A stretch of 32,097 bases of DNA from Bacteroidales bacterium (GTDB lineage: Bacteria > Bacteroidota > Bacteroidia > Bacteroidales > VadinHA17), in NCBI GenBank assembly GCA_025454775.1, contig JALONU010000016.1, positions 1 through 32,097 on the forward strand. Reading direction: 5' to 3'. Shown piece by piece: positions 1-32,097 of the stretch. Position numbers and translations under genes: made by a program. Numbering within the stretch: position 1 is the stretch's first letter; each line of letters begins with the position of its first letter. The notes below the pieces were generated by a model that searched no databases, was not told the origin of the DNA, and saw only the letters and a program-made list of their open reading frames with translations.

Positions 1-45
1 ACTGGTGTTTGAGACCAGCGCGTCTACCAATTCCGCCATCCGGGC
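1..45 (-). tRNA. tRNA-Leu (anticodon CAA), 5' part only, cut by the window edge
   Basis: Read on the minus strand, the first 45 bases of the window give a tRNA 5' half: acceptor strand GCCCGGA, a D-arm region with GGTAGACGCG, then an anticodon stem CTGGT/ACCAG enclosing the loop CTCAAAC. The anticodon is CAA, which decodes UUG leucine. GCCCGGATGGCGGAATTGG is the usual start of a bacterial class II tRNA-Leu. The variable arm, T arm and 3' acceptor lie outside the window. The bases just upstream contain partial copies of this 5' end (see the repeats at 105-199). Confidence 0.9.
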
Positions 46-104
46 ATGAATTGTATTTGTTATAATTTTAAAATTCCAACCATTTATAAGAACTCTGCCA
101 GATT

Positions 105-199
105 CCGGGGATGGCGGAATTGTCCACCCCTGCAGTCCGGCTCCTCGCTATCCCGACCTACCCTGTCGGGATTTCACGCTCGGCCCTGCCATCCGGGCA
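105..199. repeat. Fold-back segment with tRNA-Leu 5'-end-like termini
   Basis: Bases 109-122 (GGATGGCGGAATTG) are an exact 14-base inverted copy of 28-41 inside tRNA-Leu. Bases 188-199 (GCCATCCGGGCA) are an exact 12-base direct copy of 35-46, covering the tRNA 5' end plus the base before it. The two fragments also form an inverted repeat with each other (GGATGGC at 109-115, GCCATCC at 188-194) and so bracket a segment of about 95 bases. The repeats are read directly from sequence; that they descend from the tRNA is an inference. Confidence 0.6.
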
Positions 200-204
200 A
201 TAAT

Positions 205-244
205 AGTCTTGCAGTCTTGCAGTCTTGCGGTCTTGCAGGTCTGC
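205..244 (+). repeat. 8-bp tandem repeat, five units of AGTCTTGC type
   Basis: Five consecutive octamers are visible: AGTCTTGC three times, then GGTCTTGC and the diverged AGGTCTGC. The same octamer family recurs in the opposite orientation at 30991-31030 at the other end of the window, also next to a gene end. This marks it as a dispersed intergenic repeat rather than a local slippage event. Confidence 0.8.
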
Positions 245-274
245 AAATGTAATTATTTTTTGTATTAGGATATG

Positions 275-290
275 TCCCGCTTTGGCGGGA
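275..290 (-). terminator. Hairpin downstream of the DUF1080 gene, possible weak terminator
   Basis: TCCCGC-TTTG-GCGGGA is a perfect 6-bp stem with a 4-base loop, 11 bases past the DUF1080 stop codon on the minus strand. No run of U follows it in that direction, so it is not a classical intrinsic terminator. It may instead protect the mRNA 3' end or be another copy of a dispersed hairpin. Confidence 0.3.
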
Positions 291-301
291 GTGATGGGGG
301 G

Positions 302-1075
302 TCATTTCAAATTCAGCAGCTCCACCTTCCGAAACTCAACCGGATGACTTTCTGCCTGGAGGCAGATATAACCTTCCCTAACAGGGGTTCCGTCAGGCAC
401 CGGGTAGTCGGCCGGTTTGTTTGTCCCGCCAACCTGAGGCTTATGATACGTAAGCACCGTATCGCCTTCGATAATATGATGAATGACACTGTCGCCGAGT
501 ACCACAAATTCTGCATGTACCCATACATCACCGTGGTATGTTTTTGAACTTGAATTAATACAGTGCTGTGTCACAAGCTGGTCATTCATCACTATTTGTG
601 TTCCCGGGGTGCATACATTTCCCGTGCTGCGGTCTGCTACCCCGTCACCTCCGAGGAACTGGGCTTCTATCGATACCGGGAAATCCTGGTCGGTGAGCAT
701 GGAAGCCGCTGATTGTGAATGAAGCATTACACCGCTGTTGCGGAATGCCCATCCCTGGCCGCCGGGGACCTGGTCGCCGACAAACCTGTATTCGATCCTG
801 AGCTTGTAATGGGAATAGGGTTCTTTATAAAAAATATGCCCGTACTCCCCGTTGAACTTTTCATATTGATCATACCTGACGACCATTGCTCCGTTTTCAA
901 CCCTGAAAGTGTTTTTATAGTTCTCACCCAGGGGAGATCCTTTGATCTTTATCTCCCAGCCGTCAAGGTTTTTACCGTTGAAAAGAGGGATCCATTTTTC
1001 ATCACTTGTTTTCCTGCCGGTGCATGAAGCTGTAAGAATCAGGATGACAATTGCTAAAGAAGATATTTTTTTCAT
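302..1075 (-). CDS. DUF1080 (3-keto-disaccharide hydrolase-like) lipoprotein
   Basis: A 257-residue protein starting at the ATG at 1075 (MKKISSLAIV). The first 18 residues are a lipoprotein signal with lipobox LTASC and lipidated Cys18, so it is expected on an envelope membrane facing the periplasm or cell surface. The rest matches the DUF1080 family: WIPLFNGKNLDGWEIK near residue 29, then a jelly-roll-like beta-rich domain with GEYGHIFY, GWAFRNSGVMLH and a C-terminal PVEFRKVELLNL strand. The family, common in Bacteroidota and Planctomycetota, includes enzymes acting on 3-keto-glycosides; the substrate here cannot be read. The frame stays open upstream to 1156, but that extension translates a short repeat (1092-1134) as a Leu/Cys-rich string and is rejected as coding. 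The gene stands alone, convergent with nothing and downstream of dxs on the same strand across a 220-base repeat-filled gap. Confidence 0.88.
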   Translation of the reverse strand: MKKISSLAIVILILTASCTGRKTSDEKWIPLFNGKNLDGWEIKIKGSPLGENYKNTFRVENGAMVVRYDQYEKFNGEYGHIFYKEPYSHYKLRIEYRFVGDQVPGGQGWAFRNSGVMLHSQSAASMLTDQDFPVSIEAQFLGGDGVADRSTGNVCTPGTQIVMNDQLVTQHCINSSSKTYHGDVWVHAEFVVLGDSVIHHIIEGDTVLTYHKPQVGGTNKPADYPVPDGTPVREGYICLQAESHPVEFRKVELLNLK

Positions 1076-1091
1076 CGTATAGTATTTTAAC

Positions 1092-1134
1092 CGCAAAGAG
1101 CACAAAGATTTTGCGCAAAGAACGCAAAGATTTT
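1092..1134. repeat. Direct repeat of a 21-bp CGCAAAGA..CAAAGATTTT unit
   Basis: Two copies of a 21-base unit, at 1092-1112 and 1114-1134, agree at 19 of 21 positions. Each unit contains two CAAAGA cores, giving a roughly 10-base periodicity. It lies 17 bases upstream of the DUF1080 start codon, so it would sit in the promoter or 5' leader. Repeats of this CGCAAAGA type are, in my recollection, scattered in intergenic DNA of many Bacteroidota. Confidence 0.75.
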
Positions 1135-1211
1135 TCTTAAATAGAAATTTACACACTCGTCCCGGCTCAGGTGGTAGAGATCCACAGAGTTACACCGCAA
1201 CAATACCCGGG

Positions 1212-1298
1212 CCCTATGCTCCAAGCCCTGAGCTCTTTGCCCTGAGCTCTTTGCCCTGCGCTCTGTGCCCTGAGCTCTTTGCCCTGCGCCCTGAGCTA
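1212..1298. repeat. 14-bp (7+7) tandem repeat abutting the dxs stop codon
   Basis: Consecutive units CCCTGAGCTCTTTG occupy 1226-1239, 1240-1253 and 1268-1281, with variants at 1212-1225, 1254-1267 and 1282-1295. The unit is itself two heptamers, CCCTGAG and CTCTTTG. The last copy shifts phase by a heptamer and reads CCCTGAGCTATTT, so the array runs directly into the dxs stop codon (1296-1298 on the minus strand). No terminator hairpin is seen after dxs. Confidence 0.85.
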
Positions 1299-3194
1299 TT
1301 TCTTCAGCATCTCCCGTACGGCCTTTTCAATCCCCTCACGGTCATAGCCGCACTCCCGGATGAGCTCTTCCTGGCTTCCCTGCTCGACAAAATAATCGGG
1401 GATGCCAAGCCTTTTCACATCGGCAACATACACATTGTCGCACATGAATTCAATCACCGCACTTCCGAAACCTCCTTTCAGGACGCCATCCTCGATGGTG
1501 ATGACCTTCCTGAAGTTCCTGAATACCAAATGCAACATTTCCCTGTCGAGAGGGGCTGCAAACCTCATGTCGCAATGCATAATGGAAATGCCCTCCTTCG
1601 AAAGCTTTGAAACAGCAGCAGCAACATCGTTACCAGGGTGGCCGATACTGAGTATGGCAAGATCTTTCCCTTCAGTTATCACCCTTGCCTTTCCCACAGG
1701 GATCTCTTCGAAAGGTTTCTGCCAGTCGGCTAACACGCTTGAGCCCCTGGGATACCTTATTGAAAAGGGCCCGGCATTTTTCTCAAGCTGGGCAGTATAC
1801 ATAAGGTTCCTCAGTTCAACTCCGTTCATGGGGGCGCTGACAATCATGTTTGGGATAGTCCTCAGGAACGCAAGGTCAAAAAATCCATGATGAGTGGCAC
1901 CGTCGGATCCTACAAGACCTCCCCGGTCTATACAGAAAACTACATGCAGTTTCTGCAGGGCTACGTCGTGAATTACCTGGTCGTAGGCACGCTGAATGAA
2001 AGAGGAATAGATATTGCAGAAAGGGATCATTCCCTGGGTGGCAAGTCCTGCTGAGAAGGTCACTGCATGCTGTTCAGCTATACCAACATCGAAAGTTCTC
2101 TGCGGGAATTCCTTCATCATGTAGCAGAGTGAACAACCCGTCGGCATTGCAGGAGTGATCCCGGCAATTTTCTCGTTCTTTGCTGCAAGCTCGACGATGG
2201 ATCTTCCGAAAACATCCTGGTAAAGAGGTGGTGCTCCTTCAGAACTTACGGTAATGATCTCACCCGTATCCTTGTCGAAGATCCCGGGTGCATGCCATGC
2301 AGTCTGGTTTTCCTCTGCATGCTTATATCCTTTTCCCTTGACGGTCAGACAGTGAAGAAGCTTTGGGCCCGGGATCTTCTTAAGATCTCCAAGCACTTTT
2401 ACAAGGTGCATTACGTCGTGACCGTCGATAGGTCCGAAATATCTGAATCCCATTCCTTCGAAAAGGTTGCTCCTGTCGAGGATTGTGCTCTTGAAACCGG
2501 CTTCGAGCTGGGCAGCCAGCGTGCGTGCCCTCGGGCCCATCTTGCCGGCCCGGCCCAGGAAATTCCATACCCTGTTCCTGAACCTGTTATACGAACTGCT
2601 GGTGGTAATATCGAGAAGGTATTCCTTTAGTGCCCCTACATTGGGGTCAATTGCGATATTATTATCGTTCAGGATGACTATCAGGTCTGATTTGGCGGTT
2701 CCTGCGTTGTTTAGCCCCTCAAAAGCCTCTCCTGCAGTCATTGCTCCATCACCGATAATGGCGACAACCTGCCTGTTTTCACCTTTCCGCCTAGCGGCAA
2801 CAGCCATGCCCAGCGCTGCTGAAATGGAGGTGGAGGAATGACCTGTGCCGAAAGCATCATACTCGCTTTCAGCCATTTTCGGAAAGCCGCTTATGCCTTT
2901 GTATTTCCTGTTGGTGCTGAATATCTCCCTTCTGCCTGTTAGTATCTTGTGCCCGTAAGCCTGGTGTCCCACATCCCAGATAATCTTATCATACGGGGTG
3001 TTGAAAACGTAATGAAGGGCCACCGTCAGCTCAACAACACCAAGGCTTGCACCGAAATGACCTGGATTTGTGCTTACCGAGTCGATGATGAACTGCCTGA
3101 GCTCATTGCTGAGCCTTACCAGCTCTGTCTGGTCAAGTTTCCTTAGATCTTCGGGTGTCACGATCCCTGACAACAGGCTCCCTTCCGTATTCAT
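1296..3194 (-). CDS. dxs: 1-deoxy-D-xylulose-5-phosphate synthase
   Basis: This 632-residue protein catalyses the thiamine-diphosphate-dependent condensation of pyruvate with glyceraldehyde 3-phosphate, the first step of the MEP isoprenoid pathway, in the cytoplasm. The N-terminal TPP domain shows H46 in GHFGASLG, DVGHQAYGHK, and the TPP motif GDGAMTAGEAFEGLNNAG (GDG at 148-150) with NDNN about 30 residues later. The middle transketolase-like domain carries the catalytic glutamate in GIAEQHAVTFSAGLA and the FCIDRGGLVGSDGATHHG segment. The C-terminal domain is complete (LKGGFGSAVIEF). The start is set at the ATG at 3194; an upstream TTG at 3218 would lie in the promoter region. A TATATTTG box on the minus strand at 3216-3223 is a candidate -7 element with a very short leader. 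It is divergent from the OmpA-like gene. Length is normal for the family. Confidence 0.97.
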   Translation of the reverse strand: MNTEGSLLSGIVTPEDLRKLDQTELVRLSNELRQFIIDSVSTNPGHFGASLGVVELTVALHYVFNTPYDKIIWDVGHQAYGHKILTGRREIFSTNRKYKGISGFPKMAESEYDAFGTGHSSTSISAALGMAVAARRKGENRQVVAIIGDGAMTAGEAFEGLNNAGTAKSDLIVILNDNNIAIDPNVGALKEYLLDITTSSSYNRFRNRVWNFLGRAGKMGPRARTLAAQLEAGFKSTILDRSNLFEGMGFRYFGPIDGHDVMHLVKVLGDLKKIPGPKLLHCLTVKGKGYKHAEENQTAWHAPGIFDKDTGEIITVSSEGAPPLYQDVFGRSIVELAAKNEKIAGITPAMPTGCSLCYMMKEFPQRTFDVGIAEQHAVTFSAGLATQGMIPFCNIYSSFIQRAYDQVIHDVALQKLHVVFCIDRGGLVGSDGATHHGFFDLAFLRTIPNMIVSAPMNGVELRNLMYTAQLEKNAGPFSIRYPRGSSVLADWQKPFEEIPVGKARVITEGKDLAILSIGHPGNDVAAAVSKLSKEGISIMHCDMRFAAPLDREMLHLVFRNFRKVITIEDGVLKGGFGSAVIEFMCDNVYVADVKRLGIPDYFVEQGSQEELIRECGYDREGIEKAVREMLKK

Positions 3195-3215
3195 GCGAGT
3201 TGTTGAAATAATCTG

Positions 3216-3223
3216 CAAATATA
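3216..3223 (-). promoter_or_regulatory. Candidate -7 box (TATATTTG) for dxs
   Basis: CAAATATA on the plus strand reads TATATTTG on the minus strand and matches the Bacteroidota TAnnTTTG consensus. It lies 21 bases before the dxs ATG. No clear TTTG -33 box was found at the expected spacing, so support is partial. Confidence 0.4.
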
Positions 3224-3270
3224 TAAATTATTATTCCCTTATGCCTGCAGAAGCATCACCGGGATTTTCT

Positions 3271-3278
3271 TAATTTTG
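3271..3278 (+). promoter_or_regulatory. Candidate -7 box (TAATTTTG) for the OmpA-like gene
   Basis: TAATTTTG matches TAnnTTTG exactly and lies 64 bases before the ATG at 3343, inside the divergent spacer with dxs. The upstream -33 TTTG is not evident. Confidence 0.4.
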
Positions 3279-3342
3279 CCCCATCCGGATATCAACGGAA
3301 ACAAAGTTCTCAGGGAAAAGTTTATCTAAAACTGAAGCCGAT

Positions 3343-4239
3343 ATGAAAAGAAAAGCATTCACTCTTATTCCGGTTCTTACAGCCGCTTTGTTCATTCTGT
3401 CATGTGTACCTTCGAATAAATTCAAGACACTCCAGGATACCAGCAGGCAATATATGGATGAGAGAGACCAGTACAAATCCGACAATATCGGACTTGAGAT
3501 GGCTAACAGGGAAATGGAGGCCAAGCTGGCAGTGCTGGAGAAGCAGCTCGGCACCCTGAAGGAGGATGTTTCAAAAGCCCAGGCTGACCGGGACAGGGCT
3601 CTTGACGACTTTAACAAGATCTCTTCAAAGTATACCGAACTTCAGAACGCCCAGGAAGATCTTATCAGAGGCAACGTGAAGGAGACACAGAACCTGCTTT
3701 CGGAGCTTCAGAAAGCGCAGCAGACGCTCCAGGAAAAGGAGGACCTGCTGCGGCAGCTTGAACAGAACCTCGACACCAAGAAATCCTCTCTCGACGAACT
3801 TACATTCGAGCTCGAAAAGCGAAATGCAAGGCTTGTGGAACTGGAAAAGATCCTTGACACCCAGAAGAGGATAGCCCAGGATCTTAAAAATAAAGTATCC
3901 GAAGCGCTGCTGGGTTTCGAAAACAACGGCCTTACCGTGACGAAAAAGAACGGCAAGGTATATGTTTCACTGGACGAGAAGCTCCTTTTCAAGACTGCCA
4001 GCTGGGAAATAGATGCCAACGGAAAATCAGCACTGAAAAAGCTTGCTGGTGTACTCGAAAGAAATCCCGACATACAGGTTACAATAGAAGGCCATACCGA
4101 CAATGTGCCTTACAGGCCGAGCAACAGCGATCTTGACGACAACTGGGATCTAAGTGTAAAGAGGGCGACCACCGTGGTGAGGGTTCTGCTGCGACGCAAG
4201 GCAGAAGAACAGGAGGACGGAGGTCGTGCTGACCCCTGA
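3343..4239 (+). CDS. OmpA-family lipoprotein, C-terminus lost by an out-of-frame deletion
   Basis: The protein begins with a lipoprotein signal (FILSC, lipidated Cys21), followed by a long Lys/Glu/Gln-rich coiled coil at about residues 26-190. An OmpA-like peptidoglycan-binding domain then starts near residue 198: LLFKTASWEID, GHTDNVPYRPS at 250-260, and NWDLSVKRATTVVRVLL at 267-283. It would tie the outer membrane to peptidoglycan through a periplasmic coiled coil. After residue 283 the frame turns into low-quality RRKAEEQEDGG and stops at 4239. The expected family ending, KNRRTEVVLTPDLSELYKL, is instead present in the +1 frame (4205-4276). Family members carry about 25-27 residues between these two blocks that are missing here, so a deletion with length 3n+2 fits. 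The N-terminal part is intact. The break may be genuine or an assembly or sequencing error. Confidence 0.85.
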   Translation: MKRKAFTLIPVLTAALFILSCVPSNKFKTLQDTSRQYMDERDQYKSDNIGLEMANREMEAKLAVLEKQLGTLKEDVSKAQADRDRALDDFNKISSKYTELQNAQEDLIRGNVKETQNLLSELQKAQQTLQEKEDLLRQLEQNLDTKKSSLDELTFELEKRNARLVELEKILDTQKRIAQDLKNKVSEALLGFENNGLTVTKKNGKVYVSLDEKLLFKTASWEIDANGKSALKKLAGVLERNPDIQVTIEGHTDNVPYRPSNSDLDDNWDLSVKRATTVVRVLLRRKAEEQEDGGRADP

Positions 4240-4276
4240 TCTTTCTGAACTTTACAAGCTTATTGACAAATACTAA
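4193..4276 (+). pseudogene. Out-of-frame remnant of the OmpA domain C-terminus
   Basis: Reading from 4193 in the frame one base ahead of the OmpA-like gene gives DARQKNRRTEVVLTPDLSEL and then YKLIDKY with a TAA at 4274-4276. NRRTE is the conserved end of the OmpA peptidoglycan-binding domain, so this is the detached end of the gene at 3343 and not a separate protein. The ancestral stop would be five bases from the stop of the convergent gene at 4282. Confidence 0.85.
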
Positions 4277-4281
4277 CAAGA

Positions 4282-5838
4282 TCATTTCACTTCGGAAAAT
4301 TCCTGAAGCTTTACTTTCATGTTTTCAAGCGCCTGAAGCAGATTCTCTTCAGGCTTCAGGAAATCCTGGTCACCCCAGAAGAGGTAGTCATAGTTGACAA
4401 TGGTTTTTGAGAAAACTGAATGAATAGGGGCGAGCTCCTCCCTGTCAAAGCGTTCCACATTATCTGTCCTGATCCCTGAAACAGCAAGCTCAAAAAACAC
4501 ATTGAACTGGCTGTTAAACAGCTTCTTCTTTTTTTTGGATGTGAACACCAGGTCACCCCTCACATGATTCAGGAAATATCTCCCGTTGAGCTTCCTGTAG
4601 CTTACAGAGTACTTTCCTGAGACCGGCCAGGTATCAAATCCCCGTGAGGAGCTCTGTATGAAAGATTCCCTCAGCTCCTGGATGTATTTGGGGTGTATCT
4701 CGAAGTCAACATTAAGCAGGGCATAGTCGTCTGCATTTATGTATATAGTGCCCCTGTAAAGAGGCAGGTTAACTCCCTCTCTCTGCTCAAAATCAATGAC
4801 ATATGCTGCATCATCGTCGGTTGAGACAATATCTGTAAGCCTGTAGGTGTAGTCTTTCATGGTTATACTTTGCAGGAAATCAAAGTCGTTTTTCATTACA
4901 TCGAGCTCGAGGCATGTGCTTAATCCCGCCTTAAGCCGTATGGCCAGAGTATCATCACTTGAGGTGTTCTCTATCTTGCGGCTTTTAAAGATCCTTATCT
5001 GATCGTTGAGAAGGGAACCTGTGTAGGGGCTTTTGAAAACCTGGATGATTGCCTCGGAGTAGACCTGGAGTTCCTGTTTCTTGGTAACCCCTTCCCTGTA
5101 AAAACCTGTCAGCAGGGCAGGAGTGGTTCCGTAATTTCTTCCTGCAGCAACAACAGATTTGGATATAATCTCCTGGGGCACACGGGTTTTGATGATTATT
5201 GCGGGTATCGGTATAAACTCGCGCAGAAGGCTTACATCATAATTGTTACCCAAAGCCTGTTCAACAGGTATCTCCCTGTTCTGATATCCCAGGCATGAAA
5301 ATGAAAGTGTATCTGTGAAAAGAGACCTGGTGATCTTGAGGCCAAATTCACCGGAGGCATTTGCTACCATACCTTTTCCTGTGTTCTTCACGGCCACTGT
5401 TGCATAGGGAAGGGTTTCGCCCGATTCCGCATCAGTTACTCTTCCCGAGATATAAAATATCTCTTCAAGGACCGTGGAATCCGTCAGCGTGATTTTTTGA
5501 GGGGCGATCCTGGAGATGATTATATACCTGTCTATGACAGTGTAAACGAGAGAGTCGGATTTCAGGATGCTGTCGAGAACGCTGCCGAGCCTGACTTCGG
5601 AGAAAGTAAGGTCGACCCTGTTTTCCTCGTTTATCAGGCGGCTGTCGTATGTAAAATTATACCCGGTCTGACGGGAGATGATATCGAGGGCAGCTCCGGT
5701 TTTAACCTGTCCCGCCCTGAATGTATACAGGGAATCAAGCACGTAAGCCTGTCCGCTTACAATTCCGGTAGAGGCCAGCAGGAGAACAAATGCAGTAGCT
5801 TTTAAAATCCTTTCAATATAGCCTGCCAAAGGCTGCAT
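4282..5838 (-). CDS. STN domain plus carboxypeptidase-regulatory-like envelope protein
   Basis: A 518-residue exported protein with a hydrophobic signal sequence (residues 11-29, likely cut before Gln30). Residues about 36-110 look like a secretin/TonB short N-terminal (STN) domain: FRAGQVKTGAALDIIS, YNFTYDSRLI, LGSVLDSILKSDSLVYTVID. Residues about 129-205 are a CarboxypepD_reg-like beta-sandwich (ISGRVTDAESGETLPYATV, SFSCLGYQNREIPV). The remaining 300 residues have no family I can name but align with the second half of the protein at 7301-8611 (FYRE, KSPY/KAPY, VIDFEQ/VIDFIQ). No TonB-dependent barrel follows. It is the last gene of a four-gene operon, 14 bases after the FecR gene. In FecA-type transducers the STN domain contacts FecR, so this protein may be the signal input for the anti-sigma factor; that is inference. 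Confidence 0.8.
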   Translation of the reverse strand: MQPLAGYIERILKATAFVLLLASTGIVSGQAYVLDSLYTFRAGQVKTGAALDIISRQTGYNFTYDSRLINEENRVDLTFSEVRLGSVLDSILKSDSLVYTVIDRYIIISRIAPQKITLTDSTVLEEIFYISGRVTDAESGETLPYATVAVKNTGKGMVANASGEFGLKITRSLFTDTLSFSCLGYQNREIPVEQALGNNYDVSLLREFIPIPAIIIKTRVPQEIISKSVVAAGRNYGTTPALLTGFYREGVTKKQELQVYSEAIIQVFKSPYTGSLLNDQIRIFKSRKIENTSSDDTLAIRLKAGLSTCLELDVMKNDFDFLQSITMKDYTYRLTDIVSTDDDAAYVIDFEQREGVNLPLYRGTIYINADDYALLNVDFEIHPKYIQELRESFIQSSSRGFDTWPVSGKYSVSYRKLNGRYFLNHVRGDLVFTSKKKKKLFNSQFNVFFELAVSGIRTDNVERFDREELAPIHSVFSKTIVNYDYLFWGDQDFLKPEENLLQALENMKVKLQEFSEVK

Positions 5839-5852
5839 TGCATATTCACGGG

Positions 5853-6761
5853 CTATTTTTTTGACAGACGGTAAACATTACCGTCCTTCGAGTAACCCAG
5901 GTTAAAGCTAGCACAAATTATGCTAATAATCGTATCGCTCGACTGGCTTACAATGGCAGAGGTCCATGGGCTCGACAATATGGAGGGATCTTCTGCAACG
6001 ATATCCATATTGTAAACCCTTTTAAGGTCACTGAACACAGTTTCGAGCAGCTGGTTGTCATATTCAAGCCTGCCTGTGTTCCATGCCATATAGTTGGGGT
6101 TGGTGTTAAGGGTTTTTCCTGAATGCTCTGGATCCATGGTCCCGATGTATCCCGGTTCAACCATAATGCTGCGGCCGCCGGAATTATCGGAAAGCATTAC
6201 CGTGCCACTGGTTACGAAAACCTCGACAGCGGCATCGCTGTTACCAGTTATCACGTTGAAGGATGTTCCGACCACCCTGACACTTGCCTTGCCTGCATCA
6301 ATGATGAATGGGTTGGCAGCATCAGGGGCAATTTCGAAGAATGCCTCACCTTCGAGAGTAACGTTTCGGTTCCTTTTACCGAAGCTTGTCCTGTAGGTGA
6401 GGGTGGAATTACGGTTCAGGGTAATTATGCTGCCGTCGGAAAGACTGACGGTCACATTTTTATGATCTCCGTCGGTTGAGGCTGTGATTGTCCTGCTGAA
6501 TGCATCACGGTTGAACGTATATATTGCAGCACTGCCAAGCCCTGCCAGTATAAGGACAGCAGCTGCTATCCTTATGAAGCGTGCATATGGCCTGACTTCC
6601 CTTGCCGGTTTCATTTCGATAACCGGTACCAGGGCTTCTGTTCTCGAACAGACCTTGTTCCATGCCGCATCGACATCGATCGTATGTTCAACTGATGTTC
6701 CTGGCATAATACTGTCCAGTTCACCGTCAATCAACACCTCTTTTTTTGTTTTCTCCTTCAT
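5853..6761 (-). CDS. FecR-family anti-sigma factor (transmembrane)
   Basis: A 302-residue single-pass membrane protein. The cytoplasmic part (residues 1-61) would bind the sigma factor. The membrane segment is about residues 62-83 (FIRIAAAVLILAGLGSAAIY). Outside lie the FecR domain (about 92-190: VTVSLSDGSIITLNRNST, VTLEGEAFFEIAPDAANPF, VRVVGTSFNV, VFVTSGTVML) and a DUF4974-like end (about 233-300: NQLLETVFSDLKRVYNMDIV). The family holds an ECF sigma factor inactive until a periplasmic signal arrives, often from an STN domain. The gene begins two bases after the sigma factor stop, so the pair is almost certainly co-translated. The N-terminal region is longer than the shortest FecR proteins and lacks an obvious tryptophan-rich zone. 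Confidence 0.93.
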   Translation of the reverse strand: MKEKTKKEVLIDGELDSIMPGTSVEHTIDVDAAWNKVCSRTEALVPVIEMKPAREVRPYARFIRIAAAVLILAGLGSAAIYTFNRDAFSRTITASTDGDHKNVTVSLSDGSIITLNRNSTLTYRTSFGKRNRNVTLEGEAFFEIAPDAANPFIIDAGKASVRVVGTSFNVITGNSDAAVEVFVTSGTVMLSDNSGGRSIMVEPGYIGTMDPEHSGKTLNTNPNYMAWNTGRLEYDNQLLETVFSDLKRVYNMDIVAEDPSILSSPWTSAIVSQSSDTIISIICASFNLGYSKDGNVYRLSKK

Positions 6762-6763
6762 TA

Positions 6764-7294
6764 TTACCGTAATGCTTTTCTGAATTCCTTAAGTGCCCGT
6801 CCCATTTCGGCTTCTACTGTTTTCACCGATATGGAGAGCTTTTCTGCTATCTCTGTGTATTTTAAACCTTCAAACCTGTTCATGTTGAATATCCTTCCGC
6901 ATCTTTCAGGAAGTTTTTCAAGGACTTCCGCGATCTTTTTCTGAAGCTCCCCGTATTGCATGACTTCAAGGGGGCTTTCTGCTTTTGGCTGTTCTTCCGC
7001 TGCCATTTCCATAGCATGCTTTTCAATAACCCTGGAATGACTTATCCAGTGAAGGCAGCGGTTGTGTACAGCCCTGAAGAGATATCCGTTCAAAGAACTT
7101 TTAATTGTCAGTGTCTGCCTGTCCTGCCAGAGCCTTACAAAGAGATCCTGGACAATTTCCTCGGCAGTGTCGTGATCTTTGATGATGATCTTTGCATAAC
7201 GTACCAGGGAGACATAGGAGGATCGGAAAAGCGATTCAAATTGTCCGGCATCACCCTGTCTGATCCTCCCTGTGACTTCATCATCCCTGATCAT
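6764..7294 (-). CDS. ECF (group 4) RNA polymerase sigma-70 factor
   Basis: A 176-residue protein with only the two ECF regions. Region 2 spans about residues 21-87 (FESLFRSSYVSLVRYA, DHDTAEEIVQDLFVRLW, SLNGYLFRAVHNRCLHW) and binds the -10 element and core polymerase. Region 4 spans about 118-172 (LEKLPERCGRIFNMNRFEG, YTEIAEKLSISVKTVEAEMG) with a helix-turn-helix for the -35 element. It matches the FecI-like, FecR-associated sigma factors of Bacteroidota. It starts 6 bases after the stop of the surface-protein gene at 7301 and ends 2 bases before the FecR gene. Its likely targets include its own operon, but no promoter for it could be identified in the 8612-8741 spacer. Confidence 0.95.
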   Translation of the reverse strand: MIRDDEVTGRIRQGDAGQFESLFRSSYVSLVRYAKIIIKDHDTAEEIVQDLFVRLWQDRQTLTIKSSLNGYLFRAVHNRCLHWISHSRVIEKHAMEMAAEEQPKAESPLEVMQYGELQKKIAEVLEKLPERCGRIFNMNRFEGLKYTEIAEKLSISVKTVEAEMGRALKEFRKALR

Positions 7295-7300
7295 AGTATA

Positions 7301-8611
7301 TTATTTCTCCAGATCGTCCCTGTCGCTGAATTTAAGCTTCCTGCTAAGCTTTCGGATAGCCGATTCTATACTCTGGTCTGGTTCTATTACGTTGTATTCG
7401 CCCCAGAAGTCGGGATCGGCAAAATCGCTTACTTTTTCAGAGAACACGTCGGTATACCTGAGTCTTTCCTTACCTGCAAATTTAATAACTTCCTCGGCAG
7501 TACGGTCTGTTATTGCGATTTCTGCCATTGTTGTATAATAGGTATGGAACAGCTTCTTTTTCCAGTCGACTTTGAACTTAACCTCAGCCCTTGAGTATTC
7601 GAAGTACCACTTGCCGTTCTGTTCGCGGTATTTTGTTCGGTAAGAGGCAAGCTCAGGTGTAACGTCCATCCCCAGCGGTTTCTTCCTTATGAAGATAGAC
7701 TGTGCTGCTGCCTTGTCGGAAAGGTTGAATCCGAATTCAGCTTCAGTTATTGCGAACGAATCCATCTCAATGTAGAGGCTTCCCATGAAGAGGGGAATGT
7801 CAACGGAAGGTTTCTGTATGAAGTCAATCACATAATGAGGCTTTCCGTTTATTTCGATAACGCTCGAGAGAGAATAATTGTAATATTTCATTGCATCGAG
7901 GGTCAGAACAGCTTCAGTATTCTTGGCAAGGTCGAGATCAAGTGCGCTTATCGGACCTCCCTGCAGCTTGAAGAGAACCGTATCCATTTTTTCGACGTCG
8001 GCGCTCTTCCTTCCCTTGTACATCCTTGCATTGTCGAAACGAAGATCATTATTGTAAGGAGCTTTCATGATTTCCACAACTGCTTCACCGATAGAGACGT
8101 AAGTCCTGTTCTTTCTTATTGTCTCTCTGTAGAATGCCGTCATCAGGTTGGGAACATTTTCGTAGTTCCTGTCAATCCTCCCTATAGCCTTTGACACTAT
8201 ATCAACGGGATCTATGGGTTTTACAATGATCTCCCTGATCGGTATAGGGGCCGGATCGAGCGAGATAACGTTCTTATAACCCTTGTCGCGCAGGGATGAT
8301 ATGGGTACATCCTTGTTCTTATATCCGATGAATGAGAACTCGAGGTTTTTTGAGAGAAGTGTTTCCCCGATCTTGAGAGTGAATTCACCGTCAATATTAG
8401 TGACTATTCCGACATTGGCATCGGAAACCGACACTGAAGCAAAAACAAGCGGTGCGCCTGTTTCGGAGTCAATTACCTTTCCCTTGATGGTAAGAAAGGC
8501 CTGCTGCTCTGATTTCTTCCTTTCACCGGCAGCAGCTGCGGTTACCGACTGGATTGCAAATACCAGGAGAAGGGCCGCAGCGTAAAGTGAAATGTTCCTG
8601 AATGTTTTCAT
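7301..8611 (-). CDS. CarboxypepD_reg-like envelope protein, paralogue of the STN protein
   Basis: A 436-residue protein with an N-terminal signal sequence (residues 1-28, AALLLVFAIQSVTAAAAG). A CarboxypepD_reg-like beta-sandwich follows at about residues 42-120 (IKGKVIDSETGAPLVFASVS, LEFSFIGYKNKDVPI). The last 300 residues form a conserved module of unknown function shared with the protein at 4282-5838: both contain FYRE, SIGEAVVEIMKAPY or its counterpart, a GRK/SRK step, YVIDF, a basic KKKLF stretch and a WG..E/Y ending. It lacks the STN domain. It is the first gene of the operon, directly before the sigma factor, so it may be either a regulated product or a partner of the sensor. Membrane anchoring is not evident, and the substrate or ligand cannot be inferred. 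Confidence 0.75.
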   Translation of the reverse strand: MKTFRNISLYAAALLLVFAIQSVTAAAAGERKKSEQQAFLTIKGKVIDSETGAPLVFASVSVSDANVGIVTNIDGEFTLKIGETLLSKNLEFSFIGYKNKDVPISSLRDKGYKNVISLDPAPIPIREIIVKPIDPVDIVSKAIGRIDRNYENVPNLMTAFYRETIRKNRTYVSIGEAVVEIMKAPYNNDLRFDNARMYKGRKSADVEKMDTVLFKLQGGPISALDLDLAKNTEAVLTLDAMKYYNYSLSSVIEINGKPHYVIDFIQKPSVDIPLFMGSLYIEMDSFAITEAEFGFNLSDKAAAQSIFIRKKPLGMDVTPELASYRTKYREQNGKWYFEYSRAEVKFKVDWKKKLFHTYYTTMAEIAITDRTAEEVIKFAGKERLRYTDVFSEKVSDFADPDFWGEYNVIEPDQSIESAIRKLSRKLKFSDRDDLEK

Positions 8612-8741
8612 GGCTTTATGAAATTTAGTTTATGTTATAATTTGCTTTCAAACTGTAGTTTCATTCACAAGACCGTCATGGCATATCCTTACCCTATTGT
8701 TTTCGTCGGGATATTTTCGGTATTTTACTTCTTTATTCCTG

Positions 8742-9710
8742 ATGATACCTCATATAATAGTCAAACAGGCAAATGCGGCAGCTGCAGCATTCTCCTTCCT
8801 GGCTTCTGTTGTTACCCGGGGAGGCAGAACCTTTGGCATGCCCCCCGCTGCAGGAATTGAGCTTACAAACCATTGCAACCTGAAGTGCCCGGAATGCAGT
8901 TCAGGTTCCGGCATGATGAAGAGGGAGCGTGGTTTCATGAGTCTGGAGCTCTTCGAAAAGGCAGTATCCGAGCTAAGACCCTTCCTGTATAACATGAACC
9001 TGTATTTCCAGGGAGAACCGATGATGCACCCTGATTTCTTCGGGATTCTTGAAAAGTGCAGGGGAATCAACACAACCCTTTCGACGAACGGCCATTTCCT
9101 GACAGGGGAGAATGCCAAAAGAATAGTTCTCTCCGGATTACGGAGGATAATTATTTCGCTGGACGGAATGGACCAGCAGACATATTCTGCTTACAGGGTC
9201 AACGGCGATTTTGAAAAGGTAGTTAAGGGGATCAGGAATATTTCGGCGGCCAGGCAGCAGCATCTCTCCGGTTTGAAAATGATCATTCAGTTCCTGGTAA
9301 ACAGCAGGAATGAGCATCAGATTGAAAGTGCCCGGAAGTTAGCATCGGAGACCGGGGCTGAACTCCGGCTTAAGACTATGCAGATCATAAGAGGGGATCA
9401 TGCTGCATGGCTGCCGGCCGATGAAAGATATTCAAGATACAGGCGTGATGGCAGCAGGTATATTATAAGAAACAGATTCTCCGGCAGATGCCTTAGGGTC
9501 TGGTATAATCCTTTGATAACCTGGGACGGCAAGGTTATTCCCTGCTGCTTCGACAAGGATGCCGATCACGTAATGGGCGATCTGACCAGGAATTCTTTTC
9601 GTGAGATATGGCAGGGTCAGGAATTCAGAAGGTTCCGGGAATCAGTAGTTTCGGGAAGAAAAGATTTTGAAATATGCAGGAATTGCACTTCGGGATTCAG
9701 ACTGTCATAA
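8742..9710 (+). CDS. Radical SAM protein with SPASM-like C-terminus
   Basis: A 322-residue protein from the ATG at 8742; the frame extends to a TTG at 8697 but that part is hydrophobic noise. The radical SAM signature is C45-x3-C49-x2-C52 in NHCNLKCPECSSG, which binds the catalytic 4Fe-4S cluster and S-adenosylmethionine. A glycine-rich GEP motif follows (YFQGEPMMHPDFF), then STNGHFL and ISLDGMDQQTYSAYR as in the partial TIM barrel. The C-terminus has extra cysteines (GRCLR, IPCCFDKD, ICRNC at 312-315) typical of SPASM auxiliary-cluster domains, plus GDLTRNSFREIWQG, so it probably modifies a peptide, protein or small molecule. No candidate precursor peptide was found beside it. It is divergent from the sigma operon and its last 14 bases overlap the end of frr. 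Confidence 0.9.
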   Translation: MIPHIIVKQANAAAAAFSFLASVVTRGGRTFGMPPAAGIELTNHCNLKCPECSSGSGMMKRERGFMSLELFEKAVSELRPFLYNMNLYFQGEPMMHPDFFGILEKCRGINTTLSTNGHFLTGENAKRIVLSGLRRIIISLDGMDQQTYSAYRVNGDFEKVVKGIRNISAARQQHLSGLKMIIQFLVNSRNEHQIESARKLASETGAELRLKTMQIIRGDHAAWLPADERYSRYRRDGSRYIIRNRFSGRCLRVWYNPLITWDGKVIPCCFDKDADHVMGDLTRNSFREIWQGQEFRRFRESVVSGRKDFEICRNCTSGFRLS

Positions 9711-10260
9711 CGTCCTTTTCCTTCTGTGCAACGACCTTGTCGACCTTGTCGGTAAATTTCGAGGTAAGCTCCTGAACACCTTCAACAGCTTCCTTTTCGA
9801 TATCTTCGGGAAGGCCATTCTTAAGGAGCTGCTTCAGTTCGTCATTGGCCCATTTGCGTGCATTCCGGATGCTTATTTTGGCTGTTTCCCCTTCGTTCCT
9901 CACCTGTTTTACGAGCTGATGCCTTCTTTCCTCGGTCAGCGGGGGTATGTTGATCCTGATAACTTCCCCGTTATTTATTGGCATAAGGCCTATATTGGCA
10001 GCCATGATCGCTTTTTCGATAGTGCCGAGCATCGTCTTTTCCCAGGGCTGGATAAGGATTGTCTTTGCATCGGGTGTATTTATGTTGGATACCTGTGAGA
10101 GCGGTGAGTTAACTCCGTAATAGTCGACTGTTATTCCGTCGAGGAGGGCAGGATTTGAGCGGCCGGCCCTGAGCCTGGCAAGTTCATGTTCAAGATGCTC
10201 TACTGCATGCTGCATCCTGTCTTTGGTCTCTTCGAGAATGAGTTCAACATCTTCGTTCAT
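9697..10260 (-). CDS. frr: Ribosome recycling factor
   Basis: A 187-residue protein that, with EF-G, splits the post-termination ribosome so that subunits can be reused. Hallmarks are the N-terminal helix with ELARLRAGRSNPALLDGITV, then DYYGVNSPLSQVSNI, QPWEKTMLGTIEKAI and the C-terminal helices (PPLTEERRHQLVKQV, SIRNARKWANDELKQL). The start is the ATG at 10260; an upstream extension to 10299 is not family-like. It follows pyrH by 70 bases in the common pyrH-frr arrangement. Its stop region overlaps the stop region of the radical SAM gene by 14 bases, tail to tail, so no terminator fits between them. Confidence 0.98.
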   Translation of the reverse strand: MNEDVELILEETKDRMQHAVEHLEHELARLRAGRSNPALLDGITVDYYGVNSPLSQVSNINTPDAKTILIQPWEKTMLGTIEKAIMAANIGLMPINNGEVIRINIPPLTEERRHQLVKQVRNEGETAKISIRNARKWANDELKQLLKNGLPEDIEKEAVEGVQELTSKFTDKVDKVVAQKEKDVMTV

Positions 10261-10330
10261 ATGCTGAAAATTATGTATTACATTAATCAGGGATAACAAA
10301 AATAATAAAATACCCGGAAATACAAGGTGC

Positions 10331-11038
10331 TCAGTCGCTGATAAGGGTTCCGGTCCGGATGCCGTTGACCACCTTCATCAGGTTCCCGGGGGTGTTCATG
10401 TCGAATACAACTATCGGCATTTTGTTGTCGCGGCACATTGTAAAAGCCGTGGAATCCATCACCTTAAGCCTCTGGTTTATTACCTCGTCGAAGCTGATGG
10501 TTTCAAATCGTTTCGCCCCAGGATCCTTTTCCGGGTCAGCGCTGTATACCCCGTCGACCCTGGTTCCTTTCAGAAGAACATCGGCTCCGAGCTCCACAGC
10601 CCTTAGAGCACTGGCAGTATCGGTCGTAAAGAAAGGATTTCCCGTTCCGCCGGCAATCAGGCAAATGGTTCCCTTTTTCAGCTCTTCTGACACCCTGTCG
10701 CGGTTATATAGTTCGCCAACAGGTTCCATTCTGATAGAAGTAAAGATCTTTGCCTTACCTCCCATTCTGATGATGGTGTTTTCGATTGCAAGACTGTTTA
10801 TCACGGTGGCCAGCATTCCCATCTGATCTCCTTTAACCCTGTCGAATCCAGACTTTGTGCCGCTGAGGCCGCGGAAAATATTTCCGCCTCCGGTAACTAC
10901 GGCAATTTCACATCCCTGTCTTGCGACATCCACTATCTGTCCTGAATACTCCTCGAGGACATCCTCGTTTATGCCGAAGTTTTCCTTTCCGGCCAGTGAC
11001 TCGCCACTGATTTTTAACAGTATCCGGGAGTATCTCAT
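10331..11038 (-). CDS. pyrH: UMP kinase
   Basis: A 235-residue bacterial-type UMP kinase of the amino-acid-kinase fold, which phosphorylates UMP to UDP in pyrimidine nucleotide synthesis and is normally a cytoplasmic hexamer. Diagnostic segments are RILLKISGESLAG at the start, the nucleotide-binding VTGGGNIFRG, GTGNPFFTTDTASALRA, the ADVLLKGTRVDGVYSADP phosphate region and the C-terminal NLMKVVNGIRTGTLI. It starts at the ATG at 11038, just after the terminator that ends the rplM-tsf operon, so pyrH-frr probably has its own promoter. TATCTTTA at 11053-11060 on the minus strand is one base from the -7 consensus but was not strong enough to list. Confidence 0.98.
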   Translation of the reverse strand: MRYSRILLKISGESLAGKENFGINEDVLEEYSGQIVDVARQGCEIAVVTGGGNIFRGLSGTKSGFDRVKGDQMGMLATVINSLAIENTIIRMGGKAKIFTSIRMEPVGELYNRDRVSEELKKGTICLIAGGTGNPFFTTDTASALRAVELGADVLLKGTRVDGVYSADPEKDPGAKRFETISFDEVINQRLKVMDSTAFTMCRDNKMPIVVFDMNTPGNLMKVVNGIRTGTLISD

Positions 11039-11063
11039 ATAACTCTTTTCTGTAAAGATATGT

Positions 11064-11092
11064 AAAAAAAATGGCCCCGAAAGTCGGGGCCA
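11064..11092 (-). terminator. Intrinsic terminator after tsf
   Basis: On the minus strand, TGGCCCCGA (11092-11084), a 3-base loop and TCGGGGCCA (11080-11072) form a perfect 9-bp, GC-rich stem, followed at once by eight U (11071-11064). This is a textbook rho-independent terminator placed 28 bases after the tsf stop codon. It separates the ribosomal-protein operon from pyrH-frr. Confidence 0.93.
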
Positions 11093-11119
11093 CTCTGATA
11101 TTGAATCATGAACTCACGG

Positions 11120-11950
11120 TTATAAGTTGAGTGAAAATCTCCTGAAAGTTATGACATTCAGTTCCTTATCAACTGATTTGAGATACTGTCCAACTGTCAT
11201 CTTGTTGTCTTTGATGTATTCCTGGTTCAGGAGCGTGCTTTCCTTGTAGAATTTAGCAAGCTTGCCCTGAGCTATTTTTTCAAGCATTTCTTCGGGTTTG
11301 CCTTCACGGCGTGCCTGTTCCTTCCCTATCTCTATCTCCTGGGCTATGACTTTTTCAGGAACATCTGCCTTGTCGACGGCTACAGGATTCATGGCTGCAA
11401 CCTGCATGGCAATGTCTTTGTAAACCTGGAGCGGAAGCCCTGCTTTGTTGAACCCCACGAGTGTGGCGAGCTTGTTTCCCGGATGGATATATGCCTGTAC
11501 ATACTGGGCTTCAACCTTTTCATAGAAGGACAGCTCAAGCTTTTCACCGATAATTCCGATATATTCGGTTACCTTGTCAGCAACCTTTCCGCCGTCAAGT
11601 TGAAGCGAAAGAAGTGAATTAAGATCTGCAGGTTTCTTTGCCAGAGCAAGATCATTTATCTTTGTTGCGAAAGCAATGAAGTCGGCATTTTTGGCGACGA
11701 AGTCTGTTTCGCTGTTAAGAACCGTCAGGGCTCCGAATTTCGCATCTGCTGTTACTTTTGCCAGCACCACTCCTTCGGTTGCTTCCCTGTCGGAACGCTT
11801 TGATGCGACAGCCTGTCCCTTTTTCCTTATAATTTCTATTGCCTTGTCGAAGTTACCGTCAGCTTCTTCGAGAGCTTTCTTGCAGTCCATCATTCCTGCC
11901 AGGGTCATTCTCCTGAGCTTGGCAACATCAGCTGAAGTTATTATAGCCAT
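11120..11950 (-). CDS. tsf: Elongation factor Ts
   Basis: A 276-residue nucleotide-exchange factor that releases GDP from EF-Tu. The N-terminal UBA-like domain is clear (ITSADVAKLRRMTLAGMMDC, KKALEEADGNFDKAIEIIRK), followed by the EF-Tu-contacting TDFVAKN motif in NSETDFVAKNADF. The core domains follow (VEAQYVQAYIHPGNKLATLV, MQVAAMNPVAVDKADVP) and the C-terminal module (LNQEYIKDNKMTVGQYLKS). It lies 42 bases after rpsB, the standard rpsB-tsf order, and is followed by a strong terminator. Length is usual for Bacteroidota. Confidence 0.98.
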   Translation of the reverse strand: MAIITSADVAKLRRMTLAGMMDCKKALEEADGNFDKAIEIIRKKGQAVASKRSDREATEGVVLAKVTADAKFGALTVLNSETDFVAKNADFIAFATKINDLALAKKPADLNSLLSLQLDGGKVADKVTEYIGIIGEKLELSFYEKVEAQYVQAYIHPGNKLATLVGFNKAGLPLQVYKDIAMQVAAMNPVAVDKADVPEKVIAQEIEIGKEQARREGKPEEMLEKIAQGKLAKFYKESTLLNQEYIKDNKMTVGQYLKSVDKELNVITFRRFSLNL

Positions 11951-11992
11951 TTTCTGTCTGAATATTACATTTTACAAATCACCAATCACAAT

Positions 11993-12886
11993 TCACTGTG
12001 CCTCTTCTTCTGTCTCCTCAGCCTCTGCCGGCGTGTCGTCTTCCTCACCGGATTCCTCAGCTGCTGCTTCCTCTTCCGGTTCTTCCTCTTCATCTTCTTC
12101 AGAGATCACATCGATCAGTGCTGCAGGGATCTCGCCTGCCTCGAGGTCTTTCCTGGAGATCTTCCTGTCCCTTGTGCCGGGTTCCTTGTCCTTTTCAATC
12201 TTTCTTTCGTTCAGCCCTTCATCTATTGCCTGGCAGAGAATATCCACGATAAGGGAGATGGACTTGGATGCATCATCGTTTGCAGGGATCGGGAAATCAA
12301 TATCCGAAGGATCGGAATTGGTGTCCACCATGGCAAACACCGGGATGCCCAGACGTTTTGCTTCCCTTACGGCAATGTGTTCCTTGCATACGTCGACGAT
12401 GAAAAGTGCGGAAGGAAGGCGTGTAAGGTCTACTATGCTGCCGAGGTTTTTCTCGAGCTTGGCCCTCTGCCTGGTTACCTGGAGCTTTTCACGTTTCGAA
12501 AGGTTGGCAAATGTACCGTCTGTTGCCATTTTATCGATAGAGCCCATTTTCTTAACTGCCTTGCGGATTGTAGGGAAGTTGGTGAGCATTCCTCCCGGCC
12601 AGCGCTCAGTTACATATGGCATGTTTACCTGTTTGACCTTCTCGGCAACAATTTCCTTTGCCTGTTTCTTGGTTGCGACGAAAAGAACTTTCTTGCCTGA
12701 TTTGGCAATGTGCTTCATTGCTGAAGCTGCTTCATCGAGCTTAACGATTGTTTTTTCGAGGTCGATGATATGGATACCGTTGCGCTCCATGAAAATGTAC
12801 GGAGCCATTGCAGGGTTCCATTTTCTTTTAAGATGACCGAAATGTACTCCGGCATCGAGTAATGTTTTGAAATCTGTTCTTGGCAT
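11993..12886 (-). CDS. rpsB: 30S ribosomal protein S2 with long acidic C-terminal tail
   Basis: A 297-residue S2, which binds the 30S subunit at the head-body junction near S1. The start is the ATG at 12886 (MPRTDFKTLLDAGVHFGHLK); the ATG at 12940 in the same frame lies inside a likely structured leader and adds non-family sequence. Diagnostic stretches are KRKWNPAMAPYIFMERNGIH, RWPGGMLTNFPTIRKAV, LPSALFIVDVCKEHIAVREA and GIPVFAMVDTNSDP. About the last 35 residues are mostly Glu, Asp and Ala, a tail beyond the conserved S2 core; similar tails occur in Bacteroidota but this one is notably long and low in complexity. It sits between rpsI and tsf in one operon. Confidence 0.97.
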   Translation of the reverse strand: MPRTDFKTLLDAGVHFGHLKRKWNPAMAPYIFMERNGIHIIDLEKTIVKLDEAASAMKHIAKSGKKVLFVATKKQAKEIVAEKVKQVNMPYVTERWPGGMLTNFPTIRKAVKKMGSIDKMATDGTFANLSKREKLQVTRQRAKLEKNLGSIVDLTRLPSALFIVDVCKEHIAVREAKRLGIPVFAMVDTNSDPSDIDFPIPANDDASKSISLIVDILCQAIDEGLNERKIEKDKEPGTRDRKISRKDLEAGEIPAALIDVISEEDEEEEPEEEAAAEESGEEDDTPAEAEETEEEAQ

Positions 12887-12919
12887 GTTATTTATATTAA
12901 GTTTACATTCCTTCAAATC

Positions 12920-12972
12920 AACTGCAGAGTAGTTCCGCATCGCGGAAGTCTTTGCAGTTTAGATACTAAACT
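12920..12972 (-). promoter_or_regulatory. Candidate structured leader with alternative hairpins upstream of rpsB
   Basis: Structure A is an outer stem AACTGCA (12920-12926)/TGCAGTT (12953-12959) enclosing an inner 6-bp stem TTCCGC (12933-12938)/GCGGAA (12942-12947). Structure B is a 7-bp stem AGTTTAG (12956-12962)/CTAAACT (12966-12972) with a 3-base loop. A and B share bases 12956-12959, so they cannot form together. In transcription order B forms first, then A, which ends 34 bases before the rpsB ATG. This geometry fits an autoregulatory ribosomal-protein leader; the function is inferred. Confidence 0.5.
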
Positions 12973-12996
12973 TTCATCGCAGCCTGGCAGCGGGGA

Positions 12997-13383
12997 CTAT
13001 CGCTTGCTGAACTGGAATCTTTTGCGGGCTTTCGGACGTCCGGGTTTTTTCCTTTCCACCTCGCGGGGATCGCGTGTGGTGAAACCGTTAGCCTTAAGTG
13101 TCTTTTTATTTTCCTCGTCGACCATAATGAGAGCCCTGGAGATGCCATGGCGAAGTGCTTCAGCCTGGCCTTTTGGACCGCCGCCCTCGAGGTTTGCGGT
13201 TATATCATATTTGTCGCCTGCATTCAAAACAAGTAGTGGCTGGGTTACAACATACTGAAGTGTCTCTGCTCCGAAATACTCCTTGTAATCCCTGCCGTTA
13301 ACAGTTATCCTGCCCTTCCCGTCGCTCAGGTAAACCCTTGCTACGGCTGCCTTTCTTCTACCAATGGCATTGATCTTTTCCAT
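12997..13383 (-). CDS. rpsI: 30S ribosomal protein S9
   Basis: A 128-residue S9 whose C-terminal tail reaches the P-site tRNA. Diagnostic segments are [26 protein letters not shown]-like [30 protein letters not shown], a [17 protein letters not shown] basic stretch and the terminal FQFSKR. The start is the ATG at 13383, 9 bases after the rplM stop, giving the conserved rplM-rpsI pair. Transcription continues into rpsB across a 110-base spacer holding a candidate leader structure. Confidence 0.98.
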
Positions 13384-13392
13384 GTCTGTATA

Positions 13393-13845
13393 TTACTTGT
13401 TTTCTATTTCGATTTTTTTGGGTTTCTGAGCTTCATGAGGATGAGCCGTGCCTGTATAGACGTGGAGATTCCTGAAGAGCGCGGAGCCAAGACGGTTCTT
13501 GGGAAGCATGCCCCTGACCGCATTCTCTACAAGAAAGATGGGGTTCTTCCTGAGCATCTCGGAAGCCGTAGTGAATCTCTGTCCGCCGGGATAACCGGTG
13601 TGCCTGACATATTCCTTATCATTCCATTTTTCACCGGTGAGAACAACTTTATCAGCATTGACGACTATTACATTATCGCCGCAGTCAACATGAGGGGTAT
13701 AGTTGGTTTTGTTCTTTCCCCTCAGCATCATAGCAACCTGGGTGGCAAGACGGCCAAGCACCTTGCCTTCTGCATCCACAATCACCCACTCTTTGCTGAC
13801 AGTCGCCTTGTTTGCCGATACTGTCTTGTAACTTAAGGTGTTCAC
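13393..13845 (-). CDS. rplM: 50S ribosomal protein L13 (GTG start)
   Basis: A 150-residue L13, an early assembly protein of the 50S subunit. Clear family segments are SKEWVIVDAEGKVLGRLATQ, LRGKNKTNYTPHVDCGDNVI, VLTGEKWNDKEYVRHTGYPG, AVRGMLPKNRLGSALFRNL and HEAQKPKKIEI. Bacteroidia L13 proteins start with M-D/N-TLSYKT, which places the start at the GTG at 13845 (read as MNTLSYKT). The frame continues upstream to 14214, but that extension overlaps the divergent guanine deaminase gene and is not L13-like. It leads the rplM-rpsI-rpsB-tsf operon, with a candidate promoter box at 13909-13916. Confidence 0.97.
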   Translation of the reverse strand: MNTLSYKTVSANKATVSKEWVIVDAEGKVLGRLATQVAMMLRGKNKTNYTPHVDCGDNVIVVNADKVVLTGEKWNDKEYVRHTGYPGGQRFTTASEMLRKNPIFLVENAVRGMLPKNRLGSALFRNLHVYTGTAHPHEAQKPKKIEIENK

Positions 13846-13881
13846 TTTATATTGGTTTTTAATTGATATCCTTGTATTTAG

Positions 13882-13916
13882 CCTGAAAAACCCTGTTTTT
13901 CGGGATTGCAAAAATA
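13882..13916 (-). promoter_or_regulatory. Candidate -7 box and 5' hairpin ahead of rplM
   Basis: CAAAAATA at 13909-13916 reads TATTTTTG on the minus strand, matching TAnnTTTG. Immediately downstream, 13882-13904 can form a stem of CCCGAAAAA with UUUUUCAGG around a 5-base loop, with one A-C mismatch on the RNA strand. The leader from here to the GTG is about 60 bases. Ribosomal-protein leaders upstream of L13 are known in bacteria and I recall one described for Bacteroidia, but I cannot confirm a match. Confidence 0.4.
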
Positions 13917-14020
13917 CAACAAAATCATTAAAAAAAAAGAATATTGACCGGAAAATATTCCGGATAAGCAAAACTAAGCTTATTTTTACATTCAGTTTTG
14001 TCAGTAAAAGAGGGATCGGA

Positions 14021-14491
14021 ATGAATGTCGACAGGTCGCTGCTGCAGCGTGCCCTGAGGCTCGCTGAAAAAGGCATAAGCGAAGGCCACGGACCTTTCGG
14101 GGCAGTGATAGCCCTTGGCGGAAAAATAGTTGGCGAAGCCTCCAACAGCGTTGTAAAATCGGGTGATCCGACTGCCCATGCTGAAATTCTGGCAATCCGA
14201 GAGGCTGCCTCCATTCTCCGGACCCATGACCTTTCTTCCTGTGTACTTTACTCTTCCTGCGAACCCTGCCCGATGTGCCTGGGGGCAATATACTGGTCGG
14301 GGATCAGGAAAGTAGTATATGCAGCCGACAGGCATGATGCGGAAAAATCAGGATTCAGCGACAAGCTCATATATGATGAACTGGCTCTTGATCCCGGAGC
14401 AAGGAAAATAGAATTCGTAAGGCTGCCCGATGCAGGAGGAGAAGAAGTATTCAGGAAATGGGACGAGTTTGAAAACAAGGTTCCCTATTGA
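14021..14491 (+). CDS. guaD: Guanine deaminase (CDA-fold nucleobase deaminase)
   Basis: A 156-residue zinc deaminase of the cytidine-deaminase fold. The zinc site is H53 in TAHAEILAIREA with catalytic Glu55, plus C83 and C86 in SSCEPCPMCLGAIYW. Length, the GPFGAVI start, DRHDAEKSGFSDKLIYDEL and a final aromatic residue all follow the Bacillus subtilis guanine deaminase pattern, including the Asp-rich segment that family members use for the domain-swapped active site. It would convert guanine to xanthine in purine salvage. Another nucleobase or tRNA adenosine deaminase is less likely because of this C-terminal half. The start is the ATG at 14021, preceded by a purine-rich AGAGGGATCGGA. It is divergent from rplM and its 3' end overlaps the DNA glycosylase gene. 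Confidence 0.88.
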   Translation: MNVDRSLLQRALRLAEKGISEGHGPFGAVIALGGKIVGEASNSVVKSGDPTAHAEILAIREAASILRTHDLSSCVLYSSCEPCPMCLGAIYWSGIRKVVYAADRHDAEKSGFSDKLIYDELALDPGARKIEFVRLPDAGGEEVFRKWDEFENKVPY

Positions 14492-15014
14492 TAAATCGTT
14501 GGAAAGAAAGCTGGATCGCAGCTTTTTTGCGCGCGATGTTCTGAAGGTTGCCCCTGAGCTTGTAGGGAAAGTGCTGACATTGAGGTCAGTGGATAATATC
14601 CTGAAAAGATATCTGATAACCGAAACCGAGGCTTACCGCGGTGAGGCAGACCTGGCATGTCATGCCTGCAGGGGAAGGACACAAAGAACGGAGATAATGT
14701 ACCACGAAGGCGGAAAGATTTACGTCTATTTCGTTTACGGCATGTACTGGATGCTCAATTTTGTTACCGGAGAAAAGGACGAACCTCAGGCGGCTCTGAT
14801 CCGGGGCATCGAAGGCTTTAACGGCCCCGGGAAGCTGACAAGGGCGATGGGGATAGACCGTTCCTACTATGGAGAGGATCTGACAACATCAGCCAGGATA
14901 TGGGTTGAAGACAGGGGACTCAGTCCTGACATACTTACCGGTAAGCGCATCGGGATAGAGTATGCCGGTGCGTTCTGGAAGAACAAACCGTGGCGTTTTT
15001 ACATGCTTCCCTAA
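14430..15014 (+). CDS. 3-methyladenine DNA glycosylase (AAG/MPG family)
   Basis: A DNA repair enzyme that excises alkylated purines. It matches the AAG/MPG superfamily throughout: LDRSFFARDVLKVAPELVGK, the catalytic glutamate in ITETEAYRGEADLACHACRG, RTQRTEIMYHEGGKIYVYFV, YGMYWMLNFVTG, PGKLTRAMGIDRS and the C-terminal RIGIEYAG...PWRFYML. The only in-frame ATG ahead of the conserved region is at 14430, which makes 194 residues and overlaps guaD by 62 bases. A TTG at 14499, just after the guaD stop at 14489-14491, would give 171 residues and is a realistic alternative. Either way translation is probably coupled to guaD. A terminator follows at 15052-15078. Confidence 0.93.
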   Translation: MQEEKKYSGNGTSLKTRFPIDKSLERKLDRSFFARDVLKVAPELVGKVLTLRSVDNILKRYLITETEAYRGEADLACHACRGRTQRTEIMYHEGGKIYVYFVYGMYWMLNFVTGEKDEPQAALIRGIEGFNGPGKLTRAMGIDRSYYGEDLTTSARIWVEDRGLSPDILTGKRIGIEYAGAFWKNKPWRFYMLP

Positions 15015-15051
15015 AGAAACCGTTCAGGTTAAAATGATGTTAAAGGGAGTT

Positions 15052-15078
15052 TCAGATAAGCTCATCTGATATTTTTTT
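15052..15078 (+). terminator. Probable intrinsic terminator after the DNA glycosylase gene
   Basis: TCAGAT (15052-15057), a 6-base loop and ATCTGA (15064-15069) form a perfect but AT-rich stem, followed by TA and then seven T (15072-15078). Position and U-tract fit a rho-independent terminator 37 bases after the stop codon. The stem is only 6 bp, so termination may be incomplete. Confidence 0.6.
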
Positions 15079-15111
15079 GCGTTCTTTGTTCATTCACTTA
15101 ATTCATTGCTT

Positions 15112-18100
15112 ATGGATCTGGTCTGGTCTGTGTATCGCCGCTGGAACAATATAGGAGGCTGGCTGGTGTTCCTGGTTTCGGCTTCCGTTTACATGATGAC
15201 GGTGGAACCTACGGTAAGTTTCTGGGATTGCGGGGAATTCATCCTCTGTGCATTCAGGCTGCAGGTCGGCCATCCTCCCGGAGCACCTCTTTTCATTATG
15301 ATAGGAAGGGTGGCAACCCTCTTCGCAGGGGGAGATCCCTCCAAAGCTGCCATGATGGTCAACATGCTCTCTGCGCTCTGCAGCGCATTCACCATCCTCT
15401 TCCTCTTCTGGACCATAACCCACCTTGTGCGGAGGGTGTTCACACGCAACAATCCCCTCGAAGGCAGCCAGATACCGGCAATCATAGGAAGCGGGCTCCT
15501 TGGCGCCCTTGCCTATACCTTTTCAGATACATTCTGGTTTTCGGCAGTAGAAGGAGAACTATATTCAATGTCGTCGCTGATACTCGCGGTCGTTTTCTGG
15601 GCCATGCTTAAATGGGAAGAAGAAGCGGACGACCCCCGATCGGGAAGGTGGATCATCCTGATAGCTTATATCATGGGCCTGGGACTGGGAGTTCATCGCC
15701 TGAACCTTCTTGTCCTGCCTGTTCTTGTCTTTGTCTATTATTTCAGGAAATATGAAACCAGCACCAAGGGTATTCTGAAAACCCTTCTTCTTGCTGTAGC
15801 GCTGATAGGCCTTCTGGTTTTCATCCTTATCCCCGGTGTGCCCAAAATGGCAGGGTGGTTTGAACTGCTCTTGGTGAATGTCGCCGGACTTCCCTATAAT
15901 ACAGGGCTCCTCGTCTTTGTCGCAGCCGTTGCTGCCGGCCTGGTCTTTTCCATAAGATATTCGCTGAAGAAAAATAAGGTTGTCCTCAATTATATAATGA
16001 CCTGCCTCACGATGATAATGATAGGCTATTCATCATACGCCATGATCATGATCAGATCTTCGGCAAGGCCTCCCATGAACCAGAACAATCCCTCTGACAT
16101 CTTCTCGCTGGCATACTATATCAATATGCAGCAGTACGGAAGTTCGCCCAAATTTCATGGCCCCTATTACAGCGCACCCCCGGTGAATGTCAAAGATGTG
16201 ATAGGAGGCTATAACAAGGTTGACGGCAAATACAAGCCATATTACAAGCCTGATTATATCTATGACGATAAATTCACGACCATCTTCCCCAGGATGTACA
16301 GCCCGGAACCGCATCACAAGTCATCCTATGAATACTGGGGCAGGGTAAAGGGAATAAAGTACACTGTCGGATCATCATCAGGAAGACAAACGGTGGTTTG
16401 CCCCACTTTCGGGGAAAACCTGAGATTCTTCTTCAGATATCAGACAGGGTTCATGTACCTGAGGTATTTCATGTGGAATTTTGCCGGACGGCAGAATGAC
16501 ATCCAGGGTAACGGGAACATGATCCACGGGAACTGGATCAGCGGAATAAAATTCCTGGATGAGATGAGGCTTGGAGACCAGGACAACATACCCGAAGACC
16601 TGAAGACAAACCCAGGGAGGAATACTTATTTTCTTATACCCTTCTTTATCGGGATCCTGGGTTTGCTCTGGCAGTACAGGAAAGACAGGAACGGCTTCTT
16701 CCTGGTCCTCTCATTCTTCATTATGACAGGTGTTGCGATTATCTTCTACCTGAATCAGTACCCGAACCAGCCAAGGGAAAGAGATTATGCATACGTGGGA
16801 TCATTCTATGCGTTCGCTATCTGGATCGGCATCGGATTCATGTATATTTACGATCTTTTCAGAAAAATAATGGGCCGCAAGATATCCTACGGGGCAGCCC
16901 TGCTCATTCTTCTTGCAGCCTGCCCGATGCTCATGGCCGTGCAGAACTGGGACGATCACGACAGGTCCGGCAGGTACACGGCTCGCGATATAGGGGCAAA
17001 TTACCTGGAGTCGTGCGCACCTGACGCAGTTCTTTTCACCTATGGCGACAACGATTCATTCCCGGTCTGGTATGTCCAGGATGTGGAACAGGTACGCACA
17101 GACGTAAGAGTCGCCAACCTGAGCTATATCCAGGCAGGCTGGTATATTGACATGATGAGACAGAAAGCCTTTGAATCCGATCCTCTTCCATTTTCCCTGG
17201 GGTCAGAAAAATATATTGAAGGCATAAGAGTGCAGATGCCTGTCAATACAACAGTTGACAAGCCTCAGGATATAAAAACCGTGGTCAGATTCCTCGGCCT
17301 CGACGACAGAAAATTCCATGTGGACCTTACAGGAAGGGGCGATTATGTAAATTACCTCCCGACCAGCAAGCTGCTCATCAGCGTCGACCCGAACTATGTT
17401 CTGGCAAACGGTACAGTTAAGGAATACTTCAGGGACAGGCTGGTTTCGCCGATGATATGGGAATATTCAGAATCCGATGCGCTGAAGGGCGACCTTGCAA
17501 TTATGGACCTTTTTGCCAGCAACGACTGGAAGCGTCCGATATACATGTCAACGACAGTGCCCGGAAGCCAGTATAAGGGACTCGAGAAATTCTTTGTGCA
17601 GGAGGGAATGGCTTACAGAATCGTCCCTGTTAAGATCAGTGAATCGGAACCGGGGGAATATGGAATGATAGACCCCCATGTGATGTACGACAATATGATG
17701 AACAAGTTCAAGTGGGGCAATGCCGGGGATCCGGATGTATATCTTGACGAGAATAACCGGAGGATGTTTGGAAACTTCAGGCGGATCTTCGGTAACCTGG
17801 CAAAAACACTGATCCAGACCGGCGACACCGTCAGGGCCCTGGAAGCTGTCAACAAGGGATTCAGTATAGTTCCTTCAGACAAGATCCCGCATAACTATTT
17901 TTCAATCAGGTCGGCTGAAGTGCTGGCCATGGCCGGGAAGAAGGAGGAAGCCGCCGGGATCTTCGAAAGCATTATTAATTATGCCGACGACTATCTCGAT
18001 TATATCGTGAGCCTCGGGAAGAACGAAAGATATGACCTGGACGCTGATATTGCCATTAACATGCAGTCGCTCCTCGACATTTACTATATGTCTGAAGATC

Positions 18101-18186
18101 TGGATATGCCCGACACAAGGGCAAAGGTTGAGCCTCTCGTCAGCAATTATTACAGCAGGCTTTACTCCCAGGAGAGGACCAAATGA
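15112..18186 (+). CDS. DUF2723 family GT-C-like multi-pass membrane protein
   Basis: A 1024-residue membrane protein from the ATG at 15112. Many hydrophobic segments fill roughly the first 600 residues, and a soluble C-terminal part (about 630-1024) contains helical repeats resembling TPR (VRALEAVNKGFSIVP, AEVLAMAGKKEEAAGIFESI). The DUF2723 hallmark is FWDCGEF with D39 and E42, in the first extracytoplasmic loop, where GT-C enzymes place their catalytic acids; HPPGAPLFIMIGR follows. The eukaryotic homologue TMEM260 is a protein O-mannosyltransferase, so a polyprenyl-phosphate-sugar-dependent glycosyltransferase acting on exported protein is a reasonable guess. The bacterial role is unproven. 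The gene overlaps the deacetylase gene by ATGA. It follows a terminator, so it likely has its own promoter. Confidence 0.9.
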   Translation: MDLVWSVYRRWNNIGGWLVFLVSASVYMMTVEPTVSFWDCGEFILCAFRLQVGHPPGAPLFIMIGRVATLFAGGDPSKAAMMVNMLSALCSAFTILFLFWTITHLVRRVFTRNNPLEGSQIPAIIGSGLLGALAYTFSDTFWFSAVEGELYSMSSLILAVVFWAMLKWEEEADDPRSGRWIILIAYIMGLGLGVHRLNLLVLPVLVFVYYFRKYETSTKGILKTLLLAVALIGLLVFILIPGVPKMAGWFELLLVNVAGLPYNTGLLVFVAAVAAGLVFSIRYSLKKNKVVLNYIMTCLTMIMIGYSSYAMIMIRSSARPPMNQNNPSDIFSLAYYINMQQYGSSPKFHGPYYSAPPVNVKDVIGGYNKVDGKYKPYYKPDYIYDDKFTTIFPRMYSPEPHHKSSYEYWGRVKGIKYTVGSSSGRQTVVCPTFGENLRFFFRYQTGFMYLRYFMWNFAGRQNDIQGNGNMIHGNWISGIKFLDEMRLGDQDNIPEDLKTNPGRNTYFLIPFFIGILGLLWQYRKDRNGFFLVLSFFIMTGVAIIFYLNQYPNQPRERDYAYVGSFYAFAIWIGIGFMYIYDLFRKIMGRKISYGAALLILLAACPMLMAVQNWDDHDRSGRYTARDIGANYLESCAPDAVLFTYGDNDSFPVWYVQDVEQVRTDVRVANLSYIQAGWYIDMMRQKAFESDPLPFSLGSEKYIEGIRVQMPVNTTVDKPQDIKTVVRFLGLDDRKFHVDLTGRGDYVNYLPTSKLLISVDPNYVLANGTVKEYFRDRLVSPMIWEYSESDALKGDLAIMDLFASNDWKRPIYMSTTVPGSQYKGLEKFFVQEGMAYRIVPVKISESEPGEYGMIDPHVMYDNMMNKFKWGNAGDPDVYLDENNRRMFGNFRRIFGNLAKTLIQTGDTVRALEAVNKGFSIVPSDKIPHNYFSIRSAEVLAMAGKKEEAAGIFESIINYADDYLDYIVSLGKNERYDLDADIAINMQSLLDIYYMSEDLDMPDTRAKVEPLVSNYYSRLYSQERTK

Positions 18187-18788
18187 GATCTTTCAGACCT
18201 GGTCCTGTTACACGACTGCTGTTCCCGGAAGCTGTTTTCAGGGTGAATACCCCTGAAAAATTACTATACCTGACATTTGATGACGGACCTGATCCGGTTT
18301 CCACGCCCGGACTTCTTGATGAGCTTGATGAGCTTGGCGTGCAGGGAGTTTTTTTCTGCAGCGGGCATGCAGCCGAAAGATTTCCAGAACTGGTCGAACG
18401 AACGAGGAGAAGGGGCCATATCATAGGAAATCATGGATATGAACATCTGTGCGGATGGAAAACTCAGGTAAAAGCTTATCTCGATAATGTTGAGAAGGCT
18501 GTACCGTATACATCCGGCAGTTTGTTCCGGCCTCCTTACGGAAAGATGACTCCCTCGCAGTACAGGGGACTGAAAAGCAAATTCAGGATCATCATGTGGG
18601 ATATAATGGCCTGGGATTTTGATCCGCGGTTTTCTCCTGAAAGATCCCTGAATGTCCTGACTTCAAGAATGCGGCCGGGGTCCGTAATTGTCCTTCACGA
18701 CATACCCTCACCGGGCTGTCGTTCATTCCTCCGGAGATTTGTCGAGACAGCAAAAGTGGAGGGATTTAATTTCGCTGGGGACATATAG
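18183..18788 (+). CDS. Polysaccharide deacetylase (NodB homology domain)
   Basis: A 201-residue carbohydrate esterase family 4-type protein. All five NodB motifs are present: TFDDGPD (D33, D34), GNHGYEH with metal-binding H84 and H88, RPPYG at 116-120, AWDF near 143-146 and VLHD at 170-173. Such enzymes remove N-acetyl groups from amino sugars in peptidoglycan, chitin-like or other glycans, using a divalent metal. No signal peptide or membrane segment is visible, so it may act in the cytoplasm on a glycan precursor, or rely on an undetected export route. Its ATG overlaps the stop of the DUF2723 gene (ATGA at 18183-18186), indicating translational coupling and a possible shared role in envelope or protein glycan handling. 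Confidence 0.93.
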
Positions 18789-18791
18789 CTT

Positions 18792-18821
18792 TTTGTTATT
18801 CCGGCCGAAATATTACATTTG
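18792..18821 (+). promoter_or_regulatory. Two-box Bacteroidota promoter for purD
   Basis: TTTG at 18792-18795 and TACATTTG at 18814-18821 match the -33 (TTTG) and -7 (TAnnTTTG) boxes with an 18-base spacer. The -7 box lies 20 bases ahead of the ATG at 18842. This is the only site in the window where both boxes were found at good spacing. Confidence 0.6.
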
Positions 18822-18841
18822 AAAACCATTTGCATATCATA

Positions 18842-20125
18842 ATGAATATTCTTGTTCTTGGATCCGGAGGCAGGGAACATGCTATAGCCTGGAAGCTGTC
18901 GCAAAGCAGGAAAGTATCAAAGATCTTCACGGCTCCGGGGAATGCCGGTACTGCAGCCCTCGGTACAAATCTTCAGATCGATCCCTGTGATTTCCACTCC
19001 GTCGGGGAAGCCGTGCTGGAAAATGAGATCGGGATGGTTGTTGTAGGACCTGAGGCTCCTCTGGTGGCAGGGATACACGATTTTTTCCTTGCCGATACAA
19101 GGCTCAGGGCTGTTCCCGTGATAGGTCCTTCATCGGACGCTGCAATGCTCGAAGGCAGCAAGGATTTTGCGAAGTCATTTCTCACGCGGCACAATATTCC
19201 GACGGCAGCATACAGGAGCTTCGACGCCTCCGGGCTTGAAGAAGCACATGCCTTCCTGCAGACCCTGGATCCTCCTTATGTCATAAAGGCCGACGGACTT
19301 GCTGCAGGCAAGGGAGTTGTCATCCTCGATGATCCCGGATCAGCAATGGAAGAGGTCAGGGCGATGCTTAACGGCAAATTTGGTCAGGCCGGGAACAGGG
19401 TTGTGATCGAAGAATTCCTGAAAGGCATAGAGCTTTCGGTTTTTATTATAACGGACGGCCGCTCCTACAAGCTGCTTCCCGAGGCAAAGGACTATAAGCG
19501 CATCGGAGCCGGAGACACAGGACTTAATACAGGAGGCATGGGAGCTGTTTCTCCCGTTCCGTTTGCCGGCAGGACTTTTATGGAAAAGGTTGTCCGGCGA
19601 ATCATCGATCCCACCATGGAGGGCCTTAAAAAGGATGGGATCCTTTACAAGGGCTTCATATTCTTCGGGCTTATTAACGTGAACGGCGATCCTTACGTAA
19701 TTGAGTACAACGCCCGCCTGGGCGATCCGGAGACCGAAGCAATAATCCCGAGGATCAGCTCGGACCTGTTTGATCTCCTTGAAGGTGTAGCCAACGGCAA
19801 CCTGTCGGAGAAGAAAATTGAAACAGACAGCCGTTATGCAGCAGCAGTTATGATTGCCTCGGGCGGTTACCCCGGTCATTATGAAAACGGGAAAATAATC
19901 GAGGGACTGGAGGAAACCGGGGATTATATCATTTTTCATGCAGGAACAAAAACTTCAGGCGGGAAAGTCGTTACATCCGGCGGTAGGGTGCTTGCAGTGA
20001 GCTCTTTAGGACCCACTCTGGAGGATGCCCTGGAAATGTCGTACAGGGGTGCAGGGGGAATTTCTTTTGAGAATATGTATTTCAGGCCTGATATAGGATT
20101 TGACCTCAAGGCTGCAAAATGCTGA
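18842..20125 (+). CDS. purD: Phosphoribosylamine--glycine ligase (GAR synthetase)
   Basis: A 427-residue ATP-grasp enzyme joining phosphoribosylamine and glycine, the second step of de novo purine synthesis. Visible landmarks are the N-terminal [37 protein letters not shown], the ATP-binding [48 protein letters not shown] and the metal and ATP site [17 protein letters not shown]. The start is the ATG at 18842; an upstream TTG at 18830 is not needed. It has a well-placed two-box promoter. Its last 7 bases overlap the start of the DUF6427-like membrane protein gene, so both are probably in one transcript. Confidence 0.98.
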
Positions 20126-21123
20126 AAATCTTCAAGGGTACTGGACCGGGAGTGATCCTTCTTATTGCAGCAACATTTCTGCTGCTATGGATTGGTGCCT
20201 TCACCGATCCCCGGGTAACTTCGTATGCCATATTCGATGCCCGTCCGATGCCTCTTTACGGAATTCTGAGGACGCTGCTGGGTGATTCCGGTTTAGCCGG
20301 TGCTTTCTTCTCGTCGGCAGTTCTTATACTGATCCTGTTTCTGCTTGTTTACTTCAACACCTCGGTCTTTTTCATTGGTGAGAGGACGTTTCTTCCCGCG
20401 GTAATCTATATTTTATTCAGCGCCATTTTCCCGGAGTGCCAAAGTTTGAATCCTGTTCTGCCTGCAGCTGTTTTCCTTGTCCTGGCGATCATGAGAATAA
20501 TGGATTCCTACAGGAAACAGGGGGTGGCTTACAATTTCTTCGACGCAGGCATACTGTTAGGCATCGGAAGTCTTTTCTATGCCGGACTGATTTGGTTTGG
20601 AGTAATTGCCATTGCAGGCATTGTCATTATCCGCACAGGGAGCATCAGGGAGATTGCTGTCACCCTGGCAGGTCTTATTGCTCCCTACCTGATCACAGCA
20701 GGGATATTCTATCTGCTTGACAGGGATCTGTTACTTTTCCTTTCGGATATAGGGAAAAATTTATTCGGGAAGGCACCGGATTTCGAATTTACGAAGCTGA
20801 CAGTAATGATCCTTATCTTTACAGGATTGATACTCATTGTGAGTGTGGCTTACCTGGTCTCGGGGATGAACAAGAAGAAAATAAAGGCCGGGATGACCTT
20901 CTCGATCCTGCTCTGGGCATTCTTTCTGTCGCTGGGGGTTTACTTCGTGCTGCCTTCTGTCTCTGTTGAGATCGTTTATATAACTGCTGTCCCGGCGAGC
21001 TACATTCTTGCCCACTACCTGATCTTTGTCAGGAAGAGGCTTGTTCCTGAGATTATATTTTCCTTATTTTTCCTGCTTGTCCTGCTTGTGCAGGCTTTTC
21101 ATCTCTTCGGCAGGGTTACCTGA
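20119..21123 (+). CDS. Multi-pass membrane protein, DUF6427-like
   Basis: A 334-residue, very hydrophobic protein with roughly nine to ten membrane segments (for example residues 11-27, 60-78, 105-125, 140-175, 180-200, 225-248, 255-275, 280-335). No catalytic motif is visible. A proline/aspartate-containing first loop ([20 protein letters not shown]) and its length and gene order after purD recall the DUF6427 family of Bacteroidota, whose function is unknown. Its ATG overlaps the purD stop region by 7 bases. Its stop overlaps the stop of the convergent small secreted protein by 8 bases. Confidence 0.7.
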
Positions 21124-21550
21124 CCATAGAAACCACTCCCACGCCTGAGCCCTGCTGACCATCCTTAAAGTCGTAGTTCAGGGTGTATATTCCGCTTCTG
21201 TTACAGGTAAGCTCAACTGATTTGTATGTCTTTCCGGTTTTGGCATCGAAGGAGGAAAGGACCACCTGGTTGGCATCGTTTTTAATTGTCAGGATAAGCT
21301 CTCCCTTGGAATCCTCAGCAGTGCAAAGTGAGAATTTATATTTTGTGTTTTTCCATAGCGACATCTGGGCCTTGTAGCGCATCTCGCCTGCTGCCGGTGC
21401 CTTTGACAGCTGTATCCTGAAGTCCTTCAGGTATTTGCAGTCAGGACCGGCGTTCATTACGCAGTTGCTTACAAGCTTATCTGTAGTCTGGCCGTTCAGT
21501 ATGAAACCTGCCGAAAGCAAGACAATGAATGTGATTAAATTCTTCTTCAT
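21116..21550 (-). CDS. Small secreted protein with four cysteines, unknown function
   Basis: A 144-residue protein with a clear signal peptide (MKKNLITFIVLLSAGFILNG, cut before Gln21). The mature part is beta-rich with four cysteines (C30, C38, C76, C116) that could form two disulfides, and short motifs MSLWKNTKYKFSLC and YTLNYDFKDGQ. Its pattern resembles an unnamed Bacteroidota family often seen beside a lipoprotein like the one at 21552. It starts one base after that lipoprotein gene ends and is the last gene of the transporter operon, so it is probably a periplasmic or surface partner. It has no enzymatic motif. Confidence 0.75.
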   Translation of the reverse strand: MKKNLITFIVLLSAGFILNGQTTDKLVSNCVMNAGPDCKYLKDFRIQLSKAPAAGEMRYKAQMSLWKNTKYKFSLCTAEDSKGELILTIKNDANQVVLSSFDAKTGKTYKSVELTCNRSGIYTLNYDFKDGQQGSGVGVVSMVR

Positions 21551-21551
21551 T

Positions 21552-22469
21552 TCAGTTATTTGCTATTAGCTTGTTCCTGATCGTTTTTGTTATTTCGATT
21601 ATACCGGCAAGCTGTTCGTCAGTCATGTCCACAACGCTTGTCTCGGTTTGTTCGACTACCAGGGCGCCGTCAACTTCCTTCGTCACCGGTTCCCCGAGTG
21701 TATAGGTGATCCTTACGTCCCTGTATTTTTCCTTTATCGACTGGAGGTCCCGGCACAATTCTCCGAATTCAGTATCCCTGCTGCAGTAAGGGTTTGCCAG
21801 GAGAAGAAGGTCGTTAAGTATGATCTTCTGCTCGCCGATCCTGTCGCGAAGAACCGGATCGGGGTATTCTGTCATTACCTGAGTAGCGAGGTACTGACCT
21901 TCGATCCACACACCTATTATCATCAGTGCAGAGAGTTGTCCCCTGCTGTTGTCACGCAGGTACCTGTCGATCTGGGTGTATGAATCTATGGAAATGAAGA
22001 GCAGGGAATCGAGATTCGACTTGCTTATCGATAGTCTTTTAATAGTCTCGAAATCGAAAAACTGACCTACTTTAAGTCCTTCAGCCAGTTTTCTTATGGA
22101 TGAGAGAATATCGATCGACGAACCGGTCTTCTCGTACATGTTCAGGTAACCGAGATCAGCTCCCAGGACGCCAAGGGTGAATGCCTTGTCGAAGGAGGTT
22201 GTCTGCTTGTTGGCATCTATCGATGATGCCAGGTAATCGGGGGAGAATGGAACTGCCAGCGACTGGAGAAGGTTGGCTATCTCTACAGGCGAGGAAATAT
22301 TTCTGGCAATATCCTCAATTGCTTCTGTACTCAGCTTTTCAGCTTCAGAGACAGGAATCGTATCTGCCTCCGGGAAAACGAATTCGGCTTTACGGCCGGA
22401 GGAATTCCTGCAGGCATTGAATGTCAGCAGAACCAGGACTACAATTATGAAGGACCTTCCTTTGATCAT
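21552..22469 (-). CDS. Conserved helical lipoprotein in the ABC transporter operon
   Basis: A 305-residue protein from the ATG at 22469, with a lipoprotein signal (IIVVLVLLTFNAC, lipidated Cys20). The body is mainly alpha-helical, with SFDKAFTLGVLGADLGYLNM, FDFETIKRLSISKSNLDSLL, SYTQIDRYLRDN and MIIGVWIEGQYLATQ. These resemble a conserved Bacteroidota family without a named function that I recall only from hypothetical proteins. The C-terminal quarter is acidic and Thr/Val-rich (VEQTETSVVDMTDEQLAGI). It starts 34 bases after the ABC transporter gene and ends one base before the small secreted protein gene. A role as a periplasmic or outer-membrane component of the transporter is inferred from this spacing. 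Confidence 0.75.
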   Translation of the reverse strand: MIKGRSFIIVVLVLLTFNACRNSSGRKAEFVFPEADTIPVSEAEKLSTEAIEDIARNISSPVEIANLLQSLAVPFSPDYLASSIDANKQTTSFDKAFTLGVLGADLGYLNMYEKTGSSIDILSSIRKLAEGLKVGQFFDFETIKRLSISKSNLDSLLFISIDSYTQIDRYLRDNSRGQLSALMIIGVWIEGQYLATQVMTEYPDPVLRDRIGEQKIILNDLLLLANPYCSRDTEFGELCRDLQSIKEKYRDVRITYTLGEPVTKEVDGALVVEQTETSVVDMTDEQLAGIIEITKTIRNKLIANN

Positions 22470-22503
22470 TGCGACGCGTTGATTTATACAAAAATATAAA
22501 AAA

Positions 22504-25500
22504 TCAGTTAACAAGGTTCCTGAAAGATTCCTTTCTCAGCCTGATTCTCTCAAACCAGGTCACTCCCCTGGCCAGAAGCTCATAATAGAGAATAATGTAA
22601 AGCACAAGCGTACTCAGCAGCACCAGGCTTATGTTGAAAATGAAAGTATCGATCCTGATTCCTAAAAGGTACTTTGCCGGTGAATAAAAATGAGTCCTGA
22701 AGCCATACAAACCCTTAGGCGACGGCTCCAGGTACACAGGATCATAGTTCTGGACAATGGTGTTATTATAGAAAAGGATCTTCTTCCTTTCATAGTATTT
22801 GGTCACTATTTCTTCAAGTTTGTAGTTGAAATATCTGTCCCTGAGCCTGTCGAGCTCATTCCTGTTGAGGTTGTAAAAACTGTCCATTGCATCATTTGCT
22901 CTGTTCGAGGCAAGGCTGAACACTGCACTGGCTCCCAGGAGGTAGGTGAGCACCGAATCGGCAACAGAATCATTGTAGGATCCTGGACTCAGTTTTTCAT
23001 ATAACCTGAATTTCGTTATACCCGGGAAAGCAGAGATACTTTTTAGCTCATTGCGCAGCAGAAGAAGCTGATCGGGCTGGCTGGCAGCTCTGCGTAGCTC
23101 AGGTATCCTGTATGTCCTGTTGAATTCAGCCTGGCTGATCTTTTTCCGGAGCGAATAAAAAGTCTCCCCGTCGCGCGTATATTCCTGCCTGCTGTATAGG
23201 TTGTCCTTGAACTGAGTTACCATCAAGGCTTCGTAGGTCCACCTGGTGGGCTGGAGCTCTGCAATTACAGGGACTTTTTCCACGCTGCCTATTTTCCTGT
23301 TGAGCTTATCGAAGGGGAACATTGCCCCGCTAAGCACCATCATAGGAATTATGAGGAGGGGGATGACGATATAGATGGTAATGGCGGAATTAAATGAAGC
23401 TGAAATGTTAAGCCCAATCATGTTCGCGCAGAAAGCTGTAGTAAAGAATGCAATCCAATAACGCATCATCATTCCCTTAATGGCTAAAACCGGGTTGGCG
23501 ATTATCAGGAACAGGAATGCCTGGATTGCAGAAATGATTATGAGCATTGAGATTTTTGCCAGAAGATAACTGCTCCTGCTCAGGTTCAGGAATCTTTCCC
23601 TCTTCAGGATCTTCCTGTCGCGGAAGATCTCCTCCGCACTTATGGTGAGACCGAGGAAGAGAGCTACAATAAGGCTCATGAAGATGTAGATTGGTATATT
23701 TTCATTCTCGGCAAAAAGGTAAACGTCCGATTCCGGATCGGGGATATATCTTATAATGAACGACAGGAGCAATCCGAGGATTGGTGCTTCGAGGAGTGTG
23801 AGACGGATATACTGGCTGTTTGCCAGCTTGCTCTTCAGGTCCCTGATGAAGTATATTGAGAACTGTTTCAGGCGTCCCGGCCTCTGCAGGTTCCTGTGCG
23901 GAGGCTCCGTAACCTCGGGAAGACTCGAAACAGGATGTCTTTCCAGGAACCTTCCGGCCCATTCCTTCGGTTTGACTTTCCTTTTATCGGTGTACTTTCC
24001 GAATTCATCGACAACATTCGCTTCAATAATGTTGAAGATGAGCTCTGCATTGACATTCCCGCATGAAGGGCATTCACCCACATTTGAATTGATCTGGGCA
24101 TCGAGAGTTTTGAAATATACCACGGCATTCACCGGGTTGCCGAAGTAAGCCATGCATCCTCCCTGGTCGAGGATAACCACCTTGTCGAACATCTTGAATA
24201 TCTCCGAGGATGGCTGATGGATTACGGTGAAGATAAGCTTCCCCTTCAGGGTCAGATCCCTGAGCAGGTCCATAAGGTTTTCCGAATCCCTTGAGGAAAG
24301 CCCTGACGTGGGTTCATCAAGAAAAAGGACCGAAGGTTCCCTGATGAGCTCCAGAGCGATGTTGAGCCTCTTTCTCTGGCCTCCGCTTATCACCTTGTTG
24401 AACTGGCTGCCTACCTTGAGGTTTCTTTTATCAAGAAGCCCGAGGTTCGAGAGGGTGCGGTCAACAATATCTGTCAGCTCCTTTTTGTCTTTCCCGCTGA
24501 AGGACTGACTGGCTGCAAAATACAGGTTCTCGAAGACCGTGAGATCCTCAATCAGCAGATCATCCTGGGGAACATAACCCAGGATCCCTTCCAGCTCCCT
24601 GCTATTCCCGATCACATCCAGTCCGTTGATCCTGATAGTGCCTGAAGAAGGTTTCTCTATCCCGCATAAAAGGTTGAGCAGGGTTGTTTTTCCCGATCCG
24701 CTTGCACCCAGGATCCCGACAAGGCTCCCCTCGTCGATCGAAAAACTCACGTCATCAACAGCGGCATGACCTTCAACAAAGTTGTAGGTGAGATGTTCCA
24801 CATTGAAAGAAAGCTTGTGAATAATGACATCCGACAGGAATGTGGAACTGATGTCGCTGTAGAATATGGGATAACCGCCGGAAGATCTCAGGGACGATCC
24901 CTTGGCAAATGAGTACACCTGCCCGGGCCTAAGCGGCAGTCCGTTAAGGAACAGCTGTTCATCCGAGAAATACTTTACGAAGAAAAGGTCCACACTGGCG
25001 ATCTTTAGGAAGCATATGGTTGTGCCGGTGTAGCCGGTGAGCATTCGCTTGCATAATTCGCATGCCTCATGCCCCGGGTAAAGGACCAGTATTGCACTGT
25101 TGACAAGCTTTGCGGGATCGTCATTCCTGACGAATTGTCCTGTTGCGGCGAACTCATCCGGAGAGATCCTGAACACCTCTGCTACTGTATTGATGATGTT
25201 CATTCTCTGCGGTGTGAACCGGCGGTCGGAATTCAGCAGCTCATAGAGACGCATGAGCACAACAGCCTTCTGTTCCTGGTTCAGGGTCCGGTTTATTTTC
25301 TTACAGATCCCAAGGACTTTTACGGAATCCTTTACGGATGGAGGAGCGGGTTGAGCCTCAGCTGATTTTTCAATAACCGGGCCAGCATGTTCGTCAAAAA
25401 GAGCCAGGTATTCCCTTACACTTTCGCTGGAGAGCTGCTTGTCGAGAAATCCAACGACATAGCTGCGTTCATCCTCGATCATACCGCCGTCCTGTTTGAC

Positions 25501-25548
25501 GATCAGCGCAAACAATTCCATCAGTGCCTTCAGGATCTCTTCACTCAT
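22504..25548 (-). CDS. ABCG-type ABC transporter with TerB-like and FHA-like N-terminal region
   Basis: A 1014-residue half-transporter. Residues about 1-140 are helical and acidic and resemble TerB (LFALIVKQDGGMIEDERSYV). Residues about 145-250 are beta-rich, FHA-like (LFLNGLPLRPGQVYSFAKGS) and include a CxxC (163-166). The ATPase spans about 250-485: Walker A GASGSGKTT (281-289), Q-loop VPQDD (326-330), signature SGGQ (388-391), Walker B VLFLDEP with D411/E412, and H-loop H444; a second CxxC (493-496) follows. The membrane part has about five helices between 583 and 742, a 220-residue extracytoplasmic domain (about 745-962), then a last helix (963-990). The NBD-then-TMD order and the large loop before the final helix are ABCG/WHITE-like. 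It probably exports a lipid or hydrophobic compound. It lies 51 bases after the flippase-like gene, in one operon. Confidence 0.88.
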   Translation of the reverse strand: MSEEILKALMELFALIVKQDGGMIEDERSYVVGFLDKQLSSESVREYLALFDEHAGPVIEKSAEAQPAPPSVKDSVKVLGICKKINRTLNQEQKAVVLMRLYELLNSDRRFTPQRMNIINTVAEVFRISPDEFAATGQFVRNDDPAKLVNSAILVLYPGHEACELCKRMLTGYTGTTICFLKIASVDLFFVKYFSDEQLFLNGLPLRPGQVYSFAKGSSLRSSGGYPIFYSDISSTFLSDVIIHKLSFNVEHLTYNFVEGHAAVDDVSFSIDEGSLVGILGASGSGKTTLLNLLCGIEKPSSGTIRINGLDVIGNSRELEGILGYVPQDDLLIEDLTVFENLYFAASQSFSGKDKKELTDIVDRTLSNLGLLDKRNLKVGSQFNKVISGGQRKRLNIALELIREPSVLFLDEPTSGLSSRDSENLMDLLRDLTLKGKLIFTVIHQPSSEIFKMFDKVVILDQGGCMAYFGNPVNAVVYFKTLDAQINSNVGECPSCGNVNAELIFNIIEANVVDEFGKYTDKRKVKPKEWAGRFLERHPVSSLPEVTEPPHRNLQRPGRLKQFSIYFIRDLKSKLANSQYIRLTLLEAPILGLLLSFIIRYIPDPESDVYLFAENENIPIYIFMSLIVALFLGLTISAEEIFRDRKILKRERFLNLSRSSYLLAKISMLIIISAIQAFLFLIIANPVLAIKGMMMRYWIAFFTTAFCANMIGLNISASFNSAITIYIVIPLLIIPMMVLSGAMFPFDKLNRKIGSVEKVPVIAELQPTRWTYEALMVTQFKDNLYSRQEYTRDGETFYSLRKKISQAEFNRTYRIPELRRAASQPDQLLLLRNELKSISAFPGITKFRLYEKLSPGSYNDSVADSVLTYLLGASAVFSLASNRANDAMDSFYNLNRNELDRLRDRYFNYKLEEIVTKYYERKKILFYNNTIVQNYDPVYLEPSPKGLYGFRTHFYSPAKYLLGIRIDTFIFNISLVLLSTLVLYIILYYELLARGVTWFERIRLRKESFRNLVN

Positions 25549-25599
25549 GCACGGATTGTTAAAGCATAGCTTTCAGCGAACCGAAGATAAGGAAAAAAA

Positions 25600-26685
25600 C
25601 TAGTTTTTGCGGGTAACCTTCCTTACAAATTTTCTCTGGATCCATCCCGGGGCAACAATGATCCCTGCAATCAGGAACGGATAATAGCTTATTAATCTCC
25701 ACAGGAGAGCCATGGCTATCGCAAGGCCTCCCGCAACGGCGGGATCGGATGGCAGCAGGTCGGATATATACCTGCCCAGGATGATCTCCGAAAAGCCGCT
25801 GCCGCCCGGTGTAGGGCTTACCAGCATAATGACCCAAAGGACCAGCTCTCTGGCAAAAACCAGGAACAGGTCGATTGAGCTGAAGAATGCCAGTAGAATT
25901 GCATTTACCACCCAGTACCTCGATGTCCAGGTGAGGAATGTTGTGAGAATTGCCCTGGACCAGAATTTCCACGATTCATGCTTCAGTTCTGCTGAGCTTT
26001 CAATAAGATCAATGGCGGCTTTTTCTGCATGGGATTTCCAGCGTCTCAACCCGGGGAGTCTGAATATTCCTGTAATTATCCTGCTGATTACACGGGGGTT
26101 GACGAAGAGGCCGTAGCCTATAAGCAAAACCCAGGCAAGAATGACAATATAACCGATCACTGCAACCAGGACCAGGTTGTTGAGAAGAGCGGGCCCGGTT
26201 CCATGCAGGGAAGTGATGAACAGGTCCCTGCCGCCGATAAGAAGCACAAGCAGGGGAAGCATTATGACAAAATAAAGTTCGTCAAGAAATGAAGTAACCA
26301 GAGTCACTGCAGTGCTCCGTCCTGTATTTAATCCTTCCTTATGAAGGAAAATTACTGCCAGGGCAGTGCCTCCCACAGTCGACGGAGTTACGGCAGAAGC
26401 GAACTCCCAGAGAATTATAACGTTGAAGGATTGCCTCCATGTAAGGTCATTGTTGGTGAGGATCCTGATCCTGAGCATATAGAAAAAGGTCCTCATAACG
26501 ACTAAACTTATCGCAACGGTGAGCCAGAAAACAGATCTCCAGGAGAAGGATATTGCATTGAAAACGTCAGTATTCAGATCCTTTGCTATAAGCCATATAA
26601 CTACCGCCAGCCCGAGAATCAGCGGAACGATTATTCTCTTCGGGCTCAGCTGCCTTACAATATCACCTTGATCATCGGACTTCAT
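25600..26685 (-). CDS. LPG_synthase_TM / flippase-like integral membrane protein
   Basis: A 361-residue protein with about eight or nine membrane segments and the two signatures of the LPG_synthase_TM (UPF0104/AglD-like) family: EFASAVTPSTVGGTA around residues 95-109 and SPTPGGSGFSEIILGRY in the second half. Relatives are the membrane domain of MprF, which flips lysyl-phosphatidylglycerol, and archaeal AglD-like proteins. No aminoacyl-transferase domain is attached, so this is the membrane part alone and the lipid it handles is unknown. It is the first gene of the minus-strand cluster with the TerB-ABC transporter. TAAATTTG at 26704-26711 on the minus strand is a candidate promoter box. The stop codon lies inside an AT palindrome, AAAAACTAGTTTTT (25595-25608). 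Confidence 0.9.
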   Translation of the reverse strand: MKSDDQGDIVRQLSPKRIIVPLILGLAVVIWLIAKDLNTDVFNAISFSWRSVFWLTVAISLVVMRTFFYMLRIRILTNNDLTWRQSFNVIILWEFASAVTPSTVGGTALAVIFLHKEGLNTGRSTAVTLVTSFLDELYFVIMLPLLVLLIGGRDLFITSLHGTGPALLNNLVLVAVIGYIVILAWVLLIGYGLFVNPRVISRIITGIFRLPGLRRWKSHAEKAAIDLIESSAELKHESWKFWSRAILTTFLTWTSRYWVVNAILLAFFSSIDLFLVFARELVLWVIMLVSPTPGGSGFSEIILGRYISDLLPSDPAVAGGLAIAMALLWRLISYYPFLIAGIIVAPGWIQRKFVRKVTRKN

Positions 26686-26703
26686 ACGGCCTAAAGATTC
26701 AAC

Positions 26704-26711
26704 AAATTTAG
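26704..26711 (-). promoter_or_regulatory. Candidate -7 box (TAAATTTG) for the flippase-ABC operon
   Basis: CAAATTTA on the plus strand reads TAAATTTG on the minus strand, an exact TAnnTTTG match 18 bases before the ATG at 26685. No good -33 box was found. Confidence 0.4.
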
Positions 26712-26765
26712 CTCAATTCCAACAGCAGGTAGTTATGGAAATTTTGACTACTTTTAGGGTTATTA

Positions 26766-29231
26766 ATGTATCTTATACACTATATGTCAGATACTTACAT
26801 CATAAAAAGGAGCATTGCACTGACCATCATTCTGGCAATCAATGCAGTACTAAGCCTTGCAAGCCGGGCGGAAGGCCGCGAAACCAGGGACTTCAACTTC
26901 GGCTGGAAATTTCACAAGGGAGATATTGTGCGGGGACAGGAACCTGGCCTCGATGACTCAGGCTGGAGAAACCTCGACCTTCCACATGACTGGACAATAG
27001 AGGGACCTTTCAGCCGGGAAAATTCAAGCTGCACCGGTTATCTGCCCGGCGGGATCGGATGGTACAGGAAATCCTTTCCAGTGTCGGGAGAGGATGAAGA
27101 CCGCAGGTTCCTGATAAGTTTCGACGGGGTGTACAATAACAGTGAAGTGTGGATAAACGGAGAATATCTGGGGAAAAGGCCGAACGGTTATATCTCGTTC
27201 TGGTACGACATCACCCCTTACCTGAAATTTGGAACGAACAACCTTATTGCGGTAAAGGTTGATCATACACAGGATGGCGATTCCCGCTGGTATACCGGGT
27301 CAGGCATCTACAGGGATGTAAAGCTTATTACCACCGACTGGGTTTATGTGAAGCAATGGGGTATATATTGTACAACTCCGGAAGTCTCGACAGAGAAAGC
27401 ATCGCTTTCGGTCAATACGGATATTGTTAACGGGACAGGGAAGAAAGCGAAGGTGCTTGTTTCAAGCATCCTGAAGTACAGGGACAGGGAAATCGGTTCA
27501 GCCCAGAGGAAAATAACCCTCGAAGCAGGAGCAGGAAGCCTCCTTAACCAGCTTATAACTGTTGAGAAGCCTGAATTATGGGATGTTGATGATCCGAACC
27601 TTTACACCCTCGAAACCAGGATCAGATGCGGAAAAATGTCTGATATTGTAATAACTCCCGTTGGATTCCGGACGATCAGGTTTGATGCAGACAAGGGATT
27701 CTTTCTTAACGGAAGGAACCTGAAGCTGAAAGGGATCTGCATGCATCATGATGCCGGAACCCTGGGTTCTGCAGTACCGAAGGAAGAACTTTCCAGACGG
27801 CTCGACATCCTGAAGGAAATGGGTTCCAACGCCATCAGAACCAGCCACAATCCTTTTTCATCCTACTTCATGGACCTCTGCGACGAAAAAGGATTTCTTG
27901 TGATTGGTGAAGCCTTTGATGAATGGGAACTTCCGAAGAAGAAATGGCTGGAGGGTTGGAATGCAGGAACTCCGGGCAAGCAGGGTTATGCCGAATACTT
28001 TGAAGAATGGGCAGAAAGGGACCTGAAGGATTTTATCCTGAGGGACAGGAACCATCCATCACTTATAATGTGGAGCATAGGCAATGAGATCGACTATCCC
28101 AACGATCCCTATACCCACCCCATACTTAATACCGAGGCCAATCCCCAGACCTGGGCAAAATTCAGCGAAACGCTTCCCCATGCCGACAGGCTTGGCGAAG
28201 TAGCAAGGAAACTGGCTGCCATAATAAGGGAACTCGACAAAACACGACCGGTGACCGCCGGTCTGGCCTCAGCACTGATGTCGAATGAGACAGGATATTC
28301 CGATGCCCTTGATGTCGCAGGATACAATTACCAGGAGTTCAGGTATGAAGCTGACCATAAAAAATATCCGGCCAGGCCTCTCTACGGAAGCGAAAACGGA
28401 ATGACCCTCGAAATGTGGAATTATGTAGCCAACAACGACTATGTGATGGGACAGTTCCTCTGGACAGGCATTGAATATCTGGGAGAAGCAGGCCGCTTTC
28501 CGACACGATCCAGCACTGCAGGAGTAATAGACCTTGCGGGCAACAGGAAACCGGAATTCTATTTCCGCCAGAGCATCTGGAGCGAAAAGCCCATGGTCTT
28601 TATCGGGACCACCGACCGACTCACGGAGAGGGGTCCTGTAAGCTTGTGGGCACATAAAAGGGTGGATCCTGTGTGGAACTATGAAGAAGGCAGGACCATA
28701 AGCGTAAATGCTTTTTCGAACTGTGAGGAAGTGGAACTCTTTATTAACGGACGCTCCCTCGGCAGCCGTAAAATGTCAGATTTCCAGAACAGGACGATCA
28801 CCTGGGAGATCCCTTTTGAAAAGGGAACCCTGAGAGCAGTCGCAAGGAACAAAGGGACAGAGGCTGCAAAATATGAAATTAAGACTACAAGCACCCCGGC
28901 AGTGATTGCAGCTGCCTGCAATGAAACTGTACTAAAAGCTGACAGAAAGGACATATCACATATCCGGGTAACCATCTGCGATGAAAACGGCAGTACTGTT
29001 TACAACGCTGCAAACGAGATAATGTGCGAGGTCACAGGTCCGGCACGCGTCATCGGGATGGAAGATTCAAATCCTTCCAACTTAGAGGATTACAAGGATA
29101 ACAGGCAGCATGCTTTCCACGGGAAGCTGCTGGTCTACCTTCAGTCGACTGGTAAAACAGGAAAGGTAGAAGTGAAACTTACATCTCCGGGACTATCGGG
29201 AACAACACTGGCGCTTTCAGCTGAAGAATAG
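26766..29231 (+). CDS. Glycoside hydrolase family 2 protein (beta-galactosidase-like)
   Basis: An 821-residue exported GH2 enzyme. After a signal segment (about 15-34) come the N-terminal sugar-binding domain (FNFGWKFHKGD, LPHDWTIEGPF, GGIGWYRKSF, RWYTGSGIYRDVKL), an immunoglobulin-like domain, and the TIM barrel (GICMHHDAG, NAIRTSHNPFSSYFMDLCDE). The acid/base is E441 in MWSIGNEID and the nucleophile is E543 in LYGSENGMT. The C-terminal part matches DUF4982-type and immunoglobulin-like domains (about 640-700 and 710-820) of Bacteroidota GH2 enzymes. It probably removes beta-galactosyl or related residues in the periplasm; exact specificity cannot be read. Starts at 26766 and 26784 (second ATG) are both possible. 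The gene is divergent from the flippase operon and followed after 3 bases by the GH39 gene. Confidence 0.93.
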   Translation: MYLIHYMSDTYIIKRSIALTIILAINAVLSLASRAEGRETRDFNFGWKFHKGDIVRGQEPGLDDSGWRNLDLPHDWTIEGPFSRENSSCTGYLPGGIGWYRKSFPVSGEDEDRRFLISFDGVYNNSEVWINGEYLGKRPNGYISFWYDITPYLKFGTNNLIAVKVDHTQDGDSRWYTGSGIYRDVKLITTDWVYVKQWGIYCTTPEVSTEKASLSVNTDIVNGTGKKAKVLVSSILKYRDREIGSAQRKITLEAGAGSLLNQLITVEKPELWDVDDPNLYTLETRIRCGKMSDIVITPVGFRTIRFDADKGFFLNGRNLKLKGICMHHDAGTLGSAVPKEELSRRLDILKEMGSNAIRTSHNPFSSYFMDLCDEKGFLVIGEAFDEWELPKKKWLEGWNAGTPGKQGYAEYFEEWAERDLKDFILRDRNHPSLIMWSIGNEIDYPNDPYTHPILNTEANPQTWAKFSETLPHADRLGEVARKLAAIIRELDKTRPVTAGLASALMSNETGYSDALDVAGYNYQEFRYEADHKKYPARPLYGSENGMTLEMWNYVANNDYVMGQFLWTGIEYLGEAGRFPTRSSTAGVIDLAGNRKPEFYFRQSIWSEKPMVFIGTTDRLTERGPVSLWAHKRVDPVWNYEEGRTISVNAFSNCEEVELFINGRSLGSRKMSDFQNRTITWEIPFEKGTLRAVARNKGTEAAKYEIKTTSTPAVIAAACNETVLKADRKDISHIRVTICDENGSTVYNAANEIMCEVTGPARVIGMEDSNPSNLEDYKDNRQHAFHGKLLVYLQSTGKTGKVEVKLTSPGLSGTTLALSAEE

Positions 29232-29234
29232 ATT

Positions 29235-30923
29235 ATGACGAAAAGATTATTTACAGTCCTGGCCATTGCGTGGCTTTGCAGCGAGGTTTTTGGACAGCCG
29301 GTCCTGCCTCAGGTCAGCATAAGCGCTGACCTTAACAGGGAAATCGGAAAGCTTGACCCTTTCTGGGCATGGTTTGGCTACGATGAGCCAAATTACACAT
29401 ATATGAAGGACGGGAAGAAGCTCCTTTCGCGACTGGCAGAATTGAGCCCTGTGCCGGTTTATGTAAGAGCCCATAACCTGCTCACCTCAGGCGACGGCAT
29501 ACCTGCTCTGAAATGGGGCTCGACCAACATGTATACGGAAGATGAGCATGGCAATCCCGTATACGACTGGACGATAATCGACAGCATCTTCGATACTTAT
29601 ATCGACAGAGGGATGAAGCCCCTGGCACAGATGGGCTTCATGCCTGAAGCCCTGTCGTCAGCTCCGCAGCCATACAGGCATTACTGGAAACCGGGAGATC
29701 CTTATGATGACATTTACACCGGCTGGCGTTTCCCTCCGAAGGACTACGATAAATGGGGAGAACTCATTTACCAGTGGGTAAAACACTCAGTAGAAAGGTA
29801 TGGCGCTGAAGAAGTAACGACCTGGTACTGGGAACTATGGAATGAACCTGACGCAAAATACTGGGGAGGGACGGTTGAGGAATATTGCCGTTTGTATGAT
29901 TACACTGCCGATGCGGTGAAGCGTGCATTGTCTTCAGCAAAGGTAGGGGGTCCACATGTAACAGGACCTGCAAATTCCAACGCGGCAAAATTCCTGACAG
30001 ATTTCCTTGAACATTGTGAATCGGGGACTAATGCCGCCACCGGGAGCACAGGCGCACCGCTCGATTTCGTAGCTTTTCATGCAAAGGGAGCACCCAGGTT
30101 CATTGACGGAGTGGTACGTATGAACATGGGAACTCAGCTTCGGCAGATTGACAGGGGATTTGCAATAGTCGCAGCAAATAAGAAATACCGCCATATCCCT
30201 GTGATCATAGGGGAATGCGATCCTGAAGGCTGTGCTGCCTGCGGAATGACTCAGTATCCGCAGAACGGATACCGGAACGGGACTATGTATTCGAGTTATA
30301 CGGCGTCTTCGTTTGCAAAGATCCACGATCTGTGTCTGGAGTACGGAATCAATCTCCTGGGTGTTGTTACCTGGGCTTTTGAATTTGAGGATCAACCCTG
30401 GTTCCACGGTTTCCGCGACCTCGCAACAAATGGTGTCGACAAGCCGGTTCTCAACGTATTCAGGATGCTTGGCATGATGGGTCCCGTGAGGATAGAGGCA
30501 GTTTCAGATGCAGGACTTGGCTGGAAGGATATTGTCGAATCGGGAGTGAGGGGTGAAGGTACGGAAATCGGGGCACTGGCATCAAAAGGCGATCAAAAGG
30601 CTTCAGTGATAATATGGAATTACCATGACGATGATAAAAGTTCACCGGATGCCGTAATAACTTTGAACGTGAAAGGAATTCCTTCGCGGAGGGCCAGGGT
30701 TACCCAGTACAGGATAGATCGTGACCATAGCAACTCCTATGAAGCATGGAAGAAAATAGGTTCACCCCAGGACCCTACGCCAGCACAGTACGCACTTCTT
30801 GACGAAGCCGGGATGCTGGCTGTGTCTGATCCTGAATCAGTTGTGAGAGTTAAAAAAGGAACCCTGGCGATCAGGACATCGATCCAGCGCCAGGGTGTGG
30901 GCCTTATTCAGATTGAATGGTAA
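29235..30923 (+). CDS. Glycoside hydrolase family 39 protein (xylosidase-like)
   Basis: A 562-residue secreted enzyme with a signal peptide ending at Gly20 (EVFG, then QPVLP). The catalytic TIM barrel carries the acid/base E204 in YWELWNEPDAKYWGG and the nucleophile E327 in PVIIGECDPEGCA, the GH39 pattern of beta-xylosidases and alpha-L-iduronidases. Other GH39-like features are KPLAQMGFMPEAL, FVAFHAKGAP and LGVVTWAFEFEDQPWF. An unusual C-x4-C-x2-C cluster (328-336) sits next to the nucleophile. The C-terminal beta-sandwich (about 455-562) is complete. It begins 3 bases after the GH2 gene, so both enzymes are probably made together to attack the same plant or host glycan. Substrate is not established. 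Confidence 0.92.
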   Translation: MTKRLFTVLAIAWLCSEVFGQPVLPQVSISADLNREIGKLDPFWAWFGYDEPNYTYMKDGKKLLSRLAELSPVPVYVRAHNLLTSGDGIPALKWGSTNMYTEDEHGNPVYDWTIIDSIFDTYIDRGMKPLAQMGFMPEALSSAPQPYRHYWKPGDPYDDIYTGWRFPPKDYDKWGELIYQWVKHSVERYGAEEVTTWYWELWNEPDAKYWGGTVEEYCRLYDYTADAVKRALSSAKVGGPHVTGPANSNAAKFLTDFLEHCESGTNAATGSTGAPLDFVAFHAKGAPRFIDGVVRMNMGTQLRQIDRGFAIVAANKKYRHIPVIIGECDPEGCAACGMTQYPQNGYRNGTMYSSYTASSFAKIHDLCLEYGINLLGVVTWAFEFEDQPWFHGFRDLATNGVDKPVLNVFRMLGMMGPVRIEAVSDAGLGWKDIVESGVRGEGTEIGALASKGDQKASVIIWNYHDDDKSSPDAVITLNVKGIPSRRARVTQYRIDRDHSNSYEAWKKIGSPQDPTPAQYALLDEAGMLAVSDPESVVRVKKGTLAIRTSIQRQGVGLIQIEW

Positions 30924-30935
30924 GAAAGGTCATGC

Positions 30936-31030
30936 AGTTGTGCAGTCGTAAAGCCGCTACCTTCGTGATGCAGCAGTTAAATCAGAATCTCCCGGACCGC
31001 AAGACTGCAGGACCGCAGGACTGCACGACT
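30936..31030. repeat. 8-bp repeat tract and inverted repeat between convergent genes
   Basis: Octamer units GCAAGACT (30999-31006), GCAGGACC, GCAGGACT and GCACGACT (31023-31030) continue from a first unit at 30991. They are the reverse complement of the tract at 205-244. In addition 30936-30949 (AGTTGTGCAGTCGT) pairs with 31017-31030 at 12 of 14 positions across a 67-base spacer. The segment lies between the ends of the GH39 gene and the convergent gene at 31035 and may act on both mRNA 3' ends. Confidence 0.7.
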
Positions 31031-31034
31031 TAAT

Positions 31035-31517
31035 TTACTTCTTGTCGTAGGCTGCGGTAGTCTTCATTTCTGCGCCATCGCGGCCTGTGCGGGCAGATTC
31101 AATAAGCAGGACCTTTCCTCCTTCGGAAAGCTTCCATGTATCGGATGAAAGCATAGTCCGTGATTCTCCGCCCATGTCAAAGGTCATGGTGTGGGCAAGT
31201 TTCAGCGATGCCTTGTCATCCGACCATGTAGCGGTTGTCTTCCTTGATGAATTGAACATAGGGTTCTCGCTTACCGTACCGTCGAGATTGTATTTGGCGG
31301 AGGTTTTCATCTCCTGACCGTCCATACCGCTCATTGCGCTCTCAACGGTGAGAACTTTTGCGTCCTGGGTAACAGTCATTGATGCTGCTGCCATCCGGAA
31401 CTGGCTCTCGCCGAAATTGCTTTTTGATTCATTCAGTGCCCATGTGCCTGCGAAATTGCTCTGGGCAAAAAGTCCTGCCGAAAGCAAGAGGAAAGCTGAT
31501 GCTAGAAATACTCTCAT
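31035..31517 (-). CDS. Small secreted protein with internal duplication
   Basis: A 160-residue protein with a signal peptide (MRVFLASAFLLLSAGLFAQ) and the start FAGTWALNESKSNFG, typical of lipocalin-like small beta-barrel proteins, though I cannot name the family with confidence. An internal duplication is clear: residues 54-76 (KVLTVESAMSGMDGQEMKTS) and 135-157 (KVLLIESARTGRDGAEMKTT) match closely at a spacing of 81 residues. It would be periplasmic or surface-exposed and beta-rich. It is convergent with the GH39 gene, and a -7-like box lies at 31600-31607 on the minus strand. No catalytic residues are recognisable. Confidence 0.75.
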   Translation of the reverse strand: MRVFLASAFLLLSAGLFAQSNFAGTWALNESKSNFGESQFRMAAASMTVTQDAKVLTVESAMSGMDGQEMKTSAKYNLDGTVSENPMFNSSRKTTATWSDDKASLKLAHTMTFDMGGESRTMLSSDTWKLSEGGKVLLIESARTGRDGAEMKTTAAYDKK

Positions 31518-31700
31518 AATATTGATTTTTGGTTAGTGATTATTGAAAAAAGATCATTATTTAATAGACAATGGAATCAGGTGCTTTATTCCTGATGTGC
31601 AAATTTATTCACAAAGGAATATCATTGGTCCCCATGAGACCACTAATTATCTGCTTAATGAGTTAATTATTGTTAAGTATGCCGGCTAATTGTTTTCTGG
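31518..31700. other. Spacer before the small secreted protein gene
   Basis: No gene is seen. The stretch holds the TAAATTTG box (31600-31607, minus strand) and a short inverted repeat ATCAGG/CCTGAT (31576-31581 and 31591-31596), which would sit near the 5' end of the minus-strand leader. The rest is AT-rich. Confidence 0.5.
31600..31607 (-). promoter_or_regulatory. Candidate -7 box (TAAATTTG) for the gene at 31035-31517
   Basis: CAAATTTA on the plus strand gives TAAATTTG on the minus strand, an exact TAnnTTTG match and identical to the box ahead of the flippase operon. It is 82 bases before the ATG, leaving a leader with a small inverted repeat. No -33 box is evident. Confidence 0.35.
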
Positions 31701-31946
31701 TTATTTCTTCTTCTCAACAATGATTGTGCATTTCATAGCCAGTGCGGCTATCGTGCCGACGGCAGCAAAGGCAGGTGCAAGTACCACTCCCAGGGCTCCG
31801 ATTGTGACCGGGAATTCCATCAGGGTTTCGTCTTTTTCATTCTTGATTATGATCCTGGTTGCATTTCCTTCCCGGATGATCTCTTTTACCTTTGAAAGCA
31901 GCTCATCGCCGGATACCCGGAAATATTCCCTGTTTGTTTCTTCCAT
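31701..31946 (-). CDS. DUF4342 domain protein
   Basis: An 81-residue protein matching the DUF4342 pattern: an N-terminal helix with SGDELLSKVKEIIREGN, two strands TRIIIKNEKDETLMEFPV, then a hydrophobic glycine/alanine-rich segment (about 46-70, VVLAPAFAAVGTIAALA) and a short basic tail. The hydrophobic stretch probably spans or touches the membrane. The function of the family is unknown. It lies between the small secreted protein and the nitroreductase-like gene, all on the minus strand, 28 bases after the nitroreductase stop, so it may be co-transcribed with it. Confidence 0.85.
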   Translation of the reverse strand: MEETNREYFRVSGDELLSKVKEIIREGNATRIIIKNEKDETLMEFPVTIGALGVVLAPAFAAVGTIAALAMKCTIIVEKKK

Positions 31947-31974
31947 TGATAATGTTTGTGTTTAATTATGCAAT

Positions 31975-32097
31975 TTAAATGAATTCCGTAACTTCTGGCA
32001 GGCTTTTCCTGTTCTTTTCAGGTGTACCATCAAATCCGGGCAGAGGATATCCCAGCGGAGTTATGGCAAAGATCACCTCATTCTCTTGTGGTTCTAA
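31975..32097 (-). CDS. Nitroreductase-family protein, C-terminal fragment at window edge
   Basis: The last 41 codons of a gene running in from beyond the window. The translation ends PLPGFDGTPEKNRKSLPEV before TEFI and a TAA at 31975-31977. It contains NEVIFAITPLGYPLPG, which is the typical C-terminal segment of FMN-dependent nitroreductases (a hydrophobic strand followed by PLGYP). The catalytic and FMN-binding regions are outside the window, so assignment rests on this short motif alone. Confidence 0.65.
   Translation of the reverse strand, partial: LEPQENEVIFAITPLGYPLPGFDGTPEKNRKSLPEVTEFI

Follow-up and report, generated by a model that had tools for sequence, protein, structure and literature searches.

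How does a sigma factor/FecR pair receive its signal when the neighbouring STN protein has no barrel? This question is raised by four genes in the window, the 32,097-nucleotide stretch of Bacteroidales DNA that we analysed. A preliminary description had recognised here a sigma/FecR/STN unit of four genes, with 6, 2 and 14 bases between successive genes. The open reading frames, strand, coordinates and gaps are all as it gave them. On the minus strand, reading from position 8611 to 4282, the order is cpd1, ECF sigma factor, FecR and STNcpd. The features are listed below.

7301..8611, minus strand: cpd1, 436 aa, STN-less paralogue with a signal-peptide-like start
8222-8488 (+ strand numbering), minus strand: CarbopepD_reg_2 domain of cpd1, residues 42-130
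7463-8218 (+ strand numbering), minus strand: predicted LolA/RseB-like domain of cpd1, residues about 132-383, from fold matches
6764..7294, minus strand: ECF sigma factor, 176 aa, matching TIGR02985
5853..6761, minus strand: FecR-type anti-sigma factor, 302 aa, with FecR and FecR_C domain matches
4282..5838, minus strand: STN protein (STNcpd), 518 aa, with a signal-peptide-like start, then STN, CarbopepD_reg (TTR-like) and predicted LolA/RseB-like domains
5509..5730, minus strand: STN domain of STNcpd, residues 37-110, from an AlphaFold2 model and fold match
5227..5460, minus strand: TTR-like CarbopepD_reg domain of STNcpd, residues 127-204, from Pfam, model and fold match
4429..5181, minus strand: predicted LolA/RseB-like domain of STNcpd, residues about 220-470, from model and fold matches

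The sigma factor scores 175.8 bits against TIGR02985 (cut-off 126.4). Its gene adjoins that of a FecR-type anti-sigma factor, as FecIRA-type signalling requires. The anti-sigma factor has one hydrophobic segment (residues 60-84), a FecR domain (residues 99-188; PF04773, 66.3 bits) and a FecR_C domain (residues 232-295, positions 5877-6068; PF16344, 30.2 bits). Both domain scores are above cut-off, and FecR_C lies past this single putative membrane span. FecR_C was found at E <= 0.001 in all 19 FecR orthologues. The outer two genes are related; cpd1 is 32% identical to STNcpd over query residues 127-512, which bears out the earlier claim that an STN-less paralogue lies ahead of the sigma factor. 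Each has an N-terminal hydrophobic segment with no cysteine close by.

The STN protein had been described as a barrel-less protein with a CarboxypepD_reg domain, and the data agree. CarbopepD_reg_2 matches residues 130-204 with 60 bits, and no plug or barrel family matched the 518-residue protein at E <= 1 in a Pfam scan. The SusC/RagA model TIGR04056 reaches residues 130-204 only, with 34.1 bits against a cut-off of 368. In the AlphaFold2 model, the strands past residue 240 are part of the LolA-like domain. Thus, the STN partner encoded here, STNcpd, is not a TonB-dependent barrel receptor.

The Pfam STN match (residues 60-110) scores 22.6 bits, under the curated cut-off of 28.4. STN was found at E <= 0.001 in 8 of 19 STNcpd orthologues, and a distant orthologue (locus L185) reaches 40.1 bits. 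A segment that failed to fold as STN in structure prediction would, by the preliminary description, have refuted its reading; in the AlphaFold2 model the segment folds as STN. It aligns with the FecA signalling domain 1zzv (VIA: Z 7.5, rmsd 3.5, 78 aligned), and STN fold matches overall have Z 7.2-8.2, a range that the fold-comparison tool terms common. Searching solved structures with the STNcpd sequence gave no matches. With an STNcpd profile, only SusC/RagA-type TTR domains reached significant E.

The last domain of both paralogues has a LolA/RseB-like fold in two models, each predicted separately. The best fold matches are LolA, LolB, RseB and MucB. For STNcpd residues 220-469 (VIA), these include 3bk5 (Z 9.5, rmsd 5.0, 179 aligned), LolA3 9tp6 (Z 9.3, rmsd 4.7, 187 aligned), MucB 6in8 (Z 8.6, rmsd 3.9, 151 aligned) and RseB 2p4b (Z 8.5, rmsd 3.4, 142 aligned). 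The cpd1 domain alone matched DUF1329, LolA3, RseB, 3bk5 and MucB at E 3.4e-8 to 5.4e-7 with Foldseek, and DUF1329, LolA3, 3bk5, MucB, LolB and RseB at Z 9.4 to 7.5 with VIA. These scores are moderate (Z 7.5-9.5; quoted rmsd 3.4-5.0), TM-scores from Foldseek are low, at about 0.2-0.34 when normalised to the query, and the large animal lipid-transfer proteins ApoB, lipovitellin and MTP score close behind. When the LolA-like domains were scanned by themselves against Pfam at E <= 10, no LolA, RseB or MucB family was reported. The scan returned only DUF5686 (PF18939), a weak, partial match below gathering score that covers positions about 123-197 of a 669-long profile, the remainder being unmatched. 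The region is retained in both paralogues, with many residues invariant. A LolA-like fold on its own is no demonstration of a ligand.

The gene order, which the preliminary description proposed to seek in other genomes, is widely kept. Long STN-protein matches occur in 34 of 59 family genomes, the window's own included, and in the 20 loci fetched from those 34 the four-gene order is unchanged (20/20). Among 80 named loci the order is found in 77, the remaining 3 being interrupted by a contig end. The two sets are not independent, because both were chosen by STN-protein match and share contigs. Order-wide, in loci picked by STNcpd match, the ECF, FecR and STNcpd genes lie together in order in 56 of 60, with a protease gene between FecR and STNcpd in 3 of the 56. 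Contig ends cut 2 of the 4 exceptions. STNcpd without ECF and FecR was seen in 2 loci of a single genus. Genome G053, from the window's own genus (2.2 Mb, 100% complete), gave no STNcpd match (best E 1.3e-5), no exact copy of the two-box site described below and no exbB match.

A promoter-like element lies ahead of the operon.

8668..8697, minus strand: candidate ECF promoter, ATAGGGTA-N15-GGTCTTG, 56 nt to the cpd1 start codon

With up to 2 mismatches, the two-box element ATAGGGTA-N14/15-GGTCWTA lies ahead of cpd1 in 68 of the 72 orthologous upstream regions, which come from related genomes and are not independent samples; mononucleotide shuffles gave a mean of 0.02 of 72. Of the other four regions, L102, L106 and L151 were elementless under a wider search and one has the element at 3 mismatches. 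In ECF loci without an adjacent cpd1, the element precedes the ECF gene in 2 of 14 at <=2 mismatches (a count without a shuffle control). The only exact site in the window's own genome is at the operon itself (reversed control, 4). A wider pattern was found in 34 of 50 genomes bearing the module, with 54 sites (23 placed at the operon by their coordinates) against 12 for the reversed control. Of 34 genomes without the module, 5 had it, with 7 sites against 10 for the reversed control. We rejected a genus-wide enrichment of the exact pattern, with 131 sites against 121 in the reversed control. The argument therefore rests on position, at the operon and at exbB. One-off sites (L353, L355, L359, L360, L366, L367, L372, L379 and L387) were not counted as targets.

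Within the genus, the element also precedes exbB-exbD-exbD-tonB in 16 of 27 loci at <=2 mismatches. Shuffles reached this level in 0.12% of cases, and the reversed control gave 0/27 at <=3 mismatches. The 27 derive from 30 loci; L300 was not located, and L290 and L294, with <160 nt upstream, were omitted. Any such site in the window's own genome is not visible, because the exbB contig begins 93 nt ahead of the gene. As an order-wide target exbB was rejected; none of 11 located loci outside the genus has the element at <=2 mismatches, and one has it at 3, a level reached by 18% of shuffles. Another 4 of the 15 outside loci were not located in this count; two of them (L309 and L311) showed 4 and 5 mismatches in a separate reading. 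With identities of 45-55%, some outside matches may represent different ExbB/TolQ family members. Judged from sequence, the two-box element is a candidate promoter, and its activity is predicted.

These parts resemble several known systems. The FecI-FecR-FecA type (FoxI/FoxR/FoxA, PupI/PupR/PupB) shares the ECF sigma factor, a membrane-bound anti-sigma factor carrying FecR and FecR_C domains, and the STN partner. It differs in that STNcpd lacks a plug or barrel family match and ends in a LolA/RseB-like domain; the candidate targets here are the operon itself and, in the genus, TonB-ExbBD, with no receptor among them. RseB, which guards RseA, is a periplasmic protein of LolA fold. MucB, also of LolA fold, guards the anti-sigma factor MucA and responds to lipid, lipids being antagonists of the binding between MucA and MucB (PMC7400510). 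The LolA-like N-terminal domain of RseB/MucB has a counterpart in both paralogues here, by fold alone. Conversely, RseB/MucB Pfam matches are absent, the adjoining anti-sigma factor is of the FecR/FecR_C type, and coupling would run via STN and FecR_C rather than through an RseA/MucA-type protein. The LolA/LolB carriers of Bacteroidota (PMC11885536; also the subject of PMC13103446) share the LolA fold, signal peptide and periplasmic location. The proteins here are larger, with a TTR-like domain (and, in STNcpd, STN) before the LolA-like domain, and have no Pfam LolA match.

STN proteins without a barrel have a precedent in VreA of Pseudomonas (PMC2729926). The PUMA3 system of Pseudomonas aeruginosa (VreA-VreI-VreR) shares a small barrel-less periplasmic STN protein, an ECF sigma factor and a sigma regulator. 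The second domain of VreA was modelled as TolA/TonB-like, whereas STNcpd has TTR-like and LolA/RseB-like domains; for its C-terminal part, LolA/RseB folds lead and a TolA/TonB-like fold is absent among the matches listed. The operon here also has a second, STN-less paralogue. VreA was the only barrel-less receptor found in our literature search, judged mostly by titles and abstract openings. Text searches for a barrel-less STN/FecR arrangement in Bacteroidota and for DUF5686 found nothing, and a non-exhaustive search found no functional paper on the cpd1 family ('carboxypeptidase regulatory-like domain' proteins). The available parts of a TamL paper (PMC12045153) and an F. psychrophilum transcriptome paper (PMC9723704) hold nothing directly bearing on the operon.

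On balance, we favour a variant of cell-surface signalling in which a soluble periplasmic sensor takes the place of the TonB-dependent receptor. The STN domain would very probably dock on the FecR C-terminal domain and shield FecR from proteolysis. In known systems, the signalling domain of FoxA protects FoxR (PMC11637429) and that of PupB binds the PupR C-terminal domain ahead of the signal (PMC7186176). Upon disturbed outer-membrane assembly, the LolA-like pocket of STNcpd might bind a lipid or lipoprotein acyl chain, a step about which we are slightly more doubtful than confident; the STN-less cpd1 would perhaps feed this pocket or compete with it. Ligand binding would loosen STN from FecR, FecR would be cut and the sigma factor freed. 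The sigma factor would then probably switch on the operon that encodes it and, within the genus, exbB-exbD-exbD-tonB as well. With a periplasmic STN and lipid-carrier-like protein replacing the channel, the cell may thus sense its own outer envelope and not a nutrient. The preliminary description had likewise proposed a sensor of envelope state or of a bound ligand without transport, a reading that our results support in part. Somewhat less likely than not, one polypeptide may join the STN clamp known from TonB receptors with a lipid pocket of MucB/RseB type. Lipid or lipoprotein state would then switch the FecR circuit and, in the genus, determine how much TonB-ExbBD motor is supplied.

Other readings assign the sensing elsewhere. 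In the canonical arrangement the receptor is a TonB-dependent transporter, which could lie at another site and leave STNcpd as an accessory; with a draft genome 94.8% complete in 288 contigs, such a gene could be missing. We consider this highly improbable. The genome has two STN and two FecR_C domains, and the second pair belongs to a complete canonical set of adjacent ECF, FecR and TonB-receptor genes on another contig (C6). Hence, there is no spare receptor for the operon's FecR, and the draft genome offers no candidate for the distant partner that, according to the preliminary description, would refute its reading. In addition, the adjacency of FecR and STNcpd holds order-wide. An unlikely reading is that STNcpd is a co-anti-sigma factor that clamps FecR constitutively, as RseB clamps RseA, with an unlinked protease sensing unfolded or mislocalised outer-membrane protein and the LolA-like domains being structural. 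A signalling domain can indeed protect its anti-sigma factor without ligand (PMC11637429). The operon of family f73 (L232, L235) also has an STN/FecR_C-like, aspartyl protease and PDZ protein, as might be expected of a protease devoted to FecR. However, the aspartyl protease was seen in that family only, and the invariant residues kept in the LolA-like region of both paralogues also speak against a clamp alone.

It is likewise improbable, in our judgement, that cpd1 and STNcpd are LolA-like carriers for outer-membrane biogenesis under sigma/FecR control, with STN serving only as a tether between carrier and FecR or TonB, while the sensing falls to FecR or to TonB. Several observations fit this reading. 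In family genomes without a long STNcpd match, all 12 fetched loci (L055-L063, L065, L069, L070) have cpd1 but no ECF, FecR or STNcpd, which also fits the sensor reading. Beyond the order, 11 genomes have cpd1-like matches that lack a whole STN domain (as protein matches). The older role of cpd1 was therefore probably not signalling. Moreover, cpd1 is the first gene after the candidate promoter, and the element is common to tonB-exbBD in the genus. Against it, STN is present in one paralogue only, the one adjacent to FecR.

If the sensor reading is true, these Bacteroidales would have built an envelope sensor comparable to MucB/RseB out of FecR signalling parts. The FecR and RseB/MucB modes of anti-sigma control would then be united in one protein, and a role would be suggested for the cpd1 family. 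The analysis also provides a promoter element open to testing, together with a candidate regulon to which, in this genus, the TonB motor belongs.

The window comes from a draft genome (3.28 Mb, 288 contigs, 94.8% complete). The preliminary description placed four consecutive ORFs here, separated by 6, 2 and 14 bases in operon order. Coordinates, strand and gaps all agreed.

8611–7301, minus strand: cpd1, 436 aa, first gene of the operon
7294–6764, minus strand: ECF sigma factor, 176 aa, passes TIGR02985
6761–5853, minus strand: FecR, 302 aa, passes PF04773 and PF16344
5838–4282, minus strand: STNcpd, 518 aa, barrel-less, with STN, CarbopepD_reg_2 and weak DUF5686 matches (Pfam)

The STN match in STNcpd scored 22.6 bits, under the Pfam cut-off of 28.4. 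CarbopepD_reg_2 scored 60 bits and DUF5686 was weak (19.7 bits). Cpd1 is an STN-less paralogue, 32% identical to STNcpd residues 127–512. Both proteins show a single hydrophobic segment at the N-terminus, with no nearby cysteine. Hence, judged by sequence, both are likely soluble periplasmic proteins. FecR contains a single hydrophobic segment (residues 60–84). The FecR of the window (5853–6761), and of fetched loci L072, L073 and L141, has ~302 aa, compared with ~330 in most orthologues; the reduction falls N-terminal of the hydrophobic segment.

Does the sub-threshold segment fold as STN? An AlphaFold2 model of STNcpd, built on 65 sequences (mean pLDDT 82.4, pTM 0.71), begins with a signal helix. 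This is followed by a strand-helix-strand-strand-helix-strand-strand unit (37–110), a TTR-like unit (127–204) and long antiparallel strands. In VIA-align comparisons, residues 37–116 resembled the signalling domain of FecA (1zzv, Z 7.5, rmsd 3.5, 78 aligned; 2d1u, Z 7.2) and FpvA (5odw, Z 7.5). The model thus supports the STN assignment. Residues 126–211 matched the SusCdex NTE domain (9hfj, Z 12.4, rmsd 1.9, 80 aligned). Residues 220–469 matched 3bk5 (Z 9.5, rmsd 5.0, 179 aligned), a chain that carries the annotation outer membrane lipoprotein-sorting protein domain. They also matched DUF1329 (4z48, Z 9.3), Porphyromonas gingivalis LolA3 (9tp6, Z 9.3), MucB (6in8, Z 8.6), LolB (9tpm, Z 8.5) and RseB (2p4b, Z 8.5).

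Taken alone, Z values around 8 are weak support for a LolA/RseB-like fold. The last domain of cpd1, modelled by itself (pLDDT 81.6, pTM 0.83), matched the same group with VIA Z values of 9.4 to 7.5, and the alignments cover most of the domain; the two models are separate, yet share alignment members and are not fully independent. Foldseek E-values for this domain were 3.4e-8 (4z48), 3.9e-8 (9tp6), 9.3e-8 (RseB 2v42), 1.3e-7 (3bk5) and 5.4e-7 (MucB 6in9). The top nine rows of the single-domain search were all DUF1329, LolA, RseB, MucB chains or 3bk5, followed by the lipid-transfer proteins MTP, lipovitellin and ApoB. Foldseek TM-scores were low (~0.2–0.34, query-normalised). Sequence profiles did not detect the domain in either the solved-structure or the Pfam comparison. 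In both proteins (window 4282–5838 and 7301–8611) the LolA-like domain gives a weak match to early positions of the DUF5686 profile (PF18939), and proteins of that family may likewise have this domain ahead of their remaining chain.

A TonB-dependent receptor elsewhere might be the true partner of this FecR. We counted STN (PF07660) and FecR_C (PF16344) domains genome-wide at E <= 0.001. Each occurs twice: one copy is at the operon, the other on contig C6. There an ECF and a FecR gene adjoin the gene of a 1117-aa protein that combines STN, CarbopepD_reg, Plug and TonB_dep_Rec domains. By this count no unpaired STN receptor remains in the draft genome's content, leaving no spare candidate.

The four-gene order recurs in other genomes. 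A long STNcpd match was read, row by row, in 34 of 59 family genomes; all 59 have some match, many being paralogues or SusC-type N-termini. Loci were fetched from 20 of the 34, and all 20 have cpd1-ECF-FecR-STNcpd in this order. A named-genome scan retained 80 of 90 relatives (by title Bacteroidales, Bacteroidia, Bacteroidetes or Bacteroidota MAGs, with one Rikenella microfusus MAG). The order held in 77, and the other three loci end at a contig edge; the two locus sets have contigs in common. STNcpd is two ORFs in L118 and L124, both within the 77, reflecting either decay or assembly error. In most loci one flank holds a radical-SAM gene and frr-pyrH-tsf, and the opposite flank an OmpA-like gene and dxs. 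G053, a genome of the window's genus, gave no long STNcpd match (best E 1.3e-5).

Order-wide, 76 of 295 genomes matched at E <= 1e-40, cpd1-type matches included. Among 60 fetched loci (59 genomes) with matches extending to the STN end, ECF, FecR and STNcpd were ordered in 56, with cpd1 immediately upstream in 42. Two loci are interrupted by contig ends. In L185 and L189 (genus g25) STNcpd lies away from any ECF or FecR gene, beside a 1224–1238 aa ORF. Phylum-wide, 16 of 395 genomes matched; the 11 matches outside the order start at query residue 68 or later, and none spans the whole STN domain. All 12 loci fetched from family genomes lacking a long STNcpd match contain cpd1 without ECF, FecR or STNcpd. 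Given this, and the conserved ECF-FecR-STNcpd set, cpd1 is probably older than the other three, which appear to travel together as a module.

In three of the 56 loci, all from family f73, an additional gene separates FecR from STNcpd. In L232 (2159–3718) and L235 (2088–3653) it encodes a protein of 520–522 aa in which Pfam finds Asp_protease_2 and PDZ domains, as well as an N-terminus resembling FecR_C/STN (below cut-off). In L234 it was assigned from position only. This protein could be a dedicated FecR protease docked by STN. In L232, STNcpd is followed by an MG2 and CarboxypepD_reg protein.

A candidate two-box promoter element lies upstream of cpd1.

8668–8697: candidate two-box element upstream of cpd1

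The pattern ATAGGGTA-N14/15-GGTCWTA occurred at <=2 mismatches upstream of cpd1 in 68 of 72 regions; mononucleotide shuffles (50 rounds) gave a mean of 0.02. Order-wide, the −35-like box is constant and the −10-like box shifts to TATCATA/CATCATA. Within <=2 mismatches of the genus motif were 30 of 45 cpd1 upstream regions, and 2 of 14 ECF upstream regions without adjacent cpd1 (both without shuffle control). A wider pattern gave 54 sites (reversed control, 12) in 50 module-bearing genomes, with at least one site in 34, and coordinates placed 23 at the operon. In 34 module-less genomes there were 7 sites (reversed control, 10), in 5 genomes. The element suggests autoregulation of the operon. 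With TTG 8697 as its called start, a radical SAM/SPASM ORF (window 8697–9710) shares one base with the candidate promoter; translation may really begin at ATG 8742 or 8838.

At least one exact site was present in 54 of 58 genomes of the genus, with 131 sites in total versus 121 for the reversed pattern. Exact sites lie 125–138 nt upstream of exbB in 15 of 41 exbB-bearing genus genomes, and before exbB in two more outside the 41 (L384, L385). At <=2 mismatches the element is in 16 of 27 exbB upstream regions of the genus and, outside it, in 0 of 11 loci. A separate TATATTTG element, closer to exbB, was read in all 27 aligned rows; in L273–L302 the two-box element often stands beside this type. 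The exbB operon is exbB-exbD-exbD-tonB (PF01618, PF02472 twice, PF03544). In the window's own genome exbB is 93 nt from a contig start, and the visible sequence stops short of the expected site. The gene before exbB in L307 (43–2037) encodes a TPR protein with a terminal CarbopepD_reg_2, a TTR-like domain that it shares with cpd1 and STNcpd.

Other genes that recur downstream of the element encode a ~790 aa family with MG2 and Plug (L363 and L371 by Pfam, Plug over and MG2 under cut-off; L370 by BLAST), a 291-aa MG2 ORF (L386, over cut-off), DUF3836 proteins (L358, L364 by Pfam; L361, L365 by BLAST), DUF3795 proteins (L354, L392) and PNPOx-like proteins (L380 by Pfam; L245, L261 by eye). MG2-domain proteins recur behind the element (L363, L371, L386) or beside the module (L232:5279–7864), and are possible further partners.

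The literature offers mechanistic precedents. The FoxA signalling domain touches the anti-sigma factor FoxR in the signal's absence, shielding it from proteolysis (PMC11637429). PupR has a two-part C-terminal domain, ending in an STN subdomain of its own, to which the PupB domain binds (PMC7186176). MucA/MucB binding is antagonised by lipid signals, sensed in the MucB cavity (PMC7400510). By fold prediction, STNcpd unites both domain kinds, STN and LolA/RseB-like, in a single chain. In the simplest model we infer, the STN domain would guard FecR, the LolA-like pocket would act as the switch, and cpd1 would provide, share or compete for ligand. The function of every part is assigned at this level of inference.

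An ECF/FecR-type system of Pseudomonas aeruginosa includes VreA, a periplasmic STN protein without a barrel, whose second domain is TolA-like by homology modelling (PMC2729926). Hence, the barrel-less principle is already known. Unlike VreA, STNcpd has a predicted LolA/RseB-like sensor part, the operon includes the STN-less twin cpd1 and, in the genus, a candidate TonB-ExbBD promoter element is found. We therefore file the operon as a variant form of cell-surface signalling, outside the FecA, RseB and LolA families.
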